This document shows positions 1-45,062 of a stretch of 45,062 bases of DNA, piece after piece. The stretch comes from a virus. Within the stretch, counting starts at the first letter, position 1. Each line of letters opens with the position of its first letter. The position numbers and the translations under genes were made by a program. Location: IMG/VR virus record IMGVR_UViG_3300020020_000673, positions 1 to 45,062 of that record. One strand, given 5' to 3'. The notes under the pieces were generated by a model, which saw only the letters and a list, made by a program, of their open reading frames with translations, made no database searches and had not been told where the DNA came from.

Positions 1-74
1 TGCCCATCGCGGTGCGTACTAATCTGGATCATCAACGCTCACATAGCGTGACATTGACCGCTAGAGGAGGGCGA
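1..74. other. left edge, upstream of small terminase
   Basis: No gene is supported here. The segment ends in a strong Shine-Dalgarno (AGGAGG) for the small terminase. It contains TAGCGTGACAT at 44-54, an 11-mer that also occurs at 31064-31074 in the regulatory region, and whose first nine bases recur at 45015-45023 near the right edge. This may be a promoter, operator or packaging element; which one is not decidable from sequence. Confidence 0.4.
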
Positions 75-503
75 ATGGCTGGATATGGCCGCCCGCCGGC
101 TGAGAACAAGCGTCGCCGCAACGCCGACCTGTACGAGGGCCTCGAGGTGACCGTGTCCGAGCCGCCGTCGAGCGTGCCCAAGCTGCCTGGGGCGGACGGC
201 TACAGCCCGCAGACGCGGGCCTGGTATGCCACGTGGGCTACGGCCCCCCAGGCGGCGACGTTCGTTGTTACCGACTGGCAGCGGCTGCACATGTTGGCGC
301 CGCTGGTGGATCGGTACTACCTCGCGCCGGACAAGGGCGTGATGGCCGAGATTCGGCTGAATGAGACGTTGCTCGGCGCGACGCACGTTGACCGGCTGCG
401 GGCCCGAATCAAGATCGCGGGCGAGGTGGTGGCGGCGGAGCCGACTGAGGGCTCCGACGAGGTGGCCGCCCGACGGCGTAAGCGGATGACCGATGCCTCG
501 TGA
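75..503 (+). CDS. terminase small subunit
   Basis: A 142-residue protein, about the usual size for small terminases. It would recognise the packaging site and hand phage DNA to the large subunit. The N-terminus (residues 1-20) is Arg/Lys-rich with a short GRPPAENKRRR stretch, followed by a mostly helical body and a basic C-terminus (ARRRKR). The ATG at 75 is chosen over an upstream GTG because AGGAGG lies just ahead of it. It overlaps the large terminase start by 11 bases, the usual arrangement. The assignment rests mainly on position, size and basic N-terminus; small terminases are poorly conserved. Confidence 0.8.
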   Translation: MAGYGRPPAENKRRRNADLYEGLEVTVSEPPSSVPKLPGADGYSPQTRAWYATWATAPQAATFVVTDWQRLHMLAPLVDRYYLAPDKGVMAEIRLNETLLGATHVDRLRARIKIAGEVVAAEPTEGSDEVAARRRKRMTDAS

Positions 504-2175
504 GATCGTCTACGCGCCTGAGCACGACCGGGACCGGTCGCTAGGCCATCTGGCCTGGGACTGGATCGAGCACTTCTGCGTGCACGGCCCCGGCGATGTG
601 CAGGGCCTGGCGGTGGAGCTCGACGGCGAGTTCGGCGGGTTCATCGTCGACGCGTACGCGCTTCGCCCGTATGGCCGCAAGCTGTACGACTCGGCCGTCA
701 TCTCGCGCGCGAAGGGCCGCTCCAAGAGCGAACTGGCCGCGTTTGTGGTGCTGTTCGAGGCGTTCGGCCCGGCCCGGTTCGGCGGCTGGGCTGAGGGCGG
801 CGAGATCTTCCGCTGGCGCGATTTTGTGCACCGGTATGAGCCGGGCGAGCCGATGGGCAAGCCGGTCACGTACCCGTTCGTCCGGTGCCTGGCGACCGAG
901 GAGTCGCAGGCCGGCAACACGTACGACAACGTCCACTTCAATCTGACCGAGGGCCCGCTGGCCGAGGGGCTGCCGAAGGGCACGTCCGGCCTGACGCGCG
1001 TGTTCATCCCCGGCGGCGGAGAGATCCGGCCCTCGACGGCGTCGAGTTCGTCGAAGGACGGCGGCAAGGAGACGTTCACCGTCTTCGACGAGACGCACCT
1101 TTACAGCACGCCCGAGCTGCGACGGATGTACACGACCGTCGACCGGAACTGCCGCAAGCGCAAGGCGGCCGAGCCGTGGGCGCTGCAGACGACGACGATG
1201 TACCAGCCCGGGGACGAGTCGGTGGCCGAGGTCACCCACACGCGGGCGAAGCTGATCGCCGAGGGCAAGTCGCGCGCGGCCCGGCTGCTGTTCGACCACC
1301 GCGAGGCGCCGGCCGAGGTCGACCTGACCGACCTGGACGAGATGGTTGAGGCCCTTCGCGAGGTGTATGGCCCGTTCGCCGACGTGCTCGACCTCGAGGG
1401 CATCGTCGAGAACGAGTTCTGGAACGTCGAGAAGGACGTCGACGACTCGCGCCGCTACTTTTTCAACCAGCCGACCGCGGCCCGCGACGCCTGGTGCACC
1501 TACCCGGACTGGGCTGCGTGCGCTCAACCGGACACGATTGTGGCCGATGACGACCCGATCGTGATGTTCTTCGACGGATCGAAATCGGACGACTCCACCG
1601 GTCTGGTGGCGTGCCGCATGTCCGACGGCTTCGTGTTCCTGCTCGGGGCGTGGGAGAAGCCGATCGGCAAGGCCGGCGAGGGCTGGGAAGTGGACCGGGT
1701 CGACGTCGACCGGGTGGTCCGGCGCACGTTCGAGATGCACCCAAATGTGGTCGGGTTCTTCGGCGACGTGCGCGAGTTCGAGTCCTACATCGACACGTGG
1801 GGCGCCGACTTCGGCGACCGGCTGCTCATTCACGCCGCACCGGGTCGGGCCCGGGCCGCGGTCGGCTGGGATATGCGTACGCGCACGCGCGAGTTCACCG
1901 ACGCGGCGATGCGTTCGGCGATCGACATCGCGGAGCACGACTTTCCGCACGACGGCGACTCGCGGCTGATGCGGCATGTGCTGAACGCGCGGAAGGCACC
2001 GAACAAGTACGGCATCTCGGTGACGAAGGAAGCCAAGCACTCACCGAAGAAGATCGACCTTGGGGTGTGCGCCATCGGCGCACGGATGGTTCGGCGGCTG
2101 GCGCTGGCGTCGGATGCGTGGCTTAAGCGTGGTCAAAAGGGCAAGCAGGCGGGTCGAGTTCGCGGATGGGGGTGA
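493..2175 (+). CDS. terminase large subunit (ATPase-nuclease)
   Basis: A 560-residue packaging motor. It would translocate DNA into the prohead with ATP and cut concatemers with its C-terminal RNase H-like nuclease. Residues 70-80 (SRAKGRSKSE region) fit the Walker A-like loop of phage terminases. VFDETH near residues 197-202 gives the Walker B Asp and catalytic Glu. FFDGSKSDDSTG around 359-370 supplies the first acidic residues of the nuclease, with later acidic positions in GFFGDVREFES. Length is normal. It overlaps the small terminase gene and is followed after five bases by the portal. There is no sign of interruption. Confidence 0.93.
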   Translation: MPREIVYAPEHDRDRSLGHLAWDWIEHFCVHGPGDVQGLAVELDGEFGGFIVDAYALRPYGRKLYDSAVISRAKGRSKSELAAFVVLFEAFGPARFGGWAEGGEIFRWRDFVHRYEPGEPMGKPVTYPFVRCLATEESQAGNTYDNVHFNLTEGPLAEGLPKGTSGLTRVFIPGGGEIRPSTASSSSKDGGKETFTVFDETHLYSTPELRRMYTTVDRNCRKRKAAEPWALQTTTMYQPGDESVAEVTHTRAKLIAEGKSRAARLLFDHREAPAEVDLTDLDEMVEALREVYGPFADVLDLEGIVENEFWNVEKDVDDSRRYFFNQPTAARDAWCTYPDWAACAQPDTIVADDDPIVMFFDGSKSDDSTGLVACRMSDGFVFLLGAWEKPIGKAGEGWEVDRVDVDRVVRRTFEMHPNVVGFFGDVREFESYIDTWGADFGDRLLIHAAPGRARAAVGWDMRTRTREFTDAAMRSAIDIAEHDFPHDGDSRLMRHVLNARKAPNKYGISVTKEAKHSPKKIDLGVCAIGARMVRRLALASDAWLKRGQKGKQAGRVRGWG

Positions 2176-2179
2176 TGAC

Positions 2180-3607
2180 GTGGCGTTGAGCCAGGACGAC
2201 GCGGAACGCGTCGTCGCCGACATGCTGAAGGTCCGCGACGCGGAGGCCGAGCGCCTCGACGAGGTTCATCTCTACCTGACCGGCAAGGCATGCAACATCT
2301 ACGTGCCCAAGAAGGCCACCCGCGAGTACCGGCAGCTGGTCAAGATGTCGCGGACGAACATCATGAAACTGGTGGTGGCGTCGTTCGCGTCGAACCTGTT
2401 CGTGGAGGGCTACCGGCCGGCACGGGCGTCGGACAACGCGAAGGCGTGGGACATCTGGCAGGCGAACCGGATGGACGCCCGCCAGTCGGGCATCTACCGG
2501 GCCGCCCTGGCGTACGGCCTGTCGTATGCGACGGTCCTGCCGGGCAAGCAGAACAAGAAGCCGATGGCGGCGATCAAGCCGTTCTCGCCGCGCGCCATGA
2601 CGGCCGTGTACGAGGATGCGGTCGCCGACGAGTGGCCGGTGTACGCGATCAGCTGCGAGCCCGGCTACGTCCTCGAGGAGAACCGGCCCACGCCGATCAG
2701 CCGGGTCTGCCTGTACGACTCCACCACGAAGTACTACTTCGAGGCCAAGCCCAACGACGCGCCAAGGTTCATCAAGGTCGAGGAGCACGGCCTGGGCGTG
2801 ACGCCGGTGGTGCGATGGCTCAACGAGTACGGCGACATTGAGGACGGGTCGCAGGGCGAGGTTGAGCCGCTCATCCCCGACCAGGACCAGCTGAACAACA
2901 CGACGTTCGGGCTGCTGATGTCCCAGCAGTATGCGGCGTTCAAGCAGCGCTGGGTGACCGGTATGACGATCGAGGAGGACCCGGAGGGCAACACCCGGGA
3001 GCCGTTCAACCCTCGCGTGGACGGGATCCTGCAGTCGGAGTCGGCGGACACCAAGTTCGGCGAGTTCCAGGAAACCAACCTCGGCGGATATCTCGACTCG
3101 CGCCAGTCGACGCTGCGGATCGCGTCGGCGAAGGCCCAGCTGGCGGCGCACGCGATGCTCGTGTCGGACGGGGTGACGAACCTGTCGGCCGAGGCTTTGG
3201 CCGCGCTGGAGGCCCCGTTCCAGCGGAAGATCGCCGACAAGAAGACGTCCTTCGGCGAGTCGAACGAGCAGATGCTGCGCCTGGCCGCGAAGGCCAACGG
3301 CGACACCGCCGGCTGGGAAGACACGTCCGCGCAGGTCGTGTGGCGTGACACCGAGTCCCGTTCGCTGGCCCAGGTCGCCGACGCACTCGGGAAGATGGCG
3401 CAGATGTTGGCCATTCCGCCGCGGGCGTTGTGGGAGCGCATCCCGGGCGTGACCGACATGGACCTGAAGCGGTGGGAGAAGCTCGCCGACGCCGAGGACG
3501 AGAAGCTCGCCGAGGCGGCGGCGGAGGCCGGCATGGCTCCGGCGGATCAGGAAGCGCAGGGTGGCAAGCCCGGCCGCCGACCGGCTGTCAGCGGCGCACC
3601 GGCGTGA
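2180..3607 (+). CDS. portal protein
   Basis: A 475-residue protein matching the SPP1-gp6/HK97-type portal family in size and place. It would form the dodecameric ring at one capsid vertex through which DNA enters and to which the tail attaches. The N-terminal half has the KMSRTNIMKLVVASFASNLFV-type helical segment, and the middle has acidic DQDQLNNTTFGLL, typical of the portal stem region. The C-terminus is rich in Ala/Glu/Lys helices. The frame is open further upstream into the terminase gene; the GTG at 2180 is preferred because it follows the terminase stop (2175) and has a G-rich ribosome site. Its end overlaps the MuF gene by 47 bases. Confidence 0.88.
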   Translation: MALSQDDAERVVADMLKVRDAEAERLDEVHLYLTGKACNIYVPKKATREYRQLVKMSRTNIMKLVVASFASNLFVEGYRPARASDNAKAWDIWQANRMDARQSGIYRAALAYGLSYATVLPGKQNKKPMAAIKPFSPRAMTAVYEDAVADEWPVYAISCEPGYVLEENRPTPISRVCLYDSTTKYYFEAKPNDAPRFIKVEEHGLGVTPVVRWLNEYGDIEDGSQGEVEPLIPDQDQLNNTTFGLLMSQQYAAFKQRWVTGMTIEEDPEGNTREPFNPRVDGILQSESADTKFGEFQETNLGGYLDSRQSTLRIASAKAQLAAHAMLVSDGVTNLSAEALAALEAPFQRKIADKKTSFGESNEQMLRLAAKANGDTAGWEDTSAQVVWRDTESRSLAQVADALGKMAQMLAIPPRALWERIPGVTDMDLKRWEKLADAEDEKLAEAAAEAGMAPADQEAQGGKPGRRPAVSGAPA

Positions 3608-6600
3608 GCTGTCCGCCATCGGGGCGGCTGTCACCTCTGGAGTGTTTTCGCTGGCGCTGGGCGCCGACCCGTTCGCGATCGACCTGTGGTTCACGTCAGC
3701 CCTCGACGGGCTGATCACCAAGGTGGTTTCGGGGCACGCTCAGGCCCGCCGGTCCACCGTGGGCTACCTGACGCAGCACGCCGCCCTGTCGGGGCACAGT
3801 GTGCGGCCGGTGCCGGCGAGTATCGACATGGGTCAGGTGCGCACGTCGTTGCGCGTGACCGGGCCGGTGGCGTTCAAGACGGCCATCGGCAACGGCGCAA
3901 CCAACAACGCCGCGGTCGAGTCGATGGCCCGGCAGTTGTCGGGCTCGTCGTCGCGGCTGGCCCTGGGCGGGGACCGGGACACGTTCGACGCCACGCTGCG
4001 TTCGCCGCGGGGCGGGATTGTCGGCTACCGCCGCCGCCTGGGTGGCCGTGGCTGCGGCTTCTGTTCGATGCTGGCGTCCCGTGGTGCCGTGTACCACTCG
4101 GAGGCGTCAGCGGCCCGCACAAGGGACGGGCAGCGCTACCACGACCACTGCCGGTGCAGTCCTGAGCCGCTGTATGTGCACGAGCAGGAGCCGCCGGAGG
4201 TGCGGGAACTGCAGCGCCAGTGGCAGCGGGTCACCGCCGGCCATTCGGGCAACGGCGCGGTGCGGGCGTGGGAACGGCACTGGGAAGGGAAGCTTCCGCC
4301 CGGCCAGATCCGTGCCTCGGCTGATTTGACCCGCTCGTCGCTCGGGTTGGCCGCGAAGGAGGCCGTGCCCGGCGAAGGGCTTGCGCCGGCGTTCCACGTC
4401 GAGCTCCGCCCAGCCCTGGCGAAGGCCCGTACGACCCGCAAGGTCGAGCAGGTGTTCCTCGCCGAGGCCCGCCGCCTGACCGGCCGGGACATTCCGGCGA
4501 AGTTCCACCACCACGACGTTGACATCGCAGCCGACCACGCCGAGGGCATCCTGCGGGTGTTGGCCGAGTTCCCGGACGTCGAGATTGCGTCGATCCGTCC
4601 GGCGATGCACGCCAACCACCCGAACGCCTACGCCGTGGCGCTTACCGGGTCGCGGGAGCTGCTCCTCAACCCGCGGTATGCGACCGATTCGGTCGGGTAC
4701 CGGGAGTCGCTGCGCCGGGCTGGCGGGGCACGGTTCCATCTGCGGGGCGAGACAACGCCGGTGGGCACGGGCGCGCACGAGATGGCGCACCTGGTGCACC
4801 ACCAGTACGACCCGGTTGAACTGCGGCGCACAGTGTCGCGGCTGATCGAGGACCAGGCCGACGTGGCCGGTATGGACATCGTGTCCTACGTCAAGCAGGA
4901 GATCGGCGACTACGCGGTCAAGCACATCGACGAGATGATCGCGGCCGCTGTGGCGGATGCGTTGACGTCGGGTGCTGCCGCGTCGCGTCTGTCGCAGGGT
5001 GTGCTGCGGCTGATGAAGGACCAGTACGCGCGCGGCCGGGCGTTGACCGCGCCTGCCGTGGTGCGGGCGTCGGAGGCGTTGGACTACAGCAAGCTGACAG
5101 TGCCGCAGCTGAAGGACATCGCCGCGGCCCGTGGGATCACGGTCCCCGCGCGGGCGCGCAAGGCCGACGTCGTTGCCCTGCTGGATTCTGGGCCGACGTT
5201 GGAGGGCTTCGTGCCGGCCGCCCTGTCCATCACGGACAGGGCGATCCTGACCCAGGCCCGCGCCGACCTGCGCCGCCTCGAAGCCGACCGTGCCGCCCCG
5301 GACCGGCTGGCCGCGATGGAGCGGGCGCAGCGGCGGATCGAGGGCGCGGAGACACGCATCCTGGCGGCGAAGCGTCGCCCGATCGACCCGGCGGCTGAGG
5401 CTGAGTGGTCGACGGCGCGTGCCCGCGCTGCTGATGACGTCGGCAAGGCGCTGTCGGAGCTGGACGAGATGGTGCACGCCGCCGCCTCGGCGCGTGCCAT
5501 CGAGACTCGCCTGACGACGTTGGGCTACGGTCTGCACCCCGACGTGCTCGACGACCTGCTCCGGGCCGGCCGACTCGGCGACCGCGACGCGGTGAACGCT
5601 GCGATTGACGTCATCGCCGAACGGCACGGGCTGGTGCGCATCACCGGCCGGTCTGGTGACGTCGAGCCGTTCGACCCGGCCAAGCATGAGATGGCCGGCC
5701 GTGGCGTGCAGCCTCCGGTCGGGTCACCGGTGCGGGTGTTCCGGCCGGCGTGGGCGATGAAGGACTCTGATCGGCAGTTGTCGCGGGCGTCGGTGAGCGT
5801 CGCCGACGACGTGCCGAGCGTGCGGCCTACGCCGGATCTGGTCGTCGGCGACAAGGCGCTTGATCAGGTACCGATCACGTACTCGACGAAGATCGAGGAC
5901 GGGCGGATGGTCACATCTGTCCAGGGTGGGCGGATGACTGCCGCGCAGCGCGAAGAGTTGCGGATCGGCTTCCAGAGCTACGCCAGCGGATCGTTTGACG
6001 CTGCAACAAAGACGATGCGAGGTCTGTCCACGCCGGACGGCGAGACTGCCGTATTCGTTGAGCGTCTGACCCGAGCCTTCGATCACGCTATGGACCGGTC
6101 GACCCTTCGCGCCGACGTCGAACTTTGGCGAGGGCTGCGCGAGGGTCGCGGCATCTTCGGCGATGCACTGAGCGGCGACCTGTCCGGCTTCGAGTGGTCC
6201 GACGCGTCATTCGTCAGCACGATGACCCGGGCCGACGAGGTTTATCGGTTCTCCCGCCTTCCGGGCGGCGCCGACAGCGTTGTGTTGCGGATCGTCACAC
6301 CGAAGGGCACACGTGCGCTGGCGCTCGACGCGGAGCATGAGGTGCTCCTCGACCGCGGGCTCCGCTATCGCGTAGTGGCCGATCGCGGAATGGTCGATGG
6401 CAGCCGGCGCCTCGATGTCGAGGTTGTGCCGCCGACCGCCACCCCCGCCGTCACCTCGACGAAGGCTGCCGTCGCCCGCCAGGCCGCGATCGACAAGGCC
6501 CGCGCGGTCGGCAACCTCGGCGCCGACGTGCTCGAGCAGATCGAGAACGGCATGACCGGCGCGGCGCTGCGTACGCGCATCACGCAGACGGCGGCACGTC

Positions 6601-8099
6601 TCGGCTCGCCGGACAAGGTGCGCGACGCCCTGCTCGCCGCGGTCGACGACCCGGCCGCCCTGCGTCAGGCCGTCGCCGCCCAGCTGCGCGGTGCGAAGCT
6701 CGACACCATCGGCGACGCCGGTGCACTGCTGCGGTTCGACCGCAAGACGATGCAGGCCATCGACGGCACCATCGCGGACGCCGCCCACGTCCAGGTCGTC
6801 CGGCCGGGGCTGTCGTTCCGTCGCGGCACCGAGACGATCCAGTTGTCGAAGGCGACGGTGGAGCCGCTCACCGCCGTCGAGGTTCGCGAGATCGAACGCC
6901 GCGCCGTCCGGGCTGCCGCGAGGGAACGCAACCGGCTCATCGAGTCGCGCGCGGGCACGGCACGGCTGCTGGCCGAGGTCGACGAACTGATTGCCAAGGG
7001 CGCCGAGACGCGGATCATCCGGCAGCGGCTGGATCCGGCGCTGATCGGCCCGGAGCAGCCGTTCGCCAACGCCGACCCGGCCATCCTCGAAGCACTTCGC
7101 AAAGCCCTCACCACCGGCCCGGCTGCACTCCGGTCGGCGGTCACGCGGGCCACGACGAAGGCCGGGCTGAAGCCGGTTTCCAAGGCCGGGGCGAAGGTCA
7201 AGTTCGACCCGGACCTGATGGAGTCGGTGTCCGGTGTGGACATCCCAGCCGGGGCCCAGGTCACTGTCGTGACGCGCGGGGCGTCGGTGACGCTGCCGGA
7301 CGGCACGGTGCTGCAGCTGAGCAAGGCGCGGGTGACGGCGGTGGCGAAGCCGAGAGCGTCAGGGCCGACGCCTCAGCAGGTCGAAGCCAAAGCGAAGCGC
7401 GCAGCGTTGCTGCGCAACGGCACTCGGGGCCGCGAAATTCGCACGCTCAACAGCGGTTCCGTTGGGGATCTACGACACATGGAGTCGCCGACCGGCGAGC
7501 AATTCGTAATCAAGCGCCATGGTGTCCGCTATCAGCAGACGGCTGAAGAAATCAAGGTCCATGACGACGCAGAAGTGCTGGGCCCACAGGTGCTTGATGC
7601 TGTTGGCGGGCGCTCGGCGGCTACGGCTCAGCGGGGCCGCGACATCTTTGTGGAATACATTGACGGCGATGACGGCGAGTACCTGTTTGCCGTCAACCGA
7701 CCCCGGCTAACTGCGGCAACGGAGTCGCGCGAAGGGCGACTCACGGCCATTGCAGATTACTTGATGGTCAACAACGATCGCCACTACGGCAATCTCGTGA
7801 TCACAACCGACGGCCGCCTGGTTGGAATTGACCACGGCATGGCGTTTAACCAGTTTACTGACATAGATGCCACCTTCAGCGATCTGGCGAAATTCATGCT
7901 GGACCCGAACAAGGACTATCGCCTCGCCACCCGGGTGCCGATCTCCCCGAGTGACCTGGTGACAATTCGGGTACGCCTAGCGAAACTGGAGCCGACCTTC
8001 GCTCGACTGGGTAGGCAGGACTGGTTTGCGTTGATGATGAGGCGTCTGGCGGAACTGGAGAGGCGAGCCACCCCCGGTACGCCAACGCTCCTACCATGA
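3561..8099 (+). CDS. MuF head protein fused to zincin-like, SAP/Rho-N-like, ADP-ribosyltransferase and kinase domains
   Basis: A 1512-residue giant where phages normally carry a 250-500-residue MuF minor head protein. Residues about 1-215 are MuF-like, ending in the typical GCGFC (C165, C168) and HDHCRC cysteine/histidine motif. Next comes a metallopeptidase-like segment with HEMAH at 406-410 (HExxH). At about 509-545 there is a SAP/Rho-N-like helical domain (LTVPQLKDIAAARGI). Residues about 770-970 resemble an R-S-ExE ADP-ribosyltransferase: R857 (LWRGL), S886 (SFVSTM) and E925-x-E927. Two related modules follow (about 973-1120 and 1133-1270). The last about 220 residues look like a PI3/4-kinase-type kinase: D1399 and N1404-N1411 (NNDRHYGN) plus GIDHG at 1422-1426. 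MuF proteins are head components, and MuF-linked toxins are known in temperate phages. Delivery into the host and the activities are inference. Confidence 0.82.
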   Translation: MASPAADRLSAAHRRELSAIGAAVTSGVFSLALGADPFAIDLWFTSALDGLITKVVSGHAQARRSTVGYLTQHAALSGHSVRPVPASIDMGQVRTSLRVTGPVAFKTAIGNGATNNAAVESMARQLSGSSSRLALGGDRDTFDATLRSPRGGIVGYRRRLGGRGCGFCSMLASRGAVYHSEASAARTRDGQRYHDHCRCSPEPLYVHEQEPPEVRELQRQWQRVTAGHSGNGAVRAWERHWEGKLPPGQIRASADLTRSSLGLAAKEAVPGEGLAPAFHVELRPALAKARTTRKVEQVFLAEARRLTGRDIPAKFHHHDVDIAADHAEGILRVLAEFPDVEIASIRPAMHANHPNAYAVALTGSRELLLNPRYATDSVGYRESLRRAGGARFHLRGETTPVGTGAHEMAHLVHHQYDPVELRRTVSRLIEDQADVAGMDIVSYVKQEIGDYAVKHIDEMIAAAVADALTSGAAASRLSQGVLRLMKDQYARGRALTAPAVVRASEALDYSKLTVPQLKDIAAARGITVPARARKADVVALLDSGPTLEGFVPAALSITDRAILTQARADLRRLEADRAAPDRLAAMERAQRRIEGAETRILAAKRRPIDPAAEAEWSTARARAADDVGKALSELDEMVHAAASARAIETRLTTLGYGLHPDVLDDLLRAGRLGDRDAVNAAIDVIAERHGLVRITGRSGDVEPFDPAKHEMAGRGVQPPVGSPVRVFRPAWAMKDSDRQLSRASVSVADDVPSVRPTPDLVVGDKALDQVPITYSTKIEDGRMVTSVQGGRMTAAQREELRIGFQSYASGSFDAATKTMRGLSTPDGETAVFVERLTRAFDHAMDRSTLRADVELWRGLREGRGIFGDALSGDLSGFEWSDASFVSTMTRADEVYRFSRLPGGADSVVLRIVTPKGTRALALDAEHEVLLDRGLRYRVVADRGMVDGSRRLDVEVVPPTATPAVTSTKAAVARQAAIDKARAVGNLGADVLEQIENGMTGAALRTRITQTAARLGSPDKVRDALLAAVDDPAALRQAVAAQLRGAKLDTIGDAGALLRFDRKTMQAIDGTIADAAHVQVVRPGLSFRRGTETIQLSKATVEPLTAVEVREIERRAVRAAARERNRLIESRAGTARLLAEVDELIAKGAETRIIRQRLDPALIGPEQPFANADPAILEALRKALTTGPAALRSAVTRATTKAGLKPVSKAGAKVKFDPDLMESVSGVDIPAGAQVTVVTRGASVTLPDGTVLQLSKARVTAVAKPRASGPTPQQVEAKAKRAALLRNGTRGREIRTLNSGSVGDLRHMESPTGEQFVIKRHGVRYQQTAEEIKVHDDAEVLGPQVLDAVGGRSAATAQRGRDIFVEYIDGDDGEYLFAVNRPRLTAATESREGRLTAIADYLMVNNDRHYGNLVITTDGRLVGIDHGMAFNQFTDIDATFSDLAKFMLDPNKDYRLATRVPISPSDLVTIRVRLAKLEPTFARLGRQDWFALMMRRLAELERRATPGTPTLLP

Positions 8100-8344
8100 G
8101 GGCCATGGCGGTCCACCGACTTGAGTTACGCCCCGAGCGCCACCCCGGTGTGCTGCTCGGCGATGCGACGTACGACGATTCGACGGGTCAACTTGCCATG
8201 GACGAGGTTGTCGCGAGAACCCTCCGGGCTGATCGCCGTGCGTTTGAGGCATCCAGTTCGGGCGGCGACCGTGCCTATGGCCAGATGCTGGTTGAGCGCG
8301 GTTGGTCCAACGGTTACGTGACCCTGACCGAGGCCCTGCCGTGA
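8096..8344 (+). CDS. small protein of unknown function downstream of MuF
   Basis: An 82-residue protein I do not recognise. The ATG at 8096 overlaps the MuF stop, so translation is probably coupled; a second in-frame ATG at 8105 is also possible. It contains LGDATYDDSTGQLAMDEVVARTLRADRRAFE and ends a few bases into the next gene. There is no signal peptide or membrane segment. Position directly after a gene with toxin-like enzyme domains makes an antidote or accessory head role conceivable, but nothing in the sequence proves either. Confidence 0.7.
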   Translation: MRAMAVHRLELRPERHPGVLLGDATYDDSTGQLAMDEVVARTLRADRRAFEASSSGGDRAYGQMLVERGWSNGYVTLTEALP

Positions 8345-8565
8345 CCACTCAGCCCACCTCCCAGTGCGCGACCTGCCTCCACTTCGTCTCCCCGTTCGCC
8401 CGCCCCGATCGGGACTTCTCCGCCCCGGCCTCCTGCCCAGCCTTCCCTGCCGGCATTCCGGACGAGGTGTACGGCAACGTCCTCGACCACCGCGAGCCGA
8501 TCGCCGGCGACAACGGCATCCAGTGGGAGTCGAACGGGGCGCAGTTCCCCGAGTACGCCTTCTGA
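8341..8565 (+). CDS. small cysteine-containing protein (CxxC, AFPxGIP, DHR motifs)
   Basis: A 74-residue protein starting at GTG 8341, overlapping the preceding stop by four bases. It has CATC near the N-terminus, a third Cys in ASCPAFPAGIPDEV, then DHREP and GDNGIQW. The motif set CxxC - C-AFPxGIP - DHRxP - GDxGI recurs, to my recollection, in small actinobacterial and actinophage proteins of unknown function, often beside head genes. The cysteines could bind a metal. Co-translation with the MuF gene suggests a shared task, for example a head accessory or a partner of the MuF enzyme domains. Confidence 0.75.
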   Translation: MTTQPTSQCATCLHFVSPFARPDRDFSAPASCPAFPAGIPDEVYGNVLDHREPIAGDNGIQWESNGAQFPEYAF

Positions 8566-8585
8566 CCTGACCCGCACCACCTGAG

Positions 8586-8613
8586 GGCCCGAGCCATCCG
8601 GTTCGGGCCTTTC
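8586..8613 (+). terminator. probable intrinsic terminator
   Basis: A 7-bp G/C stem (GGCCCGA paired with TCGGGCC) with a 10-base loop, followed by a short TTTC run. It separates the terminase-portal-MuF block from the scaffold-capsid block and may lower read-through rather than stop it fully. Confidence 0.55.
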
Positions 8614-8672
8614 GCATGCCCCCGCGCCGACATGGGGCGGGCAAACCGATCACCCGACATGGGAGACCAGCA

Positions 8673-9131
8673 GTGTCCGAAGAAGAAGAGAACGACACAG
8701 GCTCGGCGCCGACCGACCAGACCGACAAGGACTGGAAGGCCGAGACCGAGAAGTGGAAGGGCCTCGCCCGGCAGCACGAGGCGAACAGCAAGAAGCTCCT
8801 CGCGATCGAGGAGTCGCAGAAGACCGAGGCGCAGAAACTCGCCGACGCCAAGACCGCCGCCGAGAAGGACGCCACCGACGCCCGCACGGAGCTTCTGCGA
8901 ACGCAGGTCGCATACAGCAAGAACCTTCCCGCCGAGCTGGCCGGGCGGCTGGCCGGCTCCACCAAGGAGGAGCTGGAAAAGGACGCCGACGCGCTGCTGA
9001 AGCTCCTTCGGCCCGCTGGCGGGGACCCGGCCCGCGTCGTTGCCGACCTCCGGCCCGGCGCGCTGCCGGCCGCAACCGGCTCGAACACCTTCGACGCGGA
9101 CGCCTGGATCCGGTCGAGGGCCAACAAGTAA
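8673..9131 (+). CDS. capsid scaffolding protein
   Basis: A 152-residue, highly charged, helical protein placed directly before the major capsid gene. The N-terminus is acidic (SEEEEND) and residues 20-85 are a Lys/Glu/Ala coiled coil. The C-terminal third (LLRPAGGDPARVV to DADAWIRS) resembles the capsid-binding tail of phage scaffold proteins of the DUF4355-like group. It would guide assembly of the prohead and leave before DNA fills it. The GTG at 8673 is chosen because GGGAG precedes it at good distance and the upstream in-frame extension has no coding character. Confidence 0.85.
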   Translation: MSEEEENDTGSAPTDQTDKDWKAETEKWKGLARQHEANSKKLLAIEESQKTEAQKLADAKTAAEKDATDARTELLRTQVAYSKNLPAELAGRLAGSTKEELEKDADALLKLLRPAGGDPARVVADLRPGALPAATGSNTFDADAWIRSRANK

Positions 9132-9182
9132 ATCTCCGCCCCGAGCCACGGGGCTCAACCACCAAAGAAGGGGATAGCCCCG

Positions 9183-10187
9183 ATGGCTACCAACGAAAGC
9201 ATCGCCCGCCGGTCGAGCGGATCCGACCCGCTCGTCCCCGAGCCGCTGCGCAAGGAGATCCTGCAGGGCCTGCCGGCCGCGTCGGCCGTCATGTCGATGG
9301 TTCCGGAGACGCAGCGCATCCAGATGTCGGCGCTCACTGAGCGGGTCGGCGTCCTGTCCGTCCTGCCGTCGGCCTACTTCGTGTCCGGTGACACCGGACT
9401 CAAGCAGACCACCAAGCAGCAGTGGCGCAACAAGACGCTGACCGCCGAGGAGATCGCGGTCATCATCCCGATCCCCGAGAACTACATGGCCGACGCCCAG
9501 ACCCCCATCTGGGAGCAGGTCAAGCCGCGGCTCATCGAGGCGGCCGGTGCCCTCATCGACGAGGTGACCGTGTTCAACATGTCCGGCTCGAAGCCGGTCA
9601 CGTGGGGCCCGGACATCTACCACCGCGCCATCCTGGCCGGCAACTACGTCCACGAGGGCTACGGCGTCGACCTGGGCGTCGCGGTCGCGCGCGGCGGCGA
9701 GCTGCTCGCCGAGGACGGCTACGACCTGTCCGGGTTCGTGTCCAAGCCGGGCCTCAACTGGCGGCTGACGCAGATCCGGTCCAGCAACGGCGACCCGATC
9801 TACCAGGGCGGCAACCTTCAGGCCGGCGTCGGGTCGACGCTGTACGGCATGCCGCTGCGGGGCCTGAAGAACGGCGCCTGGAACGCCACCGAGTCCACGC
9901 TGATCGGCGGCGACTGGTCGCAGGCCATCATCGGCATCCGGCAGGACATCTCGTTCAAGGTGTTCACCGAGGGCGTCATCTCCGACAGCGAGGGCGCCAT
10001 CGTCCTCAACCTGATGCAGCAGGACTCGGTCGCCCTGCGGCTCACCATGCGGGTCGCGTGGGAGGTTGCCAACCCCGGCAACCGCCTCAACACCGACACC
10101 GCCGGTGCGACGGGCGTCGCGCCCACCGAGTCGACGACCCGGTGGCCGTGGTTCGTGCTGCGTCCGGCGGGCTACTCCTACTCCTGA
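9183..10187 (+). CDS. major capsid protein (HK97 fold)
   Basis: A 334-residue shell protein. It begins after a good ribosome site (AAGAAGGGG). The N-terminal arm with a short helix (PLRKEILQGLPAASAVMSM) is followed by the segment leading to EEIAVIIPIPENYM and IEAAGALIDEVTVFN, the spine-helix and P-domain pattern of HK97-type capsids. The C-terminal part has VALRLTMRVAWEVANP, the usual A-domain ending. There is no protease gene or long cleavable N-terminal region, so maturation appears to rely on the separate scaffold. Confidence 0.93.
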   Translation: MATNESIARRSSGSDPLVPEPLRKEILQGLPAASAVMSMVPETQRIQMSALTERVGVLSVLPSAYFVSGDTGLKQTTKQQWRNKTLTAEEIAVIIPIPENYMADAQTPIWEQVKPRLIEAAGALIDEVTVFNMSGSKPVTWGPDIYHRAILAGNYVHEGYGVDLGVAVARGGELLAEDGYDLSGFVSKPGLNWRLTQIRSSNGDPIYQGGNLQAGVGSTLYGMPLRGLKNGAWNATESTLIGGDWSQAIIGIRQDISFKVFTEGVISDSEGAIVLNLMQQDSVALRLTMRVAWEVANPGNRLNTDTAGATGVAPTESTTRWPWFVLRPAGYSYS

Positions 10188-10205
10188 TCAAGGAGATCCG
10201 CGCGC

Positions 10206-11261
10206 ATGAAGGTGTTGGCCCTGGCCCACCAGTACGTCCCAGTCCGGAACGCGGGCGCGGAGACCATGCTTCACGGCATGCTCTCCGCGCTCGCGCGGGC
10301 CGGCCACGACGTGCACGTCTCACTGTCCAGCCAGGTCGGGGCGCCCTACACCCATGAGGGCATCAACGTGTGGCCCCGGGTCGAGGGGCAGAAGCCGGAC
10401 CACTTCCGCCAACTGTCCGGCGCGGCCGTGCTCGTCGCCCACCTCGAAAACTCTGAGGTCGCGTCGTTCATGGGCCACCTCAACGACCTGCCCGTTGTCC
10501 TCGTCCACCACAACACGTTCGCCGTAACCCGCAAGATGCTCCACTTCTACGGCGCCCGCGTCGACCTGGTCGTCGTCAACAGCCAGTGGATGGCCGACGA
10601 CCTGATCGCCTGGCACCGGGCAAGCGAACTTCCCGCACCGCGCACGATCATGGTGCGCCCGCTCGTCGACGACTTCGGCCCGATCGACGGCCCACACGAC
10701 CGGGTTACGCAGGTCAACCTGAAGCAGATGGCCCCAGACTCGGGCGCGGCCGCGTGGCTGACCAAGGGCGGCGAAACCTTCTGGGCCGCCGCGGCCCGCA
10801 TGCCCAAGACGAAGTTCCTCGGCGTCGCCGGAGCGTACGGGACACAGCACCCAGGCGACCTGCCCAACGTTGACGTCCTCGACCACGTTCCATCCGACCA
10901 GATGCGCGAGCAGGTGTACGCCCGCACCCGAGTGCTGATCGTGCCGTCCAACTACGAGTCCTGGGGCCGGGTCGCCACCGAGGCAATTGCCTGCGGCATT
11001 CCCGTCATCGCCGCACCCACACCGGGTCTGCGGGAGAACCTCGGCGACGCCGGCATCTACGTCGATTGGGACGACGTCGACGGCTACGTGCGGGCGCTGC
11101 GCACTCTGGCCCTGCCCGGCCCGTACGCGGCTGCGCGCAGGCGGGCTCTGGCCCGGGCCGACGAGCACCAGCGGATGCGAGCCCACGACGAGGAGGTGTG
11201 GTGCTCCCATGTCGAGGCCCTCGGTAGCCGTCGTCATTCCATGGCGTCCCTCGCCCGGTAG
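10206..11261 (+). CDS. glycosyltransferase, GT-B fold, GT4-like
   Basis: A 351-residue enzyme of the GT4-type retaining family. It would transfer a sugar from a nucleotide donor to a protein or glycan. The N-terminus (MKVLALAHQYVPVRNAGAE) is the classic first strand and Gly-rich acceptor loop. The C-terminal half has the EX7E donor-binding motif, E251 and E259, within ESWGRVATEAIACGIPVIA. It begins 18 bases after the capsid gene with AAGGAG, so it is expressed with the head genes. This is the first gene of a sugar cassette running to 15323. Substrates cannot be read from sequence; modification of virion proteins is the simplest inference. Confidence 0.88.
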   Translation: MKVLALAHQYVPVRNAGAETMLHGMLSALARAGHDVHVSLSSQVGAPYTHEGINVWPRVEGQKPDHFRQLSGAAVLVAHLENSEVASFMGHLNDLPVVLVHHNTFAVTRKMLHFYGARVDLVVVNSQWMADDLIAWHRASELPAPRTIMVRPLVDDFGPIDGPHDRVTQVNLKQMAPDSGAAAWLTKGGETFWAAAARMPKTKFLGVAGAYGTQHPGDLPNVDVLDHVPSDQMREQVYARTRVLIVPSNYESWGRVATEAIACGIPVIAAPTPGLRENLGDAGIYVDWDDVDGYVRALRTLALPGPYAAARRRALARADEHQRMRAHDEEVWCSHVEALGSRRHSMASLAR

Positions 11262-11886
11262 GGAACGCAACCTAGCCGCCACGCACGCCAGCGTGCGGCA
11301 GGCCCTCGGCGAGGTCGACGTGGTCCTCGCCGACTCCCATGCCGACCCGTTCAGCCGTGCCGGTTCCCGCAACGCCGGCGTACGTGAGGCGAAGGCTGAC
11401 GTGCTGGTGGTGTTGGACGCCGACGCCATCGTCGAGCCCGACCCGTTGCACGCCGCCATCAACGCGGCCGCAGACGGCAAGCTGCACCTGCCCTACGGCG
11501 CGTGCCGGCTGCTGACCCGCGACGGCTCCGAGGCTGTGATCGCCGGCGCCCCGCCGCACCTCGCAGCCGCGTGGTACGTCAACACCCAGTCTGTCGGCGG
11601 GTGCGCCGTCGTCACCTACGAGACCTGGGCCGCGGTCGGCGGCTGGGACGAGCGGTTCGTCGGTTGGGGCTTCGAGGACGTCGCCTTCTGGGCCTCGGTG
11701 GACACCCTGTACGGCACGGTGCGCCACGACGGCACCCTGCATGACCTGTGGCACCCCGACGGTCGCGGCATCGGCACACCGCTGTACGAGGCTGGCAAGG
11801 CGCTGTGCGACCGCTACACCAACGCGCAGGGCAACCGCCACGCGATGCGGGCACTCATAGAGGAGCGGGCATGCGCGTTGGCGTGA
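11209..11886 (+). CDS. glycosyltransferase, GT-A fold, GT2/galactosyltransferase-like
   Basis: A 225-residue protein. SVAVVIPWRPSPGRERNL opens like a GT2 enzyme. D70-A-D72 (LDADAIVEPD) is the metal/nucleotide-sugar DxD motif, and GGWDERFVGWGFEDVAF (144-160) is the acceptor-site signature of galactosyltransferase-type GT-A enzymes. The ATG at 11209 lies inside the end of the GT4 gene, with AGGAGG about a dozen bases upstream; the 53-base overlap suggests coupling. It sits between the first glycosyltransferase and the epimerases, which would make its activated sugar. Confidence 0.85.
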   Translation: MSRPSVAVVIPWRPSPGRERNLAATHASVRQALGEVDVVLADSHADPFSRAGSRNAGVREAKADVLVVLDADAIVEPDPLHAAINAAADGKLHLPYGACRLLTRDGSEAVIAGAPPHLAAAWYVNTQSVGGCAVVTYETWAAVGGWDERFVGWGFEDVAFWASVDTLYGTVRHDGTLHDLWHPDGRGIGTPLYEAGKALCDRYTNAQGNRHAMRALIEERACALA

Positions 11887-12872
11887 TGGGCGGCGCAGGC
11901 TTCATCGGCGGACACGTCGTGGACGTCCTACTGGAGCGGGGTCACGAGCCTGTCGTCTTCGACCGCCTCGGCCGGGGCCAGCGCGAAGGCGTAGATGTCA
12001 TGCTCGGCGACACCCGCGACGACGTTTCGGTTACCGAGCTCGCCGCGCACGTCGAGGGGATCATTCACCTCGCGTCGGTGCTCGGCACCCAGGAGACGGT
12101 GCAGAATCCGCGGCCCGCGGTGATGACCAACGTGATCTCGGGCATGAACGTGTTCGAGGCCGGCGTCCAGTACGGGCTGCCGGTGGTCAACATCTGCGTC
12201 GGAAACGCCGGCTTCTCCAACCCCTACTCGGCCAGCAAGACGTGCGTCGAGACGCTCGGCCACATGTACGTCCGCGACCGTGGCCTGGCGCTCAACCAGG
12301 TCCGCCTCGTCAACGCCTACGGGCCGCGGCAGTCGATGGCCGCCCCGTACGGCACCAGCAAGGTACGCAAGATCGCCCCGGCGTTCATCGCCCGCGCCCT
12401 CACCGGCGCCCCCGTGCAGATCTACGGCGACGGCAAGCAGGTGTCGGACATGGTGTGGGTGCGCGACGGCGCCCTCGCGCTCGTTCTCGCCCTAGAGGCC
12501 GCCGCCGCCGGCAACGTCGTACCGGACGTGCTGGAGTGCGGCCCGCTCGACCACCACACCGTGCTCGAGGTGGCGGAGGCGATCATCGCCGAGGCCGAGT
12601 TTCTGACCGGCAACCGGTCCCCGATCGAGCACCTGCCGATGCGACCCGGCGAGACGGCCGGCGCGTACGTCACGTGCGACCCGGAGACACTCGGCCCGAT
12701 CGGCATGGTCCCGGGCGACCTGAAGCCCCTCGCCGCCGGCATCGAAGAGACCGCGCTCTGGTACGCCCAGCACTGGCTGCCGACATGGCGCGGAACGCCC
12801 CAACAGTGGTGCATCGACGGTCGGGTCGGCGACTGCGGCTGGTGCTCGACGACCTGCAGGGACCTCGCGTGA
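11871..12872 (+). CDS. NAD-dependent epimerase/dehydratase (extended SDR)
   Basis: A 333-residue sugar-nucleotide enzyme. GGAGFIGG (7-14) is the Rossmann dinucleotide loop. Y119 and K123 (NPYSASK) are the catalytic YxxxK, and NAYGPRQS and a GDGKQVSDMVWVRD segment are typical of GDP/UDP/CDP-sugar epimerases and dehydratases. The C-terminus carries four cysteines in QQWCIDGRVGDCGWCSTTC, an unusual tail that could bind a metal. It overlaps both neighbours by a few bases, so it is part of a tight unit. It probably converts a host nucleotide-sugar into a donor for the adjacent transferases. Confidence 0.88.
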   Translation: MRVGVMGGAGFIGGHVVDVLLERGHEPVVFDRLGRGQREGVDVMLGDTRDDVSVTELAAHVEGIIHLASVLGTQETVQNPRPAVMTNVISGMNVFEAGVQYGLPVVNICVGNAGFSNPYSASKTCVETLGHMYVRDRGLALNQVRLVNAYGPRQSMAAPYGTSKVRKIAPAFIARALTGAPVQIYGDGKQVSDMVWVRDGALALVLALEAAAAGNVVPDVLECGPLDHHTVLEVAEAIIAEAEFLTGNRSPIEHLPMRPGETAGAYVTCDPETLGPIGMVPGDLKPLAAGIEETALWYAQHWLPTWRGTPQQWCIDGRVGDCGWCSTTCRDLA

Positions 12873-13933
12873 GCGTCGCCATCGTCACCGGCTCAGGTGG
12901 GCTGGTCGGCTCGCAGGTGGCCCGCCGGTTCGCCGACCTCGGCCTGCACGTGGTGGGCGTCGACAACGACATGCGCGGCCAGCTGTTCGGCCCGGGCGGA
13001 TCGGTGCAGGGCAACCTCGACCGGCTGTCCGCCGAGCTCTCCGGCTGGTACTCCCACGTACCTCTGGACATCCGCGACCGTGACCGCGTCGAGGCGATGC
13101 TGAACCGGTACGGCGCCGACGTGTCCGTCGTGGTGCACGCCGCGGCGCAGCCGTCGCACGACTACGCCGACGAAGACCCGCTGAAGGACTGGGACATCAA
13201 CGCTGGCGGCACCGTCAACCTGTTGAACGCGACCCGCCGACACGCCCCGGCCGCCGTGTTCGTGTACCTGTCGACGATCAAGGTCTACGGCCCGCACCCC
13301 AACGCGCTGCCGCTCCACGAACTCGGTACACGGTTGGACCTGCGGCCAGGCTCGAGCGGCTGGGCCGGCATCACCGAGGACATGCCGATCGACGGCGGCC
13401 CCCACAGTCTGTTCGGCGCCGGCAAGACGGCCGCCGACGTCATGGTTCAGGAGTACGGCCACGCCTTCGGGTTGCGGACGGTGAGCCTACGGCCGGGCTG
13501 CCTGACCGGACCGGCCCACGCAGGCACCGAGGCGCACGGCTTCCTGTCCTACCTGATGCGCTGCGTCATGGAGGGCCGCCCGTACCGGATCATCGGCTAC
13601 GGCGGCAAGCAGGTCCGCGACCAGCTCCACGCGACCGACGTTGTGGCCGCAATCGAGGCCGTTTTCCGTGACCCACCTTCGCCGGGCGACGTCTTCAACC
13701 TTGGCGGCGGCCGCGGCACCGACGTGTCCGTGCTTGAGGCTGTCGAACTGGCCGAGCAGGCCGTCGGCCGCCCGGCCAAGGTGGAGCATGTCGTCGGCCG
13801 CCGCGGTGACCACCGCTGGTGGATCACCGACACGTACAAGTTCGGGCGCCGGTACGGCTGGGCGCCAACCTACGACGTGCCCGGCATCCTGAAGGAGATC
13901 CACGAGGCGAACGCGGACCGGTGGCGTCCGTGA
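12869..13933 (+). CDS. NAD-dependent epimerase (CDP-paratose 2-epimerase-like SDR)
   Basis: A 354-residue extended SDR starting at GTG 12869, inside the previous stop. TGSGGLVGSQV (7-17) is the nucleotide loop. STIKVYGP and SLRPGCLTGPAHAGTEAHGFLSYL resemble the CDP-tyvelose/paratose 2-epimerase group. The usual YxxxK position reads SLFGAGK, with F182 in place of Tyr and K186 kept. I recall SLFGxxK as common in this subgroup, so I would not call it inactive. With the previous gene it gives two modification steps on a nucleotide-sugar. Confidence 0.86.
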   Translation: MSVAIVTGSGGLVGSQVARRFADLGLHVVGVDNDMRGQLFGPGGSVQGNLDRLSAELSGWYSHVPLDIRDRDRVEAMLNRYGADVSVVVHAAAQPSHDYADEDPLKDWDINAGGTVNLLNATRRHAPAAVFVYLSTIKVYGPHPNALPLHELGTRLDLRPGSSGWAGITEDMPIDGGPHSLFGAGKTAADVMVQEYGHAFGLRTVSLRPGCLTGPAHAGTEAHGFLSYLMRCVMEGRPYRIIGYGGKQVRDQLHATDVVAAIEAVFRDPPSPGDVFNLGGGRGTDVSVLEAVELAEQAVGRPAKVEHVVGRRGDHRWWITDTYKFGRRYGWAPTYDVPGILKEIHEANADRWRP

Positions 13934-14616
13934 CCGCCCCGACGTGGACGATCCTTGTTGCCACCCTCGGTCAACGTCAGGATCTGCTGCGCCGGATGCT
14001 CGACGGGCTGCTGCCGCAGGTCGCCGCCGCCGCCGGCCAGGTCAAGGTGTTGGCCTACTGGGACAACGGCCAGGCCACCATCGCCGCCAAACGGCAGGCA
14101 CTCCTCGACGCCGCCGACAGCGACTATGTGTCGTTCGTGGACGACGACGACACCGTCTCCGACGACTACGTGTCCTCAGTCCTCACCGCGCTCCGGCAGC
14201 AACGGGACTACATCGGTTTCAAGCTCACGGTCTACCAGGACGGCCAGCGGCTGGGGACGTCGCATCACAGCCTGCAATACGGCGGCTGGGTCAACCGCGG
14301 CGGCGACTACTTCCGCGACATCACCCACATCAACCCGATGCGCACCGACATCGCCCAGGTGGCCAGGTTCGACCTGACCGTCCCCGGCCAGCCCGAAGAC
14401 ACGACATGGGTCGACCAGCTCCGCGGCCGGCTGGTCAGCGAAGTGTTCATCCCCCGGGTCCTCTACCACTACTGGTGGGTGCCGTCCCAGTCGACGTGGA
14501 CCACCCCCGGCCGGATCCGCACCACCCAACCGTCCGGCTACGTGTGGCAGCCGCCGGAAGTCGACTCGCCACACTTCGCCTGGCACCAGGCCAGCCCACG
14601 AAGGGTGTCGCGTTGA
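13930..14616 (+). CDS. glycosyltransferase, GT2-like
   Basis: A 228-residue protein starting at GTG 13930, overlapping the epimerase stop as GTGA. TILVATLGQRQDLLRRML is a GT2-type opening. AAKRQALLDAADSDYVSFVDDDDTVSDDYV contains the donor-binding acidic cluster D71-D74. The C-terminal third is rich in Trp/Tyr/His (HYWWVPSQSTW), which could form an acceptor groove. No membrane segment is present, so it would act on soluble virion proteins or precursors in the cytoplasm. Confidence 0.8.
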   Translation: MTAPTWTILVATLGQRQDLLRRMLDGLLPQVAAAAGQVKVLAYWDNGQATIAAKRQALLDAADSDYVSFVDDDDTVSDDYVSSVLTALRQQRDYIGFKLTVYQDGQRLGTSHHSLQYGGWVNRGGDYFRDITHINPMRTDIAQVARFDLTVPGQPEDTTWVDQLRGRLVSEVFIPRVLYHYWWVPSQSTWTTPGRIRTTQPSGYVWQPPEVDSPHFAWHQASPRRVSR

Positions 14617-15323
14617 CCGACCTGCTCATCATCGTCCCGGCCCGCACCCGCACCTGGAACATCGAGCGCCTGCTGGCGGCGTGGGGCGAGACCGGCGCGT
14701 GGGGCGTCGCAGACCTTCGGGTGGACGTCGACGCCGACGACCCGGCGCTACCGGCCTACCAGGCGATAGACCTGCCCGCGGGCGCGCGCATGGTGGTGTG
14801 GGACCACTGGATGCCGTGCATGCACAAGCTCGAGGCCGCGGTCGCGCAAGAGGTCGACGCTTACTTCGCGCTCGGGTTCATGGGCGACGACCACGTGCCG
14901 CGCACCGACGGGTGGGCGCAACGCTGGCTGGACGTCCTGCGTGAGCTCGGGTCGGGCACGGTGTACGGCGCCGACGGCTACCAGAACGAAACGTTGCCGA
15001 CGCAGTGGGCCACCACCACCGACCTCATCCGGGCCCTGGGCCGGATGGTGCCGGCGCCGGTCGAGCACCTGTTTTCCGACACCGCAGTCGGCACGCTCGG
15101 GCAAGAGGCCGGCTGCATCCGCTACCTGCCCGACACGCTCATCGAGCACATGCACTACATCGTCGGGAAGTCGCCCCACGACGCCCAGTACGAGCGGGTC
15201 AACAGCCGCGGCCAGTGGGACCGCGACGAAGCCGCCTACCTGCGGTGGAAGCGCGAACAGCTGCCCGCTGACGTGGCAACCGTCCGAGGGTTGATCGACA
15301 AGAGGGAGTCCGCCGATGGCTGA
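14613..15323 (+). CDS. glycosyltransferase-like protein
   Basis: A 236-residue protein beginning at TTG 14613 that overlaps the previous stop as TTGA. LLIIVPARTRTWNIERLLAAW resembles a GT-A opening; DVDADDP (about 35-41) and FMGDDHVPRTDGW (about 92-104) supply acidic motifs typical of GT2-like enzymes. EHLFSDTAVGTLGQEAGCIRYLPD is a plausible catalytic-loop region. It is the last gene of the sugar cassette and overlaps the next gene by eight bases. Fold assignment is good, precise activity unknown. Confidence 0.72.
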   Translation: MTDLLIIVPARTRTWNIERLLAAWGETGAWGVADLRVDVDADDPALPAYQAIDLPAGARMVVWDHWMPCMHKLEAAVAQEVDAYFALGFMGDDHVPRTDGWAQRWLDVLRELGSGTVYGADGYQNETLPTQWATTTDLIRALGRMVPAPVEHLFSDTAVGTLGQEAGCIRYLPDTLIEHMHYIVGKSPHDAQYERVNSRGQWDRDEAAYLRWKREQLPADVATVRGLIDKRESADG

Positions 15324-15729
15324 GACCGTCACCAACCGCGGCAAGTACCTGGTGGCCACCGCCGGACTGTCCGGTCTGGACCTCCGGATGCTCGTCATCC
15401 TCGGCACGCAGACCGGTGTGAACGACGCCGACCTGAACACCGTGGCCGAGCTCGACGCCGTGTCGGGCGTGAGCATCCACTCCGAACGCCTGGCCCTCAC
15501 CGGCGAGGCGATCACCGAGGACGACACCGACAACCGGGCCGAGGCCGACGCCGCCAACCCGGCGTTCGCCGCCGCCTCCGGCATTACCGCGCAGGGTGTG
15601 GCCATCTACGACGAGGGCAACGCCACCGACGCCGGCCGCCAGATCATCGCGATTTTCACCACGGGTTTCCCGCAGCCGATGGACGGCGGCCTGACGGTGA
15701 CCATCGCCGACTGGCTCCGTCTCGCCTGA
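15316..15729 (+). CDS. putative head decoration protein
   Basis: A 137-residue protein. KYLVATAGLSGLDLRMLVILG and QIIAIFTTGFPQPMDGGLTVTIADWLRL suggest a compact mixed alpha/beta domain. It has no transmembrane segment or enzyme motif. It lies between the sugar cassette and head-tail connectors and is translated right after the cassette; its place fits a capsid-surface or vertex protein. The assignment is positional; it could also be an acceptor for the glycosyltransferases. Confidence 0.55.
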   Translation: MAETVTNRGKYLVATAGLSGLDLRMLVILGTQTGVNDADLNTVAELDAVSGVSIHSERLALTGEAITEDDTDNRAEADAANPAFAAASGITAQGVAIYDEGNATDAGRQIIAIFTTGFPQPMDGGLTVTIADWLRLA

Positions 15730-15741
15730 TCGGAGCCGGTC

Positions 15742-16542
15742 GTGACCACGCAGGCGTTCGTCTGGTCCGGCTCGATCAGCCAGAACGCTGACGCGAACAC
15801 GTCCTACACACTCGGCCTACGGTTCGAGCTGCTCACCGGCAACACCCTGGACTGCGTCGGAGTCCGCTACCGCATCCCAGCCGCGCTGAGCAGCACCCCC
15901 GGCATCACCGTCGGCCTGTGGCGGTTCGGCGACCAGGCGCTGCTGGCGTCGAAGGCCTACGCCACCCAACCCGGCGACGCCGGGCTCGAGGTCGACGTCC
16001 TGTTCGACACCCCGGTAACCCTCGACGACGGCGGCACAAACGAGTACGTCGTCGGCGTGCTCGCGACCGGCACCGGCGGCACGGTCCGATACCCCACCAT
16101 CGGCTCGTACCCGGTACCCGTCACCCAGGACCCGCTGTTCGCCGGCCTGGCCGCGTTCCGGTTCGTCGTCGGCGCGGCGCTCACGTTCCCGACCAGCGGC
16201 ACCGCGGCCAACTTCCTCGTGTCCCCGATCCTGGACACCGGCGGCCCGGCCGAGGTTACCCTCACGCCCGCCGTCATGACCCTCACCGCCGTACCCCTGA
16301 CCGCGACGCCCGGGGTCGTCACGGTCGCTCTCACGCCGGCCGAGGCCACACTCACGGCCCAGCCGCTGACCGCAACACCTGGGTCCGTGACGGTCGCTCT
16401 CACGGCCGCGGTCATCACCTTCACCGCCCTTGCCGTGATCTCGGCCATCGAGACCGGGACGCTGACCGCCGCCGCGACCGCGACGACGCTCACCGCGTCC
16501 ACCGCGACACCCGTCACCCTGACCGCTTCATCCGTGCCGTGA
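15742..16542 (+). CDS. putative head-surface protein with DUF4082-like domain and Thr-rich repeats
   Basis: A 266-residue protein starting at GTG 15742. Residues about 1-165 look like a beta-sandwich of the DUF4082 type (SYTLGLRFELLTGNTLDCVGVRYRIP). From about 172 the sequence turns into repeats of about 24 residues: VTLTPAVMTLTAVPLTATPG, then VTVALTPAEATLTAQPLTATPG, then a third degenerate copy and a Thr/Ala tail. Such Thr-dense stretches suit O-glycosylation, and the sugar cassette is adjacent. I infer a head fibre or decoration that receives the sugars; no acceptor site is proven. Confidence 0.6.
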   Translation: MTTQAFVWSGSISQNADANTSYTLGLRFELLTGNTLDCVGVRYRIPAALSSTPGITVGLWRFGDQALLASKAYATQPGDAGLEVDVLFDTPVTLDDGGTNEYVVGVLATGTGGTVRYPTIGSYPVPVTQDPLFAGLAAFRFVVGAALTFPTSGTAANFLVSPILDTGGPAEVTLTPAVMTLTAVPLTATPGVVTVALTPAEATLTAQPLTATPGSVTVALTAAVITFTALAVISAIETGTLTAAATATTLTASTATPVTLTASSVP

Positions 16543-16552
16543 GGGGAGCGCC

Positions 16553-17461
16553 ATGACCGACATCGGCGACTGGGTTACGCCGACATTGACCGTTGGCACG
16601 TACGACGGCTCCACCGCCGCGGTGCTCGTACTGACCCTGCCCGACGGCACCACCGCCAACGGCACCGGAGAGGCCACCGTCGGCGGCGGGGCGTGGACCG
16701 CCGACGCCGTGCAGCTCAGCCAGGCCGGGCTGTGGGTGATGACGTGGACGGTCACCGGCACCGGCAAGGGCACCGAACACCACTACGTCTCGGTCAACCC
16801 GGCACCGACCGCGGTGGCCGCCCCGACCGATCTGCTGGCCAACGTCACCGACCTCATCTACCGGATGCCCGCCCTAACCGAAGCGCAGCTGTCCCGCGCC
16901 CCGGCGCTGCTCGCCGACGCCTCCACGAAGATCCGCGCCTACACCCGGCAGCACATCAGCCTCGTCGATGACGACGAGATGCTCCTCCGCCCGGTCGGCG
17001 TCGAGCTGCGCCTGCCGCAGCGGCCCGTAGTTGACGTGACGGAGGTTGTCGCCGTCGGCTGGGGCGGCCTGCCCGACCTAACCCTGCCGGTTGGCACGTG
17101 GGGCTGGGACGGCCTCGACATCGTCAACGTGCGCCCGCTGTCGTCGGAGTGGTGGATCAACCTGCCGGAGGCGTGGGCCGAGGGCGACGGCCCGAACACG
17201 TTCCGGGTGACCAACTCCCACGGCTACGACCCGGTCCCCGATGACGTTGTGGCCGTCGCCTGCTCGATGGTGCTGCGCGTCCTCACCTCGCCGTCCGCGG
17301 TGGAGGGCCTGACGTCGGAGCGGATCGGCCAGTACTCCTACCAGATGGGCCAGTTTGCCGGCGGCGGCACAGCCGGCTCGTCGGTGCGGCTGTCCGAGGA
17401 CGACAAGACCGACCTCGCCCGGTACCGCCGCAAGGCCACCACCATCCAGATGAGGCTGTAG
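16553..17461 (+). CDS. head-tail connector with N-terminal Ig-like domain
   Basis: A 302-residue protein. Residues about 1-85 are Thr/Gly-rich beta structure like an Ig-type domain. From about 92 (LLANVTDLIYRMPALTEAQL) it resembles the helical gp6/gp15-type head completion proteins that dock on the portal. An inserted beta segment (VDVTEVVAVGWGG...) and a helical C-terminus (DDVVAVACSMVLRVL) follow. It is the first gene of the connector block. Fusion of a surface-type Ig domain to a connector is not the usual form. Confidence 0.7.
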   Translation: MTDIGDWVTPTLTVGTYDGSTAAVLVLTLPDGTTANGTGEATVGGGAWTADAVQLSQAGLWVMTWTVTGTGKGTEHHYVSVNPAPTAVAAPTDLLANVTDLIYRMPALTEAQLSRAPALLADASTKIRAYTRQHISLVDDDEMLLRPVGVELRLPQRPVVDVTEVVAVGWGGLPDLTLPVGTWGWDGLDIVNVRPLSSEWWINLPEAWAEGDGPNTFRVTNSHGYDPVPDDVVAVACSMVLRVLTSPSAVEGLTSERIGQYSYQMGQFAGGGTAGSSVRLSEDDKTDLARYRRKATTIQMRL

Positions 17462-17806
17462 GTGGGCATCCCCGACGGCATGCTGCCGCACACGGTGACC
17501 CGCATCCGGCCGTCGACGTCGACGAACACGTACGGCGACGCCGCACTGGACTACACCGTCCCGCCGGCCACCTCGACGTCGATGGCGGCGTGGCTGCAGC
17601 AGGACAACCGCACCGAGGAACTCTCGGAAGGCCGGGCCCCGCTGGACCAGCGGTGGCTGCTCATGACCAACGAATCGGATGTGGCCGGCCGTGACCGCAT
17701 CGTGTTCGGTTCGCTCACGTTCGAGGTCGAAGGCCCGCCCGAGCCGGTCTACACGCCGGCCGGCTTCCACCACCTCGAGGCGACGCTGAGGGTGGTGGAG
17801 GGCTGA
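17462..17806 (+). CDS. head closure / stopper protein
   Basis: A 114-residue beta-rich protein with GTG start immediately after the connector stop. HTVTRIRPSTSTNTYGDAALDY near the N-terminus and GSLTFEVEGPPEPVYTPAGFHHLEATLRVVE at the end match the beta-barrel stopper proteins that close the head and bind the tail. Size and order are as expected. Confidence 0.7.
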   Translation: MGIPDGMLPHTVTRIRPSTSTNTYGDAALDYTVPPATSTSMAAWLQQDNRTEELSEGRAPLDQRWLLMTNESDVAGRDRIVFGSLTFEVEGPPEPVYTPAGFHHLEATLRVVEG

Positions 17807-18096
17807 TGGCGCGTCTGGAGCGGTACCGGCCCAACCGCCGCGGCATGGCCGACCTCGCCAGGTCCAGGCCGATCGACGCCATGCTCGAACGCCGCGCCGC
17901 CAACATGGCCACCGTCGCCGAGGCCGACTACGCCGCGCAGCCGCCCCACACCGGCCGCGTCGAAGTCGAGGTCGTGCAGGCCGGGTCAGACTCCGACCGG
18001 GCCCGTGTCGCCGTCATCGCCCGCCACCCGGCCGCCCTGCGCATCGAAGCCGACCGGCGGGTCCTCGGCGGCGCCATCGACGCGGCGAGGCACTGA
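17806..18096 (+). CDS. head-tail joining protein (neck, HK97 gp10-like position)
   Basis: A 96-residue basic protein sharing one base with the previous stop. The N-terminal half is Arg-rich and helical; VEVEVVQAGSDSDRARVAVIARHPAALRIE looks like the beta part of a neck protein. Identity is taken from order between stopper and tail terminator. Confidence 0.6.
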   Translation: MARLERYRPNRRGMADLARSRPIDAMLERRAANMATVAEADYAAQPPHTGRVEVEVVQAGSDSDRARVAVIARHPAALRIEADRRVLGGAIDAARH

Positions 18097-18482
18097 TGGC
18101 CTACCCCGACATTCTCGACCTGCTCCGTGACCGGCTTGCCACCGTCCACACGCCGGTGCCGGTCGTTACCCGCGTACCCGACTCCCGGCCAGCCCGTTTC
18201 TTCCAGGTTCGGATGGTGGGCGGCGCCGCGGCCCACCCCGTCCGGGCCGTCGCCAGGTTCGACGTGTTCACCTGGTCCACGACCGAGGAAACCGCGGCCG
18301 CCGACGCGCTCGCCGTCCGGCTGACCATGACGAACCTCGCCAGCACCGACGACCTCGGCATCACCTGCTACCGCGTCGAGGAGACCCTCGGGCCGCGGCA
18401 GGCAGACGACCTTGTCACCGGCATGTTCCGGTGGTGGGCCACGTACGCGCTGACGTGCCGCGCGGACGACGCCATCCAGTAA
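18096..18482 (+). CDS. tail terminator protein
   Basis: A 128-residue protein of normal size for the ring that ends tail-tube growth. PDILDLLRDRLATV opens as an amphipathic helix, followed by beta strands (RFFQVRMVGG, ARFDVFTWS) and a helix (ETAAADALAVRL), the alpha-beta pattern of this family. It directly precedes the major tail gene. Confidence 0.75.
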   Translation: MAYPDILDLLRDRLATVHTPVPVVTRVPDSRPARFFQVRMVGGAAAHPVRAVARFDVFTWSTTEETAAADALAVRLTMTNLASTDDLGITCYRVEETLGPRQADDLVTGMFRWWATYALTCRADDAIQ

Positions 18483-18537
18483 CTCCGGTTCCGCGCGCCG
18501 GTGATCACCAACCCGAACCCAGCAGTACGGAGGAACC

Positions 18538-19092
18538 ATGACCACACTGGCGGATAACGTCAGGGTTGGCATCACCGGCGAACTCAACGTCGCCCCGGTG
18601 GGCACTGCCGCGCCAACCACATCCGTATCGTCGCTCGACACGGCGTTCGTCGGCCTCGGCTACGTCTCTGAGGACGGCGTCACCGAGTCCTACGAGGACA
18701 CCGTCGAGGACATCGTCGCGTGGCAGAACGCCACCGTCGTCCGGTCCACGACCACCGAGTCGAAGGCCACCCTGGCCCTCACCCTCATCGAGACCAAGGG
18801 CGAAGTTCTCGAGCTGTTCCACAAGGGATCGTCCGTCGAGGTTGTGTCGGCGGGCCAGTGGAAGATCGACGTGGTGGCGCCCGAGGCCGACCCGCGGGCG
18901 TTTGTCCTCGACGTGATCGACGGGTCGAAGCACATCCGCATCTACGTGGCCAACGGCGAGGTGGGCGAGCGCGGCGAGATCGTGTACGCCAACGGCGAGC
19001 CCATCGGCTACGAGATCACCATCACCTGCTACCCGGTGGACGGCGTCGTGCTGACCAAGTTCAGCGATGACGCGTCGTGGGGCTATTCCTGA
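18538..19092 (+). CDS. major tail tube protein
   Basis: A 184-residue protein preceded by an excellent ribosome site (GGAGG), as expected for a highly made structural protein. It opens with DNVRVGITGELNVAPVGTAAPTT, has ITEDG-like SEDGVTESYED, then long beta segments including KHIRIYVANGEVGERGEI and YEITITCYPVDGVVLTKFSDD, the typical ending of actinophage tube subunits. It would stack as hexameric rings around the tape measure. Confidence 0.88.
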   Translation: MTTLADNVRVGITGELNVAPVGTAAPTTSVSSLDTAFVGLGYVSEDGVTESYEDTVEDIVAWQNATVVRSTTTESKATLALTLIETKGEVLELFHKGSSVEVVSAGQWKIDVVAPEADPRAFVLDVIDGSKHIRIYVANGEVGERGEIVYANGEPIGYEITITCYPVDGVVLTKFSDDASWGYS

Positions 19093-19115
19093 TCTTGGCC
19101 TAGGCCACTGAGACC

Positions 19116-19152
19116 CCCGCCAGTCCGCGCCGCGCGGACGTGGGCTGGCGGG
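19116..19152 (+). terminator. hairpin after the major tail gene
   Basis: Nested inverted repeat: outer arms CCCGCCAG and CTGGCGGG, inner 7-bp arms GTCCGCG and CGCGGAC. There is no clear T-run, so it may be an attenuator or mRNA-stabilising hairpin that lets the tail tube transcript exceed downstream ones. Confidence 0.5.
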
Positions 19153-19189
19153 CCCCAATCTCCGCGCGCACGCACAGAAAGATCCGCGC

Positions 19190-19612
19190 ATGGCAACTAG
19201 ACGCACTACCAATGTCACCCCGGTCCCGATCGAGCCGGACGAGCGGGTCGACTTCGACCTTGACATGCTCGTCGTCGAGGACGAGACCGCACCGCCGTTC
19301 CGCTTCCGCTGGGGCGGCCAGATCTTCGAGATGCAGCTCATGGCGGCCATGCCGCTCACCGAGCAACTCGAACTGCAGGAGATGACCACCGAGCAGTCGA
19401 TGAGTCAGATCCTCGGCGAGGACACCTTCGAGCGGCTCATCACCACCAAGGGCGGCCCAGCCGGCGAGCCCATCTCGACCGGCCGGATGCGTGAACTCAT
19501 CGCCGCGTGGCACCGCCACCAGGGCCTGGAGCTGGGGGAATCGCAAGCCTCACCGCGTTCCTCCAGGAGCACGGTGAGGCGCTCGAAGCGGACCTCGCGT
19601 TCCGGTCGCTAG
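19190..19612 (+). CDS. tail assembly chaperone, upstream frame (G-like)
   Basis: A 140-residue protein read without frameshift. It begins MATRRTTNVTPVPIEPDERVDFDLDML and has FRWGGQIFEMQL plus a helical middle (LTEQLELQEMTTEQ), typical of the first chaperone frame. After LELG the reading becomes Ser/Arg-rich low-complexity, the usual sign that the real longer product leaves this frame. It would bind the tape measure during tail assembly. Confidence 0.82.
   Translation: MATRRTTNVTPVPIEPDERVDFDLDMLVVEDETAPPFRFRWGGQIFEMQLMAAMPLTEQLELQEMTTEQSMSQILGEDTFERLITTKGGPAGEPISTGRMRELIAAWHRHQGLELGESQASPRSSRSTVRRSKRTSRSGR
19534..19540 (+). promoter_or_regulatory. probable -1 ribosomal slip site GGGGGAA
   Basis: The run of five G followed by AA lies where the two chaperone frames overlap. 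Slipping back one base after the GGG codon continues as GGA-ATC-GCA, giving ...LELG-GIASLTAF. Position and direction match the G/GT programmed frameshift of long-tailed phages. The heptamer is not a perfect X-XXY-YYZ match, so slip efficiency is uncertain. Confidence 0.65.
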
Positions 19613-19956
19613 ACCTCCGCCACCTTGGCACGCCACGGCTCACGTGGCGCCGCCTCAGCGTCCTCATCCGCGCCCTGGCCGGCATGCCCGGCACGCTGCT
19701 GCACCGCAGCCTCGGCGGCGATGACTGGACGCTCGACCAGCACCTGATGGCCATCGTCGCCGACCGCCTGGCGGTCGCGAACTGGCAGCGGTCGAAGGCC
19801 GGCCAGAAGGGCACCAACCGGCCCAAGCCCATTTCGCCGTTGGCGCGCAAGGGCCGCGGCTTCAAGTACGGCGCAACCGACCGCAGCGAGGCCGAGGTCA
19901 AGGAATACCTGGCACGGCTCAAGCGGGGCGACTTCGAGGGGGTGAGTGGTGGCTGA
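19537..19956 (+). CDS. tail assembly chaperone, downstream frame (T part, made by -1 frameshift)
   Basis: The frame opens inside the G-like gene and has no good start of its own in the useful region. Read as an extension after the slip at 19534-19540 it gives about 139 further residues: GIASLTAFLQEHGEALEADLAF, a helical region, then a basic C-terminus ending KRGDFEGVSGG. The fused product is about 255 residues, the normal size of a GT chaperone. It ends ten bases into the inserted endonuclease gene. Confidence 0.75.
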   Translation, partial: GIASLTAFLQEHGEALEADLAFRSLDLRHLGTPRLTWRRLSVLIRALAGMPGTLLHRSLGGDDWTLDQHLMAIVADRLAVANWQRSKAGQKGTNRPKPISPLARKGRGFKYGATDRSEAEVKEYLARLKRGDFEGVSGG

Positions 19957-20734
19957 AACATTCCGATGTGGACACTCGCGCACGCCGGAGAACCTCGCCC
20001 CGAACGGCAAAGGGTTCATTTGCCGCACGTGCAAGCAAGCAAGGGTTCGCGCGGCCTACACCTCCACACTGGCCAGCAGGTCGGCTCCCGAACTTGTGGG
20101 AGCCGGCCAGCGTGGCTGCAACGTGGCGGATTGCCAGGGCGTTCACCTCGCGCGAGGGCTCTGCCGTGGGCATTACTCGGAGCGGAAGCGACAGGGTGAC
20201 TTCGGAGTAGCCCCCACTCAGGCGGCGTGCTCCGAGGTCGACTGCAGCCGACCCGCCCTGGCGCGATCGTTCTGTAAGCGCCACTACACGCGCGCAAGGC
20301 GGGCCGGGCTCCCACGCGCGCAGGACGTCAACGCCGGCGCAGAATGCGCCGAGTCGGGCTGCGCGGAGCCGTCCCATGCCAAGGGGCTATGCCGCCAGCA
20401 CTTCAACTATTGGCGGGCGGTCGAACGGTACGGGATCGACCGAGTCGGCTACGAGCGGTTGGTACAGATCCATTCCAATCGGTGTGCGATTTGCGGCACC
20501 GATAGCCCTGGTGCCGGGTACGACCGATGGTCGATCGACCACGACCACGGGTGCTGCCCTGGCTCGGAATCGTGCGGGCGCTGCGTCCGTGGCTTGCTCT
20601 GCCGGAACTGCAACGTGGGCCTCGGCCACTTCAATGATGATCCGGACCGACTGTTGGCGGCGGCAGCATACGTGCTGTCGCGGGCCAACGTCCTTCGTGC
20701 GGTTGGTGGTGAGCGGCCATCGCGGAGGAGGTAG
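19946..20734 (+). CDS. endonuclease VII-like HNH/His-Me nuclease with three zinc modules
   Basis: A 262-residue protein starting at tandem GTG codons (19946 or 19949). Three modules with exactly the spacing CX4CX9CX2H occur at residues 58-76, 95-113 and 134-152, probably DNA-binding zinc fingers. The C-terminal about 100 residues fit recombination endonuclease VII: CAIC at 180-183, IDHDHGC at 197-203, and GLLCRNCNVGLGHF at 216-229. It lies between tail chaperone and tape measure, where phages normally have nothing, so it looks like a free-standing homing-type nuclease. Its codons are slightly less GC-biased than its neighbours. Confidence 0.85.
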   Translation: MVAETFRCGHSRTPENLAPNGKGFICRTCKQARVRAAYTSTLASRSAPELVGAGQRGCNVADCQGVHLARGLCRGHYSERKRQGDFGVAPTQAACSEVDCSRPALARSFCKRHYTRARRAGLPRAQDVNAGAECAESGCAEPSHAKGLCRQHFNYWRAVERYGIDRVGYERLVQIHSNRCAICGTDSPGAGYDRWSIDHDHGCCPGSESCGRCVRGLLCRNCNVGLGHFNDDPDRLLAAAAYVLSRANVLRAVGGERPSRRR

Positions 20735-20754
20735 GACAAGCATTTGTCTCAATT

Positions 20755-22962
20755 TTGCCCTCTTTGAAGGGCTTCTCCTCCAGCCTGCGTGCCCAGCTGC
20801 GCAAGGAACTGTTGACGATCGACCCGGTTGTTGGCGATGCCGGCGACCGGGCCGGTCGCCAGTTCGGGTCCCGCATGGGCAACGCCATCTCAGGCAGCCT
20901 CGCCGGTATCGGCGGCCTGCTGAAGACGGGCCTCGTGGCCGCGGTCGCCGGCGTGGCCATCGGGCTTGGTGGGCTGGCGTTCTTCGGCCTGAAGTCGGCG
21001 GCGGCGCTCGAACAGACCCAGATCGGCCTCGAGGCCCTGACCGGGTCCGCCGAGGTGGCCAAGCAGTTCCTGGGCGAGCTGCAGCAGTTCGCCGCCAAGA
21101 CGCCGTTCGAGTTCGCCGGCGTCGCGGACGCCTCGCGCCGGATCCTGGCGTTTGGCACGTCGGTCGGCATCGTCCGCGAAGAGGTCATCCCGACCCTGAC
21201 GGTCATCGGCGACCTGGTGTCGGTGCTGGGCGGTTCGCAGGAGAACATCGACTCGGTCGTCCGGTCGCTGGGCCAGATGGCGTCCAAGGGCAAGGTGTCG
21301 CAGGAGGAGATCCTCCAGCTGGCCGAGGCCCTGCCCGGCTTCAACGCCAACGCGGCCATCGCCGCCCAGCTTGGCCTGTCGGTTGCCGACACGCTCGACC
21401 TCATCACCGAGGGCGGCGTCGACGCCACCACCGGCATCAACGCGCTGCTCGCTGGCATGGCCCAGTTCCCCGGTGCGGCCGGGGCCATGGAGAAGCAGGC
21501 CCAGACCCTGCAAGGTGTCTTCTCCACGTTCAAGGACACCATGGCAATCGCGTTGACCAACGCGTTCCAGCCGGTGATCCCGGAAATCAAGCAGTCGCTG
21601 ACGGACGTCACGCCGATCCTCGGGGACGCCATCAACCAGATCGCGCCGCAGCTCGGCCAGCTCCTGTCGACGCTGCTGCCGCTGTTCGGCGTGCTGTCCC
21701 AGGCACTGGTGCCGATTATTGGTCCGGCCATCGAGGCGTTCGCCACGTTCATCCCGCAACTGACGCCGGCGCTCATCCCGCTCGGGCAGGCGCTGGGCCG
21801 GATCGTGGAGGCGTTCGCGCCACTCATCCCGATCCTGGCGCAGGTCATCGAGAAGCTGGTGTCCTCCGGGCTGGTGCCGATCCTCGACACGCTCGCGCCG
21901 CAGATCGCTGATCTGGTTGTGCCGATCGGCGACCTGCTGATCGCGCTCATCCCGCTCATTCCGCCGCTCACCGACATGCTGGTCATGTTCCTGCAGATGC
22001 AGGGCCCGCTCATCAAGCTCATCGCGATCTTCACGTCGTTCCTGGCCGTCGAAGCGATCGGCCCGGCGCTGGCGTTCATCGCCGAGAAGTTCCAGAAGCT
22101 TCTCGACCTGGCCAAGCCTGGCCTGGCGTTCGTCACCGACATCTCGAACTGGCCGGCCATCTTCGAGCGGGCCAAGGAGATCGTCGGCGCCGCACTGACC
22201 GCCATCGGCAACTTCTTCGCCGAACTGCCGGGCAAGATCGGCGCATTTCTGTCGGACCTGCCGGAACGGCTGGCCGAGGCGGCACGCCTGGCGCTCAACG
22301 CAATGCTGTTCTCCATCGGGTTCGGCATCGGCAAGGTGATCGCGTTCTTCCGGGACCTGCCGGCCAACGTGGCCCAACTGGCGATCGAACTGTGGGAGCG
22401 CGTCAAGACGCTGTTCACCGAGGGCGTCGAGGGCGCGAAGACCAACGCCGTGTCCGGGTTCGAGCGGTTCCTCGACTTCGTGCGAGGCCTGCCCGGCCGG
22501 GTGATTGAGGCCGTGCAGTCGCTACCCGGCCGGCTGCTCGACTTCGCCGGCGACCTCGCCGCGAAGGCGTTTGAGATCGGCCGGGCCATCGTCAACGGCG
22601 TCGTGCAGGGCATCAAGAACACGATCGGCAACGTCGGGTCGGTCCTGGCCGACGGCTTCAACTCGGCCGTCGCCGGCGTGAAGCGCGGCCTGGGCATCTC
22701 GTCGCCGTCGAAGGTGTTCGCCGGCATCGGCGAGGACTCGATCGCCGGCTACGTCAAGGGCATCGAGGACACCGCCGCCGAAGCCGCCCTGGCGACCACG
22801 GTGGCGCTCGCGCCGGCCACCGGGCGTGGCGCTGCCCCGGCGGCAGCGCCGACGACTCAGATCGAGTTCGTGGGCGGCGATGAGGGCATCATCGCCGCGT
22901 TCAAGGAAGCGATCCGGGTGCGTAACGGCGGCGATGTGCAGGGCCTGCTGGGGACTGCCTGA
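20755..22962 (+). CDS. tape measure protein
   Basis: A 735-residue protein that sets tail length and is ejected with the DNA. It opens SLKGFSSSLRAQLRKELL, has a Gly/Ala hydrophobic stretch (AISGSLAGIGGLLKTGLVAAVAGVAIGLGGLAFFGL, about residues 43-78), long amphipathic helices and hydrophobic segments around 390-450, and a final conserved GLGISSPSKVFAGIGEDSIAGYVKGIE. At about 0.15 nm per residue the tail would be roughly 110 nm. The apparent TTG start at 20755 has its only good Shine-Dalgarno 20 or more bases upstream, inside the end of the nuclease gene, which suggests the start region was disturbed by the insertion. Confidence 0.9.
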   Translation: MPSLKGFSSSLRAQLRKELLTIDPVVGDAGDRAGRQFGSRMGNAISGSLAGIGGLLKTGLVAAVAGVAIGLGGLAFFGLKSAAALEQTQIGLEALTGSAEVAKQFLGELQQFAAKTPFEFAGVADASRRILAFGTSVGIVREEVIPTLTVIGDLVSVLGGSQENIDSVVRSLGQMASKGKVSQEEILQLAEALPGFNANAAIAAQLGLSVADTLDLITEGGVDATTGINALLAGMAQFPGAAGAMEKQAQTLQGVFSTFKDTMAIALTNAFQPVIPEIKQSLTDVTPILGDAINQIAPQLGQLLSTLLPLFGVLSQALVPIIGPAIEAFATFIPQLTPALIPLGQALGRIVEAFAPLIPILAQVIEKLVSSGLVPILDTLAPQIADLVVPIGDLLIALIPLIPPLTDMLVMFLQMQGPLIKLIAIFTSFLAVEAIGPALAFIAEKFQKLLDLAKPGLAFVTDISNWPAIFERAKEIVGAALTAIGNFFAELPGKIGAFLSDLPERLAEAARLALNAMLFSIGFGIGKVIAFFRDLPANVAQLAIELWERVKTLFTEGVEGAKTNAVSGFERFLDFVRGLPGRVIEAVQSLPGRLLDFAGDLAAKAFEIGRAIVNGVVQGIKNTIGNVGSVLADGFNSAVAGVKRGLGISSPSKVFAGIGEDSIAGYVKGIEDTAAEAALATTVALAPATGRGAAPAAAPTTQIEFVGGDEGIIAAFKEAIRVRNGGDVQGLLGTA

Positions 22963-25900
22963 TGGCGTTCCCTGACACCGACCTCGACATCGTCGTGACC
23001 GTCTATCTCGGGGTTGACCGGTCGGCCGACCCCGGCACGTGGACGCCGACGGACCTGTCGGCACGCCTGATGCGCAAACCGATCACGGCGCGCACCGGCC
23101 GCGGTCAGGGGCAGAAGACCGCCCAGGCCGGGGCGTGCACGTTGTGGCTGAGCAACATCGACGGCGCGTTGACGCCGCTGCTGGCCACGTCGACGTACTA
23201 CCCGGACTGGGACCTCGGCGCCCCGCTGCAGGTGGCGGTGGACAACGTCGGCTCGTCGCCGCCGTACGAGCGGTTCACCGGCGACATCTCCGACATCACC
23301 GCCGTCATGGTTCCCGGCCCCGGTGGCGTGAACATTTCGGCCGTGAAGGTGACCGCGTCCGGGATTCTCCGCCGACTGCGGCAGGGCGCCCGGTCGAAGT
23401 CCGCCCTGGAACGCACAACCATGTCCCCGGCGTCAACGGCGCCGACCGCCTATTGGCGGCTCGAGGACGGGCCGGACGCGACCCGGGCCAATGCGACTGT
23501 CGGCGGTACGCCGCTGGAGATCGTCACGACCGGACCGTCCGGGGGTGCCAGTCTCGTCGCGCCCGGCTCGGCCGGGGCGTGGGACTTCTCCTCCGGCGGC
23601 CTCCTCCGCGGTGCCGTGGTGGGCGTGACGCCAGGAGCCACGAGCAGCTGGGAGTTCGAGGCGGTCGTTGGCGTCTCGGAGGCGTTTTCCAGTGATGACA
23701 TCCGCACCGTCCTGGCCGTCGACACCGGCGCCGGCGGTGGTGCAACCCACTTCGGGCTGACCGCCTACCGCACCGGTGGCGTCATGCACTGGGGCTTCCT
23801 GTATGCGATCGACGGCGCCCCGAACCTGGGCTCCCCGGTCGACGCCTATTCGCAGATTGTTCTCGGCGCTACCAGGCATCTGCGGCTGCGACTCGAAATG
23901 GACACCCCCAATCTCGGTTTCATCAACATGCGTTGGTATGTCGACGGAGTCCAGCGCCACTTCATCGCCACCCCGTATACGCTCCGCCAGCCTCAGGGCG
24001 TCAGCATCAACGGGGCGGTGGGGAACTACGAGGCAGCCGACATCGACTCGGTGAGCCACCTGGCCATCTGGACGCCGGTGCGTACGACCGCCGACACCTA
24101 CCTGGCGGCCGACGGCTACGCCGGCGAGCAGGCGCACGAGCGCATGGAACGCAACTGCGCCGAGGAGAACATCAGATTCACCACCACCGCCACGTCCAGC
24201 GTGGCGCTCGGCCCCCAGCCGGCCACTGACGTTGTCGGTGTGCTGCTCGACGCCGAAACCGCCGACCACGGGCTGCTCACCGAGTCCCGGGCAACGTGGG
24301 GTCTGGCGTACCGCGCCTCGTCGCAGCGACTCAACCTCGACCCCGTCCTCACCGTCGACCTGTCGACGTACCGGACAACGTCAGGCACCCAGGCCGACGT
24401 GCTCACACCGATCCGCAACGACCAGCGCATCCGCAACGAATGGACTGTGCGCCGGCCCGGCGGCGCGGCCGGCACCTACCAGGACGAGGCACACGCGGCA
24501 CGCTTCGGCCTGTTTGACGACTCGGCCACCATCAACGTCGAGACTGACGCCGACACCTTGCAGCAGGCATCGTGGCTGGTTCACGAGGGCACCGTGTCCG
24601 GCCTCCGCTATGCCGACGTGCCGCTCGACCTGGGCGCCAACCCGTCGGATCTGCTGCCCGACTGGCTCGCCGTTGAACTGGGTGACCGTGTCGACCGCGA
24701 CAACCACCTGACCGAACACCCGACGGACCTGGTCCGGCTTGCGGTCGAGGGCTACCAGGAGACGATTCGGCACCGCGGCTGGTCGGCTGACCTGAACGCC
24801 CCACCGTATGACCCGTGGGAGATGGGCGAGCTGGCCGACACCCCGGCTGAGGACGGTGCCCACAGCGCCCGCCTGACCGGCGACACCCCGGCCGCTCTCC
24901 GGGCCGCGATTGACGCCGACGACCTGTCGCTCGTGTTCGACCCGAACGCGTTCCGCTGGACCATCTTCCTGACGGGCCTGGCCCTGCCCGGTACGTCGGG
25001 CAACTACGCGTCGACGCCGGACAATGCCGCGCTGGACATCGTCGGCGACATCGACCTTGCGGTTGACGTGACGATGGACGCGGCCACCTGGAACACGGGC
25101 ACGCCCACATTTCTTTCCAAGTGGAATGGGGCCCAGCGCAGCTACCGCCTTGACCTCAACGGTTCAGGCTTCATCACATTGTCCTGGTCGACTACCGGTG
25201 CCGACACGGTTCCGCTGACGTCGTCCGTCGCGGTGCCCACGGACTCGAGCCGGCTGGCTATCCGCGCCACGCTGGACGTCAACAACGGCGCCGCCGGGAG
25301 CACGGCCACGTTCTACACCGCGCCGACGATCAGCGGCTCGTGGACGCAGCTGGGCGCACCCGTGATCGGCGCGGTCACGTCCATCTTCAACTCCACGGCC
25401 GAGGGGGCTGTCGGCGGGAGGAACGCCGGCGTCAACGGCCTGTTCGTTGGGATCGTTCATGCCGCCCAGATCCTGAACGGCATCGCCGGCTCCGCGGCCG
25501 CCAACCCGGACTTCAGCGCGCAGGCGCCCGGCACGACCAGCTTCGCCGACGCGGCCGGCCGGACGTGGACGCTTCAGGGCACGACCGACATTGACAGCGA
25601 CCTGCCGCTTGATGTGCGCCTCGGCGGCGAGGTCGTCACCGCGTCAAACATCACCACCACGCCGGCCACGTTCGTCGCCACGGGCACGGTGGCGCACGCC
25701 AACAACGCCTCCGTTACGCCAAGCCTGCCGGCCGGGGTGGCCGCCAACGACCTGCTGCTGATCCTCGCCGCGATCCGCAACTCCGGCACCGGCTACCCGG
25801 ACACCCCGTCGGGGTACACGCGGCTGCGGATGACGGGCGACGGGGCGACCGACAACATGCAACTGTTCGCGAAGGTGCACAGCGGCTCCGAGTCGAACCC

Positions 25901-26417
25901 GACCATCACCTTCACGGGCGGGGCGGCCAACGCCGACACCAGCGCGCAGATGTGCGCCTTCCGCAACATGCCGATCACGTTGGACGACCTGGCCGACATC
26001 GTGCTCGCCGGCCAGTCTCAGCTGAACGCGTCGGCGCTCGACATCGCCATCCCGGCGCTGTCGGTCACGCCCTACCCCGGCCAGGTGGTGCTGGCGATCG
26101 CCTGGAAGCAGGACGACTGGACGTCGGTCGTCTCGCCGTCCGGGTTCACCGAGATCGGCGAGCCGGACACCACAACCGGCTCCGACCAGGGCATCACGTG
26201 GGCGTACCGGATCGACACCACCCCGGCCCTCGTCGCCGCCGGGTCGTCCTTTGTGGTCACCACCGCCGGGTCGGCCATCTCCCGCTCGGCCGTCGTGGCA
26301 CTGGCCGGCGGGTTCCAGACGATGACCGTCTCCGCCCGGTCGGAAAACGGCGTCACCAAGTCCCACACGGCAGGCACACGGATAGAGGTTGAAGATGCAT
26401 TGGTCTTGGGGCTCTGA
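22962..26417 (+). CDS. large modular minor tail protein (tail tip, LamG-like domains)
   Basis: A 1151-residue protein starting in the tape measure stop. Residues about 1-150 resemble a distal-tail-type domain (ARTGRGQGQKTAQAGACTLWLSNIDG). Around 163-370 there is a LamG/concanavalin-like sandwich (AYWRLEDGP, SWEFEAVVGV, RWYVDG), then a region up to about 620 like tail-associated base proteins, a second LamG-like sandwich at about 670-870, and a third beta domain from about 895 (PAGVAANDLLLILAA). Such sandwiches often bind cell-wall sugars. Most related phages split these tasks into two or three genes. It is the probable receptor-contacting tip. Confidence 0.85.
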   Translation: MAFPDTDLDIVVTVYLGVDRSADPGTWTPTDLSARLMRKPITARTGRGQGQKTAQAGACTLWLSNIDGALTPLLATSTYYPDWDLGAPLQVAVDNVGSSPPYERFTGDISDITAVMVPGPGGVNISAVKVTASGILRRLRQGARSKSALERTTMSPASTAPTAYWRLEDGPDATRANATVGGTPLEIVTTGPSGGASLVAPGSAGAWDFSSGGLLRGAVVGVTPGATSSWEFEAVVGVSEAFSSDDIRTVLAVDTGAGGGATHFGLTAYRTGGVMHWGFLYAIDGAPNLGSPVDAYSQIVLGATRHLRLRLEMDTPNLGFINMRWYVDGVQRHFIATPYTLRQPQGVSINGAVGNYEAADIDSVSHLAIWTPVRTTADTYLAADGYAGEQAHERMERNCAEENIRFTTTATSSVALGPQPATDVVGVLLDAETADHGLLTESRATWGLAYRASSQRLNLDPVLTVDLSTYRTTSGTQADVLTPIRNDQRIRNEWTVRRPGGAAGTYQDEAHAARFGLFDDSATINVETDADTLQQASWLVHEGTVSGLRYADVPLDLGANPSDLLPDWLAVELGDRVDRDNHLTEHPTDLVRLAVEGYQETIRHRGWSADLNAPPYDPWEMGELADTPAEDGAHSARLTGDTPAALRAAIDADDLSLVFDPNAFRWTIFLTGLALPGTSGNYASTPDNAALDIVGDIDLAVDVTMDAATWNTGTPTFLSKWNGAQRSYRLDLNGSGFITLSWSTTGADTVPLTSSVAVPTDSSRLAIRATLDVNNGAAGSTATFYTAPTISGSWTQLGAPVIGAVTSIFNSTAEGAVGGRNAGVNGLFVGIVHAAQILNGIAGSAAANPDFSAQAPGTTSFADAAGRTWTLQGTTDIDSDLPLDVRLGGEVVTASNITTTPATFVATGTVAHANNASVTPSLPAGVAANDLLLILAAIRNSGTGYPDTPSGYTRLRMTGDGATDNMQLFAKVHSGSESNPTITFTGGAANADTSAQMCAFRNMPITLDDLADIVLAGQSQLNASALDIAIPALSVTPYPGQVVLAIAWKQDDWTSVVSPSGFTEIGEPDTTTGSDQGITWAYRIDTTPALVAAGSSFVVTTAGSAISRSAVVALAGGFQTMTVSARSENGVTKSHTAGTRIEVEDALVLGL

Positions 26418-26917
26418 TGGGTGACTGGACCGGAACCGTCCCCCCCTTCACGGCAGGTGCGCACCTGCGCGGCGTGGACCAGCAGACGCTGGCCGACATC
26501 GCCACGGCGCAGACTGCCGCCCTGACGTCCTACGTGCCCGTGTGGCGGTCCACGGGCACCCAGCCAGCGTTGGTGAACGGCACCATCACCGGCGGCTACC
26601 GCCGGACCGGCAAGCACGTCAACGGAATCATCGAGCTGACCATCGGCTCCTCGTCGACCTTCGGCACCGGCACCTACTACTTCGACCTGCCGTTCACGTC
26701 CGCTCGAGAGAACGTGTGCATCGGTAGGGCGCACGACACGGGGTCCGCCGCGGTGTTCGCCGCAATCGGGCTGATCACCGCCAAGTCCAGCCTTCCGGGG
26801 TTGGCATACATCGTTCCCCTGACCGCGTCCACGAACGCCGTGTGGACGTCGGCCGCCCCGATGACGTGGGCCACGGGCGACTCGGCGGTCATCCACTTCG
26901 ACTTCGACACCGCCTAG
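26417..26917 (+). CDS. minor tail protein
   Basis: A 166-residue protein overlapping the previous stop. YVPVWRSTGTQPALVNGTITGGYRRTGKHVNGIIELTIG and GTYYFDLPF form the beta-rich C-terminal module seen in many actinophage tail tip proteins. A short N-terminal helix (QQTLADIATAQTAAL) could trimerise. It is likely a small tip or fibre component. Confidence 0.75.
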   Translation: MGDWTGTVPPFTAGAHLRGVDQQTLADIATAQTAALTSYVPVWRSTGTQPALVNGTITGGYRRTGKHVNGIIELTIGSSSTFGTGTYYFDLPFTSARENVCIGRAHDTGSAAVFAAIGLITAKSSLPGLAYIVPLTASTNAVWTSAAPMTWATGDSAVIHFDFDTA

Positions 26918-26926
26918 GGAGGCATC

Positions 26927-27679
26927 ATGGCGCGCTGGTCTGACATCGCAGTGTGGGAAGGCCCGACGCCCAACCAGTCCGGGTCGATGGTCGAGCAGCG
27001 CGGTCTGGTGCTGCACATCATGCAGGGCTCCTACGCCGGCTCCATCTCGTGGGGCAAGAACCCGGTTTCCAGCGTCTCGTTCCACTTCGCCACCCGCGCC
27101 GACGGTCACATCGGCCAACTTGTCGACACCGACGTCACCGCGTGGACACAGGGCAACGGCAACGGCCACTGGATCTCCGTCGAGAACGAGGGCTACTCCG
27201 GTAACCCGCTGACCGCCGGCCAGGTTGAGGCGTGCGCCCAGTTGTACGCCCGCGGCGTGCGCGAATACGGCTGGCCGCTGCAGACCACCGACTCGCCGTC
27301 GGGCTTCGGCCTGGGCTGGCATGGCATGGGCGGCTCGGCGTGGGGATCACACCCCGACTGTCCCGGCCAGCCGATCAAAGACCAGCGCGGCGCCATCCTG
27401 GCCCGGGCCGAACAGATCCTGACCGGAGTGGAGGACGACGTGTCACCCGAACAGAACCGCATCTTGCTGAACCTGGCCAACGTCATCGCGGGTTGGTCGG
27501 TCGGCGCCAACGAGGTCAACCAGACGTTCGGCGACGGCCACGTCGAGCTCGTCGACATCGCCGGCCTGTACCGGGCCACGGCCGCGCTCGTCTCCGGCGG
27601 TGGAGGCGGCAACGGTCCCTCGGCGGAGCAGATCGCCGACGCCGTGGCTGACGAGCAGGCACAGCGGCTCATCAGCTGA
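26927..27679 (+). CDS. endolysin, N-acetylmuramoyl-L-alanine amidase (Amidase_2)
   Basis: A 250-residue lytic enzyme cutting the bond between muramic acid and the stem peptide. The zinc ligands are visible: H30 (LVLHIMQG), H132 (WHGMGG) and C145 (SHPDCPG); E86 in WISVENEG fits the conserved acidic position. The catalytic domain spans about 1-160. The C-terminal 90 residues have EQNRILLNLANVIAGW and a Gly-rich link, but no clear cell-wall repeat. There is no signal peptide, so release depends on a holin; two membrane proteins follow directly. Confidence 0.92.
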   Translation: MARWSDIAVWEGPTPNQSGSMVEQRGLVLHIMQGSYAGSISWGKNPVSSVSFHFATRADGHIGQLVDTDVTAWTQGNGNGHWISVENEGYSGNPLTAGQVEACAQLYARGVREYGWPLQTTDSPSGFGLGWHGMGGSAWGSHPDCPGQPIKDQRGAILARAEQILTGVEDDVSPEQNRILLNLANVIAGWSVGANEVNQTFGDGHVELVDIAGLYRATAALVSGGGGGNGPSAEQIADAVADEQAQRLIS

Positions 27680-27681
27680 CG

Positions 27682-27963
27682 ATGATGCCGCTCCCCGACG
27701 ATGACATGTCCTTACGCGAGATTGCTCGAAACATTGCCGACTTTCGGCTGGAGTTCCGCTCGACAGTCGGCCAACTCCTGCGGGCCGACGTGTACCGGGC
27801 CGAGCAGGCCGCCATGGAGATCCGGGTGGCTGCGCTAGAGAAGGACCGCGACGCGGCCGAGGCGGGCGCCGCGGCAAACCGCCGGCTGGCGATCGGCGCG
27901 GTGTTCTCGGCCATCGCTACGGCGGTGGTGGCACTTCTACTGATCGCGCTGAAAGGCGGATAG
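27682..27963 (+). CDS. holin-like membrane protein with coiled coil
   Basis: A 93-residue protein. Residues 10-65 are charged and helical (REIARNIADFRLEF, EKDRDAAEAG). One transmembrane helix follows at about 70-90 (LAIGAVFSAIATAVVALLLIAL) with a short Lys/Gly end. The arrangement of coiled coil plus one C-terminal membrane helix is common among actinophage lysis proteins beside the endolysin. Two in-frame ATGs (27682, 27685) are possible. Confidence 0.72.
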   Translation: MMPLPDDDMSLREIARNIADFRLEFRSTVGQLLRADVYRAEQAAMEIRVAALEKDRDAAEAGAAANRRLAIGAVFSAIATAVVALLLIALKGG

Positions 27964-27966
27964 CTG

Positions 27967-28143
27967 ATGGACAAGTACGCCAAGGCCATCGTGGGCGCTG
28001 TGACGGCCGGGCTCGGTGCGCTCGGCACCGCCCTGGCTGACGGGCTCATCACCGGCCAGGAGTGGGTGGCGGTCGCGGCCACCGCGATCGGTGCGCTCGC
28101 TCTGATCTGGGGCGTACCGAACGCCACGAAGGAGACCCTATGA
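27967..28143 (+). CDS. small holin
   Basis: A 58-residue protein with two hydrophobic stretches: AIVGAVTAGLGALGTAL and VAVAATAIGALALIW, separated by a short polar turn (ADGLITGQEW). This is the pattern of small two-helix holins found next to actinophage amidases. It starts three bases after the previous stop and ends overlapping the next gene. It would form the membrane lesion that frees the amidase. Confidence 0.75.
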   Translation: MDKYAKAIVGAVTAGLGALGTALADGLITGQEWVAVAATAIGALALIWGVPNATKETL

Positions 28144-29255
28144 GTAGGCACGCGGCACCCCGCCGCTTCCACGCCCTGAGCCGCCGCGAGAAGGCCCTCA
28201 GCCTCGGCCTCATCGCGTCGCTGCTGCTCGGCTTCGGCGGTGCCGCATACGCCGCTGTGGCCGGCTCCTACACCCACCAATGCCTCGTGGCGGACAAGGC
28301 CAACGGCGGCATCAACATCGACTGCGACCCCATCGCCGCAGGCACCCCCACGCCGACCCCCAGCGCCACGCAGGCGGCCTCACCGTCGCCGAGTCCTACG
28401 GTCCCGCCGTCGCCCACCGTCGCGCCCACGACCACTACAGCGGCCCCGACGACACCTCCAGCGAGCCCCACGCCCAGCCCGTCGACGAGCACGCCCACGC
28501 CGAGTCCGACGCAGACCGGGTGCATGCCGAGGCCCTCAGCGTGCGGCTGGCCCGACGCCACCAACACCGGCGTACCCGCGGGGACGGCGCTGACCGTGCA
28601 CCAGGGCGACCGCACCGTCAACGTCGCCGGGACGGTGATCGACGGCCTCGACATCCGCGGCTGCCTGATCATCAACGCCAACAACGTCACGATTCGCAAT
28701 TCGCGAATCGGCGCCGGCGGTGACTGCGAGCACTACGTCGTCCGGTCCTTCAACCGCAGCGGTGTGGTAATCGAGGACGTGGAGATCGTCCTCACCGGCT
28801 GGGAGACCAAGGGCATCGCGTTCGACGGCTATACCGCCCGCCGGGTGTGGTTCCACGGCGGCTCCGACTGCGCCCACACCGGCACCAACGTCGTCATCGT
28901 CGACTCGTTCTGCGACATCCCCGCCGGTGGCCCGGCGGACGGGCCGCATTTTGACGGCTTCCAGTCCGACGGCGGGCGCAACATCACGCTGCGGCACAAC
29001 ACGATCCGCGTCCCGTACGCCCAGACGTCGGCCATTCTGATGTCCACCAACACCTCGCCCATTCGGGACGTGTCCATCGTGGACAACCTGATGGCCGGCG
29101 GAGGTTGGACTGTGTATTGCGGCACCAGTACAGGCGGGCCGGTGCTCGGCACGCTGACGTTCAGCGGAAACGTCATTGCCCGGACCTACTTCCCGAAGGG
29201 CGGCTACTGGGGGCCGGCAACGGAGTGCCCGGCCAGCGGGTGGCGCTGGGACTGA
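28140..29255 (+). CDS. membrane-anchored or secreted right-handed beta-helix protein
   Basis: A 371-residue protein. Residues about 1-42 contain basic residues then a hydrophobic segment (ALSLGLIASLLLGFGGAAYAAVA) typical of an actinomycete signal peptide or anchor. Residues about 68-127 are a Pro/Ser/Thr linker. The rest has beta-helix rungs (VTIRNSRIGAG, VVIEDVEIVL, NVVIVDSFCDI, NITLRHNTIRV, VSIVDNLMAGG), like pectate-lyase-type folds. Six or more cysteines suggest folding outside the cell. It overlaps the holin gene and is the last gene before the terminator. It could remodel surface polysaccharide or alter the lysogen surface; activity is unknown. Confidence 0.78.
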   Translation: MSRHAAPRRFHALSRREKALSLGLIASLLLGFGGAAYAAVAGSYTHQCLVADKANGGINIDCDPIAAGTPTPTPSATQAASPSPSPTVPPSPTVAPTTTTAAPTTPPASPTPSPSTSTPTPSPTQTGCMPRPSACGWPDATNTGVPAGTALTVHQGDRTVNVAGTVIDGLDIRGCLIINANNVTIRNSRIGAGGDCEHYVVRSFNRSGVVIEDVEIVLTGWETKGIAFDGYTARRVWFHGGSDCAHTGTNVVIVDSFCDIPAGGPADGPHFDGFQSDGGRNITLRHNTIRVPYAQTSAILMSTNTSPIRDVSIVDNLMAGGGWTVYCGTSTGGPVLGTLTFSGNVIARTYFPKGGYWGPATECPASGWRWD

Positions 29256-29276
29256 TCCCGACCTGAACGCAGAAAG

Positions 29277-29321
29277 GGCCCCGGCCAACGCTCCACATCG
29301 GAGCGTGGCCGGGGCCTTTTT
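29277..29321 (+). terminator. strong intrinsic terminator of the late operon
   Basis: A 17-bp G/C-rich stem with one bulged A (GGCCCCGGCC... pairing with ...GGCCGGGGCC), loop ACATC, then five T. It ends the rightward transcript of the structural and lysis genes. Confidence 0.92.
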
Positions 29322-29358
29322 GGTCTGGGGTCAAAAGTCTGCGCAGATCAGCCAATCA

Positions 29359-29392
29359 TTTTGACCGTCCACAGTGGACTGTATGGTCAAAA
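29359..29392. repeat. nested inverted repeat
   Basis: Outer arms TTTTGACC (29359-29366) and GGTCAAAA (29385-29392) enclose the 13-base palindrome GTCCACAGTGGAC (29367-29379). A further GGTCAAAA lies at 29329-29336. It sits between two facing terminators, where no promoter is needed, so a protein-binding site is plausible. Confidence 0.7.
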
Positions 29393-29438
29393 AAAGGGGG
29401 GAGCCCGAGAACGTCCGGCTAGAACGCTCTCGGGCTCC
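29389..29438 (-). terminator. intrinsic terminator of the leftward DUF2637 unit
   Basis: An 11-bp stem (GGAGCCCGAGA with TCTCGGGCTCC), followed on the minus strand by a C-run and seven T (the A-run 29389-29395 on the plus strand). It faces the late-operon terminator. Confidence 0.88.
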
Positions 29439-29484
29439 ACTTCACCGTACCTGCCGGCTAGCCGGACCGGGAGGTCCGACCAAG

Positions 29485-30099
29485 CTAGGCGTTCACCTTG
29501 CGGCGACGCTGCGCCGTGCTCTTCGAAACCGGCGTACCGGTGTCGACGTTTACCACCTCACCCGAGGGCCTAATCTCGGTGTCGATGGGCGGGCGTCCGA
29601 TCCGCGGAGCGGGGGACACCGGAGCATCCGGGTAGTACGGCTGCGCCAGCTCGGCCACCGTCTCCGGCGTCGGCTGGGTTTTGACCGGGGCCTCCTTGCG
29701 GGGCTTGCCCGGCCGGGCCATGATCTCAATGGCCCAAAGCAACAGGACCGGGGCGAGCCCCGAGATCCCGATTGCGAGCCACTGCACGCCGTACTCCACG
29801 ACGACAGAGGCCACGTTGCACGCGACCGAAACGGCCGCGCCAAACCAGAAGCCGCTCCGAGCCCAACCGCGGGGGTGCCGGTTGGCCGCCTTGTCTTCGG
29901 CCATCGCTAGGGTCGCGATGAGCATCATGCCGTCGATCGAAAGCGGAATGAGGTGGGCAATCAGTGGAGACTGGTGCCCGTACAGGGCCACATCCCTGAT
30001 GTGGCTGTAACTCACTGCTGCGGCGACGCCGGCCACCAGCACGAAGCTGAGAGCAGTTGCAAGCCGACGCCAGGGGTTAATGCGGGTGGTGTCACTCAT
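29485..30099 (-). CDS. DUF2637-type multi-spanning membrane protein
   Basis: A 204-residue protein with AGGAG five bases before its ATG. Hydrophobic segments at about 11-31, 43-65, 82-106 and 108-126 suggest four membrane helices (ATALSFVLVAGVAAAVSYSHI, HLIPLSIDGMMLIATLAMA, GAAVSVACNVASVVVEYG, WLAIGISGLAPVLLLWAIEI). The last 75 residues are a polar Pro/Lys/Arg tail. The SIDGMM motif is typical of DUF2637, common on actinomycete plasmids, integrative conjugative elements and phages, sometimes near transfer genes. Its role here is unknown; superinfection control is one possibility. Confidence 0.8.
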   Translation of the reverse strand: MSDTTRINPWRRLATALSFVLVAGVAAAVSYSHIRDVALYGHQSPLIAHLIPLSIDGMMLIATLAMAEDKAANRHPRGWARSGFWFGAAVSVACNVASVVVEYGVQWLAIGISGLAPVLLLWAIEIMARPGKPRKEAPVKTQPTPETVAELAQPYYPDAPVSPAPRIGRPPIDTEIRPSGEVVNVDTGTPVSKSTAQRRRKVNA

Positions 30100-30456
30100 C
30101 AGGGCTCCTCACCTGACGGGCCGCCCTCGGTGTGGGCGGCGACACGTTCGGCCCGAGGGCCTCGGCTCCCGCCCAGTTGAGCGGGACCCGGGGGCCTCGG
30201 GAGCTGTAGGTGCCGGGGATGCCGCCCCGGCGCGCTCCCCCCGATTCGGCGGAGATCCCTAAGCCCGGTGCGGCGGCTTCCCTCGGCCCTATTCGGCGGC
30301 CTTCCCTATCCGGATTCGGCGGAGTCCCTACAACCCTTGGTTACCCGCAGGGTTCTTAGGGCGCTGATTGAGGCTCAGCGGCTAGGCCTGCATTGCTGCG
30401 TGGAGCGCGGTGCTTTGCTGCGTACGCCCGGTGGCGCCGCGCTCCTGAGCTGTCGG
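30100..30456. other. intergenic region between two leftward genes
   Basis: I find no convincing gene here. It contains the upstream signals of the DUF2637 gene and the four-copy repeat array at 30247-30329. Frames that remain open on the plus strand are Arg/Pro-rich noise typical of high-GC DNA. Confidence 0.6.
30244..30331. repeat. iteron-like array of four direct repeats
   Basis: The core CGGCGG occurs at 30247, 30271, 30294 and 30317, spaced 24, 23 and 23 bases. Each is followed seven to nine bases later by TCCCT. Three of four are preceded by ATT, and copies 1 and 4 share ATTCGGCGGAG. Regular spacing over about two helical turns fits a protein-binding array such as integrase arm sites, a partition site or an origin. 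Confidence 0.8.
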
Positions 30457-30744
30457 TCAGATCATCCGCACCTCGTACTCGGTCTCGCCGAAGCACGACT
30501 GGAGCTTGCACTCCCGGTCGCACCCCAGCCAGACGTCCCAGCCCTGGAAGGGGCTTTCCGAGATCCAGAGCAGCTTTCCCCACGCGTCGGGCTCGCCGTA
30601 ACTGTCGTGACAGTGGGCGATCTCGATCGTGTTCAGGTACAGCCACAACTGGTCGGTAGGGATCTGGCCTTCCCACGTACCGTTTTGCGGCACGCGGCGC
30701 GGCGAGGCGAACAGTGGCGGATAGGTCGTCTCGGTGTCGCTCAT
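30457..30744 (-). CDS. conserved-looking hypothetical protein
   Basis: A 95-residue protein I do not recognise. It is acidic and rich in Trp, Tyr and Cys: PTDQLWLYLNTIEIAHC, WGKLLWISESPFQGWDVWLGCDRECKLQSCFGE. The composition is unlike the spurious frames around it and codons are GC-ending, supporting a real gene. GGAGG lies upstream of the ATG. It belongs to the leftward accessory unit with DUF2637. Confidence 0.72.
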   Translation of the reverse strand: MSDTETTYPPLFASPRRVPQNGTWEGQIPTDQLWLYLNTIEIAHCHDSYGEPDAWGKLLWISESPFQGWDVWLGCDRECKLQSCFGETEYEVRMI

Positions 30745-30792
30745 GGTGGCATCCTCGGCCTCGCCTCCTTTGTGGAGGGGTCCGTGGAACCC

Positions 30793-30811
30793 GCAGGGGA
30801 TCGAACCCTGC
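30793..30811 (-). other. tRNA T-arm-like hairpin, candidate attachment-site fragment
   Basis: On the minus strand it reads as a 6-bp stem (GCAGGG/CCCTGC) around the loop TTCGATC, a textbook tRNA T-arm, followed by CGGGTTC where an acceptor strand would be. No matching 5' acceptor or D/anticodon arms exist upstream, so it is not an intact tRNA. Temperate phages often carry the 3' end of a host tRNA in attP. Confidence 0.4.
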
Positions 30812-31048
30812 TGCGGTGCGCGTTACGCCTCGGTGATCGTCCAGGCTCCGCATCCGGCAGTACCTTGCAGTCCGTGGCCCCGGGCGCCGGCCGCGCGCTT
30901 TCGCGCTGCGCTCTCGTCTGCCTCGGGGCGGTGGTTCAACCCACGCGCTGGTGGGGTCTTTCCCGATAGCCCTCCTGCTGCCCCTCGCGGGGTCCCGGTT
31001 CCTGGCTAGTGGTTTGTGCTTCTGGAGTTGTCAACGTCTTGCTCTCCC

Positions 31049-31139
31049 TTAAGTATGCCTCGCTAGCGTGACATACGCAAGCCTGAGATAGGACTAGGGA
31101 TGTGATGTTAGTCACACTAGCGAGACGTACGGGTTGACA
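31049..31139 (+). promoter_or_regulatory. operator repeats and -35 element upstream of the HTH gene
   Basis: A dyad CTTnnGTATG...CATACnnAAG spans 31049-31081 and is centred on CGCTAGCG. CTAGCGTGACATACG (31063-31077) recurs as CTAGCGAGACGTACG (31117-31131), 54 bases on. TTGACA at 31134-31139 is a perfect -35 hexamer; the -10 is unclear. This looks like an autoregulated promoter of the gene at 31165. Confidence 0.55.
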
Positions 31140-31164
31140 CGCACGCGCGACGTACCATCACGCC

Positions 31165-31407
31165 ATGGCAGGACTACGAATCACCTACGAAGGCAAGCTG
31201 GTCCTCACGACCACCCAGGCCGCGGCCAGGTACGGCATGACCGTGCCCACCATGCGCAAGACGCTGAGCCGGCTCGCCCTGGATCAGGTGCCCGACGAGC
31301 TCGACGGCCGCACGCCGCTCTACTACGCCGCCGAGCTGGACGGGGCCATGAAGGCCCGGCCCGGCAAGGGAGCCAACTTCCGCCGATCAGCCGAGGGCGA
31401 TCACTAG
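31165..31407 (+). CDS. small helix-turn-helix DNA-binding protein (possible excisionase)
   Basis: An 80-residue protein. TTTQAAARYGMTVPTMRKTLSRLAL (about 17-41) is a helix-turn-helix, and TPLYYAAELDGAMKARPGKGANFRR is a wing plus basic tail, like MerR/HTH_17-type small regulators. Size and fold suit a recombination directionality factor, but a repressor is equally possible. Repeats in its upstream region suggest it binds there. Confidence 0.78.
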   Translation: MAGLRITYEGKLVLTTTQAAARYGMTVPTMRKTLSRLALDQVPDELDGRTPLYYAAELDGAMKARPGKGANFRRSAEGDH

Positions 31408-31431
31408 CGCCCGTCTGCCACCCTGCGAGCC

Positions 31432-31671
31432 ATGACGATGCCTTCCGCGCCCATGCCCGTGCGCCTCACGTCCGGCAAGAACAAGTCCACCGGCGTCGCG
31501 TACGCGCTGTGGTTCGTGTTCGGCCTGATCGGCGGCCACCAGTTCTACCTCGGCCACGTCGGCCGCGGCCTGTTCTACCTGTTCACCCTCGGCGGATTCC
31601 TCATCGGCTGGATGATCGACCTGTTCACGCTGCCCGACCAGGTCCGCCGGGTGAACACGATCGGCTTCTAG
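31432..31671 (+). CDS. TM2 domain membrane protein
   Basis: A 79-residue protein with the TM2 pattern: basic KNKSTGVAYALW, first membrane helix with FGLIGGHQFYLG, then GRGLFYLFTLGGFLIGWMIDLFTLPD. TM2 proteins are widespread in bacteria with no single known role. Presence in the lysogeny region suggests expression from the prophage. Confidence 0.88.
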   Translation: MTMPSAPMPVRLTSGKNKSTGVAYALWFVFGLIGGHQFYLGHVGRGLFYLFTLGGFLIGWMIDLFTLPDQVRRVNTIGF

Positions 31672-31841
31672 CGCCCGGCCTTCAGCTCGGCGATGACCGG
31701 GAACCACGTCGCCCACCTCCTGCACCGGCCGGCCTCGGCGAGAGGTTCGGCCGGGCACTCTTCGCAGCGCTTCCCGTCGGCGTGCTCGTCGCGTACCTCG
31801 ATGGCGCGGCGGCGCCAGCCTGGGCGGTCGATGTCATTCAT
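31668..31841 (-). CDS. small protein with CxxC motif
   Basis: A 57-residue leftward gene converging on TM2 and overlapping its end by four bases. GAGGAG lies five bases before the ATG. The protein has WRRRAIEVRDEHADGKRCEECPAE and a further Cys, with a C-terminus rich in Trp. CEEC plus downstream Cys could bind zinc. The upstream continuation of the same frame is Arg/Pro noise, so the ATG at 31841 is preferred. Confidence 0.6.
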   Translation of the reverse strand: MNDIDRPGWRRRAIEVRDEHADGKRCEECPAEPLAEAGRCRRWATWFPVIAELKAGR

Positions 31842-31999
31842 GGGGGCTCCTCGCCCCGGCGGCACAGAGACAAGTCGTGTACCGCCGGTCTCGGCGGGTG
31901 GCCGGCCGCGAGCCCTCGCCCGTGGGGGGCGACGCCGCGACCGGCCCGGCCTACCCTCGCGTCGACTTGGGAGGCCGACCCCTACACTACAAACATAGA

Positions 32000-32017
32000 C
32001 ACCTAGCTGTCTAGGTG
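32000..32017. promoter_or_regulatory. palindromic operator upstream of GntR gene
   Basis: Perfect 7-bp arms CACCTAG and CTAGGTG separated by CTGT, 23 bases before the GntR start. Location and symmetry suit binding by a dimeric GntR regulator controlling its own promoter. Confidence 0.65.
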
Positions 32018-32040
32018 CGGTAGCTACTTGAGTACGGAAG

Positions 32041-32322
32041 GTGTTCATGGTCAAATCCCGAGGTCGACTTGGGAGTAGAAAGCGATCTCGCAAGGTGCCG
32101 CCTACGCGCCTGTCCTACCGCGCCATCGCCGAAGACCTGGCGGAGCGCATCTCCCGCGGGGAGTACCCACCTGGCTCCCAGCTGCCCTCCTACCGGCAGC
32201 TGGCCGAGATCTACTCATGCTCGGTGACGACCGCCCAGTCCGCTCTGCGGCTGCTGCGGGAGCGCGGACTGACCGTCTCCCAGCCCGGCCGGGGCGTGTA
32301 CGTCGCCGAGCCGGGCACCTAG
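32041..32322 (+). CDS. GntR-family winged-helix regulator (DNA-binding domain only)
   Basis: A 93-residue protein, the GntR winged helix without an effector domain. SYRAIAEDLAERISRGEYPPGSQLPSYRQLAEIYSCSVTTAQSALRLLRERGLTVSQPGRGVYVA covers the entire motif. Starts at GTG 32041, ATG 32047 or GTG 32095 are possible; the first 18 residues are basic. Short GntR proteins of this kind are frequent on actinomycete integrative elements. It is followed by a strong terminator. Confidence 0.88.
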   Translation: MFMVKSRGRLGSRKRSRKVPPTRLSYRAIAEDLAERISRGEYPPGSQLPSYRQLAEIYSCSVTTAQSALRLLRERGLTVSQPGRGVYVAEPGT

Positions 32323-32337
32323 GTGTCTTCTCGCAGC

Positions 32338-32370
32338 GGGCCCCCAACTAGCGGTGTTAGTTGGGGGCCC
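32338..32370. terminator. bidirectional terminator between GntR and integrase
   Basis: A perfect 13-bp stem (GGGCCCCCAACTA with TAGTTGGGGGCCC) and a 7-base loop. It separates two converging genes and would stop transcripts from both sides. Confidence 0.9.
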
Positions 32371-32386
32371 GGTCTGTAACAATGCG

Positions 32387-33301
32387 CTACGCGGCAACGC
32401 TCTTTTGGGGGCTCGTCGCGGGAGCGGGCAGCGTTCTGATTGCACTCGTGCGCTGCTCGCTCACCACCAAGGTGTAACCCTGGGTGCTGGTGATCGACTT
32501 ATGTCGAAGCAGCTCCTGGACGGTGCGCAGGTCGGCGCCGTTGGCCAGTAGCGTCGTGCCGTACCAGTGTCGGAACCGGTGCAGGTGCACGTCCGGTAGG
32601 CCGATGCGCTGCCAGTGCTTGTGCTGCCGGTTGGACAGGGCCTGGCCGGTGACCTCCCGGCCGCGGACGCCGCGGACCAGCGTCCCGGACAGCCGGTGTT
32701 CGATCTGCGGCCACAACTGCGGGTGCATCGGCACGTACGCGTCCCTGCCGCCCTTTCCGGCCCGGATGGTGATGCTGTCAGGGGTGCAGTCCTCGCGCCG
32801 TAGCCGGCAGATCTCACTGGCCCTCAGCCCGGCGTACGCGGCGAGGTAGACGGCCAGGCGCCACGGCTGGTCGGGAGACTTCTCGATGGCGGCCGCGAGC
32901 TCGGCGTCGGTGACGGGGTGGGGGACGGACTCGCCGGCCTTGGGGCGGATGAGCCGGTGCATGGGGTTGATGTCGAGTTCGTCGTTGCGGACTGCCCAGT
33001 TGTAGAACCGGTCGAGGTGGCTCCAGTACGTGGAGCGGGTCCAGGCGGACCAGTCGGGGTGGGCGAGGTAGTCGGCGAGTTCGTCGGGGTGGGCTTCGTC
33101 GAGCCCGTAGGGGAGGAATGCGTCGGCGTGCTCGAGGAGCCGTTCAGCACTGTCGACGGTGACTTTGCTGTAGCCACCGGCGCGTAAGTGCGCGAGGTGG
33201 ACGTGAACCAGTTCACTCATCGTGTGATCGTGCTCACGGATCGCGGATGTGTCAGTCCCTGCCAGGTGTCTTTCACCCGTTCGTCGCCGAGGAGTGGTCA
33301 A
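32387..33301 (-). CDS. tyrosine integrase
   Basis: A 304-residue site-specific recombinase. Residues about 28-115 are the SAM-like core-binding domain. Catalytic residues are R160 (AGLRASEICRL), K183 (AGKGGRDAYV), H241 and R244 (HLHRFRHWYGT), H267 (LLRHKS) and nucleophile Y276 (STQGYTLV). It ends QKSVAA, similar to an ssrA-type degradation tail. A TTG at 33301 overlaps the repressor stop as TTGA; an ATG at 33220 would shorten it by 27 residues, but neither has a clear Shine-Dalgarno. The gene is co-directional with and directly behind the repressor. Confidence 0.93.
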   Translation of the reverse strand: MTTPRRRTGERHLAGTDTSAIREHDHTMSELVHVHLAHLRAGGYSKVTVDSAERLLEHADAFLPYGLDEAHPDELADYLAHPDWSAWTRSTYWSHLDRFYNWAVRNDELDINPMHRLIRPKAGESVPHPVTDAELAAAIEKSPDQPWRLAVYLAAYAGLRASEICRLRREDCTPDSITIRAGKGGRDAYVPMHPQLWPQIEHRLSGTLVRGVRGREVTGQALSNRQHKHWQRIGLPDVHLHRFRHWYGTTLLANGADLRTVQELLRHKSITSTQGYTLVVSEQRTSAIRTLPAPATSPQKSVAA

Positions 33302-33684
33302 CTGGCTACTCGACTCGCGGCATATGTCTGACCAATTCGGCGTGGCCGTCCATCGCGCGGCGCGTGGCTATCGGAGCGACCGGAGGGGCGGGAATCACGC
33401 GGCCGTCGCGGCTGCGGAATGTGCGCGTCGGGGTACCGCAGAGTAGTGCTACCGATGGCGGCGCGCACTAGGTCAACGGCGTCGACTTCCAGGACCCCGG
33501 CGATGCGCTCGAGGTCGTTGAGGTCGATCGCCTGTTGTCCGTTGAGGCGATACGACACCCACGCTGCGGATACGCCCAGGGCCTCTGCCAGCCGGGCTCC
33601 CTTGATGCCACGCCTGAGCATGAGCACGCGGATCTCTTCGGCCACCAGCTCCGTGAGTGGCCGGGTCGTTACATCGATAGCCAT
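33298..33684 (-). CDS. XRE-family immunity repressor
   Basis: A 128-residue protein. ELVAEEIRVLMLRRGIKGARLAEALGVSAAWVSYRLNGQ (about 12-50) is a helix-turn-helix of the XRE type, followed by a short helical part to about 80. The last about 45 residues are Pro/Ser/Arg/Asp low-complexity and end AASRVAS. A TTG two codons upstream is an alternative start; the ATG at 33684 is preferred. The gene lies divergently from the Cro-like gene across the operator and overlaps integrase by four bases. It should hold the lytic genes off in the lysogen. Confidence 0.85.
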   Translation of the reverse strand: MAIDVTTRPLTELVAEEIRVLMLRRGIKGARLAEALGVSAAWVSYRLNGQQAIDLNDLERIAGVLEVDAVDLVRAAIGSTTLRYPDAHIPQPRRPRDSRPSGRSDSHAPRDGRPRRIGQTYAASRVAS

Positions 33685-33695
33685 GCGCAATAGCT

Positions 33696-33712
33696 TATGC
33701 GCTCAGCGCATA
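33696..33712. promoter_or_regulatory. operator palindrome in the genetic switch
   Basis: TATGCGC and GCGCATA around TCA form a perfect 7-bp dyad, with related half-sites ATGCGC at 33683-33688 and CTATGCAA at 33724-33731. On the minus strand it lies between TTGCGC and TAAGCT, a plausible -35/-10 pair (16-base spacing) for the repressor, so binding there would give autoregulation. Confidence 0.7.
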
Positions 33713-33747
33713 GGCGCAACCCCCTATGCAACTTCTCACGTCAGAGC

Positions 33748-33776
33748 TTGACGGCTTACGCTATGCCGAATATCGT
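33748..33776 (+). promoter_or_regulatory. rightward early promoter
   Basis: TTGACG (33748-33753), a 17-base spacer, then TATCGT (33771-33776). The Cro-like ATG begins seven bases after the -10, so the transcript is probably leaderless. Confidence 0.65.
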
Positions 33777-33782
33777 TCGGGC

Positions 33783-34052
33783 ATGGCTACGGCTCTTGGA
33801 CGAAGGATCGCCGACGAGGTGCGCAACTACCTCGCACAGCAGGAGATCACCCAGCAGGAACTCGCCGACCGGCTCGGCAAGCGGCAGTACTGGGTGTCCC
33901 GGCGACTGACCCACCAAGCCGCGATCCACGCCGACGAGTTGGTGGTCATCGCAACCGCTCTCGGCCAGCCCGTCAGTCGCTTCATCCCGGACAACGTGGA
34001 CGTAGCCGAGCCGGTCGGCCGCAAGCGGCGCACTCAGCGGGCCGCCGCATGA
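33783..34052 (+). CDS. Cro-like XRE DNA-binding protein
   Basis: An 89-residue protein. RIADEVRNYLAQQEITQQELADRLGKRQYWVSRRLTHQAAIHADELVVIATALGQPVSRF is a complete XRE helix-turn-helix domain. The C-terminus is basic and ends RAAA. The start at 33783 is chosen because the promoter -10 lies just ahead and the longer frame would begin upstream of transcription. Placed divergently from the repressor, it should favour lytic growth by repressing the repressor promoter. Confidence 0.85.
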   Translation: MATALGRRIADEVRNYLAQQEITQQELADRLGKRQYWVSRRLTHQAAIHADELVVIATALGQPVSRFIPDNVDVAEPVGRKRRTQRAAA

Positions 34053-34168
34053 CGCCCGGCCCCGGCCCGCGCCCCTCCGGCCCAACCCACCCCCAGCCCA
34101 CCCGACCCCCGCCGCCCCCGCCGCAGCCGCGTCAGCCCCCACCGCAACCGCTGCCGAAACGAACCTGA
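34049..34168 (+). CDS. possible Pro-rich microprotein
   Basis: A 39-residue frame whose ATG overlaps the Cro-like stop as ATGA. It is almost half proline (PPPPPPQP, PPPQPLP) with basic ends. Overlap supports coupled translation, but the C-rich strand could give such a frame by chance. If made, it would be unstructured. Confidence 0.35.
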   Translation: MTPGPGPRPSGPTHPQPTRPPPPPPQPRQPPPQPLPKRT

Positions 34169-34208
34169 CCCCGCGCAGCCGCCGACCCTCACCGGCGCAG
34201 CGCGGACG

Positions 34209-34248
34209 GGGGCGGTCGCCGAACCGGGGAGGGCCAGGCGACCGCCCC
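34209..34248 (+). other. perfect 12-bp hairpin in early leader
   Basis: GGGGCGGTCGCC and GGCGACCGCCCC around a 16-base loop. No T-run follows, so it may be an attenuator, an antitermination element or an RNA-stability stem. Confidence 0.6.
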
Positions 34249-34270
34249 ACCTAAGCCCAGAAAACGAATA

Positions 34271-34307
34271 GCGCTCCCGCAGTTGGTTCGTCGCCGAGCG
34301 GGAGCGC
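34271..34307 (+). other. perfect 10-bp hairpin in early leader
   Basis: GCGCTCCCGC and GCGGGAGCGC around a 17-base loop, ending 23 bases before the next gene start. Together with the hairpin at 34209-34248 it forms a tandem structured leader. Confidence 0.6.
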
Positions 34308-34330
34308 CAGACGAGAAGAGGTTACCGGAA

Positions 34331-34723
34331 ATGAGCCTCGCCACCGACCCCAATGCGGCCGCCCGCGCCAACGCCGCCTGGTCGCTCACCGTCCAGGGCA
34401 AACGCGACGCCGCCCTCGCCCAGTTGCGCCTGCTCGACCCCATTCAGTTGCTGCACGTTCAGTGCTTCGCCGACCTGCTCCACGCGGCGGCCGGCGAAGT
34501 GTTCGACGAGAAGACCGAACCCGACCTCGCCGGCCTCGCGGCCGCGCTGCTCACCCCGGACTGCCCGACCCTCCCCGAGGGCGTCGAGGGCTACGCCGTC
34601 CAGGCCGTCGACGCGCAGGTGTGCCGCTGGTGCCCTGATCCGGAGTGCGACAACCGCGACGTCCACGACCAGCTGTACCGCATGTCGGAGACGACGTGGC
34701 GGGAGAGGAGCGGAAACAGATGA
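34331..34723 (+). CDS. early hypothetical protein
   Basis: A 130-residue protein of unknown function. The N-terminal part (NAAARANAAWSLTVQGKRDAALAQLRLLDP) is a helical repeat-like stretch, and the C-terminus has four closely spaced cysteine/aspartate positions in AQVCRWCPDPECDNRDVHDQ, a possible zinc site. The ATG at 34331 follows GGTTACCGGAA; the longer frame overlaps the leader hairpin and is not preferred. First gene of the overlapping early series. Confidence 0.75.
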   Translation: MSLATDPNAAARANAAWSLTVQGKRDAALAQLRLLDPIQLLHVQCFADLLHAAAGEVFDEKTEPDLAGLAAALLTPDCPTLPEGVEGYAVQAVDAQVCRWCPDPECDNRDVHDQLYRMSETTWRERSGNR

Positions 34724-35004
34724 GCGCCTTCGTCGGCATCGTCCTCACCGTCGCCGTCGGGTGGGTCGTCCTGCTCGCCGCCTTCCTGTGGCTGTGGTGC
34801 GTCCTCCACCCCACCCGGGGCCGGCACACCGCTGCGGGCCGGGTGCGCGCCGCACAGCGGGAGGCCATGTACGAGCGGGTGGTCGAACTGCCCGACGCCG
34901 TACGTGACGAGGAGTTCTTCACCATCGCCGACGAGCTACCCGACGTGGCCGCCAACCTGGCGCTGCTCATCTCGGGCATCGACATCGAGGAGGAAATCCA
35001 GTGA
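34720..35004 (+). CDS. small single-pass membrane protein
   Basis: A 94-residue protein overlapping the previous stop. Residues 3-29 (AFVGIVLTVAVGWVVLLAAFLWLWCVLH) are one membrane helix, followed by a basic stretch and an acidic helical cytosolic tail (RDEEFFTIADELPDVAANLALLI). Function unknown. Confidence 0.75.
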   Translation: MSAFVGIVLTVAVGWVVLLAAFLWLWCVLHPTRGRHTAAGRVRAAQREAMYERVVELPDAVRDEEFFTIADELPDVAANLALLISGIDIEEEIQ

Positions 35005-35108
35005 CCGGACCAGAAGCCGTCGTCGCCTGCGTTGTAACCGTCTGCCTGACGATCGTCGTGATCGTCGGCATAGCCGCCGCCATGAGCAAACGGGGTGGCG
35101 GTCGATGA
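35001..35108 (+). CDS. 35-residue membrane peptide
   Basis: GTG start overlapping the previous stop; ends overlapping the next start as ATGA. The sequence is essentially one membrane helix (VVACVVTVCLTIVVIVGIAAAM) with a Lys/Arg/Gly tail. Exact overlaps on both sides support a real gene. Role unknown. Confidence 0.6.
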   Translation: MTGPEAVVACVVTVCLTIVVIVGIAAAMSKRGGGR

Positions 35109-35575
35109 TCGCCACCCTTGCCCCGCTCATCCTGTCCGGGCTCGCGCTGCTGCCGCTGGGCTCGATCGCGCTCGACTTCGCCCGCGACGAGCAGGCCTGC
35201 CGCATGGAGAAGGAGACGGAGCGGCTCACCGCCGCCCTGCCGCCGCCACGGGTGGTGCTCACCCCGGTCGAGGAGACACCGCCCGTGGTAGTGCCGATCG
35301 TCGCCGGGCTCGTGCCTGTTCCGGCACCGGCGGTGGCCGAGCTGGGCGGCGAGCTCGGTGGCCGCCTCGGCTACGCGGAGGGCACCACTGAGCAGCAGGA
35401 ACGGTGGGCGAGCCCTACCGGTGAGTTCTGGCTCATCGCCGCACGCAACCCCGACCTCAGCGAGCCGTGCTCGCACTGCGCTGCACCCGAAGAGGGCGAA
35501 CCGGCGCACGCCGGATGTCCTGGCTGCGCGTGTCCTTGCGGGTCGCTGGAGCTGGTTGGGGCGGTGGCGGCGTGA
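35105..35575 (+). CDS. membrane-anchored Cys-rich protein
   Basis: A 156-residue protein. Residues about 3-24 are hydrophobic (ATLAPLILSGLALLPLGSIAL). A Pro/Val linker (about 47-78) leads to a C-terminal cysteine cluster: EPCSHCAAPEEGEPAHAGCPGCACPCG, which resembles a zinc-binding knuckle. Function unknown. Confidence 0.7.
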   Translation: MIATLAPLILSGLALLPLGSIALDFARDEQACRMEKETERLTAALPPPRVVLTPVEETPPVVVPIVAGLVPVPAPAVAELGGELGGRLGYAEGTTEQQERWASPTGEFWLIAARNPDLSEPCSHCAAPEEGEPAHAGCPGCACPCGSLELVGAVAA

Positions 35576-35844
35576 ACAACCTGACGAAGCTAACCGTCAA
35601 CCTCATCCAGCGGTCCGTGGACATGCTCGACTCGGAGCACGAACGTTCCGGCGACACCCGCACCGACATCGTCAATCGGGCCATCCAGCTGTACGGCGCG
35701 GCGATGGAAAGCGTCAACACCGGACTCGGTGTGGTGCTCCACGACACCGACGGACGACGGCTGGTCCTGGTCGTCCAGCCAATGGATCAGGTCGTGCCGG
35801 TGCGCCCGGCTGGCTGGTTCTCGCGGTTGTGGAGGCGGCGATGA
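35572..35844 (+). CDS. ribbon-helix-helix-like small regulator
   Basis: A 90-residue protein starting at GTG 35572 inside the previous stop. KLTVNLIQRSVDMLDSEHERSGDTRTDIVNRAIQLYGAAME fits a ribbon-helix-helix: one strand and two helices. The C-terminal half has a beta hairpin and a basic end. It may bind early promoters; this is inferred from fold only. Confidence 0.65.
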   Translation: MNNLTKLTVNLIQRSVDMLDSEHERSGDTRTDIVNRAIQLYGAAMESVNTGLGVVLHDTDGRRLVLVVQPMDQVVPVRPAGWFSRLWRRR

Positions 35845-35960
35845 ACCTTCACCTCGTCATCGACGACCCGACGCCCGATGAGGTCGCCGACGCCGACCTT
35901 CAAGCCGAGACAGCCGAGGACGCGCGCCGGGCTGAGGCTGCTGAGCGTGAGGAGCGGTGA
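35841..35960 (+). CDS. 39-residue acidic peptide
   Basis: Overlaps both neighbours by four bases. Acidic and helical: DDPTPDEVADADLQAETAEDARRAEAAEREE. It could be a small partner of the exonuclease that follows. Support comes from overlaps and codon pattern only. Confidence 0.55.
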   Translation: MNLHLVIDDPTPDEVADADLQAETAEDARRAEAAEREER

Positions 35961-36874
35961 CCGCCACCCTCAGCCCGGACGTCGACCGCGACGCGTGGCT
36001 GGCCGCCCGGCGCAAGGGCATCGGCGCCAGCGAGATCGCCGCCGTGCTCGGCATCAGCCCGTGGGAGTCGCCGTTCAGCCTCTACTGGCGGAAGGTCAAC
36101 GGCTGGGACTTCGGCGCGTCGGCCGCCATGGAGTGGGGCAACCGCCTCGAGCCCGCGATTGCCGCCAAGTTCGCCGACAACCACCCCGAGTTCGAAATCG
36201 GCCCCGGCGAGCTTGAGGCGAACCCGATCTACCCCTGGATGCTCGCCACGCCGGACCGCTACGTCTGGGACATCGGCAGGAAGACGCTCAACATCTCCGG
36301 CCTGCTCGAGATGAAAACCGCCCACTCGGCCGACGGGTGGGGCGAGGACGGCACCGCCGACATCCCGGTCTACTACCGCGCCCAGGCGCAGTGGCAGATG
36401 GCCGTCGTGGACGTCGAGTGGGTCGTGGTCGCCGTCCTCATCGGAGGGTCGGACTACCGCGAATACCCGATCCTGCGCGACCGGCGCGACATCAACGTCA
36501 TGGTCGAGGCCGGGCGCCGGTTCATGAACCGCATCGAGGCCGGCGACCCGCCGCCGCTGGACGACCACCACGCCACCCTCGCCGCGGTCAAGCGCCTGCA
36601 CCCCGACCTGGACGACACCGAGGCCGAGGTCAACGAGCGGGTGGCCGCGAACTATCTGCGGGCCTGCCGCGCCTACAAGACCGCCGAGAAGGCGAAGGCC
36701 CGCTACGAGATCCTGCTGCGCGACCAGATGGGCCGCGCCAAGCGGGCCGTCACCCCGGCCGGCCGGAAGGTCGCCACCCGAACCGTCAGCGAAGTCGCCG
36801 AGTCGACGGTCTTGAAGGCCGCCCACCGCCGCGACTACCTCACACCCGCCAAGCCTCCCAAGGAGAAGTCATGA
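35957..36874 (+). CDS. YqaJ-family recombination exonuclease
   Basis: A 305-residue nuclease of the lambda exonuclease/YqaJ type, which chews one DNA strand to expose single strands for annealing. GIGASEIAAVLGISPWESPFSLY (21-43) is the family signature; E65, D100 and E118-x-K120 (LLEMKTAHS) complete the PD-(D/E)xK centre. GTG start overlaps the previous stop. The next gene is RecT, its usual partner, so the pair should perform single-strand annealing recombination during lytic growth. Confidence 0.92.
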   Translation: MTATLSPDVDRDAWLAARRKGIGASEIAAVLGISPWESPFSLYWRKVNGWDFGASAAMEWGNRLEPAIAAKFADNHPEFEIGPGELEANPIYPWMLATPDRYVWDIGRKTLNISGLLEMKTAHSADGWGEDGTADIPVYYRAQAQWQMAVVDVEWVVVAVLIGGSDYREYPILRDRRDINVMVEAGRRFMNRIEAGDPPPLDDHHATLAAVKRLHPDLDDTEAEVNERVAANYLRACRAYKTAEKAKARYEILLRDQMGRAKRAVTPAGRKVATRTVSEVAESTVLKAAHRRDYLTPAKPPKEKS

Positions 36875-37719
36875 CCCAGACCGTCTCGGATGCGGTCGCC
36901 AAGCGCGACAACAGCCCGATCGCGCTCATCAAGACGTACACCAACGACTTCGCCTCCGTCCTGCCCTCGCACGTCAAGGCCGACACGTGGGTGCGGCTGG
37001 CCCAGGGCGCGCTGCGCAAGGGCAAGCGGGACCAGGGCGGCGCGTTCGAGCTCGAGCAGGCCGCCGCCAACAACCCGGGCGTCTTCCTCGCCGCCCTCCT
37101 CGACGCGGCCCGCCTCGGCCTCGAGCCCGGCACCGAGCAGTACTACCTGACACCCCGCAAGGTGAAGGGCCGGCTCGAGATCCTCGGCATCGTCGGCTAC
37201 CAGGGCCACATCGAACTCATCTACCGGGCCGGCGCGGTCGCCTCCGTCATCGCCGAGGTGGTGCGGCAGAACGACCGGTACCGCTACACCCGCGGCGTCG
37301 ACGACGTGCCGGTGCACGAGTACCCGCCGTTCCAGCGTGAGGCCGAACGCGGCCCGCTCGTCGGCGCCTACGCGTACGCCCGCATGAAGGACGGCGCCGT
37401 GTCCCGGGTGGTCGAGTTGAACGCCGACGACATCCTGCGCATCAAGGCGTCGTCGCAGGGCGCCGATTCGGAGTACTCGCCGTGGCGCAACCACGAGGCT
37501 GCGATGTGGCTCAAGTCGGCGGTCCGGCAGCTGCAGAAGTGGGTACCCACGTCGGCCGAATACCGGCGCGAGGTGCTGCGGGCCAGCGCGGAGGCGAACC
37601 GGGTGGCCGAGGCGCGGGAGCTTCCGCCGCCGCCGGCCGACTCGCAGGAGATGGTCGAGGGCGAGGTCGTCGACGAGCGGGCGTGGCCGGAGGTCGTGAA
37701 GCCGGCTGATGCCTCGTGA
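36871..37719 (+). CDS. recT: RecT single-strand annealing protein
   Basis: A 282-residue RecT-type annealing protein. VRLAQGALRKGKRDQGGAFELEQAAANNPGVFLAALLDAARLGLEPGTEQYYLTPRK and GIVGYQGHIELIYRAG are the conserved core. The C-terminus is acidic and variable. It overlaps the YqaJ stop and would coat the single strands that enzyme makes. Confidence 0.94.
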   Translation: MTQTVSDAVAKRDNSPIALIKTYTNDFASVLPSHVKADTWVRLAQGALRKGKRDQGGAFELEQAAANNPGVFLAALLDAARLGLEPGTEQYYLTPRKVKGRLEILGIVGYQGHIELIYRAGAVASVIAEVVRQNDRYRYTRGVDDVPVHEYPPFQREAERGPLVGAYAYARMKDGAVSRVVELNADDILRIKASSQGADSEYSPWRNHEAAMWLKSAVRQLQKWVPTSAEYRREVLRASAEANRVAEARELPPPPADSQEMVEGEVVDERAWPEVVKPADAS

Positions 37720-38057
37720 CCAACTACGCCAACGGCGCCCGGTTCGAGCGGAAGGTGGCCGACCTCCTGCGGGACGACGGCTACCTGGTTGTCCGCTCGG
37801 CCGGGTCGCACGGCGAACCAGACCTCGTGGCGCTCAAGCCCGGCCAGGTCGTGCTGGTGCAGTGCAAGACCTCGGGCCGGCTCGACCCGGGCGAGTGGAA
37901 CGCCTTCCACAAGGCCGCTGAAGCCGTCGGAGCCGTGCCCCTGCTCGCACACCGGCCCGCGCCCGGGAAGGTCGTCTACTGGCGGCTCACCGGGCCGAAG
38001 ATGACGCGGGGGAAGGCGCCGTACGTCGAGTGGACGCCGGATGAGGTGGCCGAATGA
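37716..38057 (+). CDS. Holliday junction resolvase-like nuclease
   Basis: A 113-residue protein of the restriction-endonuclease fold, near archaeal Hjc in pattern. NGARFERKVADLLRDDGY gives E11, GEPDLVAL gives D36, and VLVQCKTSG gives K51. GTG start is in the RecT stop. It would resolve recombination intermediates made by YqaJ/RecT. Confidence 0.82.
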   Translation: MTNYANGARFERKVADLLRDDGYLVVRSAGSHGEPDLVALKPGQVVLVQCKTSGRLDPGEWNAFHKAAEAVGAVPLLAHRPAPGKVVYWRLTGPKMTRGKAPYVEWTPDEVAE

Positions 38058-38467
38058 TCGACGAGGACCGCATCGCCCAGCTGGCGCTCGAGTTCGCCGG
38101 CCGCATCCGCCTGCACGACCCGGACGACGTTGCCGACTGGTACCGGGCCCTGACCGAGCAGGAGCAGTGGGCGTTGACGTTCACGCTCGGCGCGGTCGCA
38201 CCCACCACGGAGGCAACGTTCCGGTTCGCGAAGCGGTGGGCGGCCAAGGCTGTCGAGAACCGCGAGTACGTCGACGACATTGCGGTCGAGCGGGCCTGCC
38301 GCGGTGAGGCGATCCAACTCAATCGCCTCGAGAAGGCTGCGGCGGTGAAGCGACTGGCCCGACGAGGCGTTTCGGTTCACGTCACGGAGAAGCTGATCGG
38401 CGTACACGCCCGGACGATCAGGCGCATCCGCGCCGACGCTCTCGGTTGGGCGCGGGATGTCGCGTGA
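38054..38467 (+). CDS. early protein with C-terminal helix-turn-helix
   Basis: A 137-residue protein. The first 75 residues are helical (IAQLALEFAGRIRLHDPDDVADWYRALTEQEQWAL). The C-terminal part (KAAAVKRLARRGVSVHVTEKLIGVHARTIRRIRAD) reads as a helix-turn-helix of the resolvase/sigma-like type. It may regulate early or late transcription. Exact family not recognised. Confidence 0.75.
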   Translation: MIDEDRIAQLALEFAGRIRLHDPDDVADWYRALTEQEQWALTFTLGAVAPTTEATFRFAKRWAAKAVENREYVDDIAVERACRGEAIQLNRLEKAAAVKRLARRGVSVHVTEKLIGVHARTIRRIRADALGWARDVA

Positions 38468-38694
38468 GTCGCTCCCAGTTCCCGAAGGCCAAGCCGAGCA
38501 AGGGCCTGCCCCGTCAGCCGCGTGACTGGCGCAAACGGGTTCACGTCTGCATCAACTCCGGCTCGTACACGCACGACAACGTGCCGATCTGTGGGGAGTG
38601 CGACCAGCGGGGCGACAACCCGGTACACGATCTGAGGCCGACCAGCGACGCGGCGGCCGAGATCGACGCGAGGAAGCTCGGGGAGGGTGCTTAG
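38464..38694 (+). CDS. small basic zinc-binding-like protein
   Basis: A 76-residue protein with GTG start. The N-terminus is basic (KAKPSKGLPRQPRDWRKRVHVC); VPICGEC supplies CxxC with earlier His/Cys, a possible zinc site. Found in the early operon between an HTH protein and the initiator; function unknown. Confidence 0.65.
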   Translation: MSRSQFPKAKPSKGLPRQPRDWRKRVHVCINSGSYTHDNVPICGECDQRGDNPVHDLRPTSDAAAEIDARKLGEGA

Positions 38695-39347
38695 TGGGCG
38701 CTCAGCTCGTGTCGCTGGTGTTGGTGCGCTGGGCGCCCCACATCAGCGATCGCGCGTTCCGGGTGCTCGTGCGCATGGCCCACACCGCCCTTGACGCCGA
38801 CGTTAAAGGCCGTTCTGCCGGCATGTACTACGGCGGTCGAGATCTGCTGGCAATGACCCTTCGCGCCGAGCGTGGCGGGACGGATGAGGCCGCCCATAGA
38901 ACGGTGCGCCGCGCTATTTCTGAATTGCTCGAGGTCGGCGCTATTGAGCGAATTACCGCAGCCAAGCGGGGCACGACTGGCGCTTACCGTCTTCGATTGG
39001 AGGCGCCCGTCAAGGCGCCCGTACCCCGGTCCCTGGAGACCGCAGTTCCGGTCTCCAGGGACCGGAATAAAACGGACTCCGGTCTCCAGGGGTCCGAACT
39101 GCGGACACCAGCGGACCCCCTAAGGAACCAAGAGGAACCATCTAACCCCAAGGAACCTACCGAGGAGATAGCTCTTGATCTTGATACGGCCCTTACGGTT
39201 GCGCGCGCGAACGAAACCGGGAAAGGAAATGGATTCTGTCTCGTCTGCTACGAGCGGGGAGAATTCACCCTCGCCCTCGATGAGATCTCTGGCACGGAAT
39301 GCAGGAATCACCTGAACGTCGTTCCTATTCGGCGAAAGGCTTCCTGA
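38694..39347 (+). CDS. replication initiator-like winged-helix protein
   Basis: A 217-residue protein starting at GTG 38694, overlapping the previous stop by one base. Residues about 10-110 form a winged helix (SDRAFRVLVRMAHTAL, RTVRRAISELLEVGAIERITAAKRGTTGAYRL), as in phage replication O/DnaD-type initiators. Residues 111-170 are polar and disordered, and the DNA encoding them carries dense repeats (39026-39157). The end has FCLVCYERGEF, a CxxC site. By analogy with lambda O, whose gene contains the origin, it is the best initiator candidate. No helicase gene is present, so host helicase would be recruited. Confidence 0.75.
   Translation: MGAQLVSLVLVRWAPHISDRAFRVLVRMAHTALDADVKGRSAGMYYGGRDLLAMTLRAERGGTDEAAHRTVRRAISELLEVGAIERITAAKRGTTGAYRLRLEAPVKAPVPRSLETAVPVSRDRNKTDSGLQGSELRTPADPLRNQEEPSNPKEPTEEIALDLDTALTVARANETGKGNGFCLVCYERGEFTLALDEISGTECRNHLNVVPIRRKAS
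39026..39157. repeat. repeat cluster inside the initiator gene, candidate origin
   Basis: A perfect 17-bp inverted repeat (39026-39042 with 39049-39065, loop CAGTTC). CCGGTCTCCAGGG at 39048-39060 recurs at 39079-39091, 31 bases on. AGGAACC follows three times (39123, 39133, 39151) in a purine-rich, less GC-rich stretch. The combination of iteron-like repeats and easier-to-melt DNA matches phage origins. Confidence 0.7.
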
Positions 39348-40606
39348 TGCCCAACAACCTCGGCCACGTCGCTGCCTTCGTTATCCGCGGCGACGCGCGC
39401 AACCTGCCACTGCCCGACGCGTCCGTCGACCTGATCGTCACGTCCCCGCCGTACTTCGCGCTGCGCTCCTACACCGACGGTGGCGAGCACTACGCCGGCC
39501 AGATCGGCAGCGAGGCAACACCGGCCGAGTTCATCGCGGCTCTCGTCGAATGCACGCGGGAGTGGATGCGCGTCCTCAAACCGTCCGGGTCGATCTTCGT
39601 CAACCTGGGCGACAAGTACGCCAGCTACGAAGGCAACAGGGGCGACGGCAAGCAGCAGAAGAACGCTCAGGGTAGACCGCTGACCGAACGCGGCGCGGGC
39701 CTGACGGGCGGCGGATTCGTTCGCAACAAGTCGCTGATGCTGCTGCCCGAGCGGTACCGCATCGCCTGCGTCGACGAGCTCGGCCTGATCGCCCGCGCGG
39801 TTCTGATCTGGTCCAAGCCCAACGGCCTGCCCGAGTCGGTCACGGATCGGGTGCGGCGCTCGCACGAAGACTGGGTACACCTGACGAAGATGCCGCGCTA
39901 CTTCGCCGCGGTCGACGAGATCCGCGAACCCCACATTGACCAGTCAGACCACGCAGCCCGACGTAGGGCACGCAGTGACGCACGGATGGACCTCGCCCAC
40001 TCGGCGAGCATGAGCACGCACAATCCGCTCGGCAAGTTGCCCGGGTCGGTGTGGGAGATCGCCAGTCAGCCGCTCACCGTGCCGAAGGATCTCGGCGTCG
40101 ATCACTTCGCGGCGTTCCCGATGGAGTGGCCGCGGCGGCTGATTCTCGGCTGGTCGCCGTCAGGCATCTGCGTCGAGTGCGGCGAGGGCCGACGGCCGGT
40201 AATGAACGTCGACCGCGAGCATGTCGACTACTCGCTAGCCGAGCGCAGGGCAGCCGAGCGGGTTGATGCCACCCACGGCGCGATAACCGGCGGAACGAAG
40301 CGGAGCACGCTCGGCCACCAGACCACGCGCACCGTCTCCGGCTACGCATGCGCGTGCCCCGAACCAACCGCGCCGACCCGCCCCGCCGTTGTGCTCGACC
40401 CGTTCGGCGGCACCGGCACAACCGCGCTCGTCGCGTCGGCGCTCGGCCGGGTCGGCATCAGCGTCGACATGTCCGGCGACTACTGCCGCTTGGCGCAGTG
40501 GCGCACCACCGACCCGGGCGAACGGGCCAAGGCCATGCAGGTCGACAAACCGCCGCCCGTCATGGATGGGCAGCTGTCCCTGCTCGACGAACTGGGGGCC
40601 GCCTGA
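39347..40606 (+). CDS. DNA methyltransferase, beta class (N4-C or N6-A)
   Basis: A 419-residue enzyme. TSPPY at 32-36 (motif IV) precedes DPFGGTGTT at 351-359 (motif I), the beta-class order. SPPY is commonest in N4-cytosine enzymes; N6-adenine is possible. A probable zinc knuckle (ICVECG and YACACPEP) lies near 270-340. The region between has KSLMLLPERYRIACVDELGLIARAVLIWSKPN, typical of this family. No restriction enzyme is adjacent, so it likely protects phage DNA from host restriction. ATG overlaps the initiator stop. Confidence 0.92.
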   Translation: MPNNLGHVAAFVIRGDARNLPLPDASVDLIVTSPPYFALRSYTDGGEHYAGQIGSEATPAEFIAALVECTREWMRVLKPSGSIFVNLGDKYASYEGNRGDGKQQKNAQGRPLTERGAGLTGGGFVRNKSLMLLPERYRIACVDELGLIARAVLIWSKPNGLPESVTDRVRRSHEDWVHLTKMPRYFAAVDEIREPHIDQSDHAARRRARSDARMDLAHSASMSTHNPLGKLPGSVWEIASQPLTVPKDLGVDHFAAFPMEWPRRLILGWSPSGICVECGEGRRPVMNVDREHVDYSLAERRAAERVDATHGAITGGTKRSTLGHQTTRTVSGYACACPEPTAPTRPAVVLDPFGGTGTTALVASALGRVGISVDMSGDYCRLAQWRTTDPGERAKAMQVDKPPPVMDGQLSLLDELGAA

Positions 40607-40755
40607 TGCGCTGCCCCGACTGCGGCGAACCCCTCGACCCGCCCCACCCGCTGGGCCGACACATCCCCGGCTGCTCGTTCGACGAAAACGCCGTGGCCAC
40701 CGCGATCGCCGTGTGGACACCCACCCACAAGACCTGGAGGAGACGACGTGGCTGA
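40606..40755 (+). CDS. 49-residue zinc-ribbon peptide
   Basis: ATG overlaps the methyltransferase stop. CPDCGEPLDPPHPLGRHIPGC has CxxC plus His/Cys, a likely zinc-binding knuckle. It ends inside the next gene. Function unknown. Confidence 0.65.
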   Translation: MRCPDCGEPLDPPHPLGRHIPGCSFDENAVATAIAVWTPTHKTWRRRRG

Positions 40756-40993
40756 GCTCTTTCCGACGAAGACGAGGCTGGCGCTGCTGCAGGCCGTGGC
40801 CGAGGGCGACGTGCTCGTCGACGCGTACGGCCAGGCGCTCGACCCGTCGGGCTTCCGGCTGACCTCCCGCTGGATCGAGGCGCGCCACGCCGGCTGGGTG
40901 TTGCGACCCAACCATCCCCGCGACGAGGACCGCTGGATACCCGGGCAGCTCACCGACGCCGGCCGGGCTGTGCTCGACGGGAGGAAGGCGTGA
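40748..40993 (+). CDS. small winged-helix-like protein
   Basis: An 81-residue protein with GTG start. TKTRLALLQAVAEGDVLVD then GFRLTSRWIEARHAGWVLRPNHPRDEDRWIPGQLTDAGRAVLDG looks like a MarR-type winged helix with its final beta wing and helix. Probably a small regulator. Confidence 0.7.
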   Translation: MAELFPTKTRLALLQAVAEGDVLVDAYGQALDPSGFRLTSRWIEARHAGWVLRPNHPRDEDRWIPGQLTDAGRAVLDGRKA

Positions 40994-41358
40994 GCACCGA
41001 GCCCCTGGACCTGGACGCGATTCGCGAGCGCGCGAAGGGCCCACTCCACGAAGCGCTGCACACGCTCGGCCCGCGCATCCCGAACCTGGCCGTTGGCGAC
41101 TGCCACTGCAACCTGCTGACCGAGGTCGCTCTCGACGCACTGGCCCCCGCCCTGGCTGCTGCTGAGCGACGCGGGTACGAACGGGCCGTCGCCAACCTCG
41201 ACTCGATCGAGGTCGTCAAGGTCGTCATCGCCCACCAGCGTCGGGACATCGGCAACTGCCTGTGTGGCTGGGGCGTGGATGCCGGCGACGTCGGCAAGTC
41301 CCACTCCCGTCACGTCCTCGCCGAGATCGTGACCGCAGTGCGAGGCACCGATGCCTGA
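40990..41358 (+). CDS. CxCGW-motif protein, copy 1
   Basis: A 122-residue protein. The C-terminal half has HQRRDIGNCLCGWGVDAGDVGKSHSRHVL: Cys-x-Cys-Gly-Trp, a gap of about 12, then His-x3-His. An upstream CHC is an extra possible ligand. The same spacing occurs in two later genes, pointing to a shared zinc-binding fold. Overlaps both neighbours. Confidence 0.7.
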   Translation: MSTEPLDLDAIRERAKGPLHEALHTLGPRIPNLAVGDCHCNLLTEVALDALAPALAAAERRGYERAVANLDSIEVVKVVIAHQRRDIGNCLCGWGVDAGDVGKSHSRHVLAEIVTAVRGTDA

Positions 41359-41713
41359 CCTCCGCACCCTCCTCGCCGACGCGATCGGCCACGCGCTGAG
41401 CACGAAACCGTTCGAGGCGTCCGGCATGGACTCGGAGCGGCAGGTCGAACTGGCCATGGCAGACGCGGCCGCTGCGGTCTTCGCCCAGTGGCTGCGGGCC
41501 ACCGAAACCGGTGACCTGGTGGCCGAGGCCACCGAGCGGCACCACATCACCGACCAGACCGACGCCCTGGGCAACAACCTGTGCGTCTGCGGCGACTGGG
41601 CCGACACCGCCGACATCGAAGGCTGGGATCAGCACCTGGCCTACGTCGGCCTCAACGCGCTCGCCGACACCCTCGCCCCCGCCCTCACCGACACCCAGGA
41701 GACCGACCGATGA
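41351..41713 (+). CDS. CxCGxW-motif protein, copy 2
   Basis: A 120-residue protein related in layout to the gene before it: a helical N-terminus ending in AAAVFAQWLRATE, then HHITDQTDALGNNLCVCGDWADTADIEGWDQHLAYV with CxCGxW and a following His. It looks like a divergent tandem copy. Function unknown. Confidence 0.7.
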   Translation: MPDLRTLLADAIGHALSTKPFEASGMDSERQVELAMADAAAAVFAQWLRATETGDLVAEATERHHITDQTDALGNNLCVCGDWADTADIEGWDQHLAYVGLNALADTLAPALTDTQETDR

Positions 41714-42132
41714 GCGAGCCGAAGCCAACCGAGTTCCTCGCGTTCGGCGACGCCGACGCAGACCGCCCCGGCATCGTCGTGCTGCACCCCGGCCCAGGTG
41801 AGCCGTTCTTCGCAACGCTCGCCGACGAGCAGTTCTGGGACCTCGTCATCCAGCAGGCGTGGGAGGAGGAGTGGTTCCTCAACGGCGGCTACGACACCGA
41901 CCCGTTCGTCGGCCGCTATCGGGCCGACGTCGAGGACGAGTGGGCGGCGTACGTCCGAGCGCGGACCAAGCAGCCCGAGTGGCGCTGGTACGTGTGGCGC
42001 CCGAACGACGACGAGGACGACGAGCTCGATGCCTTCCTAGACCCGGCGATCGACGAGAACGAAGCGGGTGCGTTCCGATGCGCCGTTGTCGTTCTCACCG
42101 AGGTTGTGGACGGCACCGGTGAGGCGCCGTGA
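41710..42132 (+). CDS. acidic hypothetical protein
   Basis: A 140-residue protein overlapping both neighbours. Very acidic and Trp-rich (FWDLVIQQAWEEEWFLNGGYDTDPF, WRPNDDEDDELDAFLD). Strong negative charge is reminiscent of DNA-mimic or inhibitor proteins, but no family is recognised. Confidence 0.65.
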   Translation: MSEPKPTEFLAFGDADADRPGIVVLHPGPGEPFFATLADEQFWDLVIQQAWEEEWFLNGGYDTDPFVGRYRADVEDEWAAYVRARTKQPEWRWYVWRPNDDEDDELDAFLDPAIDENEAGAFRCAVVVLTEVVDGTGEAP

Positions 42133-42506
42133 GCGCGCGGTGGACGGACGAAACCGAGGAATTGGTGGCCCGCACCATCGCCGCCGTGGACCGGTACCGC
42201 TACGACGACGTGGACGAGGTCTGGCGCAGCTACCGCGAGGCGGCCCGCGCGGCATTGCAAGTCAGCGCTGATGCCGGCCTGCTGCTGCCACCGGGAGGCG
42301 AGACGCGGGAGGAGTGGACCGTCGGGCATCCCCGTGACGAGGGCGGCTTCATGACGTGGACCGCGCCACTGCTACGCCGCGAGTTGGCCGAGGGCGAGAT
42401 CGCGTTCCGCGTCCGGAAGGGCTACGACATCCCCGGCACCGTGCTTCGGCGCGAGGTCCAGTTCGGCCCGTGGGCCGCCATCTCGACCGAGGAGGACACC
42501 GCGTGA
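42129..42506 (+). CDS. hypothetical protein
   Basis: A 125-residue protein with GTG start. The first half is helical (DETEELVARTIAAVDRYRYDDVDEVWRSYREAARAAL); the second looks like beta structure (EIAFRVRKGYDIPGTVLRREVQFGPW). Not recognised. Confidence 0.65.
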   Translation: MSARWTDETEELVARTIAAVDRYRYDDVDEVWRSYREAARAALQVSADAGLLLPPGGETREEWTVGHPRDEGGFMTWTAPLLRRELAEGEIAFRVRKGYDIPGTVLRREVQFGPWAAISTEEDTA

Positions 42507-42685
42507 TCATCACCCTGGCGGTTATCGCCGCCATCGGCGGGCTGTTGGTCGGCGCAGGCGGCTACGGCCTGTGGCTCGAACGCCGCCACGACTGCCTGCC
42601 CCACGACCCGAAACGCTGCCGGCCCACAACGGTCGACTACACGTTCCGCTTCCCCGCCCAGGAGGACACCGACCATGACGGCTGA
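42503..42685 (+). CDS. 60-residue membrane protein
   Basis: GTG start inside the previous stop. Residues 2-24 (IITLAVIAAIGGLLVGAGGYGLWL) form one membrane helix; the remainder has two Cys and an acidic end. Role unknown. Confidence 0.65.
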   Translation: MIITLAVIAAIGGLLVGAGGYGLWLERRHDCLPHDPKRCRPTTVDYTFRFPAQEDTDHDG

Positions 42686-43226
42686 CACCCACATCGCGGC
42701 CGAAGACGAGACCGGCCTCGCCCTGCGCTGCTCCTGCGGCGGCTGGTCGATGCTGTTTCGCAACCACCTCGGCGCCACCGACGTGTACCGGGAGCACGGC
42801 CAACACGTCCGCTACGCGACGGTCAAGGCCGAGCGGGACTCTCTCGCTGCCCGGCTGGCGGAAGCCGAGGCCAATCTCGCTGAGGCCATCGTGGTCATCG
42901 ACCGAGTGCACGCGGCCGAGAAGGCGTTCCTGTCCCGCTCCATCGCCGCTGAACGTCGGCTGGCGGACGCCGAACGCGTCGTCGAAGCAGCGAAGGCGGC
43001 CGTGGAAGCGGACATCGTCCCGCTGGCGTCCGAGTATCCGACGGAGGCCGACGCTCGAGACCGCCTCGTGCTCGCCGCTCTCGCCAAGGCCGTCGACGCC
43101 TACCAGTCCACGCGGGCAGGCGGGCCGATCACCCGGATACGCCAGGAGCTGGCCGCAGCAGCAGACCACGCCGTTCAGGTTCTCGGCGACCAGGTGCTGG
43201 TGGACCAGCCGAAGGAGGGCGCGTGA
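42675..43226 (+). CDS. coiled-coil protein with CxCGGW motif
   Basis: A 183-residue protein. ALRCSCGGWSMLFRNHLGATDVYREHGQHV contains the same Cys-x-Cys-Gly-x-Trp ... His-x3-His pattern seen in the genes at 40990 and 41351. Residues about 50-125 form a long coiled coil (SLAARLAEAEANLAEAIVV). A zinc head on a coiled-coil stalk is suggested. Confidence 0.72.
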   Translation: MTADTHIAAEDETGLALRCSCGGWSMLFRNHLGATDVYREHGQHVRYATVKAERDSLAARLAEAEANLAEAIVVIDRVHAAEKAFLSRSIAAERRLADAERVVEAAKAAVEADIVPLASEYPTEADARDRLVLAALAKAVDAYQSTRAGGPITRIRQELAAAADHAVQVLGDQVLVDQPKEGA

Positions 43227-43930
43227 TCCACGTAGCCGACGCCGTCGCCGAACTCATCCGCCAACAAACCCTCCGCATCCACCCACTACCCGGCGCACCC
43301 GAAAAGTTCTACACCGCCCGCGCCCCAAGCCTCCTCGACCAACTCGCCGACGCCGTAGCCCAATCCAACGGCGGCCGCGGCGGCCGCACCGTCCCCGGCA
43401 GCCGCATACCCGTCTCAGCCGACGCCATCGACCTCTGGTGGCGAATCCAAACCAGCACCCACGGCTGGGCCCGAAACCTCGGCGTAGACCGCCACGGCCC
43501 GTTCCCGGGCCTACTCCGCCGCGTCGCTGCAGCCGCCGCAGACAACGAACCCATGGCCCACCTCATCCGCCGCCGCGCCTGGTGCGGCAACGACGTCACC
43601 CCCGACGACTGCACCACCTGCTGGACCCACCGCATCCGCGGCCTACTCACCCCAGACCTCACCGACCGCGAACTCCGCGGCGCCTCCTGCTGGGCCTGCC
43701 GCACCCGCACCGAACAACACGACCCCGCCACCGGTAACACGACCGAAGTGTGGCAACCCACCACCACAACCATGATCGAACAAGACGGCGAACACTACCG
43801 AGTCCCCGCCATCGTCGTCCGCGTCGCCACCCTCCACGACGCCAGCCCAGACGACCTGTGGATCTACCGAATGTGCAGGGCCTGCGGCGCGGAGGGTTGG
43901 CTTGACTACACCACCCAAACTGCCGCATGA
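43223..43930 (+). CDS. hypothetical protein with zinc-ribbon cysteines
   Basis: A 235-residue protein. The N-terminal 110 residues (AVAELIRQQTLRIHPLPGAPEKFYTARAPSLLDQLADAV) resemble a conserved but unnamed actinophage family. Cysteines come as pairs: CTTC, CWAC and CRAC, likely zinc-binding. The coding strand is unusually C-rich, with many CTA, CCC and CAA codons unlike neighbours. Confidence 0.75.
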   Translation: MIHVADAVAELIRQQTLRIHPLPGAPEKFYTARAPSLLDQLADAVAQSNGGRGGRTVPGSRIPVSADAIDLWWRIQTSTHGWARNLGVDRHGPFPGLLRRVAAAAADNEPMAHLIRRRAWCGNDVTPDDCTTCWTHRIRGLLTPDLTDRELRGASCWACRTRTEQHDPATGNTTEVWQPTTTTMIEQDGEHYRVPAIVVRVATLHDASPDDLWIYRMCRACGAEGWLDYTTQTAA

Positions 43931-44014
43931 TCAGAACGCCGACCATCAGTCTGCCCAAAGCCCGGACCTCGACGAGGTGCCGGGCTTCGTCGTGTTCTCG
44001 GGGGGTTCCACACC

Positions 44015-44341
44015 ATGTGCCAGTGCCACTGCAGTGCACCGGACGGCAGCCTCGCGGCGTTCACGATCATCCTCACCGCACTGCAACGATTGGAGGCTCT
44101 CGTGAGCCAGGAAACCGACGCCATCGCCGGCCTTGACGCCAAGGTCACCGACCTCATCGACGACGTCCGCGCCCTCACCGCAGCCCTGCAGGCCCAGATC
44201 GGCGACCTCACCCCCGAGGCAACCGCCGCCCTCGAGGCCCTCAACGCCAAGCTCGACGCCTTCGACGCCGAGGTCGGGGACGCCGACGGCAGCGACGTGC
44301 CGCCGGTCGACCCCGAGGTTCCGGCCGAGCCCGTCATCTGA
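44015..44341 (+). CDS. coiled-coil protein
   Basis: A 108-residue protein from ATG 44015, or 79 residues from GTG 44102, which has GGAGG five bases before it. Heptad pattern runs through IILTALQRLEALVSQETDAIAGLDAKVTDLIDDVRALTAALQAQIGDL; the end is acidic and Pro-rich. Third-position GC is already high before 44102, favouring the longer form. The stretch 43931-44014 before it holds no clear gene. Confidence 0.65.
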   Translation: MCQCHCSAPDGSLAAFTIILTALQRLEALVSQETDAIAGLDAKVTDLIDDVRALTAALQAQIGDLTPEATAALEALNAKLDAFDAEVGDADGSDVPPVDPEVPAEPVI

Positions 44342-44583
44342 TGGCCGACCTCACCTGGACCAAATCCAGCCTGTCCGGCCCGTGGACCGACAACTGCGTC
44401 GAAGTCGCCTACACCGCCAGCTCGCTGTCGGGCAGTAGCGGCAACTGCGTCGAGACCCACCAGCACGGCGAAGAAATCCACCTCCGGGACTCGAAGAACC
44501 CCAAAGCCGGATTCTTCACGTTCAACCGTGCCGAATGGGATGCGTTCATCGGCGGAGTCAAGGCCGGCGAGTTCGACTACTAG
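44341..44583 (+). CDS. DUF397 domain protein
   Basis: An 80-residue protein matching DUF397: LTWTKSSLSG, DNCVEVA, IHLRDSKNPKAGFFTFNRAEWDAFIGGVKAGEFD. The SSLSG...NCVE unit appears twice (residues 9-22 and 27-37), an internal duplication. DUF397 genes are numerous in Streptomyces and relatives, usually beside an XRE regulator, where such pairs affect development and behave like toxin-antitoxin modules. Here no XRE gene is adjacent. It may act on a host XRE partner. ATG overlaps the previous stop; strong hairpins follow. Confidence 0.88.
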   Translation: MADLTWTKSSLSGPWTDNCVEVAYTASSLSGSSGNCVETHQHGEEIHLRDSKNPKAGFFTFNRAEWDAFIGGVKAGEFDY

Positions 44584-44590
44584 CCCCACA

Positions 44591-44645
44591 AGGGGGCGCT
44601 GCCACACAGCGCCCCCTGGGGGTGCCTTTCTGACAGGGCACCCCG
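44591..44645 (+). terminator. tandem terminator hairpins after DUF397
   Basis: First stem: AGGGGGCGCTG with CAGCGCCCCCT, perfect 11 bp (44591-44617). Second: GGGGTGCC with GGCACCCC, then GTTTT (44620-44649). Further G-rich copies (GGGGGCACCC, GGGGGGCAC) follow up to 44680. This ends the early operon. Confidence 0.82.
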
Positions 44646-44684
44646 TTTTAGAGGGGGCACCCTTCAAAAAAGGGGGGCACAGAA

Positions 44685-45023
44685 ATGACCCCCCACCCTC
44701 AGCAACATTGGGCCCCCGACCCCACTGCATGGCGCACCGTCCCCAGACCCCGGGGGTGGAAGAACATACGCGCCGCAGTTTTAGACCGGGACGGTCATAG
44801 ATGTGTGTGGCAGGACTCAACAACAGCACGCTGTACAGAGATGGCCACAGACGTAGACCACATAGGTGACCCGGATGACCACAGTGCAGGCAACCTGCGC
44901 TCCCTCTGTGGTGCACACCATCGCTCAAGGACGGGCCGGCAGGCACGTGCCGTCCAGCTCGAGCAGCGCGACCAGCGGCAGGCCAGAGCGAAGAAGGCTC
45001 GCCACCCTGGCTACCTAGCGTGA
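44685..45023 (+). CDS. HNH endonuclease (packaging-associated)
   Basis: A 112-residue HNH nuclease. WKNIRAAVLDRDGHRCVW opens the fold; VDHIGDPDDHSAGNLRSLCGAHHRSRTGRQA carries the His-Asn-His core with a zinc Cys pair. A small HNH gene beside the terminase is common in HK97-like phages, where it aids end cutting; here terminase would follow if the ends are joined. Codon use is atypical: it includes a TTA leucine codon, AGA and ATA, rare in high-GC hosts. Confidence 0.88.
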   Translation: MTPHPQQHWAPDPTAWRTVPRPRGWKNIRAAVLDRDGHRCVWQDSTTARCTEMATDVDHIGDPDDHSAGNLRSLCGAHHRSRTGRQARAVQLEQRDQRQARAKKARHPGYLA

Positions 45024-45062
45024 CGGGGTGGGGGGTGGCCCAAGATCCCCACCGACGGCCCC
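45024..45062. other. right edge with inverted repeat
   Basis: GGTGGGG (45027-45033) and CCCCACC (45047-45053) form a 7-bp dyad just behind the HNH stop. It may be a terminator stem or part of a packaging end. CTAGCGTGAC (45014-45023) overlaps the HNH stop. Confidence 0.4.

What the first reader, a model, noticed from the sequence alone, without database searches (positions are those of the whole stretch)
32387..34052. Integration-dependent immunity-like switch
Repressor and integrase are leftward and overlap (TTGA), and Cro is divergent: the layout of mycobacteriophages BPs and Brujita, in which attP lies inside the repressor gene and integration trims a degradation tail. Here the repressor has an expendable low-complexity C-terminus ending RVAS, and integrase ends SVAA and Cro RAAA, like ssrA-type tails. 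CGGAGGGGCGGGAATC at 33381-33396, within the repressor, resembles a tRNA 3' half on the minus strand.
Basis: partly seen in the sequence, partly recalled or inferred. Interest (0 to 1): 0.75.

Follow-up and report, generated by a model that had tools for sequence, protein, structure and literature searches.

The report
Phage repressor–integrase switch, integration site unlocated
A soil actinobacterial phage carries a repressor–integrase–Cro control module that probably belongs to the known class in which inserting the phage DNA into the host activates the repressor, but the insertion site inside the repressor gene, which defines that class, could not be found and the proposed tRNA match fails.

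Summary
Two other soil-phage contigs (integrase 92% and 82% identical) keep the layout. The integrase is arm-less and most similar in the PDB to gp33 (5VFZ, the Brujita integrase from my own knowledge). All 14 nearest phage relatives examined, 33-36% identical in integrase, carry a tRNA T-arm inside the end of the repressor gene, the integration-dependent-immunity hallmark. The window and its two close relatives do not. The '33381-33396 tRNA 3' half' fails three tests: no T-arm, no match to 109 actinobacterial tRNA genes, and no tRNA with that end in 396 genomes. That does not refute the idea: published M. abscessus MabN prophages run integration-dependent immunity on a short non-tRNA core, and one of them is the phage integrase that groups nearest to ours (moderate support). 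Tails of the A-[ASV] type end 8% of neighbouring proteins but 11/12 repressors and 13/16 integrases of this set. Against: the 'expendable' repressor tail is under protein-level purifying selection, and the best DNA-conserved candidate site (paired 14-bp dyads, 33203-33237) lies outside the repressor. Probable member of a known kind; decisive feature unproven.

The parts
33298..33684 (-). HTH (Cro/CI-type) repressor, 128 aa from ATG 33684; C-terminus AASRVAS; codons 92-121 Arg-rich and conserved as protein
   Evidence: PF13560 4.4e-9; phrog_4583/2328
32387..33220 (-). arm-less tyrosine integrase, 277 aa from conserved ATG 33220 (TTG 33301 possible); C-terminus KSVAA, homologues KSAAA and KSQAA
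33783..34052 (+). Cro-like HTH protein, 89 aa from ATG 33783, C-terminus QRAAA
   Evidence: 100%/85% identical in L002/L003
33696..33712 (.). 17-bp perfect palindrome TATGCGCTCAGCGCATA in the repressor promoter region: likely operator (inferred)
   Evidence: one site in the window, 0.06 expected
33748..33776 (+). early rightward promoter candidate TTGACG-17-TATCGT; the ATG 33783 would be a leaderless start; lies in a 34-bp stretch identical in L003
33370..33406 (-). divergence island between window and L002 (7 substitutions in 37 bp), 72-108 nt from the repressor stop, where relatives carry the tRNA T-arm; candidate attP inside the repressor, but 6 of 7 changes are at third codon positions
33203..33237 (.). 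two GTGA-N6-TCAC dyads 21 bp apart across the integrase ATG, conserved in L002 and L003; rival candidate recombination or regulatory site outside the repressor
32337..32371 (.). 16-bp perfect hairpin between convergent integrase and gntR; likely bidirectional terminator
   Evidence: -33.3 kcal/mol, z -7.2; an equivalent hairpin of different sequence follows the integrase in L003

Best explanation
This is most likely an integration-dependent immunity module of the BPs/Brujita kind, using a short non-tRNA attachment core. In the infecting phage, repressor and integrase are made leftward from one promoter with the palindromic operator 33696-33712, and both carry C-terminal degradation signals (VAS, VAA). 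If enough integrase survives, it recombines an attP in the 3' part of the repressor gene (best guess near 33370-33406) with a host site. This replaces the end of the repressor and leaves a stable, shorter repressor that shuts the rightward early promoter and blocks superinfection. Shown: gene order, homology, tail motifs, operator palindrome. Inferred: degradation, attP position, truncation and immunity.
For: Arrangement kept in two further phages. Arm-less integrase, best PDB match 5VFZ Gp33. 14 of 14 nearest relatives examined carry a T-arm-type attP signature in the same part of the repressor, starting 63-104 nt from the stop in most (39 nt in one). The integrase groups, at 89/93 support, with prophi62-3, a MabN prophage annotated and published with attP in the repressor and an 18-bp non-tRNA core. 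The tail type of repressor and integrase is enriched against neighbouring proteins, and a relative's repressor (Walrus) ends IAS. A divergence island lies at the expected place (p about 6e-5).
Against: No attP was found in the repressor in tRNA form or by DNA search of actinobacterial genomes. The repressor tail, including what integration would remove, is conserved as protein rather than as DNA, and the L002 island is mostly synonymous. The repressor ends VAS or VAV, not AA. The branch joining prophi62-3 is long and not starred. Actual host unknown.
Confidence: 0.55

Rival explanations
1. Ordinary temperate module: repressor and integrase share an operon, but attP lies at the repressor-integrase junction or the integrase start (33203-33300), so integration leaves the repressor intact and instead cuts the integrase off from its promoter or start.
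For: The only long non-promoter DNA-identical stretch of the repressor/junction region that is also symmetric is 33210-33238, with two GTGA-N6-TCAC dyads 21 bp apart and 6-bp centres, kept in all three phages. attP immediately upstream of int is reported in other actinophages (PMC10865867). The repressor tail is under protein-level selection.
Against: All phage relatives examined have attP or its signature inside the repressor. Low synonymous change at the integrase start is not significant (p 0.076), and longer identical runs occur inside int. No match of 33160-33255 or 33221-33345 to actinobacterial genomes beyond noise. The dyads could be regulator sites.
Confidence: 0.3
2. tRNA-type integration-dependent immunity exactly, with a tRNA 3' half at 33381-33396.
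For: GATTCCCGC is a common T-arm 3' strand; the position fits relatives.
Against: The T-loop start TTC is absent (phage has CGT). No T-arm on either strand, no match to 109 tRNAs, 1 of 396 genomes with the implied tRNA end and that one not a tRNA. The segment differs in L002 and L003.
Confidence: 0.04
3. Degenerate or repurposed module: the integrase acts in another role or the phage integrates elsewhere, so the resemblance is inherited gene order only.
For: No attP/attB found anywhere. Some Gordonia phages (Bowser) have the same look and no identifiable attP (PMC5559632).
Against: The integrase is intact, with the RKHRHY residues present in the alignment, and conserved in three phages together with its AA tail.
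Confidence: 0.11

Closest known systems
Integration-dependent immunity of mycobacteriophages BPs, Brujita, Charlie (clusters G, I, N, P)
   Same: Leftward repressor and integrase, divergent Cro, arm-less integrase, A-rich C-terminal tails on repressor and integrase
   Different: No tRNA-derived attP in the repressor; integrase only about 36% identical to the nearest of them; repressor ends VAS, not AA; Arg-rich conserved repressor tail
M. abscessus MabN prophages (prophi62-3; attB-13, non-tRNA)
   Same: Phage integrase grouping nearest in the tree (moderate support); published as integration-dependent with attP in the repressor without a tRNA
   Different: Repressors barely similar (15/43 identical residues in the HTH); MabN repressor and integrase lack ssrA-like tails per PMC8092301, whereas here the integrase ends VAA
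Gordonia phages Obliviate, Walrus, YungMoney, TillyBobJoe
   Same: Same gene order and integrase family; Walrus repressor ends IAS, like VAS here
   Different: They carry a tRNA T-arm in the repressor
Gordonia phage Bowser
   Same: Looks integration-dependent by tails and layout, but no attP identifiable (PMC5559632)
   Different: Not compared by sequence here; known from the paper only

Membership tests
Integration-dependent immunity (BPs type) | Repressor and integrase adjacent, same strand, likely co-transcribed; Cro divergent | tested here: met
Integration-dependent immunity (BPs type) | attP located inside the repressor ORF | tested here: inconclusive
   tRNA form not met; non-tRNA core not found but not excludable without the host
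Integration-dependent immunity (BPs type) | C-terminal degradation tag on the virally encoded repressor | tested here: inconclusive
   Ends VAS, VAS, VAV; class A-[ASV] enriched 11/12 against 5/66, but not the canonical AA; stability not testable
Integration-dependent immunity (BPs type) | ssrA-like tag on the integrase (many but not all members) | tested here: met
   VAA, AAA, QAA in three phages; motif only, degradation not tested
Integration-dependent immunity (BPs type) | Arm-less integrase related to Brujita Int | tested here: met
   aligned from the core-binding domain; 5VFZ Gp33 E 2e-28 with the window sequence alone, 2e-94 with the profile
Integration-dependent immunity (BPs type) | Prophage repressor truncated, stable and active; no immunity without integration | not testable with these tools
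   needs a lysogen
tRNA-dependent lysogeny (Fionnbharth type) | lambda-like integrase with arm domain, short core in a host tRNA, phage-encoded tRNA of the same type | tested here: not met
   arm-less integrase; no credible phage tRNA: the ARAGORN hit 37326-37423 lies inside the recT-like reading frame

The most novel reading that the evidence does not exclude
The recombination site is the paired dyad across the integrase start codon (33203-33237). Integration then beheads the integrase gene instead of trimming the repressor, so the same repressor-integrase layout works as a self-limiting integrase switch, and the Arg-rich repressor tail is a functional domain rather than a removable degron.
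Probability: 0.15. Interest if true: 0.5.

Novelty: new member of a known kind. Interest (0 to 1): 0.35.

Why it matters
If integration-dependent, it extends the class to an uncultivated soil-phage lineage whose integrase is only about 36% identical to the known ones, probably with a non-tRNA target. It would show that the trick is not tied to tRNA genes and give a test of what the removed repressor tail does. If attP lies outside the repressor, it warns that gene order plus alanine tails is not enough to call this immunity type, an inference often made in phage annotation.

Tried and rejected
tRNA match at 33381-33396: rejected. Best DNA hits of the repressor 3' region in 297 actinobacterial genomes (L036, L039, L048 and others): 21-33 bp, no tRNA near the top ones; the only homologous pair among the listed loci was L044/L045, with a short GC-rich match. 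Prophage relatives through the integrase: genome-contig scans gave nothing close; class search gave a 38% integrase in G557 next to a TetR-like ORF, not a repressor. Terminase-matched prophages (67%) in G509/G700 carry no related integrase or repressor in the stretches read. The T-arm at 30787-30810 as attP: rejected because it is 1.6 kb from int and absent from L002/L003 in the stretch held. The divergence island as proof of attP: downgraded, because 6 of 7 changes are third-position and int shows similar islands. Empty DNA searches of the junction and of int downstream have no positive control.

Full report
What is there. The window is a 45,062-bp IMG/VR virus record, 69% GC; its terminase is nearest among named phages to Streptomyces and Gordonia phages. 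At 32387-34052 lie a leftward tyrosine integrase (PF00589, 1.6e-20), a leftward HTH repressor (PF13560, 4.4e-9) and a divergent Cro-like HTH protein. C-termini are SRVAS, KSVAA and RAAA. Two other soil-phage contigs, colinear by position, keep the block: L002 (integrase 92%, repressor 98%) and L003 (82%, 80%). The TTGA overlap is not conserved in L003, and conserved coding begins near ATG 33220.

Control elements. A perfect 17-bp palindrome (33696-33712), unique in the window, sits just upstream of the repressor ATG. A sigma-70-like promoter (33748-33776) lies just ahead of Cro ATG 33783 inside a 34-bp stretch identical in L003, so Cro may be leaderless. A 16-bp hairpin closes the integrase against the convergent gntR gene, and L003 has an equivalent hairpin of different sequence there.

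The integrase. It lacks an arm-binding domain and aligns from the core-binding domain onward with integrases of integration-dependent phages. Its best solved relative is 5VFZ 'Gp33', which I know as Brujita integrase. In 50,697 phage records no integrase exceeds 60% identity; the best are Rem711, NM241, YungMoney, Walrus, IdentityCrisis and Obliviate at 32-37%.

Test of attP in the repressor, tRNA form. A T-arm test (5-bp stem, TTCRANY loop) was applied to the repressor genes of 14 relatives. All 14 have a perfect T-arm on the antisense strand, starting 63-104 nt from the stop codon in 13 of them and 39 nt in L004. Window, L002 and L003 have none. I collected 109 distinct tRNA genes, mostly from two large actinobacterial genomes: relatives' repressors match them at the T-arm, while the window repressor has only 12-13-bp chance matches.

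attP without a tRNA. PMC8092301 reports M. abscessus prophages with attP in the repressor at non-tRNA sites with short cores (3-25 bp), including MabN at attB-13. prophi62-3 (MabN) ends share an 18-bp core, TACTCGTGAGTAAGAACT, with no T-arm. In an integrase tree the window group falls with prophi62-3 and a genomic integrase at 89/93 and 86/88 support, on long branches. So a missing tRNA does not remove it from the class. Window and L002 differ at 7 sites in 37 bp (33370-33406), where the relatives' T-arms lie (p about 6e-5). This could mark an exchanged attP core, but 6 of 7 changes are third-position and int shows similar islands, so a recombination tract is as likely.

Evidence that cuts the other way. 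Between window and L003, repressor codons 92-121 have 11 synonymous and 4 nonsynonymous differing codons, against 0 and 9 in codons 77-91, and only the last seven codons are loose again. The tail is selected as protein. BPs gives a precedent for a possible role of the viral-form tail (PMC4557955). The strongest symmetric DNA-conserved element is a pair of GTGA-N6-TCAC dyads 21 bp apart at 33203-33237, over the integrase start and outside the repressor. It may be a regulator site, an integrase site or attP.

Tails. Among 66 distinct C-termini of neighbouring annotated genes in related phages, 5 end A-[ASV] and 2 end AA; 11 of 12 repressors and 13 of 16 integrases in the set do (the sets include the window group). 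Walrus repressor ends IAS. The tails are therefore a real feature of the set, but degradation is inferred.

Host. Unknown. The nearest terminases in sampled genomes (67%) are in G509 and G700, two genomes placed in one family by the tool, but no attB match was found in 35 genomes of that family.

Verdict. Probably an integration-dependent immunity module with a non-tRNA core (0.55); the main rival is attP at the junction or integrase start (0.30).

Noticed in passing
window 30787-30848 (-): tRNA-like element: perfect 5-bp T-arm with TTCGATC loop and a partly paired acceptor-like stem; weak Rfam mascRNA match (25.1 bits, below cut-off); folding energy not unusual; not found in L002/L003 in the stretch held
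   Followed up: partly
window 33203-33216, 33224-33237 and 31102-31115: Three GTGA-N6-TCAC dyads (0.66 expected): two phased 21 bp apart at the integrase start and conserved in L002/L003, one upstream of a small HTH (possibly excisionase-like) gene at 31165-31407; the motif resembles CRP-type sites
   Followed up: partly
window 32041-32322 (+): Small GntR-family protein (93 aa, HTH only, PF00392 9.8e-17) convergent with the integrase, separated by a 16-bp hairpin
   Followed up: no
window 37326-37423 (-): ARAGORN tRNA-Met call lies inside the recT-like reading frame; very likely spurious
   Followed up: yes
window 33039-33109: 71-bp stretch of the integrase gene identical between window and L003 while the rest is about 80% identical; sign of recent exchange or mosaic integrase genes
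   Followed up: no
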